Notes under the pieces: model-generated | Seen by the model: the letters and a program-made list of their open reading frames with translations, nothing else | The model's database searches: none | Told to the model about the DNA's origin: nothing | Translations under genes and position numbers: made by a program | Origin: Sphingobacteriia bacterium | GTDB taxonomy: Bacteria > Bacteroidota > Bacteroidia > Chitinophagales > Chitinophagaceae | Assembly (NCBI GenBank): GCA_004294135.1 | Contig: RDZY01000009.1 | Span: 62,001-126,000, forward strand | Direction of reading: 5' to 3' | DNA length: 64,000 bases | Shown here: piece by piece, positions 1 through 64,000 of the stretch | How positions within the stretch are numbered: position 1 is the first letter of the stretch | How the letters are laid out: the number at the start of each line of letters is the position of its first letter

Positions 1-835
1 CTTCAATCAACAGTTTCACATCTAATTTACCCCTTGGGTAATCGAGACTTCTTAAGTTCCAAATCAATTTACGAATCAGCTTATCTTCTTTGTATACTGG
101 TAATAGAATGGTGTAAACAGGTAGACTATCATTTTCAATATTTTTCACCTCAGCCTTTGTAACCGTTTCTAGTAACTCATATTTAGATCCCTTCAAGGCA
201 ATATAAAGCTTGAATAAAATAGCGAATAAGAATATTCCACTAAATAGTAAGTTGATGAAAATAAATACAGAAATAAAGTTGATGGTGAGTAATGTAAATG
301 CAATCCCTATCAATGAAAAAATCACAACCAGTTGGGCATCTGTAAATGTGATGAGACCAGAACTCTCTGGATCTTTTCGCATGAGACTGAATACCGCTTC
401 TTTTACATAAAATTCACCTCTAAACTTGTGCACCATCCAAGTAATATCCAAGTCAGATGCCGCTACTAGTTTTACTTTAGTACCAAACTTAATTTCTAGT
501 ACCCCTAATAATTTCTCATCCAGCGGATCTGCAGCTGCAATAATTAGATTTCCTTTTCCATCATTGCGAATGGGCAGGTATAAAAAAGCATTTAAGTGCA
601 ATAAATCACATTCCGAAACAAAAGTTTCATCAATCACTTCATTGCGAATATCTATCAGTGGAAAACCAGAACGTTCTAAAAAAGAAACGTACTGTTTTCT
701 GGTAAGGAAGCCAAAGTTCAATGCTGCTTTAATATAAGCATATTCGAACTCTTCAGCAATTTCCTCAATCTGTTGCAGCTTAGCCGTTGTGAACAAGCCC
801 ACACTAATCATATTATTCAAAGCACAAACAGGCAT
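1..835 (-). CDS. MshEN-domain family 2 glycosyltransferase, 3' end outside window
   Basis: The ORF track omits this gene because it runs off the left edge; I translated it from the minus strand. About 278 codons are visible. Residues ~15-140 resemble the MshEN (GspE/PilB N-terminal) fold, with 'GFLTRKQYVSFLERSGFPL' and an 'IAAADPLDE' segment. Two hydrophobic helices follow (~165-205), then the start of a GT2 domain ('YTILLPVYKED'). The arrangement recalls NfrB and other membrane polysaccharide synthases in which MshEN domains sit next to GT2; some MshEN domains bind c-di-GMP, but the usual RxGxxL-type ligand motif is not evident here. The start is ATG at 835, with an in-frame stop just upstream; a second ATG at 811 is possible. 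The gene lies 27 bp after the BcsB-like gene, so it is probably the catalytic subunit of that exopolysaccharide synthase. The product is unknown. Confidence 0.8.
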   Translation of the reverse strand, partial: MPVCALNNMISVGLFTTAKLQQIEEIAEEFEYAYIKAALNFGFLTRKQYVSFLERSGFPLIDIRNEVIDETFVSECDLLHLNAFLYLPIRNDGKGNLIIAAADPLDEKLLGVLEIKFGTKVKLVAASDLDITWMVHKFRGEFYVKEAVFSLMRKDPESSGLITFTDAQLVVIFSLIGIAFTLLTINFISVFIFINLLFSGIFLFAILFKLYIALKGSKYELLETVTKAEVKNIENDSLPVYTILLPVYKEDKLIRKLIWNLRSLDYPRGKLDVKLLIE

Positions 836-862
836 ATACGCAGGTAGTATTTAAGCTTACAA

Positions 863-2890
863 TTAAACGATTTCCTGAGATTTTTTAACACGCTTTCTTA
901 CGAAGAAGAATGATAATAACAGGAGTATTATTAATCCAGCCAAGATAAAATATTTATACTTATTCCAAATTAAAGCTAGGTTGTTTTTATCTCCTCTATA
1001 ACTTACCAATCCTGCATTATCTGGTAGCTTAAAGAAAAAATTACTTTTTCCTTTACTATTGGCTACGCAAACATTGCTCTCAATGGCTGAATACTGTGAT
1101 CCAAAACTTTTAATAACTCCTTCAAATGCATCACTTACTGCACTATCACCCAATGCACTAATGAGTAAGTGGGTAACCGATCCTTGTCGAAATATTTGTG
1201 CAATACCGCTACTAGAAAAATCATTAATTGAATAAGAAGTTTGTCCACTCACATCTTTGTACAATTGGAAATCTTTATTAAACTGGACTGGTAGATTTTT
1301 TTCAAAATTCTTTATGAAAGGATCATTCCGATGTAACAATGAAATTACATTGTAGTTATTTAGGTCGCTTAGAGTGGCTTTATCCGATGTAACAATTTCT
1401 GGAATAAAGAGGTAGTTGGCAACCAAAGTAGCGGTATTTAACTGGTGAATTAATTCACCCAAGGACGATGCCAAATAAGGAATCATAGAAGGCGTTACAA
1501 TCATTTGCAATGCCTTTTTTCTAAACTCACCTGGATAGTTGAAGAAATTGTAAAACTCATTTAGTTTTTCACCAGAGAATACTAGGTTAGATGTTTTGGT
1601 ATCAATAAATCCAAAGAAATTAGAGAAGCCTTCTTTACAAATATTACCAGCCCCATGAAAACGCATTTCTACTACCAACGAGTTGTTTTTAGTCAACAAA
1701 TACGGCTTGAGTTCTATATCACCTGAAAAACTTGTTTTATCGTGTAAGTCGGTACTGAAAACCAAATTGTCGTTCAGGTATACATTTAAAAATCCACGAT
1801 CTCCTTCTTTCAACATAGAGAGCATGGCTTCTAAGTGAAAAGTCAACTTCTTAGGTATCGCATTATAATCTGCCAATGAAAATGCATAGTTTGTTTTCAA
1901 TGCCCCAATACCTTCCATAATTCGAGGTGTTCCGCCCAGTTCTTCCAAAGAAAAGACGACTGGCAACTGGTTCTTATCAAAATAATTAGGAACTCCTGCG
2001 TCAACAATCATAGTATTAGAGAAGCTACTATTGATTATTTTATAATTGGTCAACGTATTAATCGCTTTTTTATAGCCTTCTGCATCTTTACCAGTAACCA
2101 CCAAAACGGTTCGGCCATCGCCCCAAGGATTTATATTGGCAATACATCCTTGTGCTGCCCCAAATTGAGGCAATAAATTTTTAATAAATGAAGGTAGTTT
2201 GCTATACTGACCAGTAATAATGGTATTTGCCAAGGTATCGGCTTCGCGATAATTAGTGGTAACGATTTCCTCCAGTGCCCCTTTTTGCTTTAACAACGCA
2301 AACAATACACCACCACTTAATAAATCGTCTAAATCTGCATTTATAGGCGTGGAGATTCTATCATACTCAAAAATGGTTTCTTTTAAACTGTGATAAAAAC
2401 TATTTTTCTCTTGTCGTGTCACATTTAAATAAGAAGAATTTCTTACTGTTAACCAGATCGCTGGATTGTCAATGTCTTGACAAAATTCATCCGACATAGC
2501 CAACTTTGCATCTATCCTTAATTTAATGAATCTTCCATCTGGCTGAACATAACGTTTATCTAAAGGAATAACAATGGTCATTACCGAATCAATGGCATTG
2601 GATGAAACCCGTTGGGTATATACTGGTTCATCTTTTAAGGAGATGGTAACGGTAGATTTATCTTCGCGCAAAACCTGAGAAGGCCTAATATACAGCACCA
2701 GTTTGGTATTGTTCACATCATCCCGAGGTTGCAATTTTACAAAATAGGTAAGTGCACCAGCAATACCAATAATTGATTCATTGCGATAGCCCATGGATTC
2801 AAAAGAACGCAGTTTAGCATCTTGTGCTATTATGCCAGATGCTACCATTAATAGGAGTGCAATCAGTAGGGATTTTGTTTTCATATTCAA
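863..2890 (-). CDS. BcsB-like cellulose synthase regulatory subunit family protein
   Basis: This 675-residue protein has a Sec signal peptide (residues 1-22, ending 'GIIAQ') and one C-terminal membrane helix (~644-665) followed by a basic tail, the topology of periplasmic BcsB. The N-terminal beta-rich part carries BcsB-type signatures: 'LYIRPSQV', a carbohydrate-binding-like region, and a Cys-Asp pair ('DEFCQDIDNPAIW'). In cellulose synthases BcsB escorts the nascent glucan across the periplasm and docks on BcsA. The gene lies between a histidine kinase (10 bp upstream) and an MshEN-GT2 synthase (27 bp downstream) on the same strand, so a shared transcript is likely. Family assignment is from motifs and topology. 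The polymer need not be cellulose. Confidence 0.8.
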   Translation of the reverse strand: MNMKTKSLLIALLLMVASGIIAQDAKLRSFESMGYRNESIIGIAGALTYFVKLQPRDDVNNTKLVLYIRPSQVLREDKSTVTISLKDEPVYTQRVSSNAIDSVMTIVIPLDKRYVQPDGRFIKLRIDAKLAMSDEFCQDIDNPAIWLTVRNSSYLNVTRQEKNSFYHSLKETIFEYDRISTPINADLDDLLSGGVLFALLKQKGALEEIVTTNYREADTLANTIITGQYSKLPSFIKNLLPQFGAAQGCIANINPWGDGRTVLVVTGKDAEGYKKAINTLTNYKIINSSFSNTMIVDAGVPNYFDKNQLPVVFSLEELGGTPRIMEGIGALKTNYAFSLADYNAIPKKLTFHLEAMLSMLKEGDRGFLNVYLNDNLVFSTDLHDKTSFSGDIELKPYLLTKNNSLVVEMRFHGAGNICKEGFSNFFGFIDTKTSNLVFSGEKLNEFYNFFNYPGEFRKKALQMIVTPSMIPYLASSLGELIHQLNTATLVANYLFIPEIVTSDKATLSDLNNYNVISLLHRNDPFIKNFEKNLPVQFNKDFQLYKDVSGQTSYSINDFSSSGIAQIFRQGSVTHLLISALGDSAVSDAFEGVIKSFGSQYSAIESNVCVANSKGKSNFFFKLPDNAGLVSYRGDKNNLALIWNKYKYFILAGLIILLLLSFFFVRKRVKKSQEIV

Positions 2891-2900
2891 GTATTTAGAA

Positions 2901-4268
2901 CTAAGCCAATTTAAATTTCAATTTAAAATAGTTTCCAACCGTTGCATTGCTTTCATAACTAAGCACCCCAGCCATACTTTCTGTGAGCTGCTTTGAAATG
3001 GAGAAACCCATACCAGACTGATTGGTTGCTAAATCAGGTTGGTTGGGACTGGTTAAACGGCCAAAATATTCATCTAATTTTTCTTTTCCTATGGGTTTGG
3101 CTTTGTTAATGATTTCAATAATACAAGACCCATCAGAGTCATTTGCATGAATACTTACCGAAGAACCTTTCTGGATAAACCTTATAACGTTAGAAAGCAG
3201 CTTGAACAGTATATGGCGCAAAAATATTTTATCGAGATTCACCATTACTTCTGCTGGTGAAAGGTGTACTTGAAGATTTACTTGCTTAATACTGGCAGCA
3301 TCTACCAATGAAATAGCTGCTTTTTCTACTTCCGGAATAATATCAAAAACCTCATATCGATATTCAATCTTACCCGTATCAGCTTCTGCTGAATCTGCCA
3401 GTTTTTGCGATAAATAATGGAGTTTTTCATTCCCCATTGTAATATAACTGAGAATTTCCTTCTGGTCGGTGGTTAAATTACTCGATTTCCGATTGATCAG
3501 GTCAATAGATATTTGATTCGATCCAATAAAATTTTTCAAGTCGTGAATCATAATATTGAGTGTATTCTGGCGATAATCACTCAACTCTTTCAATCGTCTA
3601 TTGGCTTCTTCAATGGTATGATGCTGGTCGTTTATTTTCTCATTCTGTTCCAACATTCTTCGATTTGACTCCTCAATGATCAAATTCTTCTCCGTTTCTC
3701 GGCGCACAATTTGATGTCTATTGTAGGCTATAAGACAGGCAAATGCTGCCACTAAAAAATAAACCCCGCCACCATTGGTAATTAAGCCACTGTACCCACC
3801 AGAACCATTGTTTAAGGAATACATGAGCAACACAATGGAAAAAGAAATAGCCACATGCAATTGGGCATAAATGGGTCGCCAGAATACCGTAGTATTCAAT
3901 AACAGCATCAAAATGGCTGCCAACAAATAATAGGGCAACGCTTTGGTAATGGGTACAATTCCACAAATAAGTGAGATCAATATGATATTAACGCCCACTA
4001 CCAAATTCAGCACCAATTCGTGCGACCACCTGTTTTTGGTACCAAATATGTAGAAGAAATAAGAAAGAATGAAAAAGATAAAACGAATGACCAACAAATA
4101 AATCCAGTCCTCTTTCATAAAAAGCACATCCAGCAACATGAATAGGGGCATAGAAAACAGCATCGTCCATATAGCAACATTGGAATAGTAAGCCCCCCGT
4201 TTATTCAATTCGGTAGTAAGCTTTTGTCGGTCTATATTTACATAAGGAATTCTATGATAATCGATCAT
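2901..4268 (-). CDS. membrane sensor histidine kinase
   Basis: This 455-residue protein has about six N-terminal membrane helices (residues ~30-185), a coiled coil (~190-235), a HisKA-like dimerisation segment with the candidate phospho-acceptor H242 in 'MIHDLKNFIGS', and a C-terminal ATPase domain (N box 'LFKLLSNVIRFI', G box 'GMGFSISKQL'). The H-box reads HDLKN rather than HELRTP, as in a subset of kinases. No receiver or regulator gene is adjacent. It is the first gene of the operon with the BcsB-like and MshEN-GT2 genes, and its start codon is only 10 bp from the divergent GH5 start, so each promoter must overlap the other's transcript. It may control exopolysaccharide output (inference from position only). 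Confidence 0.85.
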   Translation of the reverse strand: MIDYHRIPYVNIDRQKLTTELNKRGAYYSNVAIWTMLFSMPLFMLLDVLFMKEDWIYLLVIRFIFFILSYFFYIFGTKNRWSHELVLNLVVGVNIILISLICGIVPITKALPYYLLAAILMLLLNTTVFWRPIYAQLHVAISFSIVLLMYSLNNGSGGYSGLITNGGGVYFLVAAFACLIAYNRHQIVRRETEKNLIIEESNRRMLEQNEKINDQHHTIEEANRRLKELSDYRQNTLNIMIHDLKNFIGSNQISIDLINRKSSNLTTDQKEILSYITMGNEKLHYLSQKLADSAEADTGKIEYRYEVFDIIPEVEKAAISLVDAASIKQVNLQVHLSPAEVMVNLDKIFLRHILFKLLSNVIRFIQKGSSVSIHANDSDGSCIIEIINKAKPIGKEKLDEYFGRLTSPNQPDLATNQSGMGFSISKQLTESMAGVLSYESNATVGNYFKLKFKLA

Positions 4269-4278
4269 ATATACTAAT

Positions 4279-5403
4279 ATGCAACAGGTAATGAACTATT
4301 CAGTGAAATTAAAATTTATTGCTCGAAGCACCTCCCTTTTTATCACCACTTTATTGACATTGCTCTTAGGCATTTCAAGCCTTCAAGCTCAATCGAATAA
4401 AGCATTGCGCGAGATCAGTCACCGACTGGGACAAGGGGTAAATATTTCTTTTTTAGAACAGTATTGGATGTCTCCCGATATACTCTATCAAAAAAAAATC
4501 GACCCTTTACTCGAATCAATTGCCACCCAAGGATTTAAAACCGTTCGCCTTCCGGTGGCATTCGACCATTTTATGGCAGATAGCTATGCTCAATTAAACG
4601 ATAATATACTAGAAAAATTGCACGAAATATATAAACGTTGCGAATATTTAAACCTAAATCTGGTAATTGTATATCATTATGGTAAACTCAGGAACGAAAA
4701 TAGGTATTCAGAAAACGATCGCATCATCCGCATTTGGAAGCAAGTAATGGCTTCTATGAAACTGTATTCTTGTTCGCACTTATTTTATGAGCTCTACAAT
4801 GAACCTACTACCGATATGGACGTGTGGAAGTCTTCCGCTTCTACCCTTATTAGAGAGTTGCGGAAAGAAGACAAAGATCGTATCTTTATTATAGGAGGTA
4901 CCAATTATAACGGCATCAATGAATTGTTGAATATGGGGCGACTGGCAGTGGATGACGGAAAAATTCTTTATACTTTTCATTTTTATGAGCCTTATATTTT
5001 TACCCATCAAGGGGCGGACTGGACGCCGGAAAAAACTTTTATTACTGGCTTCCCCTACCCTTATTCGGCTAGAAAAATGCCTGCACTTTACAATGCAACA
5101 CCCGATTCCCAGGTGGCTCAGGATTATGAAAGATACCCAAGAGAAGCCAATTATGAAGGTCTTTTAAAGCGATTAAAATGGATTAAAGAAGAAGCTGACC
5201 GTCTTAATTTACCACTTATCTGCACAGAAACGGGGGTCATAAATCTTGCTCCACCCAAATCAAAATCAGCGTACCTTAGCGATATTACCCGTATCATGAA
5301 AGATTTGGATATACCAGTGATGCTTTGGGATTTTAATGATAAATTTTCCATAACAAACGATCGCAATCGGGTAATAAAATCACTTCGTTCTTGGTTAAAA
5401 TAA
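4279..5403 (+). CDS. secreted glycoside hydrolase family 5 (endoglucanase-like)
   Basis: This 374-residue protein begins with a signal peptide ('FITTLLTLLLGISSLQAQ', cleavage near residue 38) and continues as a GH5 TIM barrel. The expected acid/base glutamate is E175 in 'ELYNEPT', the nucleophile is E317 in 'LICTETG', and the conserved His/Tyr pair lies at 234/236 ('FHFYEPY'). GH5 enzymes hydrolyse beta-linked glucans, mannans and related polymers with retention; substrate cannot be read from sequence. It is divergent from the kinase/BcsB/GT2 operon, so it may trim or release that polymer, as BcsZ (GH8) does for cellulose (inference). The start could also be the ATG at 4291, which gives a more standard signal peptide. 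The next gene follows after 8 bp. Confidence 0.87.
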   Translation: MQQVMNYSVKLKFIARSTSLFITTLLTLLLGISSLQAQSNKALREISHRLGQGVNISFLEQYWMSPDILYQKKIDPLLESIATQGFKTVRLPVAFDHFMADSYAQLNDNILEKLHEIYKRCEYLNLNLVIVYHYGKLRNENRYSENDRIIRIWKQVMASMKLYSCSHLFYELYNEPTTDMDVWKSSASTLIRELRKEDKDRIFIIGGTNYNGINELLNMGRLAVDDGKILYTFHFYEPYIFTHQGADWTPEKTFITGFPYPYSARKMPALYNATPDSQVAQDYERYPREANYEGLLKRLKWIKEEADRLNLPLICTETGVINLAPPKSKSAYLSDITRIMKDLDIPVMLWDFNDKFSITNDRNRVIKSLRSWLK

Positions 5404-5411
5404 TTTAATAT

Positions 5412-6308
5412 ATGCATGCAATCTTATCTATTAATGGAATCAGTAAAGCTTATGGTTCCATTCAAGCGCTTAAAAATGTTTCATTGGAAATACCCAAGGG
5501 AAGTGTTTTTGGTATTTTAGGTCCCAATGGAAGTGGTAAAACCACGCTGATGAGTATCGTACTCGATATTTTAAAAGCTGATAGCGGCAGCTATAGTTGG
5601 TTCAATCAACCCAACCATCCCACAGTGCGAAAAAGAATTGGAACCCTACTCGAAACTCCTAATTTTTATCATTACCTGTCCGCAGTTGACAACCTCAATA
5701 TTACCAATGCCATTAGTGGAAGGGGTTCTGCCGCAGCTATTGATGAAGTGCTTGAAATAGTTAAGCTTACCGAAAGAAAAAAAAGCAAGTTCAGTGCTTA
5801 TAGCTTAGGCATGAAACAGCGGCTGGCTATTGGTGCTGCTTTATTGGGGAACCCTGAAATTTTGTTATTAGATGAGCCCACAAATGGACTAGATCCGGTG
5901 GGCATTGCAGAAATCAGGGAGTTGATTATCCGGCTCGCTCAAAAAGGTATTACCATCATTATTGCGAGCCACTTATTAGATGAAATAGAAAAAATTTGTT
6001 CCCATGTAGCCATCTTAAAAAGAGGCAATCTACTCACAACAGGAACCGTGGATGAAGTACTTTCTAATGAAGATATTATTGAATTATCTGCTGCCAATTT
6101 AAGTGGATTGAAAAAATGCATCCAAGAAATGGGCGGATTCAGTAGTATTAAAGAATTAGAAAATCGTATACAAGTATTTTATCCAATTGGTACTGCCAAT
6201 ATGGAAGCACTAAACCAACACTGTTTTAATAAAGGCATCACCCTAAATTTGCTCCTCCACAAAAAGAAAAGCTTGGAGACCAAATTTTTTGAATTAACAA
6301 ACGACTAA
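5412..6308 (+). CDS. ABC transporter ATP-binding protein
   Basis: This 298-residue ATPase has Walker A 'GPNGSGKTT' (37-45), signature 'YSLGMKQR' (~130-137), Walker B with catalytic E155 ('LLLDEPTNGLD') and an H-loop in 'IIASHLLDE'. A C-terminal extension of about 80 residues after the core is typical of ABC-2 type exporter ATPases of the CcmA/NatA class. The gene starts 8 bp after the GH5 stop and ends 10 bp before a matching permease gene, so all three may be co-transcribed. The transported substrate is unknown; lipid, antibiotic or polymer export are all possible for this class. Confidence 0.92.
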   Translation: MHAILSINGISKAYGSIQALKNVSLEIPKGSVFGILGPNGSGKTTLMSIVLDILKADSGSYSWFNQPNHPTVRKRIGTLLETPNFYHYLSAVDNLNITNAISGRGSAAAIDEVLEIVKLTERKKSKFSAYSLGMKQRLAIGAALLGNPEILLLDEPTNGLDPVGIAEIRELIIRLAQKGITIIIASHLLDEIEKICSHVAILKRGNLLTTGTVDEVLSNEDIIELSAANLSGLKKCIQEMGGFSSIKELENRIQVFYPIGTANMEALNQHCFNKGITLNLLLHKKKSLETKFFELTND

Positions 6309-6318
6309 ACAAATAAAT

Positions 6319-7146
6319 ATGACTGCCTTACTGAAAATAGAATGGCTTAAAATAAAAAAATATCCTGCTTTCTGGTGGATGTTGGGAATTGTAACGCTTA
6401 CTTACCCGGGCATTAACCTGATGTTTTTTAATGTGTACGACAATATTACCAAGGGTAAAGAAATGGCCAATAATATAGCGAAAATGCTACTTGGAAACCC
6501 TTTTGCCTTTCCGGAAACCTTTCATACGGTCGCTTATTTTTCTTCTTTCTTTGTATTGCTTCCCGCTATTTTGGTCATCATGCTTATTACCAACGAGTAC
6601 CAATATAGAACACATAGACAGAATATTATTGATGGCTGGAGCCGCTACCAATTCATTGGCAGTAAGTTGATTGATGTAGCCATTATATCATCAATAGTAA
6701 CCTTGGTATTTATTTCCGTAGCAATTGGATTTGGTATTTATGCGGACGAATTAAGCTGGAATAGATGGGCTGAACAACTTCAGTATATTCCTTTGTTTTT
6801 TCTGCAAACTTTTGCTCAACTCTCCATTGCTTTTTTATTGGGCTATCTTGTAAAAAAAGCTTTTATCGCATTGGGTATTTTCTTATTCTATTACCTTATT
6901 ATAGAAAATATTTTAGTCGGCTTTTTAAAACTAAAACAAATTCCAATTGGTCGTTTTCTTCCTTTTGAAATGTCAGACGGCATATTAGTAGCTCCTGCTT
7001 TTGTGGGTAAATTTGGAGATAAGGCCAAAGAAGGTTATGAGCTGGCATTAACATTGGTATACCAACAAGTAATTGGCACCATTATACTCACTGCGCTTAT
7101 TTGGTTTATTTGTTTTAAAGTACACCAAAAAAGGAACCTCGCATAG
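6319..7146 (+). CDS. ABC-2 type permease
   Basis: This 275-residue integral membrane protein has about six predicted hydrophobic helices (near residues 18-38, 70-95, 115-140, 160-180, 185-205 and 250-268). It has the layout of ABC-2 permeases: a large first periplasmic loop, then 'ITNEYQYRTHRQNIIDGWSR', the motif-like stretch that follows the second helix in exporters of this class. It lies 10 bp downstream of the ATPase gene and presumably dimerises to form the channel for it. It is convergent with the TIGR01777 gene, 12 bp away, and I see no strong terminator hairpin between them. Confidence 0.85.
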   Translation: MTALLKIEWLKIKKYPAFWWMLGIVTLTYPGINLMFFNVYDNITKGKEMANNIAKMLLGNPFAFPETFHTVAYFSSFFVLLPAILVIMLITNEYQYRTHRQNIIDGWSRYQFIGSKLIDVAIISSIVTLVFISVAIGFGIYADELSWNRWAEQLQYIPLFFLQTFAQLSIAFLLGYLVKKAFIALGIFLFYYLIIENILVGFLKLKQIPIGRFLPFEMSDGILVAPAFVGKFGDKAKEGYELALTLVYQQVIGTIILTALIWFICFKVHQKRNLA

Positions 7147-7158
7147 AAGCTGTTTGAG

Positions 7159-8085
7159 TTAATTATTTAGTTGAGTGAGTGCTTCATCAATGGTGGGATA
7201 GCTGAATACAAAACCTGCGTCTTCTATTTTTTTGCTGCTCACTGTTGTACTTTTCAGCACTTCAACACTCAATTCACCCAGTACTATTTTTAGCATAAAA
7301 CTGGGCATATAGAAAGGAAGGTAAAAAGCACCACAAATTTTTTGAGCCAGTAGTATAGTCAAGCTTTTATTAGTCACCGGGTGGGGAGCAACTGCATTAT
7401 AAATGCCTTGGATATGGTGGTGCTCCATGGCATAAATAAATTGATTGCAAACATCGTCAATATGCACCCAACTAATCATCTGCTTTCCACTACCCAGAAT
7501 GGCTGCTGTTCTAAATTGTAATGGTTTTTTAAACTCTTTCAATGCCCCTCCATGATTGCTAAGTACAATACCAATTCTTAGATTTACCAATCTTTTTCCC
7601 AATGCTTTAACTTGTTGAATACTTTCTTCCCATAGCATACAGGTTTCACCTAAAAAATCAGGATATGCAGAATCTGTCTCGACAAATTTTTCTGTTTGGC
7701 TGTTTTTATCAGGACCATACCACCCTATTGCAGATGCACTTATTACTGCTTGTACTTTATTGGGTATTTCTGTTAATGCTTTCACCAATAAAGCACCGCT
7801 TTGAGTTCTGCTATCGGCAATTTCTTTTTTTCTTTTTGCAGTCCACCTTTTATCCGCAACCCCGGCTCCGGCTAGGTGAATAATATAGTCGGCTTTTTGA
7901 ATGGCTTCCGCATCAATATATGAATTGGAGATGTCCCACGTATAGACCGTGGACTGTGAACCGTGAATCGTGGACTGTGGACTGTTGCGAGAAAGTATGG
8001 ATACTTCGTATCCCTTTTCTAAAAGCAGTTCTGTTAATCGCTTTCCTACCAATCCTGTTCCGCCTGTTATAAGTACGTTTGCCAT
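7159..8085 (-). CDS. TIGR01777 family epimerase-like SDR protein (YfcH type)
   Basis: This 308-residue protein is an extended SDR of the TIGR01777/YfcH type: Rossmann motif '[12 protein letters not shown]' at the N-terminus, '[13 protein letters not shown]' for the NNAG-like motif, 'SASAIGWYG' for the active-site Ser/Tyr region, and a C-terminal DUF1731-like end ('[19 protein letters not shown]'). The biochemical role of the family is not settled. Codons ~34-47, in the variable loop after the second beta strand ('[14 protein letters not shown]'), are made entirely of a six-unit heptanucleotide repeat (annotated separately). The reading frame is kept because 42 bp is divisible by three. The gene follows the ftsZ terminator and is probably its own unit. 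Confidence 0.85.
7944..7985 (+). repeat. heptanucleotide repeat array, six units
   Basis: Six contiguous 7-mers: agaccgt, ggactgt, gaaccgt, gaatcgt, ggactgt, ggactgt, matching the consensus RGANNGT (or RRANNGT). The array lies inside the TIGR01777 coding region (opposite strand) and encodes a Ser/Gln/Thr-rich loop. It is the longest of five such arrays in the window. Confidence 0.85.
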
Positions 8086-8118
8086 ATTATTTCAACAATA
8101 TAATGAAAAGAATGTTGC

Positions 8119-8147
8119 AAAAAAAACCCTCTCGAATTTCAAGAGGG
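8119..8147 (-). terminator. intrinsic terminator of the dcw cluster
   Basis: On the minus strand the arms CCCTCT and AGAGGG enclose a short AT-rich loop and are followed directly by eight T residues. It lies 27 bp after the ftsZ stop codon and before the TIGR01777 gene, as expected for a Rho-independent terminator closing the mraZ-to-ftsZ transcript. Confidence 0.85.
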
Positions 8148-8173
8148 CTGTAAAACACTATATACTGAACGGG

Positions 8174-10051
8174 TTAGTCGGGCTTTTTACCATCCAAAAA
8201 ACTATTGATGGATGATATTTGAGTTTGGTTATTATCGTCTTTTCCTACGGTATATTTACTATAAAAATTTTCTACCGAAGTGAGTGTATTCCCAAACAAT
8301 TCCATATTCCTTCTTACATAAGCGGGAACGGCATCAAATTCTCCATTTACATCAGAGGTATTGCTGATATTAAAAGAAAGATTGCGCAATTTTTGAATTC
8401 TTTCTGCTGCTCTTTTTTTCTGTAGTTCTACATCATCAATAAACGAATCATCTTCCATTGCAGCAGGTGTATTAGCTGCAGTAATTGCAGCAATAGGCAT
8501 TTCTGTTTTCTCTACCAACTGCATATTAAAAATAGATTCTTCTTCTACAGCTATTGGCGGAGCAGGCATTTTTATTTCAGCTACAGTCACCACCGCTTTT
8601 TCTACTACTGGCATTGCTGCTTGTGTAGTTGCAGCATAAATATTAGCGGGCTTGCTCATTAAACCACTCGACTGCACTATAGTTGGTGCATCGTTTAATT
8701 GAAAATTCAAGTGCGCTTCTACCTCAAGAATAGCAGGTATTTCGGGCATCACTTCTTCCTTAATTGGAAGGGCCATTTCTGGGGTTAAATTAAGTTGTAA
8801 CACCATAGATTCCTTCTCTTCTTCAACCTCAAAAGCTGGTGCTGGTTTTTCAGCAAATACATGTACTGCTGGCATTTCAACATGAATCGCTTGCATGGTT
8901 GGAGCCAGCTCATCTATAATAGCAGCGGGCATTTCAGCTATAATTGGTGCTGGTGCTGCCACAGGTTCAACTATTGGTTTTAGTGTTGGGGTAGGAATTT
9001 TTTCTGTTTCCATACCCAAGGTCATCACTATTTTTTCTGGCTGTACTTCTGGTGCTTTTTGAACCACTGGTTTTGCAAATGGATCTTTCTGTTCAAAGCC
9101 TGTTGCTATTAAAGTAATGCCTATTTTTTTGTCGAGTGAAGCATCATAACCCATTCCCACAATTACGTCTGAGTTTTCACCCGCCTGCAAACGAAGGTAG
9201 TTATTGATGGTTTCCAACTCATCCATCGTACACTCATAATCTCCTTCTGCACTGTTAATATTAATTAGAATCCACTTAGCCCCTTTAATATCATTATCAT
9301 TCAGTAATGGTGATGCCAATGCTTCTTCAATTGCATGTTGTGCCCTATTTTCTCCTTCCACTTCTGCCTTACCTAGAATTGCTACACCCCCATTCTTCAT
9401 TACAGTGCATACATCGGCAAAATCTACAATAATATGTCCCCTAGAGTTAATTACATCGGTAATACATTTTGCAGCAGTAGCCAAAACATTATCGGCTTTA
9501 CAAAATGCTTCTTTCATTTTAAGGTTACCATATTGCATCCGCAATTTATCGTTGCTGATGATTAATAAAGTATCAACCAACGGCTTCAGTGCTTCAATAC
9601 CTTCTTCTGCTTGCTGGTGTCTACGGGGTCCTTCAAAACCAAAAGGAGTGGTTACAATGCCCACCGTAAGAATACCCAAATCTTTACAAATTTTGGCAAT
9701 AATTGGTGCCCCACCAGTTCCAGTTCCACCACCCATACCGACAGTAATAAACGCCATTTTGGTATTCACTTCCAAAATACGTTTGATTTCTTCTAATGAT
9801 TCTTCGGTGGCCATTTTTCCTATTTCAGGATTGGCACCTGCACCAAGCCCTTGGGTAAGATGTGGACCGAGTTGTATTTTATTGGGAATATTACTTTGCT
9901 CTATTGCTTTGGCATCGGTATTACAAATGATAAAGTCAACACCTTCAATATCTTGGGCAAACATAAAGTTTACTGCGTTGCTTCCACCACCACCAACACC
10001 CAACACTTTAATAATAGATGATTTCTGTTTGGGAAGATCAAAATGAATCAT
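8174..10051 (-). CDS. ftsZ: cell division tubulin homologue FtsZ
   Basis: FtsZ is the GTP-dependent polymer that forms the cytokinetic ring. The core (residues ~12-322) has 'VLGVGGGGSNAV', the tubulin signature 'GGGTGTGG' (~107-114) and the T7 loop 'VDFAD' with D210 and D213. The Asn that usually precedes (NVDFAD) is Ile208 here, confirmed in the DNA. The protein is 625 residues because of a linker of about 215 residues (325-540), rich in Pro/Ala/Glu, that repeats a short '[FLM]xxQL' motif three times (near 413-422, 445-454, 504-514). A 'VPAYVRRN' peptide (575-582) resembles the FtsA/membrane-tether binding peptide, but about 43 more residues follow it. It is the last gene of the dcw cluster, 73 bp after ftsA. 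Confidence 0.98.
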   Translation of the reverse strand: MIHFDLPKQKSSIIKVLGVGGGGSNAVNFMFAQDIEGVDFIICNTDAKAIEQSNIPNKIQLGPHLTQGLGAGANPEIGKMATEESLEEIKRILEVNTKMAFITVGMGGGTGTGGAPIIAKICKDLGILTVGIVTTPFGFEGPRRHQQAEEGIEALKPLVDTLLIISNDKLRMQYGNLKMKEAFCKADNVLATAAKCITDVINSRGHIIVDFADVCTVMKNGGVAILGKAEVEGENRAQHAIEEALASPLLNDNDIKGAKWILININSAEGDYECTMDELETINNYLRLQAGENSDVIVGMGYDASLDKKIGITLIATGFEQKDPFAKPVVQKAPEVQPEKIVMTLGMETEKIPTPTLKPIVEPVAAPAPIIAEMPAAIIDELAPTMQAIHVEMPAVHVFAEKPAPAFEVEEEKESMVLQLNLTPEMALPIKEEVMPEIPAILEVEAHLNFQLNDAPTIVQSSGLMSKPANIYAATTQAAMPVVEKAVVTVAEIKMPAPPIAVEEESIFNMQLVEKTEMPIAAITAANTPAAMEDDSFIDDVELQKKRAAERIQKLRNLSFNISNTSDVNGEFDAVPAYVRRNMELFGNTLTSVENFYSKYTVGKDDNNQTQISSINSFLDGKKPD

Positions 10052-10124
10052 AGTACGGAATTTGGGTTAGTCAATTTTCTTAAACGGGTATACTATAAAC
10101 GGTACTATCTGCAACTTTATTTTA

Positions 10125-11498
10125 TCAACGAATTACTTGGTCTTCTTCTTCTTTAAATAAATCAATTAAGTTGTTCTTGAATTTATCCCAGAAACGTTCT
10201 TTTCTAACCGTTATATCTACTGAAGTTGGCACTGGAGCAATTACTACTTCTTCCACTTCTACCAGTTTTTTCGTCAACCCTTCTGGCACGGCCACTTTAA
10301 CAAATTTCTCTTCAAAGTCTTTGTATTTATGGTCGTAATCGTTGTAACCTTTCAGTATTAAACCAATACAAGTTGCGTACATAGGTTTCTTCAACTCATC
10401 AATATGATTGGCTGCAAGGTGTTCATTAGGGAGACCAATACGTGCATTTAATCCTGTGGTATATTCTGTAAGTTGAATTAAATGTTTCAATTGAGAACCA
10501 CCACCTGTTAAAATAATACCTCCATTCAAAGCACGATGATCTAATCCCACTTGCTTTAAATGATAGGTCACAAAATCTAATATTTCACCCATCCTAGCTT
10601 GAATAATAGAAGCCAGATTTTTTACACTTATTTCTTTTGCTGGCATCCCTTTTAATCCCGGTATGGTAATATAGGCGTTGGCTTTTGCCTCATCTGCCAA
10701 TGCACTACCAAACTGCACTTTCATGGCTTCGGCTTGACTTTTTAATACCCCCAATCCGAGGCGGATATCATTGGTAATATTTTCTCCACCGAATGGAATT
10801 ACAGCCGTATGCTTTAAAATACCATCATAAAAAACAGCCAAATCACTGGTACCACCACCAATATCCAAAATGGCTACTCCTGCTTCCATATCAATTTCAC
10901 TCATCACCGCGCTGGCAGATGCCAAGGGTTGTAATACCAAGTCTTTCGTAATCAGTCCACTTCTATCCACTGCCCTATTGATATTGCGAATGGCATTTCT
11001 ATCACCCGTAATAATATGAAAATTTGCACCCACTTTCACACCGTTATAACCAATAGGATCTTTAATATTTTGAATACTGTCCACATGAAAATCCTGTGAA
11101 ATCACATCAATAATTTGGTCTCCTGCGGGAATAAATGTCTTTCGTTGGTTATTAACCAGTTGCTCAATTTCTGCACGAGTAATTTCCAAATCAGCGTCTT
11201 GACGAACAATATCACCCCGAGTTTGAAGGCTCTTAATATGGTGACCAGCTATTCCAACATATACTTCTTTAATTTCTAAATCAGGATTGCTTTGCGCACA
11301 GTTCTCTAATGCAGCTTGAATGGCTTTGATGGTTTGATCAATATTTAGTACTTGACCATGCTGAACACCATTGCTATTAGCGCGACCAAAACCGAGTATT
11401 TCCAACTTTCCATACTCATTTTTTCGACCCGCAATAGCAGCTATTTTAGTGGTTCCGATATCCAGACCAACAATGATCGGCGATTCATTGTGATTCAT
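10125..11498 (-). CDS. ftsA: cell division protein FtsA
   Basis: This 457-residue actin-fold protein tethers FtsZ to the membrane and recruits division proteins. The N-terminal phosphate-binding loop reads 'VGLDIGTTKIAAIAG', the second phosphate motif 'ILDIGGGTSDLAVF' and the adenosine motif 'GGIILTGGGSQLKHL'; the SHS2/1C region lies between the first two. The C-terminus ends in a basic/hydrophobic segment ('FWDKFKNNLIDLFKEE') that could be the amphipathic membrane-targeting helix. It overlaps ftsQ by four bases (ATGA), which suggests translational coupling, and ftsZ follows. Confidence 0.97.
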   Translation of the reverse strand: MNHNESPIIVGLDIGTTKIAAIAGRKNEYGKLEILGFGRANSNGVQHGQVLNIDQTIKAIQAALENCAQSNPDLEIKEVYVGIAGHHIKSLQTRGDIVRQDADLEITRAEIEQLVNNQRKTFIPAGDQIIDVISQDFHVDSIQNIKDPIGYNGVKVGANFHIITGDRNAIRNINRAVDRSGLITKDLVLQPLASASAVMSEIDMEAGVAILDIGGGTSDLAVFYDGILKHTAVIPFGGENITNDIRLGLGVLKSQAEAMKVQFGSALADEAKANAYITIPGLKGMPAKEISVKNLASIIQARMGEILDFVTYHLKQVGLDHRALNGGIILTGGGSQLKHLIQLTEYTTGLNARIGLPNEHLAANHIDELKKPMYATCIGLILKGYNDYDHKYKDFEEKFVKVAVPEGLTKKLVEVEEVVIAPVPTSVDITVRKERFWDKFKNNLIDLFKEEEDQVIR

Positions 11499-12403
11499 AA
11501 GGTATTTCTTTTACTTGTTAACGGAATTGGATTCTGTTTATTGTTTAAAGGCAGTAAGATTTTTGGTATCGTGTCTAGCTTGGTCGTATCTATTATTTGC
11601 ATCAACTTTATGGCAGCGGCTGAGTCGGCATACATTTGTGCCGTCCCTTTTTTAATACCTATCACTTGATTCTTGTATTGTATGTCTAGCTTTTCATAGG
11701 TATATATGCCTCGCTCTAGCCAGGCTGAACGATAAAATGCATTTAACTTTTTAAATTTCGCACGAATATCACTCGCATCTCCAAAGTACACTATATGATC
11801 TCCAATTAATGGAACTATTTCAAAATGATTTTCTGCACTGATATTGATTTGCGATATCTGCGCAGTAAAAAAAGAGTCAGCGTTTATATAAGCTGCCATT
11901 TCAATTATTTGTTTTAACAGCAGGCTGTCTTTTTGTTTCTGAATGGGTAAATTGGTAAATACTGGCACGCGCGCGCTGAGCTTGGTACTCAATGGAAGAA
12001 ATGATAGTGCTGTATCAATATAAAATGATGCGCCATTTACCTGAAATAATCTTGCAACGGGCTCTCTCTCTTCAATACTTACCTGAAGTACTTGAAGGTT
12101 ATCAAAAAACATTTCTGCATTTTTTACCCAGACATTTTGCTTCATCATGGACTCCATTTTACGCAGTTTGAGCCGCTGTACTGGTTGCCCAATAATATTT
12201 CCACCCATATTCAACATGGCCAATACATCGGTCTCATCAATAAACATATGTTTTTCGGCACCCACAATGGCTATATTAACACCTGCACATTTTTTATTAT
12301 TTTTCTGGTGCATGGCAGCACCCGTCAACACCATTGTTCCAATAACAATGAGTAGCCACAAAGTGGTTACCAATATTTTTTTCCATGGAAGCTTTTGTGC
12401 CAT
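11495..12403 (-). CDS. ftsQ: cell division protein FtsQ
   Basis: This 302-residue bitopic protein has a short cytoplasmic N-terminus, one membrane helix (~10-28, 'ILVTTLWLLIVIGTMVLTG') and a periplasmic POTRA-like plus beta domain ('VWVKNAEMFFDNLQVLQVSIEEREPVARLF' region). It is diverged from proteobacterial FtsQ, as is normal in Bacteroidota, and is assigned by topology, the FtsQ/DivIB-type 'EREPVA' signature and position between murC and ftsA. It starts one base after the murC stop and overlaps ftsA by four bases. Its role is scaffold for FtsL/FtsB-type partners in the divisome. Confidence 0.9.
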   Translation of the reverse strand: MAQKLPWKKILVTTLWLLIVIGTMVLTGAAMHQKNNKKCAGVNIAIVGAEKHMFIDETDVLAMLNMGGNIIGQPVQRLKLRKMESMMKQNVWVKNAEMFFDNLQVLQVSIEEREPVARLFQVNGASFYIDTALSFLPLSTKLSARVPVFTNLPIQKQKDSLLLKQIIEMAAYINADSFFTAQISQINISAENHFEIVPLIGDHIVYFGDASDIRAKFKKLNAFYRSAWLERGIYTYEKLDIQYKNQVIGIKKGTAQMYADSAAAIKLMQIIDTTKLDTIPKILLPLNNKQNPIPLTSKRNTL

Positions 12404-12404
12404 A

Positions 12405-13763
12405 TTATGCTTTCAATATTTCTTTAATGGGCAATACCAAAGTGTCAATATCACCTGCGCCTGCCATTACCAATAATTCGGGTTGATTTTCTTTTACCCA
12501 ATTCAATAATGCTTGCTTTTCTAAAATTTGTTTCTCCGCCAATTGCATTTTATGGAGCAACATTTCACTGTTCACTCCCTCCATTGGCAATTCACGAGCA
12601 GGATAGATAGGCAATAAAATAACTTCATCCGCTTTATCAAGACTTTTGGCAAATCCATCGGCCTGATCCTTTGTTCTGCTAAACAGATGGGGCTGAAAAA
12701 CGAGCGTCAATTTTTTATCTGGAAAAATACTTCTCACACCCGATAGCAGTGCATTCAACTCATCTGGATGATGCGCATAATCGTCAATCAATACTTTTTC
12801 TGGAGTATTCAACGCATATTCAAATCTTCGGCGAACGCCTTTGAAATCAGCTATTGCTGCGCGAATTTTATCGGCATCAATGCCAATATATTTTGCGACT
12901 GCAACTGCGGCCAACATATTGTCAATATTATGAAGTCCCCCCATATTCAGTACTATATTCGGGATGGTCCATTCCCTAGCAACGATATTAAATTGATAAG
13001 CCCCATTTTTTACTATCAAGCTATTGATACTGATATCAGCAGCCTGGTTGTTATAATCATACGTAAATAAATGAGCAGCATTTAATTCAGCAGCGCGCTT
13101 TAATCCATATTTAGCTACAATGCATCCGCCTTCTTTAACTTTTTGAGAAAACTGTACAAAGGCTTTTTCCACTTCTGCTGCGGTACCATAAATATCTAGG
13201 TGATCGGGATCCATGGAAGTGATGACTGCAACATCGGGAAATAATTTTAAAAAGCTGCGGTCGTACTCATCGGCTTCCACCACCACTACATTTCTTTGGT
13301 GGCTCCAGAAATTGGTATTGTAGTTGGCTGCAATGCCACCTAGGAAAGCATTACAGCCGTATTCAGTATGTCGCAATATATGCGCTACCATAGAAGTAAC
13401 CGTAGTTTTACCATGTGTGCCAGCCACACAAATATTGAATGAATTGGCTGTTATCCATTGCAGAATATCACTCCGTTTTAACACGGTATATCCATTATCC
13501 CGATAAAAATTTAACTCCGCATGTTGTGCAGGTATTGCAGGTGTATACACCACCACATCTAGTTCCTTGGGTGCTTGGTTAATATCGTCTTCATAATGAA
13601 TGGAAATACCTTCTGCTTCCAATGCACGGGTTAATACGGTTGATGTTTTATCGTACCCACTTACACTTGCACCTTTTGAATGAAAATAACGGGCTATGGC
13701 ACTCATGCCAATACCACCAATGCCAATAAAATAAATTTTTTGTATTGTTGTTAACTCGTTCAT
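12405..13763 (-). CDS. murC: UDP-N-acetylmuramate--L-alanine ligase MurC
   Basis: This 452-residue cytoplasmic ligase adds L-alanine to UDP-MurNAc with ATP. Motifs: the N-terminal UDP-binding 'IGIGGIGMSAIARYF', P-loop 'VAGTHGKTTVTSMV', the Mur ligase central 'EADEYDRSFL', and the C-terminal 'DDYAHHPDE' that distinguishes MurC. Length matches the family (about 450-490). It overlaps murG by four bases at its 5' end and lies one base from ftsQ at its 3' end, so all three are likely translated in concert. Confidence 0.97.
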   Translation of the reverse strand: MNELTTIQKIYFIGIGGIGMSAIARYFHSKGASVSGYDKTSTVLTRALEAEGISIHYEDDINQAPKELDVVVYTPAIPAQHAELNFYRDNGYTVLKRSDILQWITANSFNICVAGTHGKTTVTSMVAHILRHTEYGCNAFLGGIAANYNTNFWSHQRNVVVVEADEYDRSFLKLFPDVAVITSMDPDHLDIYGTAAEVEKAFVQFSQKVKEGGCIVAKYGLKRAAELNAAHLFTYDYNNQAADISINSLIVKNGAYQFNIVAREWTIPNIVLNMGGLHNIDNMLAAVAVAKYIGIDADKIRAAIADFKGVRRRFEYALNTPEKVLIDDYAHHPDELNALLSGVRSIFPDKKLTLVFQPHLFSRTKDQADGFAKSLDKADEVILLPIYPARELPMEGVNSEMLLHKMQLAEKQILEKQALLNWVKENQPELLVMAGAGDIDTLVLPIKEILKA

Positions 13764-14851
13764 ATAATATACTTCAGAATTTGATGAGCAATAAATGTAT
13801 CGGCATCACGCAAGCCTACTTTGCGAATATTTTGCGACAGTGAATTTTGTAATATTTTGTCAGCCGCCAACGCTATTACTTTATTTACCAATGCCACTGC
13901 CGCTTCACTGTCTTTCACCATAATGGCAGCCTGCTGGTTTACCAACTGCATGGCATTGGCCGTTTGATGGTCTTCTGCCGCAAACGGAAAGGGTACTAAT
14001 ATGGCTGGCTTTCCGGTAATGCACAATTCAGTTACCGCCATAGCGCCTGCCCTGCTGATTACAATATCTGCTGCTGCATATCCATATTCCATTTGCGTAA
14101 TAAAATCACTTACCCAAATATTTGGTTGATTGGCTGCGGCCTGCTTGTATTGTGCTGCATTGGTTTTACCCGTTTGCCAAATCAATTGTAAATGATTGAT
14201 TTCAAACAAATGCAAGTGATGCTTTAATGCCTCATTAATACTGGCTGCACCGAGACTACCACCTACTGCCAGTACGGTAGTTTTACCTGACTCCAATCCG
14301 AAAAACTGCAAAGCTTCAGATTGGTTAATGGGGTGATTGGCAATAGCATCTCGAACTGGATTTCCCGAGACTATTATTTTATCAGCGGGAAAAAAAACTT
14401 GCATACCCTTGGTGGCTACAAATATTTTAGTCGCTCTTTTTCCCAGCATGATATTGGCTTTACCAGCAAAAGAATTACTCTCGTGAATAAATGTGGGAAT
14501 TTTTCTACGCTGTGCATACCTTAAAACAGGGAAGGAAGAATATCCGCCCACTCCAATCACCGCATCGGGCTTAAAACCAAGTATGATTTTTTTTACTTGC
14601 AAAAAACTTTTGATCAACTTCCAAGGAAGTGTGAAATTTTTTAAGAAGGCAGAACGGTTAAAACCAGCTATATCCAATCCATCAATTTTAAAACCAGCCT
14701 GTGGAATTTTCTCCATTTCCATTTTTCCTTTTGCACCTACAAATAAAAATTCCGCATCGGGTAATTCTTTTTTAAGGGCATTGGCAATGGCAACGGCGGG
14801 AAATATATGTCCCCCCGTTCCTCCTCCTGCTATGATGAATTTTTTACTCAA
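13760..14851 (-). CDS. murG: UDP-GlcNAc:lipid I N-acetylglucosaminyltransferase MurG
   Basis: This 363-residue GT28 enzyme makes lipid II on the inner face of the membrane. It shows the N-terminal glycine loops 'AGGGTGGHIFPAVAIA' and 'VGVGGYSSFPVL', the second-domain loop 'VGGSLGAASINEAL' and the UDP-GlcNAc pocket 'ISRAGAMAVTELC' followed by 'PAILVPFPFAAEDHQTANA' with the conserved HQ. Position between ftsW and murC is standard. Confidence 0.97.
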   Translation of the reverse strand: MSKKFIIAGGGTGGHIFPAVAIANALKKELPDAEFLFVGAKGKMEMEKIPQAGFKIDGLDIAGFNRSAFLKNFTLPWKLIKSFLQVKKIILGFKPDAVIGVGGYSSFPVLRYAQRRKIPTFIHESNSFAGKANIMLGKRATKIFVATKGMQVFFPADKIIVSGNPVRDAIANHPINQSEALQFFGLESGKTTVLAVGGSLGAASINEALKHHLHLFEINHLQLIWQTGKTNAAQYKQAAANQPNIWVSDFITQMEYGYAAADIVISRAGAMAVTELCITGKPAILVPFPFAAEDHQTANAMQLVNQQAAIMVKDSEAAVALVNKVIALAADKILQNSLSQNIRKVGLRDADTFIAHQILKYII

Positions 14852-14863
14852 ATTAAATAAGTG

Positions 14864-16153
14864 TTAAACTGTTTTTACTACTGTTGTTTCTACTGGTGAC
14901 GATATTATTTTTCCTTCAAGCTGCTCTACATTTCTTGCTACACTCAATACAATACCAATGGCAGCACAAGTAAACAAAAATGAACTACCACCCATACTTA
15001 CCAAAGGGAGTGTTACACCAGTTACGGGAACAAGGTTTACGTTCACGGCCATATTGGCTACTGCCTGAATCACCAATGTAAAACTGAGTCCCAATGCAAG
15101 AAATGCGCCAAATGCATAGGGACAACGCCGGAAAATACCAATACAACGAAATAAAAAAACAAGGTAGATAAATATCATAAAAGCCCCACCCAGCAGTCCA
15201 TACTCTTCAATAATAATAGAATAGATAAAGTCGTTATAAGCCTGAGGCAAAAAATTTCTTTGTTGACTATTGCCGGGTCCCAATCCAATTAATATACTTC
15301 CATTAGCAATGGCTATTTTAGCTTGTTGTACTTGGTATGGAATTTCTTTGTCGCCCGCATACATAAAGTCCTGCACTCGTTTTACCCAAGTACCAAAGCG
15401 GCCCATTGATTTCATTTTCTCCGCCATAATTGGCTTGGCAATATCTTCTGTTTTCTTACCATCATAAGTAAGCATGGCAACAGAGATGATAAAAGCCACC
15501 GGTATCATTGCAATCATTACTGTTAATAAAATATGTTTCATACTCACCCTCCCAATAAACATGAGCAATAACGACGTAGCGCCAGTAAGCAATGCATTGG
15601 ATAAATTTGCAGGCATAATTAATCCGCAAATAATTAGTACTGGTGTTACCACAGGAATAAATCCTTTTTTAAAGTCTTTAATTACCTCCTGTTTTTTACT
15701 CAGCATTTTAGAGATGTACATAAACAGTGCCAGCTTAGCAAAATCACTGGTCTGTATGGTCATATTAATAATAGGTAATTTAATCCACCTACTCCCTTCA
15801 TTTATTTTTGCACCAAAAAATAAAGTGTATAATAATAATGGAATAGAAATTAAAAAAAGAAAAGTAGCCACTTTAGAAAAAAAACTATAGTTCACTCGGT
15901 GCAGAAAATAAATCACCAGCATACCCAGCATGGTGAAACTCAACTGCTTGAACAAATAGATATTCGTATTGCCTTTGTACATTTTATAGGCCAATGATCC
16001 GGTAGCACTGTACACAACTAAAATAGAAATAAGCGACAATACCACTACAATACCCCATATATATTTATCACCCCGGGTTCGGGTGATGAGCTGCTCCCGA
16101 ATGCCTTTAACAGTAGGCATTTGAGAGAATAGGGTGTCTTTTATTTCTGACAT
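14864..16153 (-). CDS. ftsW: SEDS peptidoglycan glycosyltransferase FtsW
   Basis: This 429-residue polytopic protein (about ten helices) belongs to the SEDS family that polymerises lipid II with a partner class B PBP, here FtsI encoded in the same cluster. Recognisable parts are 'GSRWIKLPIINMTIQTSDFAKLALFMY' (the conserved region after helix 3), the 'GLGPGNSQQRNFLPQAYNDFIYSIIIEEYG' stretch with the conserved catalytic Asp-containing loop, and the C-terminal 'GVTLPLVSMGGSS' motif. FtsW rather than RodA is chosen from dcw context between murD and murG. Confidence 0.95.
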   Translation of the reverse strand: MSEIKDTLFSQMPTVKGIREQLITRTRGDKYIWGIVVVLSLISILVVYSATGSLAYKMYKGNTNIYLFKQLSFTMLGMLVIYFLHRVNYSFFSKVATFLFLISIPLLLYTLFFGAKINEGSRWIKLPIINMTIQTSDFAKLALFMYISKMLSKKQEVIKDFKKGFIPVVTPVLIICGLIMPANLSNALLTGATSLLLMFIGRVSMKHILLTVMIAMIPVAFIISVAMLTYDGKKTEDIAKPIMAEKMKSMGRFGTWVKRVQDFMYAGDKEIPYQVQQAKIAIANGSILIGLGPGNSQQRNFLPQAYNDFIYSIIIEEYGLLGGAFMIFIYLVFLFRCIGIFRRCPYAFGAFLALGLSFTLVIQAVANMAVNVNLVPVTGVTLPLVSMGGSSFLFTCAAIGIVLSVARNVEQLEGKIISSPVETTVVKTV

Positions 16154-16164
16154 ATTTTTTTAAT

Positions 16165-17505
16165 TTAAAGCTCTTTCACTGCTTCCTTAAACTGTACACC
16201 ACGATCTTCATAATTTTTAAATAAGTCAAAACTTGCACAAGCGGGACTCAACAATACCACATCATCTTTTGTGGCTAAACGAAAAGCTGCATTCACTGCT
16301 TTCTTAGCAGAATCTGTTTCAACAATTACTGGAACCAAATCTTTAAAAGCCGCAATAATTTTGCTATTGTCAACCCCCATACAAATAATGGCCTTTACTT
16401 TTTCCTTTACCAAATCTGCAATCAATCCATAATCATTGCCCTTATCCGTACCACCCAAAATAAGTACGGTAGGTTTGTTCATACTCTCCAACGCATACCA
16501 TGTGCTGTTTACATTGGTTGCCTTACTATCGTTAATAAATTCAACACCACGTACCATGGCTACAAACTCCATACGATGTTCAAGGCTTTGAAAATTATTC
16601 ACTGCTTCTCGAATTTTTTCTTTTCGTATACCAATAGTACACGCTGCAATTCCTGCTGCCATGGTATTAGAGTGGTTGTGTTTCCCTTTAAGGGCAAAAT
16701 CATAAATGCTCATGCTTACTCTTTCTTCTTGGATGCGCAGCATCATCTGGTCGCCCTTGATGTAGCCGCCTTTTTTTATTTCGTGTTTCATAGAGAATGG
16801 TAATGGGTTAGTATGGAGGGTTAGTTGTGCAATTTGTTGGGTAATTACTTCATCATCATCACAATAAATAAAGTAGTCGCTCATAGTCTGATTTTCTATG
16901 ACTCGAAATTTTGCCTTAATATAATTTTCAAATTGATAGTCATACCGATCCAAGTGGTCTTCGGTAATATTTAATAGGATGCTTATATCGGCACGAAATG
17001 TTTTAATATCATCTAATTGAAAAGAACTGATTTCTGCTATATACCATTCTTTAGGATCTTCGGCCACCTGCTTCGCAAATGAATACCCAATATTTCCTAC
17101 CAACGCACAATCCAATCCTGCTATCACGCAGATATGATACAACAATGCAGTGGTAGTACTCTTTCCATTGCTTCCAGTAATGGCAACTATTTTACTATTG
17201 CCTTTGTACCGATAAGCAAATTCTACTTCACTAATAATGGGGATGCCCTTTGCTCGAATGGCTTTTACCATTTCATTCTTTTCGGGTATACCGGGGCTTT
17301 TTACTACCTCATCAGCACTTAGAATTTTTTCAACATTATGGCTGCCTTCTTCAAATTCTATTGCATGCTGTTTTAATTCGGCACGATAAATTTCTTTGAG
17401 CTTACCACCATCACTCAAAAAAACATCATAGCCTTTTTGCTTAGCAAGCAAGGCAGCACCTACCCCACTTTCGCCGCCTCCTAATATGATGATCTTTGTA
17501 CTCAC
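16165..17505 (-). CDS. murD: UDP-N-acetylmuramoyl-L-alanine--D-glutamate ligase MurD
   Basis: This 446-residue Mur ligase adds D-glutamate. N-terminal 'ILGGGESGVGAALLA', P-loop 'VAITGSNGKSTTTALL', central 'AEISSFQLDDI' (MurD-specific SSFQL) and 'NITEDHLDRYD', and the C-terminal 'INDSKATNVNSTWYAL' and 'LSPACASFDLFKNYEDRG' motifs are all present. Length is typical. It sits 5 bp after mraY and 11 bp before ftsW on the same strand. Confidence 0.97.
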   Translation of the reverse strand: MSTKIIILGGGESGVGAALLAKQKGYDVFLSDGGKLKEIYRAELKQHAIEFEEGSHNVEKILSADEVVKSPGIPEKNEMVKAIRAKGIPIISEVEFAYRYKGNSKIVAITGSNGKSTTTALLYHICVIAGLDCALVGNIGYSFAKQVAEDPKEWYIAEISSFQLDDIKTFRADISILLNITEDHLDRYDYQFENYIKAKFRVIENQTMSDYFIYCDDDEVITQQIAQLTLHTNPLPFSMKHEIKKGGYIKGDQMMLRIQEERVSMSIYDFALKGKHNHSNTMAAGIAACTIGIRKEKIREAVNNFQSLEHRMEFVAMVRGVEFINDSKATNVNSTWYALESMNKPTVLILGGTDKGNDYGLIADLVKEKVKAIICMGVDNSKIIAAFKDLVPVIVETDSAKKAVNAAFRLATKDDVVLLSPACASFDLFKNYEDRGVQFKEAVKEL

Positions 17506-17510
17506 TTTAT

Positions 17511-18827
17511 TTACCTAATTTTTAATGACATAACACTTAATACAACCAATAAAACCGTTACAATCCAAAAACGAACCGCAATCTTACTTTCATGAAATCC
17601 TTTTTTCTGGTAGTGGTGATGAAGGGGACTCATTAAGAAAACCCTTCTTCCTTCTCCATATTTTTTCTTGGTATATTTAAAATAACCCACTTGTATCATC
17701 ACACTTAAATTCTCTACAAGAAAAACGCCACAGAAAATTGGAATCAACCATTCTTTCCTTACAATAATGGCGAGTGAGGCTATAATTCCACCCAAAGCGA
17801 GACTGCCAGTATCACCCATAAATACCTGTGCAGGATAAGCGTTGTACCAAAGAAATCCAATACAAGCACCTACAAAAGCACCTACAAAAATGGTAAGCTC
17901 TCCCAAATTTGGGATATACATAATATTGAGATAGTCCGCAAACTTATAGTTACCACTTACATAAATAAACAAGAGTAAAGCCGCGCCAATAATAGCGCTT
18001 ACGCCCGCTGCCAGTCCATCTAACCCATCTGTTAAGTTTGCACCATTGCTTACAGCAGTGATGATTAAGGTCACGATAAGGATATAAATAATCCAAGTAT
18101 ATTTCTCTGCACCAGCTCCCATCCAACTGATTAATTTACTGTAATTAAACTCGTGATTTTTTACAAAAGGAATGGTAGTAATAGGTGTTTTTACTTTTAC
18201 AAATTTTCTTTCAATGCCATCCATTACGCGAATAATAATGGTAGTATCTTTTGCAAACCGCTCTCCTTGTTGCAATATATTTACTTTGCGCGCAGAGCCA
18301 ATCACTTCCCTTTCAACCGTTACTGCATTGCTAAAATAGAGTGTAGCACCAATGATGATGCCAAGGCCTACTTGTCCAATAATTTTAGAAATACCCGCCA
18401 ACCCATCACTGTCTTTTTTCTTATAAATACCGCCATTTAACAGGGCTTTTTTGCGCGCCCTTATTTTAAAAAGATCATCAATAAAACCAATCAATCCCAA
18501 CCAAACCGTACAAAGAATCATTAAGCGGATATATACTTTGTCTAGGTTGGCAAATAATAGGGTTGGAATTAAAATACTCAATAGAATAATAATACCCCCC
18601 ATGGTAGGCGTTCCTTTTTTCTGTTGCTCACCTTGCAAACCCAACTCACGAACCGATTCACCAATTTGTTTTTTCTGTAAAAAAAGAATGATGCGTTTGC
18701 CATATACCGTGGCAATAACCAGCGAAAGCAAAATAGCCATCGCAATTCTAAAAGTGAGGAACTGAAATAAACCAGCTCCGGGAATATCGAAGTATTGTTT
18801 AAGCCAGTTAAAAAGTTGGTATAACAT
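17511..18827 (-). CDS. mraY: phospho-N-acetylmuramoyl-pentapeptide transferase MraY
   Basis: This polytopic enzyme transfers phospho-MurNAc-pentapeptide to undecaprenyl phosphate, giving lipid I. Motifs include '[13 protein letters not shown]', '[10 protein letters not shown]' (catalytic Asp-Asp), '[12 protein letters not shown]' and '[16 protein letters not shown]'. At 438 residues it is longer than the 360-residue E. coli enzyme, through an insert of about 65-75 residues between helices 4 and 5 ('[19 protein letters not shown]' onwards) that I regard as typical of Bacteroidota MraY. murF, which precedes mraY in many bacteria, is absent here. Confidence 0.97.
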
Positions 18828-18836
18828 AAAATATTT

Positions 18837-20309
18837 TTAAGAATATTGATTTGAAAATGCTTCCTGCAAAACCAGTTTGTCATCAAAAGGATATTTTATG
18901 CCATTGATGTCTTGGTATTTTTCATGTCCTTTACCAGCCACCAACACAATATCTTCTGCACCAGCCATTTTTACTGCTTCTAAAATGGCTGCTTTTCTAT
19001 CTATGATGGTGATATACTTTCTTTTGGCAGCACTGGTAAGTCCATACTCCATATCATTCAAAATAGTTGTAGGATCTTCGGTGCGAGGGTTATCACTAGT
19101 CAATATTACTTTATCACTCAAATCGCAAGCAGCTTGTGCCATTAAAGGGCGTTTGGTTTTGTCGCGATCACCACCACATCCAACTACGGTAATAATTTGT
19201 TCGTAGCCTTTGCGCAATTTTTTAATGGTAGCCAACACATTCTCCAAGGCATCCGGTGTATGCGCATAATCAATAATACCGATTGTATTTTTTTTACTGA
19301 TGATATAATCAAATCTACCTTCTGCTCCACTCAATATACTCATGGCAGTCAGCACTGTTTGGTGTTCTTCACCGAGACAAATAGCAGCACCATATACAGC
19401 CAATAAATTATAGGCATTGAATTCGCCTATGAGTCTAAAATGGACTTCTGTATCATTCACCAACATTATTAAACCAGTGAGTGCATTCTCTAAAATTTTG
19501 CCTTTAAACGCAGCCAAAGTTTTTAAACTGTATAAATATTTACTAGCAGCCGTATTCTGCAACATGATTTCTCCGCGCTTATCATCAGCATTTGAAATGG
19601 CAAATGCAGTGGGAGCAAGCTGATCAAAAAAACTTTTCTTAACGCGTATATATTCATCAAAAGTTTTATGATAATCCAAATGATCATGGGTAATATTACT
19701 GAACAATGCGCCTGTAAATTGTAGCCCCGTAATTCTGTGTTGGTGAATAGCGTGACTGCTGCATTCCATAAACACATGGGAGCAACCTTTCTCCACCATT
19801 TCTTGTAACAGTGCATTCAAACTAATTGCATCAGGTGTAGTATGCGTAGCAGGAATAACGGTATCATTCACTTGATTTTGCACGGTGCTGATGAGACCGC
19901 AAGTATAGCCCAACTGTCTAAAAAGTTTAAATAAAACGGTAGCAATGGTGGTCTTCCCATTGGTACCCGTAACACCAACTAATTTTATTTTAGCAGAGGG
20001 ATGATGGTAAAAAGCGGTGGCCATTAATGCCGCAGCAATAGCTGAATTTTTTACTTGCACATAAGTAATTCCTTCCACTATTGTTGCGGGAAGGCTTTCA
20101 CATATAATGGCTGAAGCCCCCATTTCAATTGCTTTGGCAATGAAAGAGTGACCATCCGATTGAACACCATTGATGGCAATAAAAGCAGTGCCTGGTTTTA
20201 CTTTGCGAGAGTCAATCTCCACAGCAAGTACACCAACAGCAATATTTCCAATTGCTTGTTGAATGGTTGGTGCTGGTAAGAGTTGACTCAATGTTTGCAT
20301 AGTATACAT
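18837..20309 (-). CDS. murE: UDP-MurNAc-L-Ala-D-Glu--diaminopimelate ligase MurE
   Basis: This 490-residue ligase adds the third peptide residue. N-terminal 'EIDSRKVKPGTAFIAI', P-loop 'VGVTGTNGKTTIATVLF', central 'MECSSHAIHQHRI' and 'NITHDHLDYHKTF', and the C-terminal specificity motif 'DNPRTEDP' are present. DNPR is the meso-diaminopimelate signature, so the peptidoglycan should be of the mDAP type. The next gene in the track direction is mraY; murF is missing from the usual place. The ATG at 20300 is an alternative start. Confidence 0.97.
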   Translation of the reverse strand: MYTMQTLSQLLPAPTIQQAIGNIAVGVLAVEIDSRKVKPGTAFIAINGVQSDGHSFIAKAIEMGASAIICESLPATIVEGITYVQVKNSAIAAALMATAFYHHPSAKIKLVGVTGTNGKTTIATVLFKLFRQLGYTCGLISTVQNQVNDTVIPATHTTPDAISLNALLQEMVEKGCSHVFMECSSHAIHQHRITGLQFTGALFSNITHDHLDYHKTFDEYIRVKKSFFDQLAPTAFAISNADDKRGEIMLQNTAASKYLYSLKTLAAFKGKILENALTGLIMLVNDTEVHFRLIGEFNAYNLLAVYGAAICLGEEHQTVLTAMSILSGAEGRFDYIISKKNTIGIIDYAHTPDALENVLATIKKLRKGYEQIITVVGCGGDRDKTKRPLMAQAACDLSDKVILTSDNPRTEDPTTILNDMEYGLTSAAKRKYITIIDRKAAILEAVKMAGAEDIVLVAGKGHEKYQDINGIKYPFDDKLVLQEAFSNQYS

Positions 20310-20315
20310 TTTTAT

Positions 20316-22427
20316 TTAGTTAAGCGAAAGTTGAACCCATTGTCCCCTTGCAATGGGCGCACCCGCTGCAATAGATTGATCGGCCACTTTACCTTTTCCA
20401 TTAATATTCACCATCAATCCCATGCCTTCGCAGAGATGGATGGCATCTTTTAAACCCATGCCTTTTAGAACGGGCATGGTAGAACCATTTATTGTTTTCT
20501 TTTGCAGCACAACCACTGCATTTTTATTTTGCAAGCTGCTCCACTCATCTGCCCTACCTGTTGAATCTTTAAATTGCCATTTCAGTTGAGTAGATAAATA
20601 GGCTAGGTCAGCTTTATATCCAATATATTGAAACGGAATACTGTCTTTTCTTTTGTTAGCGACTGTATTGGTATTATTACCCGTTAAATAAGTGCTGTAA
20701 AGTCTATCGGCAATTTCTTTAAATACAGGGCCTGCCACTGAAGCACCATAAAATACAGGAGCAAAGGGTTTATTTTTAATCACTACCACACAAGTATACT
20801 GCGGATTATCAGCCGGAAAATATCCCGCAAAAGAAGATTGATAAATTTTATTGGCATAACCTCTATTACCATCGGCAACCAATGCAGTACCTGTTTTGCC
20901 AGCAGCTTTATAAGCAGATCCTGCAAAGAGCGACTTAGCGGTTCCATCGGTACAAACTCCTTCAAGACAGGCTCTTAGCATGGCGATGGTAGCTGCACTG
21001 CATACTTGAGAATCTAACAGTGTGGGTTGAATTTCTTTCAATACAATTCCTTCTTCTTTAAAACTGCTCACCAAATAAGGGCGCATCATTTTACCATTAT
21101 TGGCCACTGCATTGTACAGCATGGTAGTTTGTAAGGGACTGATGGCAATATTATAACCAAAAGACATCCAAGGAATGGTAGTGGGGCCAAATAATCTACT
21201 GCCGGGGCGATAAATAGTAGGCCTGCGTTCACCCATTAAATCAATGCCAGTAATTCTATCCAAGCGCATTTTAGTAAGGTGATTTAGAAACTGGTTTGGA
21301 TTGCCCGCATAAAAAGCAGTCGCCATTTTAGCCATGGCAACATTAGAGCTCAATTCAAAAGCGTGCTTAACGGTCACGTTATTTTCACTATGTCTTTCCG
21401 AATCATACACTGTAATACCTGCAACTTTCCAAACACCATTTTCTAGGCTGATGGTTTGATTCAGGTTCACTTTTTTATCTTCCAGCAAAGCCATCATGGT
21501 GGCCAATTTAAAAGTAGAGCCGGGTTCACCCGGGCGAATGGCATAGTTTAAATCTTCCCAGTAAACACCATCTGATTTTTTACCAAGATTGGCAATGGCT
21601 TTCACCTTTCCAGTCTTTGTTTCCATTACAATGGCACAACCATGATCGGCATCATTTTTAATCATCATTTTCATGAGGGCCGATTCGGTAATATCTTGAA
21701 TAAAAACATCAATGGTACTTACAATATCTTTGCCCGTTTCTGGTTCAATTAAATAAGTATCATCTACTGGAACCCCTACCCCGCCTGCAATAGAGCGGAC
21801 AGTCTGCTTACCATTTCTACCCCTAAGAATACTATCGTAAGTCATTTCTAACCCAACTTTATTAGAATCTCTGGCAAGGCCAATGGTTCTAAAAGCGAGC
21901 ATTTGGTATGGGTTCAGGCGAATGGTTCTTTCATTGGCAATCATACCACTTTTATTGCGGCCCATTTTAAAGAGCGGAAATTTCCTCAGTGCGTCGTATT
22001 GTGTGAAGGAGATTTTTTTCTTCAGCATAAAATAACCGTCCTGTGCTTTATATCCTTGCTGAAGAATGGTTTTATATTCTAATGGAGTTTGGTCTTTAAA
22101 TAATTTAGATAAAGACGCACTCAGAGAATCAATATTCTCTCTAAACCTAGCTCCATTTTTTTCGCGGAGACTGGCAACTCGGAAGTCAATATAAATATCA
22201 AATTGAGGAATAGAAGTACTCAGCATTTGACCATCTTCACTGTAGATGGTACCACGCTCGGCTTCAATTTCATCAATGCGTTGGTGAAGGCTATCACTCA
22301 TACTTCTCCATTTGGCGCCTTCGAATTGTTGAATATAAACCGCTTTACCAAAAATGGCAATACAGGCAATTACCATCAGTATATAACTGAGGTAGACTCT
22401 CCATAGTATGTCGCGTTTTACTTCCAT
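20316..22427 (-). CDS. ftsI: class B penicillin-binding protein FtsI (PBP3) with PASTA domain
   Basis: This 703-residue septal transpeptidase has one N-terminal membrane helix (~11-30), a dimerisation/pedestal region with the 'ERGTIYSEDGQMLS' signature (~57-70), and a transpeptidase domain with S304-TFK (SxxK), S360-S-N (SxN) and K511-TG. The last ~65 residues ('MPVLKGMGLKDAIHLCEG') form a PASTA domain, a feature of Spo0VD/PBP2x-like proteins and common in Bacteroidota FtsI but absent in E. coli. It forms the pair with FtsW from the same operon. It lies 26 bp after the FtsL-like gene and 6 bp before murE. Confidence 0.96.
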   Translation of the reverse strand: MEVKRDILWRVYLSYILMVIACIAIFGKAVYIQQFEGAKWRSMSDSLHQRIDEIEAERGTIYSEDGQMLSTSIPQFDIYIDFRVASLREKNGARFRENIDSLSASLSKLFKDQTPLEYKTILQQGYKAQDGYFMLKKKISFTQYDALRKFPLFKMGRNKSGMIANERTIRLNPYQMLAFRTIGLARDSNKVGLEMTYDSILRGRNGKQTVRSIAGGVGVPVDDTYLIEPETGKDIVSTIDVFIQDITESALMKMMIKNDADHGCAIVMETKTGKVKAIANLGKKSDGVYWEDLNYAIRPGEPGSTFKLATMMALLEDKKVNLNQTISLENGVWKVAGITVYDSERHSENNVTVKHAFELSSNVAMAKMATAFYAGNPNQFLNHLTKMRLDRITGIDLMGERRPTIYRPGSRLFGPTTIPWMSFGYNIAISPLQTTMLYNAVANNGKMMRPYLVSSFKEEGIVLKEIQPTLLDSQVCSAATIAMLRACLEGVCTDGTAKSLFAGSAYKAAGKTGTALVADGNRGYANKIYQSSFAGYFPADNPQYTCVVVIKNKPFAPVFYGASVAGPVFKEIADRLYSTYLTGNNTNTVANKRKDSIPFQYIGYKADLAYLSTQLKWQFKDSTGRADEWSSLQNKNAVVVLQKKTINGSTMPVLKGMGLKDAIHLCEGMGLMVNINGKGKVADQSIAAGAPIARGQWVQLSLN

Positions 22428-22453
22428 TTTATTTTATAAAATCAATTTTATTT

Positions 22454-22786
22454 TTATTCATTTATCGGTTTAATTCTATTGGGCATTTCCTTGCTTATTT
22501 TTAATCCTATTGGTTCAGTAGCTTTAATAATTTGGGCTTCTTCTGTTTTGTACATCACTTCACTTTTTAGTGTTTTATAAGTGAATTGCAATTCTTTTAA
22601 CTCGTAGTTGATGGTATTGATTCTACGCACGGTTCTATCGGCCATATGTCCGTTGGCTATATATAGAACCGCCAGTACGGAGAGGAAAAGAAAGAAGGAA
22701 ATATTCTTTACAATCCACTCGTAGTTTAGCAAGCCACGTAAGGGATTACGGGCAGCAGGCTGCGGGTTTGTTTTGTTTTCAGTCAC
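22454..22786 (-). CDS. ftsL: FtsL-like division protein
   Basis: This 110-residue bitopic protein has a basic N-terminus, one membrane helix (~28-47, 'NISFFLFLSVLAVLYIANGH') and a periplasmic coiled coil with heptad leucines and isoleucines ('INTINYELKELQFTYKTLK'). Sequence identity to proteobacterial FtsL is not apparent; assignment rests on size, topology and position between rsmH and ftsI, and it fits the Bacteroidota FtsL-like family. The start codon is GTG at 22786 (no in-frame ATG before the membrane helix). The 85-bp gap to rsmH contains a heptanucleotide repeat array. Confidence 0.88.
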   Translation of the reverse strand: MTENKTNPQPAARNPLRGLLNYEWIVKNISFFLFLSVLAVLYIANGHMADRTVRRINTINYELKELQFTYKTLKSEVMYKTEEAQIIKATEPIGLKISKEMPNRIKPINE

Positions 22787-22828
22787 CAGGTACTATATTA
22801 TAAAAATCAAAAGAATCGTCTTCCTCCT

Positions 22829-22873
22829 ACAATCTACCGTCTCATTCCTCCCACTGTCCACCTTCTACGGTCT
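22829..22873 (-). repeat. heptanucleotide repeat array between rsmH and ftsL
   Basis: Read on the minus strand the units are agaccgt, agaaggt, ggacagt, gggagga, a 3-base break, then agacggt and agattgt. Most fit RGANNGT. The array fills much of the short gap between the rsmH stop and the ftsL start codon, in the transcribed strand's sense, and interrupts an otherwise tightly packed cluster. Confidence 0.7.
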
Positions 22874-23783
22874 AACTCCTCTCCACCACCCTCAACTTCG
22901 CACTTCTACTTCTTTTATTGCGCTTCAATTCATCTTCACCGGCCGTAATTGGTTTTTTATTTACCGACTGGAAAATGGTATTTTTTGCAGCGGTTTCAAA
23001 AGGATGATCAATCAGCTCTTCAAAACTTCCTTGTTTAAAAAAATTCTTCACCAGTCTGTCTTCAATCGAATGAAAGGTAATAATAGCAGCCCTTCCGCCC
23101 GATTTAAGCACTTGGGGCAATTGTCCCAACATTTCTTTCAAAGCCCCCATTTCGTCGTTCACTTCCATTCGCAAAGCCTGAAAAACCTGGGCCAAATATT
23201 TATTCGGGTTGCCCATTACCACGTTATTGAGCAATGCTTTGAACTGCTCAATGGTAGCAAAGGGTAAATATTTTCTTTGTTGAACAATATGTTTGGCCAA
23301 TGTTTTTGAATTGGATACTTCTCCATATTGTTCAAATAATTTATGCAGTTGCAACTCCGTATAAGTAGCTATAATAGTAGCCGCAATATTTGTTTGTCTT
23401 CTATCCATGCGCATATCCATAGGCCCTTCAAATCGTATGGAGAAACCACGATCTCCTTCATCAAATTGGTGACTACTCACGCCCAAATCTGCCAATACCC
23501 CATCTACCTGTAGAATATTGTGCAAACGAAGAAAGCGATGCAGGTGACGAAAATTTTGTGGCACAAAAAGCATTCGATCATCTTTCGGAAGATTTTGTTC
23601 GGCGTCCGCATCTTGGTCAAACGCAATCAATTTTCCTTGTTTACCCAGCCTACTCAAAATACCCGCACTATGGCCACCACCCCCAAATGTGCAATCCACG
23701 TAAACCCCGTTGGGCTGAATATTCAATCCCTCAATGGCTTCATTAAAAAGCACAGGTATATGGTATTCATCGGTAGTAGGCAT
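22872..23783 (-). CDS. rsmH: 16S rRNA m4C1402 methyltransferase RsmH
   Basis: This 303-residue SAM-dependent enzyme methylates N4 of C1402 in 16S rRNA. It has the family start 'HIPVLFNEAIEGL', SAM motif 'YVDCTFGGGGHSAGIL', 'VLADLGVSSHQFDEGDRGFS' (motif IV region), 'ALRMEVNDE' and the C-terminal 'IITFHSIEDRLVKNFFK' and 'KNKRSRSAKLRVVER'-like tail. It follows mraZ after one base, the standard order (mraZ-mraW). Its last two bases overlap the heptanucleotide array. Confidence 0.97.
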   Translation of the reverse strand: MPTTDEYHIPVLFNEAIEGLNIQPNGVYVDCTFGGGGHSAGILSRLGKQGKLIAFDQDADAEQNLPKDDRMLFVPQNFRHLHRFLRLHNILQVDGVLADLGVSSHQFDEGDRGFSIRFEGPMDMRMDRRQTNIAATIIATYTELQLHKLFEQYGEVSNSKTLAKHIVQQRKYLPFATIEQFKALLNNVVMGNPNKYLAQVFQALRMEVNDEMGALKEMLGQLPQVLKSGGRAAIITFHSIEDRLVKNFFKQGSFEELIDHPFETAAKNTIFQSVNKKPITAGEDELKRNKRSRSAKLRVVERS

Positions 23784-23784
23784 A

Positions 23785-24252
23785 TTAAGATTTATCCGAT
23801 TTTTTATCTACTTCCAGCATCACTTCTTGAGCGAGACTGCTGAATGCTTCTGGTGAAAAATCTTCAAAGAGCTGTTTGTATTTTGCTGCATCCCAAATCT
23901 CAAATCGGTCTAATGCCGCCGTAACCACGATGTCTTTAGATAGCTCGGCAAATTCTTTTAAGGAGGCAGGTAATAATAAACGACCCGCACTGTCCAGTTC
24001 AATTTCCGTGGCACCACCTAAAAACTGACGTCGGAATTGACGTACTTTTGGGTCAAAATCATTCAGTTGACTGATTTTGGCAATAATCAATTCCCAACTT
24101 TTTAACGGATATAATGTGAGACATTTTTCAAAGCCACGACCCAATATAAAGCTGCTCTCCCCCTCAGGCAACTGCTTTCGCAATCCTCCTGGAAGCAGAA
24201 ACCGCCCTTTGGCGTCTACTGTAGCTTCATATTCTCCGTGAAATCCGTGCAT
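23785..24252 (-). CDS. mraZ: transcriptional regulator MraZ
   Basis: MraZ is an AbrB-like DNA-binding protein that forms rings and controls the dcw operon through repeated GTG-containing boxes. The family start 'MHGFHGEYEATVDAKGRFLLP' lies at codon 28 of the track ORF, so I place the start at 24252 (155 residues), not 24333. The second half-repeat 'ATEIELDSAGRLLLPASLKEFA' completes the two SpoVT/AbrB-type domains with the conserved DxxGR motifs. It heads the cluster. The boxes at 24277-24315 lie 25-60 bp upstream of this start, and the longer start would put them inside the gene, further support for the shorter one. Confidence 0.95.
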   Translation of the reverse strand: MHGFHGEYEATVDAKGRFLLPGGLRKQLPEGESSFILGRGFEKCLTLYPLKSWELIIAKISQLNDFDPKVRQFRRQFLGGATEIELDSAGRLLLPASLKEFAELSKDIVVTAALDRFEIWDAAKYKQLFEDFSPEAFSSLAQEVMLEVDKKSDKS

Positions 24253-24276
24253 AAGTGAATAAATATTTTCAAGATT

Positions 24277-24315
24277 ACCACTTGTTGACACAAAATAACA
24301 CTTTTTCCCACTTTT
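24277..24315 (-). promoter_or_regulatory. MraZ operator, four GTG boxes with 10-bp period
   Basis: On the minus strand the sequence reads AAGTGGGAAA-AAGTGTTATT-TTGTGTCAAC-AAGTGGTAAT. The GTG cores repeat every 10 bp exactly (plus-strand CAC at 24279, 24289, 24299, 24309). MraZ is known to bind three or four direct repeats of this kind with 10-bp spacing upstream of its own gene (TGGGN-type boxes in E. coli, AAAGTG-type in mollicutes). One turn of helix spacing puts all boxes on one DNA face. Confidence 0.8.
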
Positions 24316-24339
24316 AAAGCAAATATGGAGCATCTGTAT

Positions 24340-24348
24340 TTATCCACA
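24340..24348 (+). promoter_or_regulatory. consensus DnaA box 1
   Basis: TTATCCACA matches the DnaA box consensus TTATNCACA exactly. It lies in the 206-bp mraZ-queA intergenic region, upstream of the MraZ operator, and is extended by a G that is shared with box 2 (TTATCCACAG). Confidence 0.6.
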
Positions 24349-24431
24349 GGAGTGAAATCAGCTAGAATTCAATCACAGCATAGCTATAAGCAGAAACACC
24401 TGAATTGACTACTGTATAACCTGTGAATTGC

Positions 24432-24440
24432 TGTGGATAA
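24432..24440 (-). promoter_or_regulatory. consensus DnaA box 2
   Basis: TGTGGATAA on the plus strand is TTATCCACA on the minus strand, a second perfect DnaA box facing box 1 at 83 bp. It lies 18 bp before the queA start. A related TTATACAGT is found between the two on the minus strand (about 24411-24419). Confidence 0.6.
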
Positions 24441-24458
24441 GCCCTAAATAGAACTAAA

Positions 24459-25697
24459 ATGAGCCAAAAACACCCTGCCGAACTGGTAATAAGCGACTTT
24501 AACTATGATTTACCTGAAATAAAAATTGCGCGCTATCCTTTGGCCGAGCGAGATCAGAGTAAATTATTGGTGTACCAGTCTGGAAATATTGCTGAATCTA
24601 CCTACCAGCATTTACACCAAGCTTTACCTGAAAATGCGCTGCTCATTTTCAACAATACCAAAGTGGTAGAAGCCCGTTTGTTGTTTCAAAAGCCGACTGG
24701 TGGAATCATTGAATTGTTTTGTCTTGAGCCCGCTGATAGGTATCCAGATATCACCACCGCCATGCTGGAAAAAGGAAAAGTATTTTGGAAATGCCTAGTA
24801 GGCGGTGCAAAAAAATGGAAAGCTGGTTCGCTATTTTATACCACCATGAATGGGGAGGAAAAAATTACCATTGAAGCAAAAAAATCGGAGCAATTGAGCG
24901 ACCATTGCTTAATTGAATTTACTTGGAATGATGATACACTTTGCTTTGCCGCTTTGCTGCATATAGCAGGCTGTATTCCCTTACCGCCTTACCTAAACAG
25001 AAATGCAGAAGCAAGTGATAAAGATCGGTACCAAACCATTTATGCACAACACGATGGTTCAGTGGCCGCACCCACAGCAGGATTGCATTTTACCGAAGCC
25101 GTTTTCAATGCCCTTGCCTTAAAAAATATAAATACCAATTTTGTTACCCTGCATGTAGGTGCTGGTACTTTTAAACCAGTAAAAGCAGCCAGTATGAAGG
25201 ACCATGAAATGCACGCTGAATTTATTGATGTATTACCGACACTGATAAACGCCCTTATACTTCAATTAGATCATGGAATTATTGCAGTAGGCACCACTTC
25301 ATTGCGCACCCTTGAAAGCCTTTATTGGATGGGCGTAAAAACTTTTATCAACCCAGATTTACCAATCCATCAAATAGCACTTAGCCAATGGGAAGCCTAT
25401 GAATTAGCAGAGAAAAATATCGACGCAAAAACAGCCCTCAACGCCCTATTAAATTGGATGGAATTAAACAAACTAGCACAGTTGATTACTAAAACTCAAA
25501 TCATTATTGCGCCTGGCTATACGTTTAAAATAATAAAGGCACTTATTACTAATTTTCACCAACCACAAAGCACTTTATTACTCTTAATTGCAGCTATTGT
25601 AGGCGATGATTGGAAAAAAATTTATGCATATGCGTTGGAAAATGATTTTCGCTTTCTGAGCTACGGAGATGGTTCTTTAATTTGGGGAGTTAGATAA
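24459..25697 (+). CDS. queA: S-adenosylmethionine:tRNA ribosyltransferase-isomerase QueA
   Basis: QueA transfers the ribosyl part of SAM to 7-aminomethyl-7-deazaguanine in tRNA, making epoxyqueuosine. N-terminal 'FNYDLPEIKIARYPLAERD', 'LIFNNTKVVEARL', central 'AAPTAGLHFTEAVF', 'LHVGAGTFKPV' and 'GTTSLRTLESLYW' are family hallmarks, and the C-terminal 'ITNFHQPQSTLLLL' is conserved. At 412 residues it is longer than E. coli QueA (356), with an insert before 'QIALSQWEAYELAEKNID'; a longer form is usual in Bacteroidota, where a second QueA-like paralogue also occurs, so queuosine specificity is likely but not certain. It is divergent from mraZ. Confidence 0.9.
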   Translation: MSQKHPAELVISDFNYDLPEIKIARYPLAERDQSKLLVYQSGNIAESTYQHLHQALPENALLIFNNTKVVEARLLFQKPTGGIIELFCLEPADRYPDITTAMLEKGKVFWKCLVGGAKKWKAGSLFYTTMNGEEKITIEAKKSEQLSDHCLIEFTWNDDTLCFAALLHIAGCIPLPPYLNRNAEASDKDRYQTIYAQHDGSVAAPTAGLHFTEAVFNALALKNINTNFVTLHVGAGTFKPVKAASMKDHEMHAEFIDVLPTLINALILQLDHGIIAVGTTSLRTLESLYWMGVKTFINPDLPIHQIALSQWEAYELAEKNIDAKTALNALLNWMELNKLAQLITKTQIIIAPGYTFKIIKALITNFHQPQSTLLLLIAAIVGDDWKKIYAYALENDFRFLSYGDGSLIWGVR

Positions 25698-25768
25698 AAA
25701 CTTTCTCACCTAAAGATTAATTAATATAGATGATCTTCAAAATTATTTAGAAGTTAATAGGGTTATTT

Positions 25769-26494
25769 TTAAACAAATTTAATCGCTGTATTCAGTCTAT
25801 CCGCTACGTTATCCCAATTAATGATATTAAATAAAGCATCCACAAAATCACCTCGTTTGTTTTTGTATTTTAGATAATAAGCATGTTCCCACACATCAAT
25901 CACAAGCAATGGAATTGCACCCCATTGCGTTAATTTTTCATGATTTTCACATTGCAATATGGTTATATTATCGGAATAAGGTTGATAAGCCAGTATGCCC
26001 CATCCGTTACCATCTACATTTTTAGCAGTTGCGGCAATATATTTTTTCAATTGATCAATTGAACCAAAACTCTTTTCAATTCTCTTTAGCAACTCACCAG
26101 TTGGCTCATTTTTTTTATTGGTAAGATTAGTCCAGAATATGGAGTGCAAAATATGAGAAGAAAAGTGATAGGATAATTTTTTTGTCCAGTAATCAACCGT
26201 TTCCATATTTCCATCTACAATAGCTTTTTGAATCATTTGCAAATCTTTGTTAGCGCCAGCAACAGCGCCGCCATGATGGAACTTATGGTGTAATTGCAAT
26301 GTTTCCGCATCCATATAGGGCTCTAAAAAGTTCACTCCGTAAGGCAAAGGCTGATGAAGGAAATTACCATTGGCATCTGTAAGTTTATCAATTCCATTAT
26401 TTTCTATATTTTGGGCATATATACCATTTGCACCTGCTAAAATGATAGAACTTGTTGTAAGTACCGAACCTTTTAAAAATGTTTTTCTATTCAT
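25769..26494 (-). CDS. exported Fe/Mn superoxide dismutase family protein
   Basis: This 241-residue protein has an N-terminal signal ('KGSVLTTSSIILAGANGIYAQ') and then a Fe/Mn-SOD fold. The four metal ligands can be aligned as H69, H117 ('ILHSIFW'), D200 and H204 ('VIDVWEHAYY'). H73 (E. coli H30) is kept. The gateway tyrosine (Tyr34 in E. coli MnSOD, eight residues after the first ligand) is Ala77, and the second-sphere Gln/His position is His185. The loss of Tyr34 makes activity uncertain. The start overlaps chrA by four bases (ATGA), and the gene ends the cus-like operon. It would act in the periplasm or outside the cell, so its substrate would be extracytoplasmic superoxide. Confidence 0.88.
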   Translation of the reverse strand: MNRKTFLKGSVLTTSSIILAGANGIYAQNIENNGIDKLTDANGNFLHQPLPYGVNFLEPYMDAETLQLHHKFHHGGAVAGANKDLQMIQKAIVDGNMETVDYWTKKLSYHFSSHILHSIFWTNLTNKKNEPTGELLKRIEKSFGSIDQLKKYIAATAKNVDGNGWGILAYQPYSDNITILQCENHEKLTQWGAIPLLVIDVWEHAYYLKYKNKRGDFVDALFNIINWDNVADRLNTAIKFV

Positions 26495-27660
26495 AGAATT
26501 ATTTTTATAATTATTCCTAAAATCGCCGCAATAGCAATGATAAATGGCTCTTGAACTTTTCTGATGTAAATTAGAACAAATACAGATGCTAGTGCTATTA
26601 AAGTTGTTGTAATATCAATAATACTTCTTGTAGCAATTACAATTACTGCACCCACTAAAGCTCCGATAACGGCGGCAGTAATGCCATCAACAAAAGATTT
26701 AATGCTTTTATTTCCAGCTATCTTTTTAAAATAAGGGGCAGGAAGTATTGTAAACAAATAACAAGGAAGGAACGTTGCCAATGCTGCAACACCAGCCCCA
26801 GGAAAACCTGCCACCAAATAACCAATAAAACCTACTGTAATAACAACGGGACCAGGTGTAATCATGGCAACCGCTACGGCATCTACAAATTGTTGTTCAG
26901 TAAGCCAATGATTTTCGGTAACAACTCCACCATGAAGAAATGGCACAATAGCTAACCCACTTCCAAAAACAAATGCACCTGCTTTAGTAAAAAAGACAGC
27001 TATTTTACCTAGTGTGTTCATTTCAAAATTCCAAAATCCAATTTGCAGGAGAACAAAGCCATTAGCCGTATTATTTATCAATCGTTTTGGTGGTGCTTTA
27101 ATAAACATGTATAGCAAACCCGCACCTACAAATAATAAAACTTCTTCTCGCTTTGTTATAAAAGTTAGAGTTGCTGCCCCAATAAAAAATAACCATAACA
27201 GCCAACTATTTTTAAACGATTGTACATTCAGTTTCCCAATTGTCTTTGTTACAAGTTTATAAGAACTCATAGCAATGATGCCGATTACAGCTGCGCCTAC
27301 CCCATAAAAAACAGCTTGCATCCACGGTAAGCCACCATATAGTTTATAAGCAATGCCTAGCAAAACTACCATGATAAAAGAGGGCAACACAAATGCAAGC
27401 CCAGCTAAAGTTGCGCCTAAAACACGATGATGGACAAATCCAAGGTAAATACCCAGTTGAGCCGCCAATGGACCTGGTGTTAATTGTGCTAATGCTAATC
27501 CTTGCTTATATTCTTCTTCTGAAATCCATTTCCGATTCTCTACTAAATCACGGTGCATATAACCTACCAATGCAACTGGCCCGCCAAAACCTGATGTGCC
27601 AAGTTTCAGAAAGTATATGACCAAATCTTTCAGAGAATAATTTATTTTGATATTACTCAT
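26491..27660 (-). CDS. chrA: chromate transporter ChrA, two-domain type
   Basis: This 389-residue membrane protein is a long-chain CHR family transporter with two homologous halves. Each half starts with the family motif: 'FLKLGTSGFGGPVALVGYM' (~15-35) and 'FTKAGAFVFGSGLAIVPFL' (~225-243), each followed by 'LALAQLTPGPLAAQLG' or 'VAVAMITPGPVVITVG'. ChrA exports chromate using the proton gradient. It lies 28 bp after the CusC-like gene and is translationally coupled to the SOD gene, so it appears to be part of a metal-stress operon. Some CHR proteins transport sulfate or have unknown substrates. Confidence 0.9.
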   Translation of the reverse strand: MSNIKINYSLKDLVIYFLKLGTSGFGGPVALVGYMHRDLVENRKWISEEEYKQGLALAQLTPGPLAAQLGIYLGFVHHRVLGATLAGLAFVLPSFIMVVLLGIAYKLYGGLPWMQAVFYGVGAAVIGIIAMSSYKLVTKTIGKLNVQSFKNSWLLWLFFIGAATLTFITKREEVLLFVGAGLLYMFIKAPPKRLINNTANGFVLLQIGFWNFEMNTLGKIAVFFTKAGAFVFGSGLAIVPFLHGGVVTENHWLTEQQFVDAVAVAMITPGPVVITVGFIGYLVAGFPGAGVAALATFLPCYLFTILPAPYFKKIAGNKSIKSFVDGITAAVIGALVGAVIVIATRSIIDITTTLIALASVFVLIYIRKVQEPFIIAIAAILGIIIKIIL

Positions 27661-27688
27661 ACTTAAGTTGGTTTAAGAATCATGATAA

Positions 27689-28867
27689 TTACAACTGAAA
27701 CTTATACAACCGAGCCACTGCTTGCTGGTACTCCCATTCTGCCTGTAGATATTTATCATAAGCAATAAAATAAAAACTTTCATCATAAAAGTACTGAAGG
27801 ATGGTGATTTGCCCTAATGCGAGTGATTTATTTAATAATATGGTATTGTTTATTGTTGATAAAAATTCTTTATATAACTGAATAGTTTTGAATCTTATGG
27901 ATAGTTTTTCAAAGTACTGTTTATTTTCTGTTCGATGACCTAAGCGATGAGTTTCAGAACTGGAATTTGCATATTCAAGATTGGCTTTTGCAGCATTCAA
28001 TTTATTCTTATTCTCCCATAAAGAGATAGTTATTCCAGCATGAAGACCTTTGTAACTCTGGCCTAATATACTCTGTGAATGATACCCTGTTTCAATCTTA
28101 GGCAGGTTCATTGCTTTTTGTACTGCTATTTGCCTTTGCATTATTTCCTTTTCCTGTTCATAAACTTTTATAATGGGATCGTTCGCCTCAATCGTACTGT
28201 CTAATATTTCAAAATCAGGAATGGAAGCCATAATTGGATAAATAGTATCATTAATTACAAGGGGAATACCACCATTAAATTCTGAAATTTTTGTAAGTAA
28301 TACTTGTTTTTCATTTTCATTTAGTGCCGTTTCGTTTCCAATATTAAGCAACTGCAATTTTGCTTTGTTCACATCTAGAATTATAGCATCTCCTTTATCC
28401 ATTTTTTTTTTATAATCCTGTACCAACCTTTGAGTATTGATTAACCTGCGATTTAATTCCGCACCCTTTTTGTTTAAATAGATAATTTCCAAAGTGAGTA
28501 ATTTTGCTTCCAGTAAAATATCCTGTCTGTATACCTGCTGCTGCAAATTAGCCTGTTCTATCTGTTGACTAGATAGCTCTTTCTTACGTTTATAAACCAA
28601 TGGAAAATCCAATCGCTGCGTAATGCTAAAATCTTTTTGATTACCTGCGCCAACTGGTGAACCTAACAAATAATCATACTCAACCTGTGGGTCATACGGG
28701 GTTAACCCAGTTTTATATTCTGCCTGCTTTGCTTGCCAATATATTTTGTTGGACTGGATAGATTTGTTATTTCTTTCCACTTGGGTTACCACATTATCTA
28801 CATTATTTTGTGCAATTGCAGTAATTGTGAAAAAGGAGCTCAAAATATAAATTAAAAAACTTTTCAT
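27689..28867 (-). CDS. TolC-family outer membrane factor, CusC/CzcC-like
   Basis: This protein of 392 residues has a signal peptide ('FLIYILSSFFTITAIAQ') and the alpha-helical pattern of outer membrane efflux proteins, with two repeats of long coiled coil ('QIEQANLQQQVYRQDILLEAKLLTLEIIYL', quoted in part, and the 'INNTILLNKSLALGQITILQYFYD' end). The track ORF starts at 28903, but the signal peptide begins at its codon 13, so I use ATG 28867, which lies one base after the stop of the RND pump gene. It completes a tripartite heavy-metal efflux set with the two genes upstream. No lipobox is present, unlike the NodT-like OMF at 34471. Confidence 0.88.
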   Translation of the reverse strand: MKSFLIYILSSFFTITAIAQNNVDNVVTQVERNNKSIQSNKIYWQAKQAEYKTGLTPYDPQVEYDYLLGSPVGAGNQKDFSITQRLDFPLVYKRKKELSSQQIEQANLQQQVYRQDILLEAKLLTLEIIYLNKKGAELNRRLINTQRLVQDYKKKMDKGDAIILDVNKAKLQLLNIGNETALNENEKQVLLTKISEFNGGIPLVINDTIYPIMASIPDFEILDSTIEANDPIIKVYEQEKEIMQRQIAVQKAMNLPKIETGYHSQSILGQSYKGLHAGITISLWENKNKLNAAKANLEYANSSSETHRLGHRTENKQYFEKLSIRFKTIQLYKEFLSTINNTILLNKSLALGQITILQYFYDESFYFIAYDKYLQAEWEYQQAVARLYKFQL

Positions 28868-28868
28868 T

Positions 28869-31800
28869 CTATTTATTTTTTCTATTTGATATAAAGTAAA
28901 CAATGGGCACTATAAATAAATTCATTAGTGTGGAACTTAATAATCCTCCCAAAATAACTTTTGCCATTGGACTTTGTATTTCGTTACCAGGCAAATCGCC
29001 ACCTATTGCCAATGGAATAAGAGCAAGCCCTGCCGTTAATGCCGTCATGAGTATAGGACTTAATCTGTCTTTTGAACCTTGAATAACCGTATCATATAAA
29101 TTCATTCCTTCCGACTGTAATATTTTGTAATGTGATACTAAGAGTATACCGTTTCTTGTTGCCACACCAAAGAGGGTAATAAACCCAATAATTGCTGGAA
29201 TACTTAATATACCTGATGTTATCCATACACTTAATACACCACCGATTAAAGCCAGCGGAAGATTAAGTAAAATAATGGTTGAAATTTTTACACTTTTAAA
29301 CTCCATGTAAAGCAAGAAAAAAATAATTACAAAGGCAAGCAACGATGAAAGCAACAATGTTTTTGATGCTTCAGCTTCTGATTCAAACTGACCACCATAT
29401 TCAAGCCTATAACCTTCGGGTAGCTTAATATTAGCTTCAATCTTTTGTCTTATTTCATCCACTACACTTTTTTGATCGCGGCCTGCAACGTTTGCCGATA
29501 CTACTGTTTTACGTTGAACATTTTCCCGGTTAATTGTATTAGGGCCTGTTGTGGAAACAATACTGGCTACATAGTTAAGCGGTATTTTTTGCCCATCTTT
29601 TGTATCAATCAATGTGTTACTTATTTTTTCAAGGTTGCCCCTATTACTTTCATCAAAACGAAGTACCAAATCAAAACGCTTATTGCCTTCATACACTTCT
29701 GAAACTTTTTCACCTGCAAAAGCAATGTCTACAAATGCTGCAAATTCACCAATAGTAATGCCGTATTTACTCAACATACTTCTATTAGCCTTTATCTGTA
29801 CCTGTGGTATCTCTACCTGTTGCTCTACACTTAAATCTACCAAACCATTTGTGCCTTCAACAGCAGTTTTAATTTGGTTGGAAATAGAAAAAAGCTTGTC
29901 TAAATCTGTTCCAAATAATTTGATTGCAATATTTGCTCTCGTACCTGAAAGCATATGGTCTATTCGGTGACCGATGGGTTGACCGATAGTAATATTTGCA
30001 CCGGAAATACTGGCTAATTTATGCCGAACATCTTTCATAAATGCTGAGCGGCTTCGCTCTTTTAATACAAAAGGAGCGTCAATCTCTGAAGCATTAACAC
30101 CCTGAGCATGTTCATCCAGTTCTGCCCTTCCTGTTCTTCGTGTTGATATTTTTATTTCAGGAATTGATAATAAAGCCTTTTCAACATTTACGCCAATTTT
30201 ATTACTCTCTTCCAATGATATACCTGGTAGGCTTGTAGCACTCACTACCAAAGAGCCTTCATTAAATTCTGGCAAAAAACTTCTGCCAAATGTGGCCAAT
30301 AATATCAATGCACCAATAAATAAGACTATTGCAATGGCTATGATTGATTTTTTTAAATTCAATGCTCTTTTCAACCCTCCTTCATATACTTTGCTGAGGT
30401 TACGCACTATCCAGCTTTCCGCATGCTGTTTTTGCAACATTAGGTTGCTTGTTAACAAATAACTGCAAAGTACCGGTGTTATGGTAATAGCAACAATTAA
30501 TGATGCAAATAATGAAACAATAAAAGCAATACCCAACGGCGCTAACAACCTGCCCTCCATACCCGACAAAAAGAAAAGTGGAACAAATGCAACGATGATA
30601 ATAAATGTTGCATTAATAATAGAAGTTCGTATTTCCACAGAAGCATTAAATATCACATTTAGCTTATTCGTTTGTTCTGCTGCTGGTTTAGTTGCATTTT
30701 CTTTCAACCGTTTAAATACATTTTCTACATCTATAATAGCATCATCCACTAATGCGCCAATTGCGATAGCCATACCACCTAAACTCATCGTATTGATGGT
30801 AAATCCCAGCCACTTTAATATAAGAATGGCAGTAATTAAAGAAATCGGTATTGCAATTAGGGAAATAAAAGTAGGTCGCCAGTTCATCAAAAACAAGAAC
30901 AGGATAATGATTACAAATAGAGAACCTTCAATTAATGTTTTTTGAATATTACCAATTGATGCATTTATAAAATCTGCCTGTCTGAATATTTTTGTATTAA
31001 GGTCTAAATCTTGTGGTAATGTTTTCTTTAAATTAGCTAGAGCATCATCAATTTTTTTGGTCAGTTCTAAAGTATTTGTTCCAGGCTGTTTCATTACAGT
31101 CATTATAACCGCAGGATTACCTTTTAAAGAGCCGTCACCAATTTTAAAAGCAGAACCGATTTTTATTTCTGCCACATCTTCAATCTTTACAGGACTACCA
31201 TTTACTGTTTTTATCAGCGATCTTCCTAGCTCATTCAAATCATTGGTACGACCTATCCCTCTTACAATGTATTCGTTGCTATACTCACTCATAAAACCAC
31301 CAGCTGCATTTTTATTCGCTTCTTCCGATGCTTTTAGCAATTCAGTTAGTGATAAATTGTAATAACTCATTTTTTGTGGTGAAGCCAGTATCTGAAACTG
31401 TTTGTATTCTCCACCAATTACTACTACTTGTGAAACCCCGCCAATAGAAAGCAGTAATGGACGGATTTGCCAATCGGCAATAGTCCGAGTTTCCATTTTA
31501 CTGGTCGCAGTTCCAGTAACACTGATCAGCATAATTTCTCCCATAATGGAAGATTGTGGAGCCATCAATGGAGCATTTACACCAATGGGCAATTGATTAG
31601 ATACCACACTTATTTTTTCATTCACAATTTGTCTTGCTCTGTAGATATCCGTTCCCCATTCAAACTCCACCCACACAATAGAAATACCAGCTGAGGAAGA
31701 TGATCTTACCCTTCTTACATTGCCGGCACCATTTACTGCCGTTTCCACAGGAAAGGTCACTAGTTTTTCTACTTCTTCGGGAGCCATTCCATGTGCTTCT

Positions 31801-31955
31801 GTCAGCACAACAACGGTAGGTGCTGTTAAATCGGGGAATACATCCACTTCCATTTTGGCAGCTGTATATATACCTGTCAACAGCAATATAATGGATGCTG
31901 CAATGATCAGCACCCGGTTATTTAATGAGAATCGTATGATTTTGTTTAGCATCAT
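28869..31955 (-). CDS. heavy-metal efflux RND pump, CusA/CzcA family
   Basis: This 1028-residue inner membrane pump has twelve predicted helices and two large periplasmic loops. Signature stretches are 'RVRSSSSAGISIVWVEFEWG' (HME family), the proton-relay helix 4 'GALVDDAIIDVENVFKRL', and the helix 10-11 region 'GFITLFGVATRNGILLVSH'. The pattern puts it in the HME branch (Cus, Czc, Cnr), which exports Cu/Ag or Zn/Co/Cd. Metal cannot be fixed from the sequence without alignment of the methionine sites. It follows the adaptor gene by 8 bp and precedes the OMF gene. The small His-rich proteins upstream suggest a soft or borderline metal. Confidence 0.95.
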   Translation of the reverse strand: MMLNKIIRFSLNNRVLIIAASIILLLTGIYTAAKMEVDVFPDLTAPTVVVLTEAHGMAPEEVEKLVTFPVETAVNGAGNVRRVRSSSSAGISIVWVEFEWGTDIYRARQIVNEKISVVSNQLPIGVNAPLMAPQSSIMGEIMLISVTGTATSKMETRTIADWQIRPLLLSIGGVSQVVVIGGEYKQFQILASPQKMSYYNLSLTELLKASEEANKNAAGGFMSEYSNEYIVRGIGRTNDLNELGRSLIKTVNGSPVKIEDVAEIKIGSAFKIGDGSLKGNPAVIMTVMKQPGTNTLELTKKIDDALANLKKTLPQDLDLNTKIFRQADFINASIGNIQKTLIEGSLFVIIILFLFLMNWRPTFISLIAIPISLITAILILKWLGFTINTMSLGGMAIAIGALVDDAIIDVENVFKRLKENATKPAAEQTNKLNVIFNASVEIRTSIINATFIIIVAFVPLFFLSGMEGRLLAPLGIAFIVSLFASLIVAITITPVLCSYLLTSNLMLQKQHAESWIVRNLSKVYEGGLKRALNLKKSIIAIAIVLFIGALILLATFGRSFLPEFNEGSLVVSATSLPGISLEESNKIGVNVEKALLSIPEIKISTRRTGRAELDEHAQGVNASEIDAPFVLKERSRSAFMKDVRHKLASISGANITIGQPIGHRIDHMLSGTRANIAIKLFGTDLDKLFSISNQIKTAVEGTNGLVDLSVEQQVEIPQVQIKANRSMLSKYGITIGEFAAFVDIAFAGEKVSEVYEGNKRFDLVLRFDESNRGNLEKISNTLIDTKDGQKIPLNYVASIVSTTGPNTINRENVQRKTVVSANVAGRDQKSVVDEIRQKIEANIKLPEGYRLEYGGQFESEAEASKTLLLSSLLAFVIIFFLLYMEFKSVKISTIILLNLPLALIGGVLSVWITSGILSIPAIIGFITLFGVATRNGILLVSHYKILQSEGMNLYDTVIQGSKDRLSPILMTALTAGLALIPLAIGGDLPGNEIQSPMAKVILGGLLSSTLMNLFIVPIVYFISNRKNK

Positions 31956-31963
31956 TCATGATT

Positions 31964-33454
31964 TTAATGCTCATGCCCATGAGCTGGTAAAGCACCACTT
32001 GCTTGTGATAATTTAATTTGATAGCCACCTTTGGTTACAACCCGTTCACCTTCTGTTACACCAGTAATTACCTGAACCTTAAGTCCATCATTTACACCCA
32101 GTTTTAATTCTCTTTTTTGAAAACTTTCGCCTTGTGTTTGAACATACACATAAAAAACACCTTGTTCTTCCACCAATGCAGATACGGGTATCACCAATGC
32201 ATCATTAATAGGGCTTGTTTTTAAGAAAACTTCTGCGAAGGAACCAGGCAATATCCCCAGTTTACTGTTTATCTGAAAATGCACGGGAATAAATGGGGCG
32301 TTACCTGCTGTTGTTTTTCCTACTGCCAAAAGTTTGCCGTGTAGCTCTTTTGTGCTGTAAGTTAATTTATTCTGAATGATGGTAAAATTGGCTTCCTGAA
32401 TGCTATTGATTTTATCAGCATCTTTTAGTGATACATCCGCCTTTAAAATCAATCCCTGATTTTTGTTGATAATAGCCAATGGCTGTCCTAACGTTACAAA
32501 CTGCCCTTCGCTTACCATTATTCTTTTAATAAACCCATTGATGGATGAGGAAAGACCTTTTCCGCCGCTGTAATTGCGACTAAGATTATTAAGAACAATC
32601 TGTGCCTGCTCATACCTAAGCTGTGCCTGTTTATATTCACTTTGTATAATCAGTTTGTCTTTAATTAATTCAGTGGCTCTTTCAAATTCAGACTTTGCTG
32701 TTGTTAATTCTGCGGTTGCAGTTTGTTTAGCAGCATCTACATTTTCATATGCAATTTCGCCACCTGTAATAGTAAATATTGTTTGACCTGCACGGATAGC
32801 CGAACCAGTAACATTGTTATTCCCCAAAATTTTTACACTACCATTTGATTTAGCAGCTATAGTAACTTCATCACCAGGGGCAGATTGAATCTCACCTGTT
32901 GCCTTTATTACATCATATATGGTTTCTTTTATTACTGGGGTATTTGCAAACGCAACCTTCCATGCCTGTTCTTTTAGGTAGGAAATATCGCCACCACTTG
33001 TTACTTTGGATTGGGCTGCAATGGCAGTTTTTTCATCTGCATACACTTGTACACTATCAATGATAAATTGGTCGGTAAAGGCTGCGGTTTGAATGTCAAA
33101 AACCAATTTGCCTATGCCAGCCCGAGCAGGTTGCAATGCCAAACGAAAGATGCCAGGCGAACTGGGTGATATAGCTGAATTTTTTAACCCTTTATCAGCT
33201 TGTATCAAACTAACAGTTACAGTACCGTCCGTAAATGGCAGAAAGTAATCACCCAATAAGGTTAAGTGTGCTGCAAACTTTGAGGTTTGCCCCACAACTA
33301 AAGGCTTGAACTCTACAAAAAGTTCCGATTTGTTTGTATATAACGTATATGCAAGAGGCACCGAACTTTCTGCTACTACCCCTTCCTTTGCAGCTTTTTG
33401 ATTGCAAGCCATTATACCAACAGTCAACAGGCAGATTGCGATAAAATATTTCAT
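31964..33454 (-). CDS. RND periplasmic adaptor, CusB/CzcB family, with N-terminal beta domain and His tail
   Basis: This 496-residue lipoprotein ('LLTVGIMACNQK', lipidated Cys17) is longer than a minimal adaptor. Residues ~30-150 form an added beta-rich domain ('SELFVEFKPLVVGQTSKFAA' region) not found in E. coli CusB. The adaptor core follows: lipoyl halves around 'VIKATGEIQSAPGDEVTIAA' and 'SSINGFIKRIMVSEGQFVTL', an alpha-helical hairpin ('TATAELTTAKSEFERATELI'), and beta-barrel/MP domains. The C-terminus ends 'GALPAHGHEH', a possible metal-binding tail. It links the CusA- and CusC-like partners encoded just downstream. Confidence 0.92.
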   Translation of the reverse strand: MKYFIAICLLTVGIMACNQKAAKEGVVAESSVPLAYTLYTNKSELFVEFKPLVVGQTSKFAAHLTLLGDYFLPFTDGTVTVSLIQADKGLKNSAISPSSPGIFRLALQPARAGIGKLVFDIQTAAFTDQFIIDSVQVYADEKTAIAAQSKVTSGGDISYLKEQAWKVAFANTPVIKETIYDVIKATGEIQSAPGDEVTIAAKSNGSVKILGNNNVTGSAIRAGQTIFTITGGEIAYENVDAAKQTATAELTTAKSEFERATELIKDKLIIQSEYKQAQLRYEQAQIVLNNLSRNYSGGKGLSSSINGFIKRIMVSEGQFVTLGQPLAIINKNQGLILKADVSLKDADKINSIQEANFTIIQNKLTYSTKELHGKLLAVGKTTAGNAPFIPVHFQINSKLGILPGSFAEVFLKTSPINDALVIPVSALVEEQGVFYVYVQTQGESFQKRELKLGVNDGLKVQVITGVTEGERVVTKGGYQIKLSQASGALPAHGHEH

Positions 33455-33580
33455 GCGTTAATTCTTATGTTTTTTAATGGTCTTCCCCAGAAATCGGGAC
33501 AAGCTATGGAATTCGAAAATTAACATTTTCGGTTGCTACCAAAATCTGTAATAGCTCATTTCATGATTGTTCTTTTAATA

Positions 33581-33618
33581 AGAGTAGCCGATAGCTATAT
33601 ATTTATATCGGCTACTCT
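33581..33618. repeat. perfect inverted repeat, 13-bp arms
   Basis: AGAGTAGCCGATA and TATCGGCTACTCT enclose a 12-base AT loop. It lies 5 bp after the stop of the small His-rich lipoprotein gene and 126 bp before the CusB-like start. The minus strand after the arm reads TATTAAAAGAAC, with no T-tract, so it may act as an RNA stabiliser, an attenuator or a dyad-binding site rather than a full intrinsic terminator. A second, shorter dyad (CCC..CGGG) lies at about 33486-33501. Confidence 0.7.
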
Positions 33619-33623
33619 ATTCA

Positions 33624-33845
33624 CTAATGAGAATGCTTTTTTTCGCCTGCGTGTGTATGGGCGGTTGTATCTTTTATTGTGGTATCGGCTGCATTGAATT
33701 CATGCTGCATTAGCTTAGAAGTATCATGGTCAGCATGGGTACTTCCGTCATCATGAGTATGAATATCTTTTTTCTCTGTTTCGTTGTTGCAGGAAGTTGT
33801 TAATATAAATGCAGAGATACTTGCAAATAGCAATATTTTTTTCAT
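33624..33845 (-). CDS. small histidine-rich lipoprotein
   Basis: This 73-residue protein has a lipoprotein signal ('ISAFILTTSCNNE', Cys19) and a mature part with about ten histidines, several in HxH pairs ('IHTHDDGSTHADHD', 'AHTHAGEKKHSH'). Length and composition suggest a periplasmic metal chaperone or sponge for the efflux pump downstream (inference). I do not recognise a named family. It is followed by a 13-bp inverted repeat and then the CusB-like adaptor gene. Confidence 0.75.
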   Translation of the reverse strand: MKKILLFASISAFILTTSCNNETEKKDIHTHDDGSTHADHDTSKLMQHEFNAADTTIKDTTAHTHAGEKKHSH

Positions 33846-33901
33846 TATTGAAAATTAAATGATTGAATAAATAGTATAAACGCAAAGAACCTGAAAAGAA
33901 A

Positions 33902-34303
33902 TCAGGCAATACTAGCAGGGGGTGCTTTTAACAGAAAGAAGTAAGGACTTCTTTGTTGAATAGTAAGATGCTCTCTTCGCAATAGAGGGACTATTAAAGG
34001 CGGCTTTTCAAAAATGCTTAAAAAAATATTTGCCGACTTTATAGCGTAAGTTTGATATCCATTTTTATGCTCATCATATTTACTGAACTCACCACAAGTA
34101 TATTCTATTAAAGTCTCTCCAATATGTTGAAATAAATGGAACGAATTATTTTCATCACCACCATCTTGATTATCATCGTTGTGGTGGTGTACATGATGAT
34201 GCGCTGTATGTAGTGTATGATGTTGATGGGGAGTGAAATCATGCGCCAACAAAACCGTATAGGCTGTTGCTAGAAAAATGAATATGACGCATTTTTTGAA
34301 CAT
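33902..34303 (-). CDS. small exported His-rich protein, family unknown
   Basis: I place the start at 34303 (133 residues) and not at the track's 34360, because the signal peptide ('CVIFIFLATAYTVLLAH') begins there and a good -7 element lies between the two. After cleavage there is a block with about ten His in 20 residues ('HHTLHTAHHHVHHHNDD'), then an uncharacterised ~85-residue part that ends 'LLKAPPASIA'. The C-terminal double proline and hydrophobic stretch resemble the end of the small protein at 41572, which heads the second efflux operon. Function unknown; metal sensing or buffering in the periplasm is plausible from composition and context. Confidence 0.65.
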   Translation of the reverse strand: MFKKCVIFIFLATAYTVLLAHDFTPHQHHTLHTAHHHVHHHNDDNQDGGDENNSFHLFQHIGETLIEYTCGEFSKYDEHKNGYQTYAIKSANIFLSIFEKPPLIVPLLRREHLTIQQRSPYFFLLKAPPASIA

Positions 34304-34310
34304 AGAACTG

Positions 34311-34318
34311 CAAAGATA
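34311..34318 (-). promoter_or_regulatory. -7 promoter element of the cus-like operon
   Basis: On the minus strand TATCTTTG matches the Bacteroidota -7 consensus TAnnTTTG exactly, 7 bp before the ATG at 34303. The resulting leader would be only a few bases. A -33 TTG is not clear at the usual distance. Confidence 0.5.
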
Positions 34319-34470
34319 GCTTTTATTTATACCAGTTGTGCATTGTAGACTGTTTAGCATTTCATGATATTATTAGAATAACTAATACGATGTCTTTTGA
34401 TTGCTATTGTGAGAAATTAGAAATTATTATAGAATTAGAAAATTAATGAAAAAGGATTGCTTAAAAACCG

Positions 34471-35886
34471 CTACCAACCACCGCCAACGGATTTGTAAAG
34501 GTTAATATTTACTTGCTGCTGTTGTTTGCAATTTTGCAATAAATCTAATTTGGCTTGTAACAAATTTGATTGTGCTACCAGCACTTCTAAGTAATTAATG
34601 CGATTGTTTTGAAATAATAAATCTGAAAATTTTATGGCACTGCTCAAAACAGCAACTTCTTGTTTTTTTAGATCAATAATTTCGTCAAGCAAAGCAATAC
34701 TTTTCATTTGGGTATATACTTCGGTAAAAGCGGTCAATACCGTTTCTTGATAATTATACAAAGCCGTAAGTTGTAATGCACTTGCTGTATTAAATTCTGC
34801 TTTAATGGCTGACTTGTTTAAAAGTGGTGCAACAATACCTCCTAATAAATTATATGCAATAGAGGGGGCACTGAATAATAATGTGGAACTATACCCTTGT
34901 AGACCTAATCTTCCGCCTATAGAAAAGGAGGGATAAAAAGCAGCTTTTGCGGCATTGATATCTGCACGGCTGGCAATTAATACTTGCTCAGCTGCGCGAA
35001 TATCCGATCTATTTTGTAATAGTTGTGAAGGAATGCCCTCACTGATTTTTTGCACCAACCAGTTGTCAATATCAATTGTATTGCGTTTTATAGATTGAGG
35101 ATAACGACCCAATAATAAATTAATATTGCTTTCAATATTTAAAATATTTTCGGTTAATTCTGTTGTAGAAACCTTAGCATTTAAAATTTGCGCCTCAAAC
35201 TGTTTCACTGCAAACTCATTAGTTTTGTTGCCTTCTTTTAAAACTTTTGTAACTGCTAAAAATTGTTCCTGTAAAATAATACTATTTTTTAGTATCTCAG
35301 TTTGCTTATCCAAAGCCATTAACACATAATAGTTGCTTGCAACTTCAGCAATCAGGTTTGTTACCAACCAATTTTTTCCTTCTACACTTGCTAAATATCT
35401 TGCTTGTGCAGCTTGTTTCTTGTTTTTGAGTTTGCCCCAAATATCTACTTCCCAATTGCTGCTAAAGCCAATTAAAAAATCTGGTAAGTGTTGAGGTATA
35501 ATTTTACCATCAACAATTTCTGTGGTTTTATTACCAGCCCATTCTTGGGTGTAATTGCCATACTTGGTAATGCCTGCACCTAAGTTTGCAGTTACAGTTG
35601 GCTTTAATAAACCTTTGTTGTATAGCAAGCTGGCTTTAGTAATTTGTATGTTTTGATAGGCTGTTAAAACATCTAAATTATTTTGAAGTGCTGTATCAAT
35701 TAATGCAATTAAATATTTGTCTTTAAAAAAATCTTTCCAATTTTTTTTAGCTTTATTAGTGCTGTCTGTTTGAGTTGCAAATTTATCAGGCATTGGTAGT
35801 AATGCTCTTTCGATGGGCAGTTGTATTGTTTTACAGCCAATGGTTAATATGGTTATAGATAAATAAAATATATAATTAATTTTCAT
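34471..35886 (-). CDS. outer membrane factor lipoprotein, NodT/OprM family
   Basis: This 471-residue protein begins with a lipoprotein signal ('LSITILTIGCKTIQ', lipidated Cys18) and has the OEP repeat architecture of NodT-type channels: 'WKDFFKDKYLIALIDTALQNN' near the N-terminus, 'NWEVDIWGKLKNKKQAAQARY' (typical WExDLWG) and 'IRAAEQVLIASRADINAAKAAFYPS' signatures (quoted in part). It is the last gene of an operon with AcrA-like, AcrB-like and CBS-domain genes, and forms the exit duct of that pump. It starts 8 bp after the CBS-domain gene's stop. Confidence 0.92.
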   Translation of the reverse strand: MKINYIFYLSITILTIGCKTIQLPIERALLPMPDKFATQTDSTNKAKKNWKDFFKDKYLIALIDTALQNNLDVLTAYQNIQITKASLLYNKGLLKPTVTANLGAGITKYGNYTQEWAGNKTTEIVDGKIIPQHLPDFLIGFSSNWEVDIWGKLKNKKQAAQARYLASVEGKNWLVTNLIAEVASNYYVLMALDKQTEILKNSIILQEQFLAVTKVLKEGNKTNEFAVKQFEAQILNAKVSTTELTENILNIESNINLLLGRYPQSIKRNTIDIDNWLVQKISEGIPSQLLQNRSDIRAAEQVLIASRADINAAKAAFYPSFSIGGRLGLQGYSSTLLFSAPSIAYNLLGGIVAPLLNKSAIKAEFNTASALQLTALYNYQETVLTAFTEVYTQMKSIALLDEIIDLKKQEVAVLSSAIKFSDLLFQNNRINYLEVLVAQSNLLQAKLDLLQNCKQQQQVNINLYKSVGGGW

Positions 35887-35894
35887 TGTTAAAA

Positions 35895-37169
35895 TTATTT
35901 TTTTGTGACTAAAACTTTATCGATCCTTTGTCCATCCTTGTCAATTATTTCAAGAATATAATCATCAATTATTAGCCGATCGCCTACATTGGGCAGTTGG
36001 TTATTTTTATAAATAATAAATCCTGCAACAGTGGTAAACTTATTTTGACTTTCGTCATTAAAATCTATTTTAAAAAACTTTGCAAACTCAATGAAAGAGT
36101 ACTGCCCATCTACCAGCCAACTACTGTCATTTCGTCGGGTAATTTGATATTCATCTTGGTCATTTTCTGTAACATCACCAACTAAAGCATCTACCACATC
36201 ATCCATTGTAACAATGCCGGTATTAGTACCAAATTCGTTTACCACAATACCATAATGTGTCTTGTGTTTTTTAAACATTTCGAGCACTTTATAGGCATAG
36301 GTATTTTCGTTAAAGTAAAGTGGGGTTTTAATAAAGTCCTGAATAGAAAATTGTTCTTCGGTAGTGGGGGTAAATAAATCTTTCAGTAGAATAATGCCTA
36401 CAATATCTTCTAAGCTATTACCAGTACATACAGGATAGGCAGAATGTTTTTCTTGATTTATTTTTCCTTTAATTTCTTCCCAAGTATCAGTGGTGGTGAA
36501 ATACACTATTTCGCTACGGTGTGTAAACAATGTATTTACTTTTCTATCGCCCAATTCAAAAACACGAGCCACAATATCGTGTTCTATATCCTGTATTTCA
36601 CCACTTTCGGCACTTTCTTTAATAATCGATTTTATTTCCTCTTCACTTACTTTATTATCAGTTGATTTTTTAATGCCCATCAATTTTAAAAGCAGATTGT
36701 TTGAGTTAGTAAGTAGCCACACAAAAGGCGATGTAATGATGGATAGCATTTTCATTGGCATTGCCAACATCATTGCAATTGGTTCGGGAAAAGTCATCCC
36801 TAATCTCTTGGGCAATAATTCACCCAAAACAATAGATAAATAGGTTACAAAAACAACTATTACGCCTGTAGCAATGGGATGAGCATAGGGCTGCATTAGC
36901 TTATATTGCGATAAAAAATTACTTACGTTAGTAGTCAGATTTTCGCCACTATACACACCCAGCAAAATGCCAATTAGTGTAATACCAATTTGAACAGTAG
37001 ATAAAAACTTGGTTGGATTTTCTGATAATTCCAACGCTGTTTTTGCTGCTTTCCTGCCTTTCTTTTTGGCACTTTCTAATTTGAATTTACTTGAAGAAAC
37101 CAACGACATTTCGCTCATTGAGAAAATGCCATTGAGCAGTACCAGTGCAATAATAATTAGTATTTCCAT
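35895..37169 (-). CDS. CNNM/HlyC-CorC family membrane protein with CBS pair
   Basis: This 424-residue protein has a DUF21 (CNNM) membrane domain with about four helices (residues ~1-185, 'MSEMSLVSSSKFKLESAKKK' and 'GIVVVFVTYLSIVLGELLPK'-like signatures), a CBS pair (~205-330, 'VMTMDDVVDALVGDVTE'-like end) and a C-terminal CorC_HlyC transporter-associated domain (~345-420, 'DGQYSFIEFAKFF'). Family members are linked to Mg2+/Co2+ or other cation transport and are usually monocistronic. Here the gene is tucked between the AcrB-like (3 bp) and OMF (8 bp) genes, an unusual place that suggests ion-coupled or envelope-linked control of the pump (inference). Confidence 0.9.
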   Translation of the reverse strand: MEILIIIALVLLNGIFSMSEMSLVSSSKFKLESAKKKGRKAAKTALELSENPTKFLSTVQIGITLIGILLGVYSGENLTTNVSNFLSQYKLMQPYAHPIATGVIVVFVTYLSIVLGELLPKRLGMTFPEPIAMMLAMPMKMLSIITSPFVWLLTNSNNLLLKLMGIKKSTDNKVSEEEIKSIIKESAESGEIQDIEHDIVARVFELGDRKVNTLFTHRSEIVYFTTTDTWEEIKGKINQEKHSAYPVCTGNSLEDIVGIILLKDLFTPTTEEQFSIQDFIKTPLYFNENTYAYKVLEMFKKHKTHYGIVVNEFGTNTGIVTMDDVVDALVGDVTENDQDEYQITRRNDSSWLVDGQYSFIEFAKFFKIDFNDESQNKFTTVAGFIIYKNNQLPNVGDRLIIDDYILEIIDKDGQRIDKVLVTKK

Positions 37170-37172
37170 AAC

Positions 37173-40100
37173 TTAAATTGTTTCTGTGTAAGGTATTTCT
37201 TCGGCTTCTTTTTTAGTAAATTTTTCTGCAAGGGTGGCAAAAATATAGTACAAGCCTGGCACTATGATTACGCCAAACAGGGTGCCCAATAACATTCCAC
37301 CTGCTGCTGCCGAACCAATGGTTCTATTACCTACTGCACCTGCACCATTGGCAAACATCAATGGAATTAAACCTGCCACAAACGCAAAGGAAGTCATTAA
37401 AATGGGGCGTAAACGTAAAGTTGCTGCTTCAAGGGCTGCTTTAAAAGGCGTAGCTCCTTCTTTGTGTTTTATGGTTGCAAATTCAATAATTAGAATCGCA
37501 TTTTTTCCCAATAAACCTATCAACATAATCATTGCTACCTGTGCATAGATATTGTTTTCTAAACCCAGCATCCATAGAAATAAAAATGCACCGAATATAC
37601 CTGTGGGCAAAGAAAGTATTACAGGCAAGGGCAATAGGAAACTTTCGTATTGTGCTGCCAATAGTAAGTACACAAAAATTAAGCAAATCAAAAAAACATA
37701 AATAGCTTCATTGCCGGTAGCTACTTCATCTCTTGTAATGCCAGCCCAGTCTATATCAAAGCCTTTGGGTAATTTGGTTGCAGCTACTTCTTGTATAGCT
37801 TTAATGGCATCGCCACTGCTATAACCTGCTTTGGCTTCACCATTTAATTCTGCCGAAGGGAACATATTGTAACGTGTTATTTGGTCAACGCCATATACTT
37901 TTTCCATACTCATAAAAGCAGATACCGGCACCATTTCATCTCTGTTATTTTTTACATACAGTTTCAAAATATCGTCTGGCTTTGCCCTGTATTGTGGCAG
38001 GGCTTGCACCATTACTTTATAGGTTTGTCCAAACTTGATAAAGTTGGTAGCATACTCACTGCCTAATAAGGTTTGCAAGCTGCCCATTACATTATTGGTA
38101 GTTACCCCTTTTTGTGCAGCAGCATCTTCATCTATATGTAGCAGGAACTGTGGAAAGCTGGCATCAAAGATTGAGAAGGCAGAACCGATTTCGGGTCTTG
38201 CTTTAAGGTCGGCAATGAATTTATTGGTTACGATTTCCTGATTTTTGAGATTACCTTGCCCAGTTTTATCGAGCAAACGCAATTCAAAGCCACTTGCATT
38301 TCCATAACCTGGCACGGCAGGTGGTGGGAAAAATTCTAATTTGGCTGCTTTAATCTGTTTGGTTTTTTCTTTTAGTTCGCGAATCAAGTCAGTAACAGAT
38401 TTTGATCGTTCCTCCCATTTTTTCAGGTTGATTAAAAGTGTTCCATAAGTTGCACCTGTACCATCACTCAAAATATTTGTACCTGATAAACTGGTTACAC
38501 TTTCTATTCCTTCTATTTTTTGTGCAATTTTTTGAATGTCGTTTACTACAACTTTGGTTCTTTCCATAGTAGCACCTGCAGGGGTTGTAACACTAATATA
38601 AAAAGTTCCTTGGTCTTCGTTGGGAATAAAGCCAGAAGGGACAAATTTGGTTAATATACCTGTGGAAAAACAGAAGATAAGCAATACCGCAATGGTTACT
38701 ATTTTCCTGTTTATAATTTTAGAAAGCAGGTTTTTATATTTTCCTAGAATGCGGTCGTAAACGCTATTGAACCCATCAAAAAAACGGTTCAATACGTTTT
38801 TGCTTTTATATTGATGATGATTGTTTTTTAAAAATAAAGCACAAAGGGCAGGAGTTAATGTTAGAGCACCTAAGCCAGAAAGTACTATTGAAATTGCCAT
38901 TGTAATGGAAAACTGTTTGTAAAAAATACCTGCTGGTCCACTTAAAAAGGCAGTTGGTATAAATACTGCACTCATTACCAAAGTAATGGCAATAATTGCC
39001 CCACTTATTTCCTTCATTGCAGCTTCAGTTGCCCGTCTGGCTGTTAGTCCCTTTTCCATTTTGGCGTGTACCGCTTCTACAACCACAATAGCATCATCTA
39101 TCACAATGCCAATTGCTAAAACCAAAGCAAATAAGGTAATTAGGTTTAGCGAAAATCCAAAAAATTGCATAAAGCAAAATGTACCTATTAATGAAACGGG
39201 CACTGTTACAGCAGGAATAATGGTAGAACGCCAATCCTGTAAAAACAAAAACACTACCAACGACACCAATAAAAACGCCTCTATCAAAGTCTTAATTACT
39301 TCGTGAACCGAAGCATCTAAAAACCTTGACACATCATAGCTTACTTCGTAATCCATTCCTTTTTGAAAAGTGCTTGCTCTTAATTCTGTCAATCGTTTTT
39401 TTACGGCTGTAATTACTTCGCTTGCATTGGAACCTGGTAATTGTTTAAGCATTATGGATGCAGTTGGCTTGCCATTTAGTTTGGCTTCTACATCAAAATA
39501 AGTTGTACCAAATTCTACCTGAGCAATGTCTTTTATTTTTAAAATTTGTCCTGCCGTGGTAGATTTAATGGATATGTTTTCGTATTGCTCCTTGGTATTA
39601 AATTTACCTGTGAACTTTACTACATATTGCATTGCCTGCGCTTCCTTGTCGCTGCTTTCGCCAATCTTTCCCGGTGCCGCTTCAATATTTTGTTCTTCCA
39701 GTGATTTCATCACATCATCAACCGACATATTATAAGTAAGCATCTTATCAGGCTTTAGCCAAATACGCATGGCATATTCCCTAGCACCCACAATATCGGC
39801 ATAGCCAACCCCTTTAATACGCTTTAATTCTGCCAGTAAATTTATATCGGCAAAATTGTATAGAAATTTTTCTGTGACAGAAGTATCGGTACTGTAAATG
39901 TTTAAATACAGCAACATTGCGTTTTCTTCTTTGGCAATTTTAACACCGTTTTTTATTACCTCCGATGGCAATTCTCCCATTACGGCAGCAACTCTATTTT
40001 GAATATTCACAGCAGCTATATCTGGGTTAGTTCCTACTTCGTGAATGATTTGAATTACACCAACACCATCATTACCCGCATCGGTACTCATATATTTCAT

Positions 40101-40322
40101 ACCGGGCACACCGTTAATTGCTCTTTCAAGAGTTACTAAAGCTGCTTTTACAACAGTTTCAGCATTTGCACCAGTATATTCTACTGTTACGTTTACCTCG
40201 GGTGGTGCAATGCTTGGGAATAATGTCATTGGTAATTTTAGCATTGCTAAAATGCCCAGCAAGACTATAATAATAGATATTACAACAGATAATACGGGTC
40301 GGTGAATAAACTTCGTTGTCAT
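37173..40322 (-). CDS. RND multidrug efflux pump, AcrB/HAE1 family
   Basis: This 1049-residue inner membrane pump shows the HAE1 features: 'FIHRPVLSVVISIIIVLLGI' at the start (first helix), the helix-4 proton relay 'GIVIDDAIVVVEAVHAKM' with both Asp, 'SAVFIPTAFLSGPAGIFYKQF' and the C-terminal 'MLIGLLGKNAILIIEFA' motif. Such pumps export drugs, bile-acid-like compounds or lipids through an AcrA-like adaptor and a TolC-like duct, both encoded in the same operon. It starts 4 bp after the adaptor gene's stop. Substrate unknown. Confidence 0.95.
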   Translation of the reverse strand: MTTKFIHRPVLSVVISIIIVLLGILAMLKLPMTLFPSIAPPEVNVTVEYTGANAETVVKAALVTLERAINGVPGMKYMSTDAGNDGVGVIQIIHEVGTNPDIAAVNIQNRVAAVMGELPSEVIKNGVKIAKEENAMLLYLNIYSTDTSVTEKFLYNFADINLLAELKRIKGVGYADIVGAREYAMRIWLKPDKMLTYNMSVDDVMKSLEEQNIEAAPGKIGESSDKEAQAMQYVVKFTGKFNTKEQYENISIKSTTAGQILKIKDIAQVEFGTTYFDVEAKLNGKPTASIMLKQLPGSNASEVITAVKKRLTELRASTFQKGMDYEVSYDVSRFLDASVHEVIKTLIEAFLLVSLVVFLFLQDWRSTIIPAVTVPVSLIGTFCFMQFFGFSLNLITLFALVLAIGIVIDDAIVVVEAVHAKMEKGLTARRATEAAMKEISGAIIAITLVMSAVFIPTAFLSGPAGIFYKQFSITMAISIVLSGLGALTLTPALCALFLKNNHHQYKSKNVLNRFFDGFNSVYDRILGKYKNLLSKIINRKIVTIAVLLIFCFSTGILTKFVPSGFIPNEDQGTFYISVTTPAGATMERTKVVVNDIQKIAQKIEGIESVTSLSGTNILSDGTGATYGTLLINLKKWEERSKSVTDLIRELKEKTKQIKAAKLEFFPPPAVPGYGNASGFELRLLDKTGQGNLKNQEIVTNKFIADLKARPEIGSAFSIFDASFPQFLLHIDEDAAAQKGVTTNNVMGSLQTLLGSEYATNFIKFGQTYKVMVQALPQYRAKPDDILKLYVKNNRDEMVPVSAFMSMEKVYGVDQITRYNMFPSAELNGEAKAGYSSGDAIKAIQEVAATKLPKGFDIDWAGITRDEVATGNEAIYVFLICLIFVYLLLAAQYESFLLPLPVILSLPTGIFGAFLFLWMLGLENNIYAQVAMIMLIGLLGKNAILIIEFATIKHKEGATPFKAALEAATLRLRPILMTSFAFVAGLIPLMFANGAGAVGNRTIGSAAAGGMLLGTLFGVIIVPGLYYIFATLAEKFTKKEAEEIPYTETI

Positions 40323-40326
40323 CGTA

Positions 40327-41463
40327 TTATTGTTGTTTTTGAGGTTTAGAAATTTGGTTAAAGTCTTTCAATTCAGGAATGATTGCATCACCTTCTTTTA
40401 CTAATTGTACACCATCGTACAGCACTTTGTCTTTGGCAGATAAACCTTCTTTAACAACATACATATTGGCTAAACGCATTTGAGGAATAATTTTACGTTG
40501 CTCTACAATATTCTTTTCATTTACCACATATACATATAGGTTTTCCTGTACATCAAACGTAGATTGCTGTGGAATAAGAATGGCTTTAGAAAGAATATTA
40601 CTAACCAAAATTTTGCCCGATGAACCGTGTTTTAACCATTTTTGGGTATTGGGAAATTTTGCCCTAAAAGAGAGATTACCGGTAGCTGGATTTATTTCGC
40701 CGTCAATCGTTTCAATAATACCTTTTTGTGGCAATATATTACCATTGGATAGTTTTAGCTGAACAATATTATTCTTGGTATTTTGGGTAATATATTTTAA
40801 ATAGTCGTTTTCCGACACGTTGAAATAAACATACATTTCTGTATTATTAGAAATGGAAGTGAGCAATGCACCTTCTTCAATTAATGCACCCACTTTGTTT
40901 GGAATACGATTGATAACCCCACTAAAAGGTGCTTTGATTTCTGTAAAACTTAAATTAAGATTGGCTAATTTTATGGTAGCATTTGCTTCCTGAATTTTTG
41001 CAAGCACCGCCTCTTTTTTAGATTTTGCCAATTCCAATTCTGCTCTGGAAACTACATTGTTTTCCGTTAAAATGGTAGCACTTTTTATTTCAACCTCTGC
41101 CTGTTTCAGTTCGGCTTGTGCTACTGCAAGCTGTGCTTTTGCTTTTAAAATTTCTTGTTTGTATTCGCTGCAATTGAGTGAGAAAAGTAATTGACCTTGG
41201 CTTACTGTTTTACCTTCATCTACATAAAGTTTTTCAATAAAGCCTTTGACCCTAGCCCTTAACTCTACGTTTTGAATAGCTTGTATTTCTGCAACATATT
41301 CTTGTATGTAGTTAGAATCTGCAATAATTGGATTGATAACGGTATATTTTTCTTTTATTTCTTGTTTCTTGATTGATTTATTAGAACAAGCTATGATGCA
41401 CATACAAATTGTACATACTACTACTGATTGCAAACTATTTGCAATGCGATATTTGAATTTCAT
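40327..41463 (-). CDS. RND periplasmic adaptor, AcrA/MexA family
   Basis: This 378-residue lipoprotein has a signal ending in a lipobox ('ICMCIIACSNKS', Cys26) and the compact adaptor layout: lipoyl half 'RARVKGFIEKLYVDEGKTVSQ' (quoted in part), an alpha hairpin ('KAQLAVAQAELKQAEVEIKS'), the second lipoyl half 'IKAPFSGVINRIPNKVGALI', then beta-barrel and MP domains. It is the partner of the AcrB-like pump whose gene follows after 4 bp. The 108-bp gap upstream to the small exported protein gene has no clear hairpin. Confidence 0.93.
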   Translation of the reverse strand: MKFKYRIANSLQSVVVCTICMCIIACSNKSIKKQEIKEKYTVINPIIADSNYIQEYVAEIQAIQNVELRARVKGFIEKLYVDEGKTVSQGQLLFSLNCSEYKQEILKAKAQLAVAQAELKQAEVEIKSATILTENNVVSRAELELAKSKKEAVLAKIQEANATIKLANLNLSFTEIKAPFSGVINRIPNKVGALIEEGALLTSISNNTEMYVYFNVSENDYLKYITQNTKNNIVQLKLSNGNILPQKGIIETIDGEINPATGNLSFRAKFPNTQKWLKHGSSGKILVSNILSKAILIPQQSTFDVQENLYVYVVNEKNIVEQRKIIPQMRLANMYVVKEGLSAKDKVLYDGVQLVKEGDAIIPELKDFNQISKPQKQQ

Positions 41464-41571
41464 TTTTGTTTTTTTGCTTAGATTATTTTACACGTTTATA
41501 GTTCAACGTAAATGAATACGCCAATTGAGCATAAATTATCATATACTCAAATTGCTAAATGTTTAAAATAA

Positions 41572-41940
41572 TTAAGCCTCGGGTGGTGGGGATTCAATGT
41601 CGAAGAAAATCGAATTGATTTGGCAGTACGTAAAAAAAGAGAATTTTTGTGTACTATTTTCTAAAAACTTATGTTTTGAAATGTAATCCGAAAAATTTAG
41701 GAGCCTTGGACAAGTAGTGAGATAATTGAAAGTTATTTGAGAATCATTTGCCATATCATCATCTTCATCGTCAGCGGTAGTATCTATACCTAAGGCAACA
41801 CTGATAAATTCGTATACGGTGTTTATATCTTCAACTTGGCTGTCTGTAGCTGCACTATACATATCTGCCTCATCTAAATGGGGAATAAGTGCGATATTTA
41901 AATGTGAAATAATTAATATAAATATAAGAATTTTTCGCAT
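41572..41940 (-). CDS. small exported acidic protein heading the AcrAB-like operon
   Basis: This 122-residue protein has a signal peptide ('ILIFILIISHLNIALIPH') and an acidic mature part with a 'DTTADDEDDDMANDS' run, then a hydrophobic C-terminus that ends 'IESPPPEA'. I do not recognise a family. Its position (first gene, own promoter, before an RND operon), size, export signal, charged low-complexity block and proline-rich end parallel the protein at 33902, where the block is His-rich instead of Asp-rich. The two may belong to a common class of envelope cofactors of efflux systems (inference). Confidence 0.6.
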   Translation of the reverse strand: MRKILIFILIISHLNIALIPHLDEADMYSAATDSQVEDINTVYEFISVALGIDTTADDEDDDMANDSQITFNYLTTCPRLLNFSDYISKHKFLENSTQKFSFFTYCQINSIFFDIESPPPEA

Positions 41941-41945
41941 TGCAG

Positions 41946-41974
41946 TAAAGATAAGTCATTAAAAAATACTCCAA
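41946..41974 (-). promoter_or_regulatory. putative promoter of the AcrAB-like operon
   Basis: On the minus strand TTG, 18 bases, then TATCTTTA (one mismatch to TAnnTTTG) end 5 bp before the ATG at 41940. Element and distance closely match those in front of the small gene at 34303. Confidence 0.45.
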
Positions 41975-42046
41975 GATTATTTTAATATTAGTTTTAATTA
42001 CGCTTTCTTATACAAGATATCCCAAGACCAACCAATTAGAATTACC

Positions 42047-43372
42047 TCATTCAACTGCCAATGGCATTTCTACCGTAAAAGTGGTTCCTTTACCCAGCGT
42101 ACTTTCTACTTTTATTTTGCCATTATGTGCATCAATAACCGTCTTCACGTAACTCATGCCCAATCCAAATCCCTTTACATTGTGAATATTGCCAGTATGC
42201 GCACGGAAAAACTTTTCAAAAACCCTTTTGGTAGTCTCTTTATTCATGCCAATTCCATTGTCTTCTATTCTAATCACCAAATGCTTTTTGGTTGCATGGG
42301 TAGCAATGGTAATTTGCAGGCTCTCGGTGGAATATTTAATAGCATTATCAACCAAATTAGAAATTAAATTACTAAAATGCACTTCATCTCCATTTATATG
42401 GTCGTTGCTTGCATTCAACAACAACTGAATCTTACCATCCCTGTCTTGCAACTGTAGTTTAAAATTACTAATCGTTTGTTCAATAATAGCGTGAACAGAG
42501 AGTTCGGAAAGCTTTAAAACCAGTCGCTGCTTTTCTATAAAAGCAGCTTGCAGTATGGTTTCCACATGTTTGTTCATGCGGGTATTCTCTTCTTTAATAA
42601 TATTACTAAAATAAGTTGCTTTCTCTCTATTGTTTTGTACTTTTTCATTCCGCAGTGCGTCTACTGCCAATGAAATAGTAGCCAACGGAGTTTTAAATTC
42701 ATGCGTCATATTATTGATGAAATCACTCTTAATTTGAGAAAGTTTTTTCTGATACAATAACGACTTTACCGTGATATAAAAAGCCGCAATAATCACCAAC
42801 ATAAATGCGATCGCTCCCACAATAATCCAGCGCAATGAAGCCCATACTTGTTGCTCAATATTGGGGACAATAATAATGAGTTTTTCTAAGGCAGGTATGG
42901 TTTCAATTTCTGTATTCTCAGGCAATATTGCACAATAAACTGTTAGATTATTAATGGTATCCCAAAATTCTTTTTCATAACCTATAGAAAACATTTCATA
43001 ATCATCGTTCGGGTTGGTTACCGCAAATTCAAACTTTAATTTATTTAAGTTTCTTGCGTCAAATGCATTTCGAATTTTATTTTGAATTTCGACTGCCGCA
43101 AATTTTTCTTCTACCGTGGGTTGCCTAAAAAAATTAAGCGGAAAATTCCTGCCTAATGACAAGCTACTTCTTCCCGACAATTTGAGTGTTTGACCACTAT
43201 GGGTCTGCCTTCCCAATTCGTTTGCTACCGAAACACCTGCTTCATGTATTTTGTTGTTGAGCTGTGTTTTAGTTACTTCTAAAAGATTTTGGAACCAAGA
43301 GACCTGCAACAGAAAAAGTCCCAATAGGGAGAGTGTAATCAGTATAATAATAGCGGGGAAAGTTCTCTTCAT
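42047..43372 (-). CDS. orphan two-component sensor histidine kinase
   Basis: This 441-residue kinase has two membrane helices (~7-24 and ~182-203) around a periplasmic sensor of about 155 residues, then HisKA with H224 in 'NNMTHEFKTPLATISLAVDA' and an ATPase domain (N box 'LISNLVDNAIKYS', G1 'IEDNGIGM', G2 'KGFGLGMSYV'). This is the classical HPK1a layout. No response regulator is adjacent: the next gene downstream is the efflux operon's small protein and the gene upstream is divergent yqgE. It could control that efflux operon by proximity, but this is a guess. Confidence 0.93.
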   Translation of the reverse strand: MKRTFPAIIILITLSLLGLFLLQVSWFQNLLEVTKTQLNNKIHEAGVSVANELGRQTHSGQTLKLSGRSSLSLGRNFPLNFFRQPTVEEKFAAVEIQNKIRNAFDARNLNKLKFEFAVTNPNDDYEMFSIGYEKEFWDTINNLTVYCAILPENTEIETIPALEKLIIIVPNIEQQVWASLRWIIVGAIAFMLVIIAAFYITVKSLLYQKKLSQIKSDFINNMTHEFKTPLATISLAVDALRNEKVQNNREKATYFSNIIKEENTRMNKHVETILQAAFIEKQRLVLKLSELSVHAIIEQTISNFKLQLQDRDGKIQLLLNASNDHINGDEVHFSNLISNLVDNAIKYSTESLQITIATHATKKHLVIRIEDNGIGMNKETTKRVFEKFFRAHTGNIHNVKGFGLGMSYVKTVIDAHNGKIKVESTLGKGTTFTVEMPLAVE

Positions 43373-43379
43373 TGTGTTA

Positions 43380-43411
43380 CAAATATACTTTTAATTGTCC
43401 CTTTTTTCCAA
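43380..43411 (-). promoter_or_regulatory. promoter of the orphan histidine kinase
   Basis: On the minus strand TTG, 21 bases, then TATATTTG, an exact TAnnTTTG match 7 bp before the ATG at 43372. The spacing fits Bacteroidota promoters (-33 and -7 elements). Confidence 0.55.
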
Positions 43412-43490
43412 CACCAACTCCTTGACTATATTTTTTAACTTGCCATTGGGCTTTGTTTTTTTAAAATAAATTCCTTTCTTTTGTTATTCT

Positions 43491-44039
43491 ATGGAAATTA
43501 TACCCGGCATATTACTGTTATCAGACCCTTTTTTAAAAGACCCAAATTTTGTGCGCTCGGTGGTACTGGTATGCGAGCACAATGAAGAAGGTAGCTTTGG
43601 CTTTGTGTTGAGTAAACAAACCACCTATACATTGGGCGAATTGGTAGAACAAGCAGCAGGAATTAATATTCCAGTATATGAAGGTGGCCCTGTTGAAAAG
43701 AATACCCTTCATTTTATTCACCAGCAGCCTGATATTGCGGGCGAATCTGTGGAAGTGAAAAAAGGAATTTATTGGGGTGGAAATTTTGAGCAGGTGGTAG
43801 CAGCATTGAGAAGTGGATATTTAAAACCCACCGATATTAGGTTCTTCATGGGTTATAGCGGATGGAGTGCAAAGCAGCTTGAGGAAGAATACGAAGAAAA
43901 AAGCTGGATCTTGGCAGATGCCAGTCCAGCTACTATTTTTTCCACTAAAGAAGGGGAACTTTGGAAACAAAGCCTCCAGGATTTAGGAGGCGAGTACGCT
44001 AGGATGATTCATTATCCCAACGACCCCCAGTTGAATTAA
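43491..44039 (+). CDS. YqgE/AlgH family protein
   Basis: This 182-residue cytoplasmic protein matches the UPF0301 (YqgE/AlgH) family: 'GILLLSDPFLKDPNFVRSVV' (quoted in part) at the start, 'GSFGFVLSKQT', 'YEGGPVEKNTLHFIH' and 'FFMGYSGWSAKQLEEE'. Family function is not known with certainty; AlgH was first noted in alginate regulation of Pseudomonas. Length is typical. It converges on atpC, and the stop codons overlap on opposite strands by four bases. Confidence 0.92.
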   Translation: MEIIPGILLLSDPFLKDPNFVRSVVLVCEHNEEGSFGFVLSKQTTYTLGELVEQAAGINIPVYEGGPVEKNTLHFIHQQPDIAGESVEVKKGIYWGGNFEQVVAALRSGYLKPTDIRFFMGYSGWSAKQLEEEYEEKSWILADASPATIFSTKEGELWKQSLQDLGGEYARMIHYPNDPQLN

Positions 44040-44287
44040 AGGGCTACTGCACCCTCCACCAAAACAGTGGCTTTATTATTCAATATTTCTACAAACCCAC
44101 TTTGAATGGTGAAGGAGACTGTTTCTTTCTTGTCTTTTAATATCTTTAAATTCCCTTTGCCCAGTGCACTTACCATAGGAGCGTGTTTGTTTAATACTTC
44201 AAACAATCCGCTAATACCGGGCAATTGTACACCATATACATCACCGCTGTACAGTTTTTTTTCGGGAGTAAGTATTTCTAGTATCAT
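44036..44287 (-). CDS. atpC: F1 ATP synthase epsilon subunit, short form
   Basis: This 83-residue subunit of the F1 central stalk contains only the N-terminal beta sandwich ('MILEILTPEKKLYSGDVYGV', 'GLFEVLNKHAPMVSALGKG'). It lacks the two C-terminal helices present in the 139-residue E. coli protein, which mediate ATP-hydrolysis inhibition. A short epsilon is common in Bacteroidota. It follows atpD after 14 bp. The remaining atp genes are not in this window. Confidence 0.93.
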   Translation of the reverse strand: MILEILTPEKKLYSGDVYGVQLPGISGLFEVLNKHAPMVSALGKGNLKILKDKKETVSFTIQSGFVEILNNKATVLVEGAVAL

Positions 44288-44301
44288 GTTAAATTAATTA
44301 A

Positions 44302-45828
<1,527 letters not shown>

Positions 45829-45930
45829 TTAATAAACCAAACCGCTAAAGGTCTTTGATTTGGCGGCAAAGGTAAGGGGATGGAGGTAAAAAACGGGTGT
45901 AAGACGGCGTTTTTTTTCTGAACTGGGGAA

Positions 45931-45951
45931 AGACGGTGAACGGTAGATGGT
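45931..45951 (+). repeat. heptanucleotide repeat array, three units
   Basis: Units agacggt, gaacggt, agatggt. It lies between divergent atpD and the AI-2E family gene, 38 bp before the latter's start codon and just before a TATATTTG element (45965-45972) that could be its -7 box. Confidence 0.75.
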
Positions 45952-45988
45952 CAACTATAAAGAGTATATTTGGGATAAGATATTCTAA

Positions 45989-47053
45989 ATGAACCAAGAT
46001 CATAAGATAAACCGATATTTCTTCCTAGTAGTCATTCTATTATTCGCTGGCTTTTTACTCTTTAGCTTAAAATCATTTTTCACCGCTTTTTTGGCTGCAA
46101 TTATGTTTTATGTGTTGAGTAAACAACCAGTAGAATGGCTGATTAAAAAACATCGTTGGAAGAAAAGTTGGGCGGCATTACTGATTATTATCGTTTCGTT
46201 TTTCATCATCCTGCTACCCATTTCTTTAATGGCGGCCATGCTGTACAAAAAAGCGTTGACTGTTTCGCAGAATACCAGTCAAATTATTGAACCACTTAAA
46301 CAACTGGATGCGAACTTACAAGAGCGATTTCATTTTATTTTATTATCGGAAAAAAACCTAAATGGAATTCAATCTTTTCTGGCTGATTTTATTTCTTCAT
46401 TACTAAATCAGGGATTGAATTTATTAAGCGCCATTAGCATGATGTATTTTTTTCTATACTTTATGATTATTAATATCAATCGCATGGAAGCCGCCATCAT
46501 TTTTTACCTTCCTTTTAATCGGCAGAAAATAGAATTATTTGGGCAGGAACTAAAATCACAAACTTTCAGTAATGCCATCGGTGTTCCTTTAATAGCAGTA
46601 GTTATAGGGCTATTCGGGTTTCTGGCTTTTTCCATTATTCAATTCAATGAACCTGGGTTCTGGGCAGTAATTCTTGGATTCTCTTCCATCATTCCAATAG
46701 TTGGAACAGCCGTAGTATGGTTGCCCATCAGTATTTATTTATTTTCAAAGGGACAGATTTGGCAGGCTGTATTAATGATTGCTTGGGGGGCTTTACTATT
46801 AAGCGTACTGGATAATATCGTCCGCTTTTTATTGGCCAAAAAAATGGCCGATGTACACCCCATCGTTACGGTGCTGGGGGTAATTATTGGACTAGAATTT
46901 TTTGGTATAACAGGGCTGATCTTTGGACCTTTAATTATTTCTTATTTCATTATTCTATTAAAGATTTATTACAACGAATACCAGCAAATCGACCTTATGC
47001 CGAAGAAAAAAAAGACCACCCCTATGCCGTTTAAATTACCGTTTTTGAAGTAG
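45989..47053 (+). CDS. AI-2E family transporter (PerM/YdiK type)
   Basis: This 354-residue polytopic protein has the AI-2E exporter family pattern: two or three helices at the N-terminus ('FFLVVILLFAGFLLFSLKSF'), a central amphipathic region, then 'GLFGFLAFSIIQFNEPGFWAVILGFSSIIPIVGTAVVWLP' (in part) and 'GLEFFGITGLIFGPLIISYF', the most conserved end. The tail is basic ('PKKKKTTPMP'). Family members move small molecules such as AI-2 or ions, and many lack a known substrate. The stop codon TAG is immediately followed by a heptanucleotide repeat. Confidence 0.88.
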   Translation: MNQDHKINRYFFLVVILLFAGFLLFSLKSFFTAFLAAIMFYVLSKQPVEWLIKKHRWKKSWAALLIIIVSFFIILLPISLMAAMLYKKALTVSQNTSQIIEPLKQLDANLQERFHFILLSEKNLNGIQSFLADFISSLLNQGLNLLSAISMMYFFLYFMIININRMEAAIIFYLPFNRQKIELFGQELKSQTFSNAIGVPLIAVVIGLFGFLAFSIIQFNEPGFWAVILGFSSIIPIVGTAVVWLPISIYLFSKGQIWQAVLMIAWGALLLSVLDNIVRFLLAKKMADVHPIVTVLGVIIGLEFFGITGLIFGPLIISYFIILLKIYYNEYQQIDLMPKKKKTTPMPFKLPFLK

Positions 47054-47079
47054 ACGGTGTAAATGATACGGTGGATGAA
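47052..47079 (+). repeat. heptanucleotide repeat array, degenerate
   Basis: Units agacggt, gtaaatg, atacggt, ggatgaa. The first base pair of units overlaps the TAG stop codon of the AI-2E family gene, and the array fills the gap to the convergent glpF stop. Two of four units match the consensus. Confidence 0.5.
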
Positions 47080-47784
47080 TTAGAGACAGCTATAGAGTAA
47101 AGCTGCTGCAACAGCGCCTGCAATGGGCGCTACAACTGGTATCCAACTATAAGCCCAGTCGCTCCCACCCTTTCCCTGAATAGGCAATAAAGCGTGCACA
47201 ATGCGGGGACCAAAATCACGAGCCGGATTAATAGCATAACCCGTTGGCCCTCCCAAACTCAACCCGATTGCCAATACCAATAAGCCGACTGGAAGCGCGT
47301 CTAAAGAACCCAAGCTATTACTGCTTTTAGTAAGCAATAAAATGGACAACATAAAGACCATCGTCGCAAAAAATTCAGTCGCAAAATTCTGTGGTGTACT
47401 TCTAATAGCAGGTGTGTTACAGAATGCAGCTCTTTGCGCATCGGCATTGCCCGTGGCATTAAAATGCGCCCTATACATAATCCATACTATCAACGCTCCC
47501 AATATAGCACCCAATAACTGTGCAAGCAGATATATTGGCACCAAAGCCCATTCAAATTTTCCAATAACTGCTAAGGCAATCGTTACGGCAGGATTGAGGT
47601 GCGCGCCACTGCTGGATGCACTTGCATAAACCCCAATAAATACAGCCATAGCCCAACCAATTGTTATGGCCATAAACCCGCTGTTATTACCCTTGGTTTT
47701 ATCTAAAACCACATTCGCTACTACCCCGTTTCCCAAAGTAACCAGCAAAGCGGTACCTACTAATTCAGCCAAAAAAGCCGTCAT
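47080..47784 (-). CDS. glpF: glycerol facilitator (aquaporin family)
   Basis: This 234-residue MIP channel has six helices and both NPA motifs: 'SGAHLNPAVTIAL' and 'GYAINPARDFGPRI'. The Asp after NPAR is the aquaglyceroporin marker (D207 in E. coli GlpF), which favours glycerol over water alone. It lies 76 bp after glpK on the same strand, supporting glycerol uptake and trapping. Confidence 0.92.
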   Translation of the reverse strand: MTAFLAELVGTALLVTLGNGVVANVVLDKTKGNNSGFMAITIGWAMAVFIGVYASASSSGAHLNPAVTIALAVIGKFEWALVPIYLLAQLLGAILGALIVWIMYRAHFNATGNADAQRAAFCNTPAIRSTPQNFATEFFATMVFMLSILLLTKSSNSLGSLDALPVGLLVLAIGLSLGGPTGYAINPARDFGPRIVHALLPIQGKGGSDWAYSWIPVVAPIAGAVAAALLYSCL

Positions 47785-47860
47785 TCAATCAATTTAATTT
47801 GTGAATAGTCCCTCAATTTAAGCTATATATTCTGAGCGAGTATATTAAGAAGTTAATAAA

Positions 47861-49348
47861 TTATCCATGTATCATAGCCGCATTCACTGCCCTACTCCAT
47901 CCCTCCGCCAAAGCGTCTTTTGTTTTCAAATTCATGGTAGGCTCAAAAACCCTTTCTTTCTGCCAAAGCTCCTGTATTTCATCGGTACTACTCCAATAAC
48001 CAATGGCCAAACCCGCTAAATAAGCGGCTCCCAGCGCGGTAGTTTCTACGGTAGTAGGCCTAATTACTTTGGTCTGTAATAAATCACTCTGAAACTGCAT
48101 CAATAAATTATTGGCAGTGGCACCACCATCTACGCGCAACTCTTTAATAGAAATTCCGGAATCTGCTTCCATTGCTTTTAATACATCCATCGTTTGATAC
48201 GCTATACTTTCTAAGGCAGCTCGGGCAATATGCGCACTGGTTGTACCACGTGTAATACCAACAATAGTTCCCCTTGCATATTGATTCCAATAGGGCGCAC
48301 CCAATCCCGCAAATGCAGGCACCATATAAACGCCATCCGTACCAGCTACTTCTGCGGCAAGGGTTTCTACTTCAGCAGCGGTACGAATAATTTTAAGCCC
48401 ATCTCTTAACCACTGTACTACTGCGCCCGCAATAAATACGGAACCTTCCAATGCATAATGCGTAACCCCATTAATTTTCCAGGCAATGGTAGTAAGTAAA
48501 TGATGGGTTGATATTACTGGAGTTGTGCCTGTATTCATCAACATAAAACAACCTGTTCCGTACGTATTTTTTACCATCCCTGGCTGTGTACATTGCTGTC
48601 CAAATAAAGCAGCCTGCTGGTCGCCCGCTATACCCGCAATAGGCACTGGATTGGCTGTTAATATATTTTGAGTATAACCATAAACTTCGCTGCTGCTCTT
48701 TACAGTAGGAAGTATGGAAGCAGGAATATTAAATAGGTTCAATAAGTCCGCATCCCATTGCTCGGTATGGATATTAAACAACATAGTACGAGATGCATTG
48801 GATACATCCGTAACATGCACCAATCCGTTGGTCAATTTCCACACCAGCCAACTATCAATGGTTCCAAATAATAAATCACCAGCCGCGGCAGCGGCTCTAG
48901 CACCAGTAATATGATCGAGTATCCACTTTATTTTGGTAGCAGAAAAATAAGCGTCAATCACCAAGCCCGTTTTTTGTTGAATTAAAGCGGCGTTACCCGC
49001 TTCCTTCAGCGTATCACAATATTCGGCCGTTCTTCTGTCCTGCCACACAATAGCATGATAAATAGGGAGGCCCGTTTTTTTATTCCATACTACCGTTGTT
49101 TCACGCTGGTTGGTAATGCCAATAGCCGCAATATTTTTAATGCTTAATGAGGCCATCGTAATGGCTTCTGCTGCTACGCCAATCTGCGTACTCCAAATTT
49201 CATTGGCATCATGCTCTACCCAGCCGGGCTGTGGAAATAACTGTGTGAATTCTTTTTGTGCAGTGGCTATAATAGCACCGCTTTTATCAAAAACAATAGC
49301 GCGACTGCTGGTAGTTCCTTGATCTAAGGAAAGTATATATTGTGGCAT
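47861..49348 (-). CDS. glpK: glycerol kinase
   Basis: This FGGY-family enzyme phosphorylates glycerol to glycerol 3-phosphate. N-terminal '[17 protein letters not shown]', '[19 protein letters not shown]', '[13 protein letters not shown]' and '[19 protein letters not shown]' are hallmark motifs. I use ATG 49348 (495 residues), not the track's 49366, because the family starts at '[13 protein letters not shown]'. The gene lies 18 bp after the EnvC-like gene, so it could be read from the dut transcript as well as its own promoter. Confidence 0.96.
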
Positions 49349-49366
49349 GAAATCGTTTTTTATCAT

Positions 49367-50731
49367 CTACCTCCCCTTCAACCAAGGCATTGGATTCTGT
49401 GCAACACTCTTATCATTCATAATCATAAACAGAATTCCACCTTCCCCATCAATTGAAGTTCCAGATTTACCCAATACCGTTCCTGCTTTCACTTGTTGAT
49501 CGCGACCCACACTAAAAGAGGATAAATTTTTATAGCCTGTAAAATATTTTCCGTGACGAACTAATACCACCAATTCATCGGCCATTTCACCCACATAAAC
49601 TACTTCCCCATCGGCCACACAACGAACAGAAGAACCAACTGCTACCGCAATTTCAATACCATCCGATTTTTGTATCAACTTAGTCCCTGCATAGTTCTGC
49701 GTTCCAAATCCAACCGTAACAATACCATTCGAAACTGGCCAAGGCAATCTACCCCGATTGTTCTCGAAATTAATTGACATTTCCATGCCCTCGGGGGTAG
49801 ATTCTAGTGGGGAATAATTTCTGTCTTTAGCCGCCGACGTTACACCCGTATTAGCCTCATTGTTATTGTTGTTATTCTTAGGCGTTGAAGGTTTATTTGG
49901 TGTAATAGTGGAGTTGTTTTTTGCGGCTTCCGCATTTTTACTGGCTTGTAATTTACGGGCATCTTCAAGTGCTTTCAAACGCTTTGCTTCATCGCGTTTT
50001 TTGGCTTCTTCAATCTCTCTTCTAATAACCGCATTCATAGCCAAAGCAACTTTCTGCCGCTGCCCTTCTTTGTCCTTCAATTGCTTACTTATTTCCAACT
50101 CTTTTCCTTTCAAACCAACCACTACCTGATCTTGTTCTTTTTTATCATCTTGCAAAACCAGCAGTTGTTTATTCTGTACTTCCAGTGTACTTAAACGTTC
50201 TTTTTTATTGTTGCTGAGCACCCCTACTTTTTCTTGCAATAAATTTTCTGACTTCACAATGGTGCTGGCCTGTGTCTCCCTATTTTGTCTATAACTTTTG
50301 AGATAAGTAACACGCTTAATGGCGTCGTTAAAACTACCTGCAGAAAATAAAAAATTCAAATACGCATAACTACTCCTGTTTTTATAAGCAAAAACAATGC
50401 TTTTAGCATATTTTACTTTCAACGTATCCAATTCTTTTTTCAGTCGATATATATCACGTTCATTTAAAAAAATAGTTTCATCCAACTGCTTTACTTCCCT
50501 ATTAATACTGCCCACTAAGGCCTCACGCGCATTTATTTTTTTCTTGATGATGGCCAGTTGTTTCACCGAGCTCTTGGTATTTTTTTGGGTCTCTCGCAGC
50601 ATCTGATTCAATTCAGTAATTTCCCGCTCCAGGTTCTGTTTGGTCTTCTGCAATTCTTCTCGAGACTGAGCCAATAGCATCATAGTGCTGATCAGAAAAA
50701 AAATAATACCTAAGCCGATTTTTTTAAACAT
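49367..50731 (-). CDS. EnvC-like murein hydrolase activator (coiled coil plus degenerate LytM)
   Basis: This 454-residue exported protein has a signal peptide ('GIIFFLISTMMLLAQS'), a long coiled coil (~20-275), a Thr/Asn/Pro-rich hinge (~280-305) and a C-terminal M23/LytM domain. The Zn ligands are not conserved: the first-ligand region reads 'KSDGIEIAV' in place of HxxxD, and the HxH motif reads 'YKNLSS'. As in E. coli EnvC, this suggests an activator of amidases in septum splitting and not a peptidase itself. It lies 53 bp after the DUF4292 gene and 18 bp before glpK. Confidence 0.9.
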   Translation of the reverse strand: MFKKIGLGIIFFLISTMMLLAQSREELQKTKQNLEREITELNQMLRETQKNTKSSVKQLAIIKKKINAREALVGSINREVKQLDETIFLNERDIYRLKKELDTLKVKYAKSIVFAYKNRSSYAYLNFLFSAGSFNDAIKRVTYLKSYRQNRETQASTIVKSENLLQEKVGVLSNNKKERLSTLEVQNKQLLVLQDDKKEQDQVVVGLKGKELEISKQLKDKEGQRQKVALAMNAVIRREIEEAKKRDEAKRLKALEDARKLQASKNAEAAKNNSTITPNKPSTPKNNNNNNEANTGVTSAAKDRNYSPLESTPEGMEMSINFENNRGRLPWPVSNGIVTVGFGTQNYAGTKLIQKSDGIEIAVAVGSSVRCVADGEVVYVGEMADELVVLVRHGKYFTGYKNLSSFSVGRDQQVKAGTVLGKSGTSIDGEGGILFMIMNDKSVAQNPMPWLKGR

Positions 50732-50784
50732 GGGTCAAAATTAAGGGATGCCTTCGGGTATAGAACGATTAAACCCTCAGTAAA

Positions 50785-51618
50785 TTACTTACGTTTATAG
50801 TTTTTAGGTAACTCAAACATATATTTTAACGGTTCATTTAGGCTAAACTCCTTAAAATCAAGGTTAATAGTGAGTCGCGACTTCTCAGAAACCACTATTT
50901 GCCGTTTAGTAGAAAACTGGTAAGTACCCATAGGCTGGTAATCAGAAAAGCTGATATCACAAGTACGATTCCGTTGCAAATCAATATCATCTAATTTGCT
51001 ATGGGTGATCCTGAAATCGTTGGTGGACAAGGTAAGTAAGTGCTTAAATATATCTCCAATCATCAACACCAATAAAGTAGAAGGCCCATCTTTATAAGAA
51101 ACAATATTTTGATTCATAAATACCGGATTACCAATCAGCAGATTCTGTAAGGTGAAGAAATCAAAAGGGATTTCAGTGGCTTCTTTTAAATAATCGATAG
51201 AGCGGTATTGGATGTATTTCTCCCCCACTTTCTTGACCAGTATTACCGAATCTTTTTTTATCTGCACTTGCAATCCCTCTGCAGCAATACCCAAAAACGA
51301 ACCCCTGATACGAATAAAAATAATACTGTCCTTAATCATACTTAGGTAGGCCATATAATTATCACTGTTCTCGGCACTTTCATACTCAATTTTTATTTTG
51401 GCATTAAAACTGTTGAAACTGATATTATTGGTGACTACTTTGGTCATGATATCCCTTACAATCTTAGCAGAATCCACCGTTGGCGTTTCATTAATTACAA
51501 TAATTTGAGTCGTATCTTTTTTATTGATGGCTTCTTGAATGGTAGCCACTTTCTTTACCGTTTTACAGGATATTCCTATTAAAAAAATGGCGATAAATAG
51601 TTTATAAAATTTCATCAT
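50785..51618 (-). CDS. DUF4292 lipoprotein
   Basis: The protein resembles the DUF4292 family of Bacteroidota, probably with a LolA/LolB-like fold: 'SFNSFNAKIKIEYESAENS', 'MIKDSIIFIRIRGSFLGIAA', 'FDFFTLQNLLIGNPVF' and 'LKYMFELPKNYKRK'. I use ATG 51618 (277 residues), as it leads directly into a lipoprotein signal ('FIAIFLIGISCKTVKK'). The track's longer start at 51669 overlaps the dut stop (TAATG), a coupling arrangement that cannot be excluded. The family's role is not established; lipoprotein handling is an inference from fold resemblance. It sits between dut and the envC-like gene. Confidence 0.82.
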   Translation of the reverse strand: MMKFYKLFIAIFLIGISCKTVKKVATIQEAINKKDTTQIIVINETPTVDSAKIVRDIMTKVVTNNISFNSFNAKIKIEYESAENSDNYMAYLSMIKDSIIFIRIRGSFLGIAAEGLQVQIKKDSVILVKKVGEKYIQYRSIDYLKEATEIPFDFFTLQNLLIGNPVFMNQNIVSYKDGPSTLLVLMIGDIFKHLLTLSTNDFRITHSKLDDIDLQRNRTCDISFSDYQPMGTYQFSTKRQIVVSEKSRLTINLDFKEFSLNEPLKYMFELPKNYKRK

Positions 51619-51668
51619 TGAATATGGTTTATTTATAGCGTTCAAGTATTGTATTTGAACCAGTGGCA

Positions 51669-52133
51669 TTAGCCATTTAAGGGGTTGTGTTCTGTTAAAC
51701 CTGTGCTTCCAAATCCACCAGCTCCTCTTATAGTTTCATCCAAGCTTTCAACCAGAAGCCAGTCAATTTTCTCCACCGTTTGCAAAACCATTTGCGCAAT
51801 ACGATTACCCGGTTCAATCGTCTGAACCTGCCCCGATAAATTTACCAGTATCACTTTAATTTCACCCCTATAATCTGCATCAATGGTACCGGGTGAATTT
51901 AAGCAGGTAATGCCTTGTTTTAAAGCAAGCCCACTCCTGGGGCGAATTTGAGCCTCATAATTAGCAGGTAATTCAATCTTTAAACCCGTAGGAATCAGCA
52001 CCCTTTCTAAGGAAGCAAGTTGAACTGGCACCTCAATATTGGCATATAAATCCATTCCAGAAGCCCCTTCTGTGGCATATTTAGGCAGTGGATATGGCGA
52101 TTCGTTTACAATTTTCACTTGTTTTACGTGCAT
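51669..52133 (-). CDS. dut: dUTP diphosphatase
   Basis: This 154-residue trimeric enzyme hydrolyses dUTP to dUMP, keeping uracil out of DNA. All five motifs are present: 'ASGMDLYAN', '[10 protein letters not shown]', '[15 protein letters not shown]', 'GNRIAQMVL' and the C-terminal '[10 protein letters not shown]' arm. Length matches the family. It is the first gene of the dut-DUF4292-envC-like-glpK-glpF run and is divergent from the methyltransferase gene 72 bp away. A TACCTTCG element (52138-52145, minus strand, one mismatch to TAnnTTTG) lies only 4 bp before its ATG. Confidence 0.96.
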
Positions 52134-52166
52134 TTTGCGAAGGTAGGGCGAGAAGTCTTATTTTTG
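52134..52166 (+). promoter_or_regulatory. promoter of the polysaccharide locus methyltransferase gene
   Basis: TTTG (52134-52137), 21 bases, then TATTTTTG (52159-52166), an exact match to the Bacteroidota TAnnTTTG -7 element, 39 bp before the ATG at 52206. It overlaps the weak -7 element of divergent dut. Confidence 0.55.
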
Positions 52167-52205
52167 GCTGCCTTCTAAAAAACATTCACCAAATGCAGAA
52201 ATCTG

Positions 52206-52874
52206 ATGCTGCCTAAAATTGTACAAAAAATTGCCGACAATAAAAGCAAGGATTCCCTTTCACATCAATTAAGGAGTAAAAGATTCTTGTTTTTTCAACA
52301 CTGCATTCAACAATTACCCAAGCCCATCCATATTTTAGATATAGGTGGTACCATGGCTTTTTGGCAGAGTATGAACTTTAATCCGCTCGATATTCGCATC
52401 ACCCTACTCAATTTAGAGCCTTCTTCTTCGGTATCATATCCCTTTGAATGCATTCAGGCTGATGCGACTAAGTTGACTCAATTTGGAGATCAGTCGGTCG
52501 ATATTGTCTTCTCCAACTCAGTTATAGAACACCTTTTTACTTGGGAAAATCAGCAAAAAATGGCCCAAGAAGTACAAAGGGTGGGCAAAAACTATTTTAT
52601 TCAAAGTCCAAACTATTGGTTCCCCATAGAGCCTCATTGGGTATTCCCCTGTTTTCAATACCTGCCATTTTGGGTAAAATGCTGGATGACCCAACAATTT
52701 GCACTCGGTCATATTGGTGCAATCAAAGATGCAGCAAGGGCTAGGGAGCAAGTAGCAGAAATTAAATTACTTTCTTTAAAGGAAATAAAGCAATTATTCC
52801 CTCATTCTGCGGTGTACAAAGAGAAATTCATGGGATTGAATAAATCCTTTATAGCGCACTCTTTTGGCATATAA
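52206..52874 (+). CDS. class I SAM-dependent methyltransferase
   Basis: This 222-residue protein has a class I methyltransferase core: motif I 'HILDIGGTMAFWQ' (~42-54), an acidic strand-2 end 'ITLLNLEPSS', 'CIQADATKL' (motif II) and 'VDIVFSNSVIEHLF' (motif IV, the 'SNSVIEH' form of Methyltransf_11/23). The C-terminal region is aromatic and basic ('YFIQSPNYWFPIEPHW'), as in methyltransferases of polysaccharide or glycolipid loci. Target unknown. It starts the plus-strand part of the polysaccharide locus, 78 bp before the glycosylphosphotransferase gene. Confidence 0.82.
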   Translation: MLPKIVQKIADNKSKDSLSHQLRSKRFLFFQHCIQQLPKPIHILDIGGTMAFWQSMNFNPLDIRITLLNLEPSSSVSYPFECIQADATKLTQFGDQSVDIVFSNSVIEHLFTWENQQKMAQEVQRVGKNYFIQSPNYWFPIEPHWVFPCFQYLPFWVKCWMTQQFALGHIGAIKDAARAREQVAEIKLLSLKEIKQLFPHSAVYKEKFMGLNKSFIAHSFGI

Positions 52875-52952
52875 AAGTTATTAAATTCACATTAATAAAG
52901 CACTATAACACCTCAATCGGGATAATTATTTACCTTCGCAGTCCCAGCGGCT

Positions 52953-54347
52953 ATGAAGAAAAACGTACGTTACTATCATATCACCCGGTATCTAGCAGAT
53001 GCCCTTGCAATTGTTGTTGCCTATATGGCATCATTGGCTACGCAGTATGGGGAAGTTATACATAGCTTTAGTATTGTTTTTGTAGCCCTCTCCATTTTTT
53101 TCTGGTATTTTATTTCTGTGGTGTCTAAATTATACGCCGACCGCCGTTCTAATAAATTTTCGGAAGAGATTATTTTTATTACATACAATATTTTATTGGT
53201 CTCCATACTCCTTAGCTCCTCGCTTTATTTTATTGAATTAAATCCAGCTTATTCGGCTAAATTCTTTGGCGTTTATTTGGCCTACCTTTTTATTTTTGTA
53301 TCTGCTACCAAATATTTTTTACGAAAAAGTGTGCACGCCGCACTACACCAAGGAAAATTATACGATAAGATTTTACTGGTCGGTTCCACACCAGCAGCCA
53401 TCAACTACTACGAAACCATCAACAAATATTATTATTATGGCTACCAATGCGTTGGTGTAATTGATGAGCATCCTACTAAAATTAATGGCAGCAAATACTA
53501 CGGAAATATTGATGCGCTAAGCAATGTATTGCGTACCGAAATTATTGATGAAGTAGTAATTGCCCTTCCCAATAGCGAGTACAACAATATACAACGTTGT
53601 ATGGAAGTATGCGATTATCACCGCACCAAAGTGCGGATACTTCCTGACTTACAACAGTACGCTTCTTCTGCCATTGCAGTAGATAATATTGGCCTAGTAC
53701 CCACCATTAGTGTAATAGAATTACCATTGGATAAATGGCAGAATAAAATATTGAAAAGACTTTTCGATATTGTTTTTTCCCTGGTGGTTTTCTTAACAGT
53801 AGGTATTATTCTATTCCCAATAATTGCCATCATCATCAAACTTACATCTAAGGGAAGGGTTTTCTTTAAACAAGAAAGATGGGGACTTAACAATGAAAAA
53901 ATCATCTGTTATAAATTCCGCTCCATGGTGCAAGAAAGCCAAGACCTAAATGAAGAAGGCAAATACCAACAAGCTCAAAAAGATGATCCGAGGGTAACTT
54001 GGATTGGAAAAATATTGCGACAAACCAACTTAGATGAATTACCACAATTCCTAAATGTATTGTTGGGAAATATGTCAGTTGTTGGGCCACGCCCCCATCC
54101 AACCCCACTGAATATAGAAAGTATGCATACCGTAGAAAATTATATGTTGCGACATATAGTATTGCCGGGCATCAGTGGTTGGGCTCAAGTAAATGGATCT
54201 CGTGGTGAAACAAAAACATCGAATGATATGCAGCAAAGGGTGAATTTCGATTTGTATTATATTCATAGGTGGACTTTCTGGCTCGATTGTCAGATCATTC
54301 TTCAAACCATTATTAATATTTTAAGAGGAGATCAGAATGCGTATTAG
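52953..54347 (+). CDS. undecaprenyl-phosphate sugar phosphotransferase, WcaJ/PglC superfamily
   Basis: This 464-residue polyprenyl glycosylphosphotransferase starts repeat-unit synthesis by moving a sugar phosphate from an NDP-sugar to undecaprenyl phosphate. It has four or five N-terminal helices (~10-125), a CoA-binding-like Rossmann part (~135-265) and the catalytic C-terminus from ~270: 'KRLFDIVFSLVVF', 'GRVFFKQERWGLN', 'YKFRSMV', 'RQTNLDELPQFLNVL', 'SVVGPRPHP' and 'LPGISGWAQVNGSRGE'. The layout is the WcaJ/WbaP type. A TACCTTCG element (52931-52938) lies 14 bp before the start. Its stop codon lies inside the next gene (11-bp overlap). Confidence 0.94.
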   Translation: MKKNVRYYHITRYLADALAIVVAYMASLATQYGEVIHSFSIVFVALSIFFWYFISVVSKLYADRRSNKFSEEIIFITYNILLVSILLSSSLYFIELNPAYSAKFFGVYLAYLFIFVSATKYFLRKSVHAALHQGKLYDKILLVGSTPAAINYYETINKYYYYGYQCVGVIDEHPTKINGSKYYGNIDALSNVLRTEIIDEVVIALPNSEYNNIQRCMEVCDYHRTKVRILPDLQQYASSAIAVDNIGLVPTISVIELPLDKWQNKILKRLFDIVFSLVVFLTVGIILFPIIAIIIKLTSKGRVFFKQERWGLNNEKIICYKFRSMVQESQDLNEEGKYQQAQKDDPRVTWIGKILRQTNLDELPQFLNVLLGNMSVVGPRPHPTPLNIESMHTVENYMLRHIVLPGISGWAQVNGSRGETKTSNDMQQRVNFDLYYIHRWTFWLDCQIILQTIINILRGDQNAY

Positions 54348-55986
54348 GAAGACGGTAGACGGTAGACGGTGGGGCATTGCGCTGTTCTTTATGATCAGTT
54401 CTTTGGGGCTATATGCCCAAACAGTTTGGGAGAATCATCGAAGTGAAATATATCCTTATCTCTATCGCATGTCGCAAAAAGGACTGATTGATTTTCAAGA
54501 TATAATTCGGCCCGTTTCTCGCCTACAAATTGCCAATGCCTTAGATTCACTTCAAGCAAAAAAAATACAACTTAGCAGTATAGAACAAAAAGAACTGGCA
54601 TTTTATTTACAGGAATTCAAAGCCATTGAAGGCAGCGACGATGCAAAAATAAAGTTGATAAAAAAAGATGCCAACCAACGCTTGCGCGGTTTGTTCTTAC
54701 ACCATAAAGATTTTCAACTGAATGCAGATCCCTTCGGAAGTATTATGCAAGTGAGTGGAAGCGGTAAAAATTTTACGCAAGTAAGCAATGGCATTCAGTT
54801 TTGGGGACAAGCCAAAAAATTTGCATTCCAGTTCTCCTATCGAGATTTTACAGAGACGGGTAAGGGCATTGATACTTTTCGCAAAGAAAATCCAGAAACG
54901 GGTATCATCAAACTTTTCAACCCGAGTGCTACCAATCAAAACTTTAGTGAAATCAGAACCAATATCAGCTATACTTGGAACAATGGATCCATCAGCATCG
55001 GAAAAGATCATTTGTTATGGGGCTATGGCGAAAATGGAAGAATTGTGCTATCAGATAAAGCACCTACCGCCCCATTTGTCCGTTTTAATTACAAGCCCTT
55101 TAAATGGCTGCAATTTAATTACGCCCATACTTGGCTCAATTCAAATATGATTGATTCAAATGCCACTTATGGCACCAATAGTGGCGGTGTAAGTGGTAAT
55201 ATTCGCATCCGATATATTCCGAAATATATGGCAAGCCATACTATAATTTTCAAGCCCATCAAGGGTTTGGATATTGCAGTAGGAGAATCAATTGTGTACA
55301 GCGACGACCTTGATATTGGATTTTTTATTCCCATCAACTTCTTTAAAATTTACGATAATAACCGCAGCAATTACAGCATTAACGCGGGATCAAATGGTCA
55401 ATTTTTTACTCAAATAAGCTCTAGAAATCACCTCAAAAATACCCATCTTTACGCCTCCGTAATGATTGATGAAATTAGGGTAGCGCAAATATTCAATCGT
55501 GCAAAATCTAGGAATCAATTGGGTTATACCTTTGGCGCATCCGTAACAGATGCTTTTCTGCATTACCTAACACTGGGAGCAGAATATACCCGCATTAATC
55601 CATTTGTGTACAATAACTTATTACCCGCTCAAAACTATACCCAGTACGATTTATCACTCGGCGATTGGATGGGTAATAATGCAGATAGAATGACTTTATT
55701 CGCAAAATATACACCCCTGCCGCGACTAAAAACTTATGCCCGTTTACAATCCATTCGCAAAGGTGGAGCTGGCACCCTTGCGCAACAATATATTGCAGAG
55801 CCTCAGCCCGGTTTTTTATTCGACTTTCAAAAAAGCCGCACCGATCTTTTTTTACAAGCCAGTTATGAATTAATCAATAATTTTTACCTCACTGGCAGCT
55901 ATCAATTCCTAAAACAATCCCTCTCCAGTGGAATAAAAAATACCAATACCACCGTACAAGTAGGCATAAGTTATGGACTAAAATAG
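54337..55986 (+). CDS. capsule assembly Wzi-like outer membrane barrel protein
   Basis: This 549-residue protein has a signal peptide (residues ~1-28, 'GIALFFMISSLGLYAQ'), an N-terminal helical part ('IYPYLYRMSQKGLIDFQDI') and a C-terminal region of alternating aromatic beta strands with the pattern of Wzi-family barrels. Wzi binds capsule or exopolysaccharide at the cell surface. The start ATG 54337 is supported by an AGGAG sequence 8-12 bp upstream (54326-54330), rare in this genome type. Codons 5-12 of the signal peptide are three perfect copies of the heptamer agacggt. It overlaps the previous gene by 11 bp. Family call is from pattern and context, so confidence is moderate. Confidence 0.72.
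   Translation: MRIRKTVDGRRWGIALFFMISSLGLYAQTVWENHRSEIYPYLYRMSQKGLIDFQDIIRPVSRLQIANALDSLQAKKIQLSSIEQKELAFYLQEFKAIEGSDDAKIKLIKKDANQRLRGLFLHHKDFQLNADPFGSIMQVSGSGKNFTQVSNGIQFWGQAKKFAFQFSYRDFTETGKGIDTFRKENPETGIIKLFNPSATNQNFSEIRTNISYTWNNGSISIGKDHLLWGYGENGRIVLSDKAPTAPFVRFNYKPFKWLQFNYAHTWLNSNMIDSNATYGTNSGGVSGNIRIRYIPKYMASHTIIFKPIKGLDIAVGESIVYSDDLDIGFFIPINFFKIYDNNRSNYSINAGSNGQFFTQISSRNHLKNTHLYASVMIDEIRVAQIFNRAKSRNQLGYTFGASVTDAFLHYLTLGAEYTRINPFVYNNLLPAQNYTQYDLSLGDWMGNNADRMTLFAKYTPLPRLKTYARLQSIRKGGAGTLAQQYIAEPQPGFLFDFQKSRTDLFLQASYELINNFYLTGSYQFLKQSLSSGIKNTNTTVQVGISYGLK
54350..54370 (+). repeat. perfect heptanucleotide repeat, three units, in the wzi-like signal peptide
   Basis: Three exact copies of agacggt starting 3 bases after the stop codon of the previous gene and inside codons 5-12 of the Wzi-like gene. 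Gain or loss of one unit would shift the reading frame. Confidence 0.9.
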
Positions 55987-55993
55987 AAAATAG

Positions 55994-56024
55994 TTTTCCC
56001 TAAAAATTCAATCTTGTACCTTTG
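55994..56024 (+). promoter_or_regulatory. promoter of the StrG-like gene
   Basis: TTTT (55994-55997), 19 bases, then TACCTTTG (56017-56024), an exact TAnnTTTG match 26 bp before the ATG at 56051. Confidence 0.55.
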
Positions 56025-56050
56025 CCCAGTTCACCACAACCATAAAAAGC

Positions 56051-56698
56051 ATGTATTTACCCCTACCCTATAAAATAAATTACGATACAACACGCTTCAA
56101 TTTCAAAAGCATTATCACAGCCATATTAGGGCTTGGTACTGAGCCTTTAGAAAGTTTGCACAAAATGGAAACTTATGAATTAATGGTGAGGGAAAAAGAC
56201 CAGTCCACCATTTGGCATAAAAAATATTACGATCAATATATGCAGGATTTTTACCCCACTTATATTGCCTTAATAGAAACCTTAAAACAAGATCTGAATT
56301 ATTCGGAATTGATTTACCAAAAAATACCCACTTTCAGGGTTCAATTGGCCAATGGAAATATAGCTGTGGGAGAATGGCATAAAGACAAAGCTTATAATCA
56401 CGGAGAATCAGAAGTGAATTTTTGGCTTCCATTTGTAGATACCAACGAAAAGAATACCATCTGGATGGAGTCTAAAGAAGACAAGGGTGATTACCAGCCT
56501 TACACCGTTAAATACGGGGAGATATTGGTTTTTAGTGGTGCTAATTTGGTTCACGGAAACAAACAAAACGACAGCGAATTATCTAGGGTTTCCATTGATT
56601 TTAGATTGGTTGATCCAGTAAAATTTATTCCCAATACAGCAGGATCCATCAACATGAATACAAAATTTGATATTGGCGGATATTTTGATAAAATCTAA
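56051..56698 (+). CDS. StrG-like putative Fe(II)/2-oxoglutarate oxygenase
   Basis: This 215-residue protein resembles the StrG family, named from the streptomycin cluster. A candidate Fe(II) triad can be seen: H-x-D in 'AVGEWHKDKAYNHG' and a distal His in 'GANLVHGNKQND', followed by an Arg ('LSRVSIDFRL') in the usual place for 2-oxoglutarate binding, in a cupin-like beta core. Reaction unknown; hydroxylation or oxidation of a sugar or a small molecule is possible. It has its own promoter and ends 23 bp before the DUF707 gene. Confidence 0.65.
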   Translation: MYLPLPYKINYDTTRFNFKSIITAILGLGTEPLESLHKMETYELMVREKDQSTIWHKKYYDQYMQDFYPTYIALIETLKQDLNYSELIYQKIPTFRVQLANGNIAVGEWHKDKAYNHGESEVNFWLPFVDTNEKNTIWMESKEDKGDYQPYTVKYGEILVFSGANLVHGNKQNDSELSRVSIDFRLVDPVKFIPNTAGSINMNTKFDIGGYFDKI

Positions 56699-56721
56699 TG
56701 ATTTAATGCCATATTTGTTGA

Positions 56722-57573
56722 ATGTCATTAGCAACAACAACCTATCAAAATAAAAATTTAGTAGTCATTACCTGGGATGGAAAATCTAACCCCATGCGGT
56801 ATATTTTGCAAGATTGTACCCCATTATTTGATATACTACTCTTCAATTACAGCGGAAAAGAAACGCTACAGATTATACCCAGTAATTGTATTTACTTGTC
56901 GGTGGCGACTGAAAATAAAGGTCAAATTTTTGAGCATATTCACCTTTTCTTAAACGCCTATCCAATAAAATACCATTATATAGGTATACTCGACGATGAT
57001 TTATTGTGCAGCATGCAGGACCTCAATAAATTATTATTTATAGCTACACTGGAAAACCTAGATGTATTTCAACCGAGTATAGCGCACGATAGTTTTTTTG
57101 ATCATCGGCAATTCATTCACAAACCGGGCACGGTATTGCAATGGGTAGATTGGGTAGAAATTATGGCGCCATTTTATAAAATGGAACTCTTTAATGCAGC
57201 TTACCCTTATTTTGAATTTACCATATCGGGGCAAGGGGTTGATGTGTACCTGATGCCAGCATTGCAACGCATCATGGGGCTTCCAAAGACCGCTGTGGTT
57301 CATGCAGTAATGATTAAACATTGCAGGCCTATTAGATCGGGTAAGCGAATATATTCAAATGGAAAAAGCAATTTGGAAGAAGTAGCAACCCTACAAGAAA
57401 AAGTAAAGGAATTGGTAGCGGCCAATGATCCAGCACTCTTTGATGTCTATTTCACAAAGCGGATCCTCAACAAAAAATATTACAATCGGGTTACCCTATA
57501 CGCTAAAGTATTGCGCATTAAAACCATGCTAAAAAATATTTACCACCAAATGGTAAATGCGAGTTATAGGTAA
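56722..57573 (+). CDS. DUF707-like putative glycosyltransferase
   Basis: This 283-residue soluble protein has a DDD motif ('YIGILDDDLLCSMQDL'), followed by 'VFQPSIAHDSFFDHR' and 'VDWVEIMAPFYKMELF' and a 'GVDVYL' stretch, the order seen in DUF707 proteins and GT-A glycosyltransferases. The family function is unproven; a metal-dependent sugar transferase is plausible from DxD and from the locus. It is the last plus-strand gene of the polysaccharide part before HigBA. Confidence 0.55.
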   Translation: MSLATTTYQNKNLVVITWDGKSNPMRYILQDCTPLFDILLFNYSGKETLQIIPSNCIYLSVATENKGQIFEHIHLFLNAYPIKYHYIGILDDDLLCSMQDLNKLLFIATLENLDVFQPSIAHDSFFDHRQFIHKPGTVLQWVDWVEIMAPFYKMELFNAAYPYFEFTISGQGVDVYLMPALQRIMGLPKTAVVHAVMIKHCRPIRSGKRIYSNGKSNLEEVATLQEKVKELVAANDPALFDVYFTKRILNKKYYNRVTLYAKVLRIKTMLKNIYHQMVNASYR

Positions 57574-57606
57574 CTTTTCAAGCTTAAAATAAAAAGTAGA
57601 AAATAA

Positions 57607-57638
57607 TTTGTAACCTATTACGTAACAGGTTACATTTG
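57607..57638 (+). promoter_or_regulatory. higBA promoter with a palindromic operator
   Basis: TTTG (57607-57610), 20 bases, TACATTTG (57631-57638). A 24-bp dyad GTAACCTATTACGTAACAGG/TTAC fills the spacer (57610-57633) with 22 of 24 positions palindromic. This is the expected operator for HigA autoregulation: a repressor bound here would block RNA polymerase. Confidence 0.75.
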
Positions 57639-57641
57639 TGT

Positions 57642-57920
57642 ATGATTGTCAGTATCCAACACAAAGGTCTCAGGCTACTTTGGACTAAGAATGATGCATC
57701 AAAACTGCCATCAATGCAAATAAGTAAAATAAAAAATATATTGACCTTATTAAATGCCGCTGAAACTGTTATTGACATGAATTTTGGAGGTTCAAATCTA
57801 CATTCACTAAAAGGCGAGTTTATGGGATATTGGTCTGTAAATGTTACTGGGAATTACCGAATTATATTTAAAATTGAAAATAGTAATGTGCACCTTGTTG
57901 ATTATTTAGATTATCATTAA
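57642..57920 (+). CDS. higB: HigB-type RelE-superfamily toxin
   Basis: This 92-residue protein matches HigB (plasmid maintenance system killer) toxins, ribosome-dependent mRNA interferases: 'IVSIQHKGLRLLW' at the start, 'NFGGSNLHSLKGEFMGYWSV' and 'GNYRIIFKIEN' and the C-terminal 'VDYLDYH'. The track starts at a TTG (57636) that lies inside the promoter -7 element, so I use ATG 57642. With the -7 box ending at 57638 the mRNA would be nearly leaderless. The antitoxin gene follows after 9 bp, in the toxin-first order of higBA. Confidence 0.92.
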   Translation: MIVSIQHKGLRLLWTKNDASKLPSMQISKIKNILTLLNAAETVIDMNFGGSNLHSLKGEFMGYWSVNVTGNYRIIFKIENSNVHLVDYLDYH

Positions 57921-57929
57921 AAAAATAGT

Positions 57930-58238
57930 ATGCTAAAACAAACAATGCCTCCAGTTCATCCAGGCGTGATTTTAAAAGAAATGTATATTGATCCGCTGGG
58001 AATAACTATTACAGATCTGGCTGCTCATTTAGAAGTAGCTAGAAAAACCATTTCCCAATTGGTAAATGGTCATATGGGGATTAGTGCAGAAATGTCACTT
58101 AGATTGGCTAAAGCCCTAAATACAACACCAGAATTATGGCTTAATCTACAGCGGAATTATGATCTATCAATTGCAATGAACAGCATTTCTCTTTCAAAAC
58201 TCCGACCCATTAGAAGGCCTATCCAGAAAGCATCATAA
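57930..58238 (+). CDS. higA: HigA-type antitoxin, HTH_3
   Basis: This 102-residue protein is a HigA antitoxin with the family start 'PPVHPGVILKEMYIDPLGIT' and an HTH_3 domain ('ITDLAAHLEVARKTISQLVN', 'SLRLAKALNTTPELWLNLQ'). It neutralises HigB and represses the operon, here probably by binding the 24-bp dyad upstream of higB. The C-terminus is convergent with the GT-C gene, 14 bp away. The module lies inside a polysaccharide locus, where it may stabilise the region or have arrived by transfer. Confidence 0.94.
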   Translation: MLKQTMPPVHPGVILKEMYIDPLGITITDLAAHLEVARKTISQLVNGHMGISAEMSLRLAKALNTTPELWLNLQRNYDLSIAMNSISLSKLRPIRRPIQKAS

Positions 58239-58252
58239 GCGGTAACTCCTTA

Positions 58253-59773
58253 TTACTTATTCCGTTCCCAAACTGTAAGCGGGGTAATATTTGCAGTTAC
58301 CCCGTAATATTTTACCACTTCAGTTGTGTATTCTGGATAATCGGGGAAATATTTTTTACGGAGCTTATATTCTGGATCCCGATCTAAATAAAACCGTTTT
58401 ACTGAATCTGCTTTTACCCCATTCATTGCATTCATTAATGCTTGGTAATGCTCCACCGAAATACTCCTACCCCTATAATTCACCAAGAAAGTGAAAGTCA
58501 TTTTTTGGGCTGCTGAATCACTTGCCAAATTCATCACTTTGGTATTGATCCAACTCGAATCAAAATACATATCGGAATAAAATGAGATCGTCGCTTTTTT
58601 TGCTGCCGTAAAGTAATAATCAAATGTGGGATGATGCGTAAAATAAATTTCTCTTACCCCCTGCTGTTCTAATTTTTCGACAAATAAAATTGTTTTTGCT
58701 ACCGGAATATTCCACGCATTTTTTGTAGTTCGCTGGTGGGTTATTACATGATAAGTCCCCCCCATATTTCCCAATATTATCATGGCTATTCCCATAAATA
58801 ATACCATTCTGAATTTTTTTCCAACTGCATGAATCATCAATAGGTTTCGAGTGGGTTCTAACAATACCAGATTCCTCAATTTACCTGCTATACCCAATAC
58901 CATAAATAATAGCGAGGCGATTAAAAAAGCAAGTAGATTTTTATTCTGCTTTATATTCATCCACTGTAAACACAATGTATAAATATATACCAATGCCATT
59001 CCCAGAATAGAAACAATACCCAATACCGTTACCGGAAATAAGCCTTGATTAGAAAAAGTGGCGGAGAGAAATGATAAAAGATTGGCTTTAATATCAAAGG
59101 TTTGGGGACTATCAGGCGAATCGTTTTTTGCATGCACCGTAATAAATAAAAAAAGCTGCCAGCCATATACCAATAAAAAAAATAAAGCTGGTACAACAAT
59201 CCGTTTCCACTTCTGCTTCCAATCTGTTTTATCATTTAGATAGTACAGTATAAAATATGGGATACTGAGAAAAATACCGATATATCCCAGAAAACAAATG
59301 ACACAAGAAATTCCAAAAAAATAATACCAATAATATTTTTTTTGGTACTGCGGAACCACCTGCAAAATAAGTAGTAAGGGCAAAACATAAGCATACCAAC
59401 GTATACTGGTACCCCAAAGCATTATAGCTGGATTTAACCCTATCAGTAAAAAAATTAAAATACGATTTCGCTTGCCTTCGGTATTCAATAACAAATAAAA
59501 AAAAGCAGTTAAAAATAAAAGCGCAGAAATCATTCTAACAGCAGTCCAGCTATGCGTAAGCTGGTAAAAAAAATGATTCAGTATATAAGAAAGTGGCGGA
59601 TGTACATCGGTACTTTGAATGATCCGAACAATAGCTTCCAAGCTGTTTTCGCGGATCAATCGAATATTAAAAAATTCATCATCATACCCAAAACTGGAAT
59701 GAGCAATATACAAATACAGACCTGCTATGCCCCCCATCAATATCCATTGTAGGTAAACAAAATACTGCTTCAT
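58253..59773 (-). CDS. GT-C fold polyprenyl-phosphate-sugar-dependent glycosyltransferase
   Basis: This membrane protein (506 residues from ATG 59773; the track's 59812 overlaps the upstream gene) has about eleven hydrophobic helices and a C-terminal soluble part of about 150 residues. The first periplasmic loop carries the acidic motif D31-D32-E33 ('SSFGYDDEFFNI') and 'DVHPPLSYIL', as in GT39/ArnT and other GT-C enzymes that use polyprenyl-phosphate sugars. It lies 25 bp after the DprE1-DprE2 fusion gene, so the likely donor is the polyprenyl-phospho-arabinose type sugar made by that pathway (inference). Acceptor unknown. Confidence 0.75.
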   Translation of the reverse strand: MKQYFVYLQWILMGGIAGLYLYIAHSSFGYDDEFFNIRLIRENSLEAIVRIIQSTDVHPPLSYILNHFFYQLTHSWTAVRMISALLFLTAFFYLLLNTEGKRNRILIFLLIGLNPAIMLWGTSIRWYAYVLPLLLILQVVPQYQKKYYWYYFFGISCVICFLGYIGIFLSIPYFILYYLNDKTDWKQKWKRIVVPALFFLLVYGWQLFLFITVHAKNDSPDSPQTFDIKANLLSFLSATFSNQGLFPVTVLGIVSILGMALVYIYTLCLQWMNIKQNKNLLAFLIASLLFMVLGIAGKLRNLVLLEPTRNLLMIHAVGKKFRMVLFMGIAMIILGNMGGTYHVITHQRTTKNAWNIPVAKTILFVEKLEQQGVREIYFTHHPTFDYYFTAAKKATISFYSDMYFDSSWINTKVMNLASDSAAQKMTFTFLVNYRGRSISVEHYQALMNAMNGVKADSVKRFYLDRDPEYKLRKKYFPDYPEYTTEVVKYYGVTANITPLTVWERNK

Positions 59774-59798
59774 GAATGAGATTAGCCTTTGCAATAGA

Positions 59799-61805
59799 TT
59801 ATAGTTTAGCAATCATAAATTCGGGTAAAATCTTGACTAGATTCCCAATTATTTTCCAATAAAAATTCGGATACAATTCAAAGCTCTGGTGATTGCCCAG
59901 TAATTTTTTAGCAATAGTAGCTGGGGCCACCGCATTGCTCGGTTGTGCTAAGTGAGCAGTCATTTTAGTTGTTACAAAGCCAGGCGTAACGGCCTGCACC
60001 AGAATGCCTTTGCTTTTTAATTCTTGCCGCAACCCAAATAGATAAGCATGAAAACCTGCTTTGGAAGATCCGTATATAAAATTAGATTTCCTGCCACGAA
60101 GTGCAGCAATAGAAGATAGTCCAATTATTTTTTTCAGCCTACCATCGTTGCTTTTCACCAATTCGTTGATGATGGAAACAGCACCCATATAATTCACCAT
60201 ATTAGCTTCGAGTAATATTTGTGGATTCTGGAATACCTGTTCATTACCTACCAATAAACCAGCAGCGTATAAAATAGTATGGGGCTGATATGGCAGCGAT
60301 GCTACCAAAAGAGGATGCGAAACAATATCAGCCGCATCAAAAGCATGAATACTTGCGTTTGCTTCCAAACCCTGTTCGGATACCCATATTTTAAGTGCCT
60401 CGGTATTCTTAGATGCCAATATAAAAAAAGCATTGGGATAAGCTTTTACCCACTCCAAAAGAATGGCTTTGGCAATATCACTGTTGGCGCCTAGTATTAA
60501 AAATACTTGGGAATAAGCTGTATGCAGTCGCTCCATTTGATAAGATATAAATTTATTGTTTTCAGCCAATTGATTGGGATACTGTGTAAGGTAATGCTGC
60601 ATGCTCAAACGCGCATCTTTGGTCAAGTAAATCCTCCCATTTAACGAGGTCACTATCTCGTCTAACTGGTCTAGTATAGTCCAAATTTTGGAATCGATTT
60701 TTATATCCAAAGCCAAGGTATACCCTTCCATAGGAAAATGAAGGTATCGGCTGTTGTGCGACTTGCCAAATAGCTTTAAAACGGCCAAAAAAGATCCCAA
60801 TCGGTGTGTAGAAAGTAGGGTTAATATTTTTTTTAATCCATTATAAGCGTCTACTTTAGGAATTACAAGCTGGTATTGTAGAAACCCTTTTTTTGAATAA
60901 ATTTTATTCCAATTATTTATTTTATCGAGTGGATAAAAATAATCATCGTAATGAATTATTTTATGTTGTGCATTGGAAGATGGCTTGTGGTAATAGATCC
61001 AATTAAAGCATTTTACAAAAAAATGATTCAATACCCATCCAGGAAAAAAGAAGGGAATATTCAACAAGGGCTTACCGTGCAGCACCAGAGATTTCTGCTT
61101 TACTTCATCAGCAGCAGCGTGCTCACCCAGTAAAAGTACGGATCTACCTATCTGTTCACCCTTGGCCAAACAATCAATCCATGCCACAGAATAAGTAGCA
61201 CCAGCATTGGCTTCAAAGTATGCAAAAATTTCTTGCAGATTGCGAGCTCTGCAAGCGGTTTGTTTAATAAAGGCAGTCGCTATTTTTTTCAGCACAATGG
61301 TCAGTTCAACAATAATACCAGTGGCACCCATGCCGCCAGCGGTCTGCGCAAATAAATCATCAGCAGCCGATAGCACCTGTATTTCACCAAATGCATCAAT
61401 CAGTTTAATACATTGCGTATGATCACTAAAAACACCATCAATATGGTGGTTCTTACCATGTATATCCGAAGCAAAAGCACCACCAATGGTAATGAATTTG
61501 GTGCCAGGAGATACGGGTAAAAAAAAACCTTTTGGAACAATTGTTTCAAGTATTTCAGAGAGTAATACGCCCGCTTGGCAAGTAATAATACCCGCTACTT
61601 CATCAAAAAAAATAATTTTATTCAATGCAAGTGTAGAAACCACGTTTTTACTGAGGGAAGCATCGCCATAACACCTGCCATTGCCACGGGCAATCAACTG
61701 CGGGTATTGTGCAATAGCCCGAATGATTTCATCGTATGAATTGGGTGCAATAAAGTTGCAAGTCCTGCTGGGATACAAGCCCCAGTTACTCAATTCCAAC
61801 TTCAT
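59799..61805 (-). CDS. DprE1-DprE2 fusion, polyprenyl-phospho-ribose 2-epimerase
   Basis: This 668-residue protein fuses the two halves of the mycobacterial decaprenyl-phospho-ribose 2-epimerase. Residues ~1-425 are a DprE1-type FAD oxidase: 'RGNGRCYGDAS' (40-50), 'GTKFITIGGAFASDIHGKNHH' region (101-121), and catalytic K396 in 'IYLTKDA'. Residues ~431-668 are a DprE2-type SDR: 'LILGANSDIA', 'GLSSIAALRGR' and Y578-GSS-K582. In Mycobacterium the pair converts DPR to DPA, the arabinofuranose donor. The covalent inhibitor target Cys387 of M. tuberculosis DprE1 is Ala365 here; the 31-residue distance to the Lys is the same (365 to 396 and 387 to 418). It is translationally coupled (ATGA) to the HAD-UbiA gene. 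Confidence 0.88.
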   Translation of the reverse strand: MKLELSNWGLYPSRTCNFIAPNSYDEIIRAIAQYPQLIARGNGRCYGDASLSKNVVSTLALNKIIFFDEVAGIITCQAGVLLSEILETIVPKGFFLPVSPGTKFITIGGAFASDIHGKNHHIDGVFSDHTQCIKLIDAFGEIQVLSAADDLFAQTAGGMGATGIIVELTIVLKKIATAFIKQTACRARNLQEIFAYFEANAGATYSVAWIDCLAKGEQIGRSVLLLGEHAAADEVKQKSLVLHGKPLLNIPFFFPGWVLNHFFVKCFNWIYYHKPSSNAQHKIIHYDDYFYPLDKINNWNKIYSKKGFLQYQLVIPKVDAYNGLKKILTLLSTHRLGSFLAVLKLFGKSHNSRYLHFPMEGYTLALDIKIDSKIWTILDQLDEIVTSLNGRIYLTKDARLSMQHYLTQYPNQLAENNKFISYQMERLHTAYSQVFLILGANSDIAKAILLEWVKAYPNAFFILASKNTEALKIWVSEQGLEANASIHAFDAADIVSHPLLVASLPYQPHTILYAAGLLVGNEQVFQNPQILLEANMVNYMGAVSIINELVKSNDGRLKKIIGLSSIAALRGRKSNFIYGSSKAGFHAYLFGLRQELKSKGILVQAVTPGFVTTKMTAHLAQPSNAVAPATIAKKLLGNHQSFELYPNFYWKIIGNLVKILPEFMIAKL

Positions 61806-63145
61806 ATAAATTTTGCATTAATCTCATAAATATAAAGCATAATAAAAAGCACCAGTGTTACCAATAGTGGTTTGTTACTAATGATTTTTTCAACAGGATC
61901 ATCGGATATATTTTCATTGCTATCAAAATAAAAAAACAAGATGGCCGCAGCGGCAATATTCATTAAAAAGAAAAAATAGGGCGATTGAATAGCCAACACA
62001 AAATAAGCATGTACATTCAACAATACAATGGCGGCCATTGCAAAATTATACATGAGGTGTTGAAGCATCATGGCGTCTTCTTTGTTGTATTTTCTACCAG
62101 CTATACTGGAATTAGTTGAAAGCCTACATTCCAAGTATCTTTTATTCAAGCACAATGCAAGGATAGACAGGGTAAGCGTTGCAACAAACCAGCCCGTTAA
62201 TGGGGTTGCTGAAATAGATGCGCCATAAAATATACGAATCAGGTAGAAAGAGCAGAGTAAGAGCATATCAAAAAAACGAATTCGTTTTCCCCTCACAGAA
62301 TAAAAATAATTTAGGCCTAAGTATCCCAATAAAATAATGGTGGAGTGTACTGCTACTATTGCGCTTAAAGCTAGGCCAATACCCATTAATAAAAGCGCGA
62401 AAAAAACAGCGGGACTCACCGCCACATCTGCCGCAGCTAGTGGTCTTTTTTGTTTGAGCGGATGGCGTCTATCGTTTTCAATATCTAATAAATCATTCAG
62501 AATATAACAACCAGAGGCAATCAAAGAAAAGCAAATAAACCCGACTAATAAATACCCCAAAATATGCAGTTGGTAATTCCCCGATAATAAAAAAGGCATG
62601 AAAATAATTCCGTTTTTAATCCAGTTACGAGGGCGGATTAATTTGCAATAATCTGTGATGGAATTTTTTTGGGTATTGAGATCCTGTACCCTTATGGCGT
62701 GTTTGGCTTTAGCAAAAATGGGCTCATCGGCTTTGGAGTCGCCCATATAATCAAAATCATCACCCCATTTTTGGATGATAAAATCTAGTTTTTCCTTACC
62801 CTTTAAATTCCGTTCAACACTACCATCAATCGCATGAAAGAGTTGAAGTGGTGCTACTATTTTTTGTACGAAAAATAGGGGGCTGGCACTTACTACTACT
62901 ATTTTATCGTACTTTTTTTTATTGGTTTCCATCCATTGCAAAACGGCTGGATTAATGAGTAGGCTTGGGTTATAGTCAACCACCAGCTCTGAAAGCAATA
63001 GCTGCTTTAGTTGCAGTAAACTGCCGCGCCTTAAAAAAAAGTGTTGGAAAATAAAAAAGGGATTGCGAATCAACTTTCGAAAGAAAGCCTCTTTAAAAAA
63101 ATCATTTTTAAAGAAAGTTCCGTCGAAATCTATCACGCAAATCAT
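61802..63145 (-). CDS. HAD phosphatase-UbiA prenyltransferase fusion (DPPR synthase-like)
   Basis: From ATG 63145 (447 residues; the track's 63190 is too long) the protein starts with a HAD domain: D6-F-D8-G-T nucleophile motif, S86 ('VVVSASP'), Lys near 116-118 and 'YMGDSKADEP' (~134-142). A UbiA-type polytopic domain follows (~165-447, about nine helices) with the two Asp-rich signatures, the first being 'NDLLDIENDRRHPLKQKRP' (217-235). UbiA proteins of the Rv3806c class attach phosphoribose from PRPP to polyprenyl phosphate, and a phosphatase then removes the 5-phosphate; both steps could be done by this fusion. ATGA overlaps link it to the genes on both sides. Confidence 0.85.
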   Translation of the reverse strand: MICVIDFDGTFFKNDFFKEAFFRKLIRNPFFIFQHFFLRRGSLLQLKQLLLSELVVDYNPSLLINPAVLQWMETNKKKYDKIVVVSASPLFFVQKIVAPLQLFHAIDGSVERNLKGKEKLDFIIQKWGDDFDYMGDSKADEPIFAKAKHAIRVQDLNTQKNSITDYCKLIRPRNWIKNGIIFMPFLLSGNYQLHILGYLLVGFICFSLIASGCYILNDLLDIENDRRHPLKQKRPLAAADVAVSPAVFFALLLMGIGLALSAIVAVHSTIILLGYLGLNYFYSVRGKRIRFFDMLLLCSFYLIRIFYGASISATPLTGWFVATLTLSILALCLNKRYLECRLSTNSSIAGRKYNKEDAMMLQHLMYNFAMAAIVLLNVHAYFVLAIQSPYFFFLMNIAAAAILFFYFDSNENISDDPVEKIISNKPLLVTLVLFIMLYIYEINAKFI

Positions 63146-64000
63146 TCGGCTAAAACGGGTCTGGATACACTTACTTGTTCCTGAATCCATTCATAGGTCT
63201 TTGTTAAACCTTCAGCCAAGGGACGGCTGGGAGCCCATCCTAATGCTTGTTTAATTAATTTATTGTCAGAATTGCGACCTCTCACACCCGTATAACTAAC
63301 GGGAATATTATTGATAGACAAGGGTTTATTGGCAATCTTCATTACCATCGCAGCCAATTGATTCAATGAAACCATTTCTTCGGAACCAATATTAACGGGG
63401 CCAATAAAATTCGATTCCATCAATCGCTCAACGGCTTCAAGGCATTCATCAATATAAAGAAAAGAGCGGGTTTGCAAACCATCACCCCATACATCAATAA
63501 ACCCATTTTCAGCAGCTTCGGCCACTTTTCTACAAATAGCAGCAGGGGCTTTTTCCTTGCCACCTACCCAAGTACCTTCGGGACCAAATACATTGTGAAA
63601 ACGAGCAATACGTATATCGAGACCATAATTTTTATTGAAAGCCAAGTAAAGTCGCTCACTGAATAATTTCTCCCAGCCATATTCACTATCAGGAGCCGCA
63701 GGGTAAGCAGAAGATTCAGCGCATTTTGGATTGGCAGGATCCATCTGGTTGTATTCGGGATAAATACAGGCCGAGGACGAATAAAATATTTTTTTAACCC
63801 CCATTTTATTAGCCTCACGAATAATATTCAAATTTATGGAAGCTGAATTGTGCATTAGATTGGCGTCGTTATCACCAGTAAAAATATACCCTGCACCACC
63901 CATATCAGAAGCCAATTGGTACACTTCATCAAAAGGCATATCCAAAATCTGTCGAACGAATTCCTGATCTGTGAGATCGCCAAGAATGAACTCATCGGCG
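63142..64000 (-). CDS. NAD-dependent epimerase/dehydratase, 5' end outside window
   Basis: The reading frame continues past the track's start (63945) to the window edge ('ADEFILGDLTDQEF' can be read), so the N-terminal Rossmann motif is missing. The visible part is an extended SDR: 'VYQLASDMGGAGYI', 'SSSACIYPEYNQ', Y-GWE-K active pair ('SEYGWEKLFSERL'), 'RFHNVFGPEGTWVGGKEKAP' and 'YIDECLEAVERLM'. The sequence around the active site recalls GDP-mannose 3,5-epimerase-like enzymes. It supplies an NDP-sugar to the polysaccharide and is coupled by ATGA to the HAD-UbiA gene. Confidence 0.85.
   Translation of the reverse strand, partial: ADEFILGDLTDQEFVRQILDMPFDEVYQLASDMGGAGYIFTGDNDANLMHNSASINLNIIREANKMGVKKIFYSSSACIYPEYNQMDPANPKCAESSAYPAAPDSEYGWEKLFSERLYLAFNKNYGLDIRIARFHNVFGPEGTWVGGKEKAPAAICRKVAEAAENGFIDVWGDGLQTRSFLYIDECLEAVERLMESNFIGPVNIGSEEMVSLNQLAAMVMKIANKPLSINNIPVSYTGVRGRNSDNKLIKQALGWAPSRPLAEGLTKTYEWIQEQVSVSRPVLAE

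Follow-up and report, generated by a model that had tools for sequence, protein, structure and literature searches.

The FtsZ protein encoded in the window (the whole 64,000-nucleotide stretch of DNA analyzed here) carries Lys48 and Ile208 in place of the two residues whose side chains hold a potassium ion between neighboring subunits of ordinary FtsZ filaments. On the sequences compared, these two residues are exchanged always as a pair within the family, the other catalytic residues are retained, and the history of the pair includes at least three coupled switches, namely two gains and one reversion in the genus g20. The best explanation, to which we assign a probability of about 0.5, is that the interfacial K+ site has been rewired, with the ammonium group of Lys48 standing in for the ion.

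The ftsZ gene occupies positions 8174 to 10051 of the window on the minus strand, starts with ATG, and codes for 625 amino acids. Both the tubulin/FtsZ GTPase domain (PF00091, 153 bits) and the FtsZ_C domain (PF12327, 64 bits) scored above their curated cutoffs, and the tubulin signature GGGTGTG (residues 107 to 113) was invariant among the sequences compared. The gene lies directly downstream of ftsA in the order murC-ftsQ-ftsA-ftsZ, and a genome search revealed a single copy and no other FtsZ. The fold, which was supported by a structure model of the monomer without ion, the domain order, and the place of the gene beside ftsA within the dcw cluster are those of the canonical FtsZ of Staphylococcus aureus and Escherichia coli (PMC8936486). 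The closest named relatives by FtsZ were metagenome genomes of Chitinophagales and Sediminibacterium (L031, 91% identical; L053, 72%), and from these names the source genome appears to be a member of the Chitinophagaceae near Sediminibacterium. In the ftsQ position, the window contains a 302-amino-acid open reading frame (11495 to 12403, minus strand) that had no Pfam match at an E value of ≤0.001 and probably encodes FtsQ in a highly diverged form. Immediately beyond the ftsZ stop codon (8120 to 8150), the minus strand has a GC-rich inverted repeat and then a run of T, which resembles an intrinsic terminator for the dcw cluster. Genomes of family f83, from another class of the phylum (G437, G450, G456, G466, G423, and G443), had two or three FtsZ-like genes each, and the extra genes were 29 to 40% identical to the window's FtsZ.

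The earlier note had reported that the asparagine of the T7 loop is replaced by Ile208, and our alignment bore this out. The loop reads GHIIVDFAD, and Ile208 (ATT, 9428 to 9430, minus strand) corresponds to N207 of E. coli and N208 of S. aureus. That note had offered no reading of this change and had missed its partner, and the T7 change together with its partner is the important part. Lys48 (AAA, 9908 to 9910, minus strand) corresponds to Q47 of E. coli and Q48 of S. aureus; it lies in helix H2, on the nucleotide-binding face, and its partner is residue 208 of the next subunit, the role of Q48 being known from S. aureus (PMC8936486). His206 (E. coli position 205; 9434 to 9436, minus strand) is convergent in both clades that carry this lysine. 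The T7 segment D210-F-A-D213 (9413 to 9424, minus strand), with the catalytic residues D209 and D212 of E. coli numbering, was kept in all sequences. Both catalytic T7 aspartates are present in the window's protein, and the near-universal, non-defining asparagine is absent. Since 93 family sequences with an otherwise complete GTPase domain carry Ile or Val at position 207 (E. coli numbering), the absence of this asparagine does not exclude membership in FtsZ. The 625-residue protein is almost certainly functional: since the genome has no second ftsZ and the remaining catalytic residues are intact, this natural FtsZ must work with the exchanged pair. A catalytically dead FtsZ beside a second, active copy was ruled out on the same grounds.

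The roles of the exchanged residues are documented in filament structures of S. aureus FtsZ (PMC8936486). There, the N208 side chain in the T7 loop hydrogen bonds with Q48 and D46 of the next subunit and coordinates K+, which lies 3.1 Å from Q48; the site is completed by the backbones of L200, V203, and L209 and by one water molecule. Given these roles, the exchanged residues are both of the K+ side-chain ligands, one on each side of the interface, and the N208 and Q48 ligands of an S. aureus-type Mg/K type II GTPase are lacking here (I208 and K48). In S. aureus, Na+ instead of K+ lowered GTPase activity 10-fold, N208L abolished assembly, and Q48A lowered GTPase activity about 6-fold and stabilized straight filaments (PMC8936486). 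The E. coli Q47K mutant fails to support division unless suppressor mutations are present elsewhere (PMC5405962) and has been employed as a presumed monomeric mutant, again with no support of division (PMC13423816). Q47K is the same substitution as in the family. However, the laboratory mutant has N207 and needs suppressors, whereas the natural family proteins have Ile or Val at 207.

We surveyed positions 47 and 207 across the Bacteroidota; for other phyla, we relied on reports that describe N207 and Q47 as conserved across species (PMC8456036, PMC8936486). Among 142 family sequences, some of them redundant, the combination at 47/207 was K/I in 84, K/V in 9, and Q/N in 49, and no other combination was seen. 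When the GTPase domains of 229 FtsZ proteins were compared, each sequence with I207 had K47 in place of Q47. Outside the family (n = 100), Q47 was present in 99 sequences and N207 in all 100, and the five solved FtsZ proteins that we aligned have Gln and Asn at the two positions. A literature search that covered only a minority of subscription papers found no natural variants of N207 or Q47. Half-switched states were sought by degenerate-DNA scans of 399 family genomes that were at least 90% complete, and the matches were judged by an exact 504-nucleotide spacing that was present in every family FtsZ measured. These 399 genomes contained no K...N and no Q...I FtsZ; all 13 matches to the former pattern and all 3 to the latter lacked the 504-nucleotide spacing and are chance matches. 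K...I matches were found in 86 of the 399 genomes, about 78 of them FtsZ by spacing and sequence, and this number of genomes rules out a sequencing error behind Ile208. In the window's own genus, the K...I form of FtsZ was present in 14 of 14 genomes.

The window's FtsZ keeps N43, D45, G71, R142, D209, and D212 of the canonical proteins. Of these residues, R142 was found in all family members, and the other five were invariant across every sequence compared. Histidine at position 205 was present in 89 of the 93 K-type sequences versus 2 of the 49 Q-type sequences. Scanning the whole domain, we found that the two K clades had changed alike only at positions 47, 205, and 207, which belong to the T7/H2 contact region, and weakly at 141, which adjoins the conserved R142. 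Residue 203 was basic in part of the K types only and hence falls outside any strict rule. One FtsZ from another Bacteroidia family (L202) combines K47, H205, and N207; it was the only such protein found and is a possible half-way state.

To reconstruct the history of the switch, we masked columns 47 and 207, built an FtsZ-domain tree, and compared it with trees of RpoB and of FtsA plus MurC. All three agree in showing the window's clade as K/I apart from the genus g20, a Q/N group that branches within it. This genus is sister to G068, yet it carries Q47 and N207 again, plus Q205 and N203, and its genomes are uniformly Q/N (6/6). The second K clade consists of the genera g34, g84, and g90 (Lys with Val or Ile) and stands beside ordinary Q/N genera. 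A single origin of the K type was rejected by the AU test, in which the two K clades were held together (p-AU, 3.9e-36); holding the first K clade together without g20 gave a p value of 0.012. The tree requires at least three changes, each of them a double change. In simulations of independent change at two sites, identical patterns with at least three changes arose in about 3 of 100,000 pairs. G100 was considered as a second reversion, given its K/I-type tail with Q/N residues, but it was placed outside the clade and the idea was rejected. G076 (K/I) was left unplaced because its contig ends inside ftsA. Its FtsZ (L295) has an open frame without the PAYxRR peptide and FLDGKKPD ending of the other family members, possibly through a frameshift or a real loss.

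The repeated, paired exchange in nature shows that positions 47 and 207 act as a unit across the filament interface. Laboratory single changes at N207 or Q47 inactivate or cripple FtsZ. In ordinary FtsZ, Asn207 of one subunit touches Gln47 of its neighbor, and together they hold a K+ ion beside the GTP. According to our model, this ion has given way to a built-in cation. The lysine ammonium, reaching one bond farther than glutamine, would occupy the place of K+ and hydrogen bond with the same T7 backbone carbonyls that held the ion. With a fixed charge in the site, the asparagine ligand would become dispensable and could change to Ile or Val. The predicted result is an FtsZ without need for a monovalent cation; that the ammonium lies there and that K+ is no longer required is what we infer. 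The harm done by Q47K alone in E. coli would then arise because two positive charges compete for one site. Slightly less probable than the rewiring itself is the full claim of a natural potassium-independent FtsZ, in which a lysine from the neighboring subunit permanently replaces the K+ cofactor, twice gained and once undone in one family.

A parallel exists among the P-loop NTPases, for which the substitution of Lys or Arg for an activating K+ has been proposed and is well documented; a lysine finger in RecA, for example, takes the place of the K+ in RadA (PMC6310460). In both cases, an interface-activating K+ was apparently exchanged for lysine in evolution. The P-loop ATPases are, however, unrelated to tubulin and FtsZ, and that report mentions neither of the two. 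Against replacement of the ion stands L202, in which Lys47 occurs with Asn207, so that their coexistence has been possible at least once. Moreover, part of the coordination of K+ comes from the backbone, and a K/I FtsZ could still bind the ion. Species with the K/I pair are natural double mutants for asking how K+ contributes to the assembly of FtsZ and its hydrolysis of GTP. They are also natural tests of the inhibitor pocket, since FtsZ inhibitors target a region overlapping the 47/207 site (PMC8456036).

We weighed three other accounts of the pair. A compensated repacking of the interface would have the aliphatic part of Lys47 pack on Ile or Val207 while the T7 backbone carbonyls still hold K+; function would be unchanged, and the two changes would be coupled only because either one alone breaks the contact. 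Such plain epistasis also predicts the observed coupling, and the interchangeability of Ile and Val at 207 fits it. It does not, however, specifically predict a positive charge, and each of the two origins paired the aliphatic residue with lysine and never with another residue, so that we consider repacking rather unlikely. Lys47 might instead act as a catalytic lysine finger or contact Mg or phosphate (through D45, the Mg shell, or the γ-phosphate) and thereby alter the rate of hydrolysis. Residue 47 is indeed near N43 and D45 of the T2 loop, which hold the Mg shell, but the side chain of residue 48 in S. aureus points to K+ and N208, and K+ itself touches the substrate only indirectly (PMC8936486). 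R142, the likely arginine-finger analogue, is moreover kept in all family members, and a catalytic role of the lysine is improbable. The pair could finally define a slow GTPase, with lower hydrolysis and straighter, longer-lived filaments that suit these cells. The roughly 6-fold loss of activity and the straight filaments of S. aureus Q48A are in line with this; nevertheless, Q48A retains N208, and N208L alone fails to assemble (PMC8936486), indicating that simple loss of function is insufficient and making this account more improbable still.

Beyond the pair and His at 205, the window's FtsZ differs from the canonical proteins in its linker of about 215 residues and in an internal C-terminal peptide, after which comes a conserved tail some 40 residues long. 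The linker (residues 320 to 535; 8447 to 9094, minus strand) is predicted to be disordered, with a pLDDT of <50 over nearly all of residues 340 to 536. The earlier note had described three hydrophobic strings ending in QL in a linker of this length, and all three were found: ESMVLQLN (residues 414 to 421; 8789 to 8812), AHLNFQLN (446 to 453; 8693 to 8716), and SIFNMQLV (506 to 513; 8513 to 8536), each on the minus strand. The pattern ΦxΦQL, chosen post hoc, occurred 3 times against 0.06 expected, and none of 2,000 shuffles reached 3. We aligned 57 nonredundant linkers of the K/I clade. They are hypervariable save for short conserved motifs: EKIVMTLG, PFEEKDPFAPxL, FELSTEI, qf-vtEKP, FLSKPsNIYAE, and FQLVxKEE. 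At the three QL positions, the relatives have FELSTEI, qf-vtEKP, and FQLVxKEE, respectively; ΦxΦQL appeared only 16 times in the 57 linkers, spread over 13 sequences, and none of the other linkers inspected had three. Because the three positions differ in consensus and ΦxΦQL is rare in relatives, the triple was rejected as a conserved repeat. The note's suggestion of a single peptide, present three times and docking a divisome partner, is therefore highly improbable, despite the excess of ΦxΦQL over shuffles in the window's linker.

What stood of that suggestion is the conservation of each of the three positions, although neither the number nor the sequence of the strings is conserved. Several individual linker motifs were far above the shuffled expectation. 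The best conserved, GLMSKPANIYA in the window (8633 to 8665, minus strand; consensus FLSKPsNIYAE), was found in 28/57 and 35/49 sequences and in none of the shuffles. An F[ED]L-type motif was enriched in other Bacteroidia linkers (29 in 84 versus about 5 in shuffles). As these positions are individually conserved within a hypervariable linker, it is plausible that single motifs dock partners.

Neither the length of the linker nor the buried tail peptide sets this genome apart, as both are usual in the lineage. The structure model predicts a helix at residues 536 to 562 (the VELQKKRAAERIQKLRNLSF region; 8366 to 8446, minus strand) and another at 577 to 585, over AYVRRNMEL of the C-terminal-peptide-like VPAYVRRNMEL (8297 to 8329, minus strand). 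The internal position of PAYVRR (residues 576 to 581) and the long tail after it, here 44 residues, were as the note had described them. A position at the extreme C terminus is common for this peptide among FtsZ proteins but does not define them. The terminal tail (residues 586 to 625; 8177 to 8296, minus strand) ends in ISSINSFLDGKKPD and is conserved in the family. The buried peptide is no oddity of one genome; it is found class-wide in Bacteroidia, with internal PAYxR in 124/124 family sequences and, beyond the family, in 37/43 from the same order and 39/41 from other orders of the class (76/84 together); 25 to 49 residues come after it. In family f4 of the order, three FtsZ sequences (L135, L136, and L137) had no recognizable PAYxR. 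Most tails end in F-L-x-x-x-x-D, as INTFLDGKKPD in the family and, widely elsewhere in the class, as NNSFLHDNVD. Q/N-type Bacteroidia FtsZ proteins thus resemble the window's protein in the internal PAYxR, the roughly 43 residues after it, the terminal FLxxxxD, and, in some, a long linker; they differ in Q47/N207 and, outside the family, in having NNSFLHDNVD and not INTFLDGKKPD. A literature search, again covering only a minority of subscription papers, found nothing on the FtsZ tails of Bacteroidota. In the other classes of the phylum (n = 16), a canonical terminal PxFLR..D was present in 12 FtsZ sequences, 11 of which had an internal PAYxR as well, at similar spacing. The ancestor of the phylum may have had tandem C-terminal peptides, the terminal copy having diverged in Bacteroidia, where SFLHDNVD may be what became of the second copy. 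In L210 to L224, from these other classes, the internal PAYxRR is followed 34 to 59 residues on by a terminal PAFLRK(I/M)MD, an arrangement seen in 11 of the 16 sequences.
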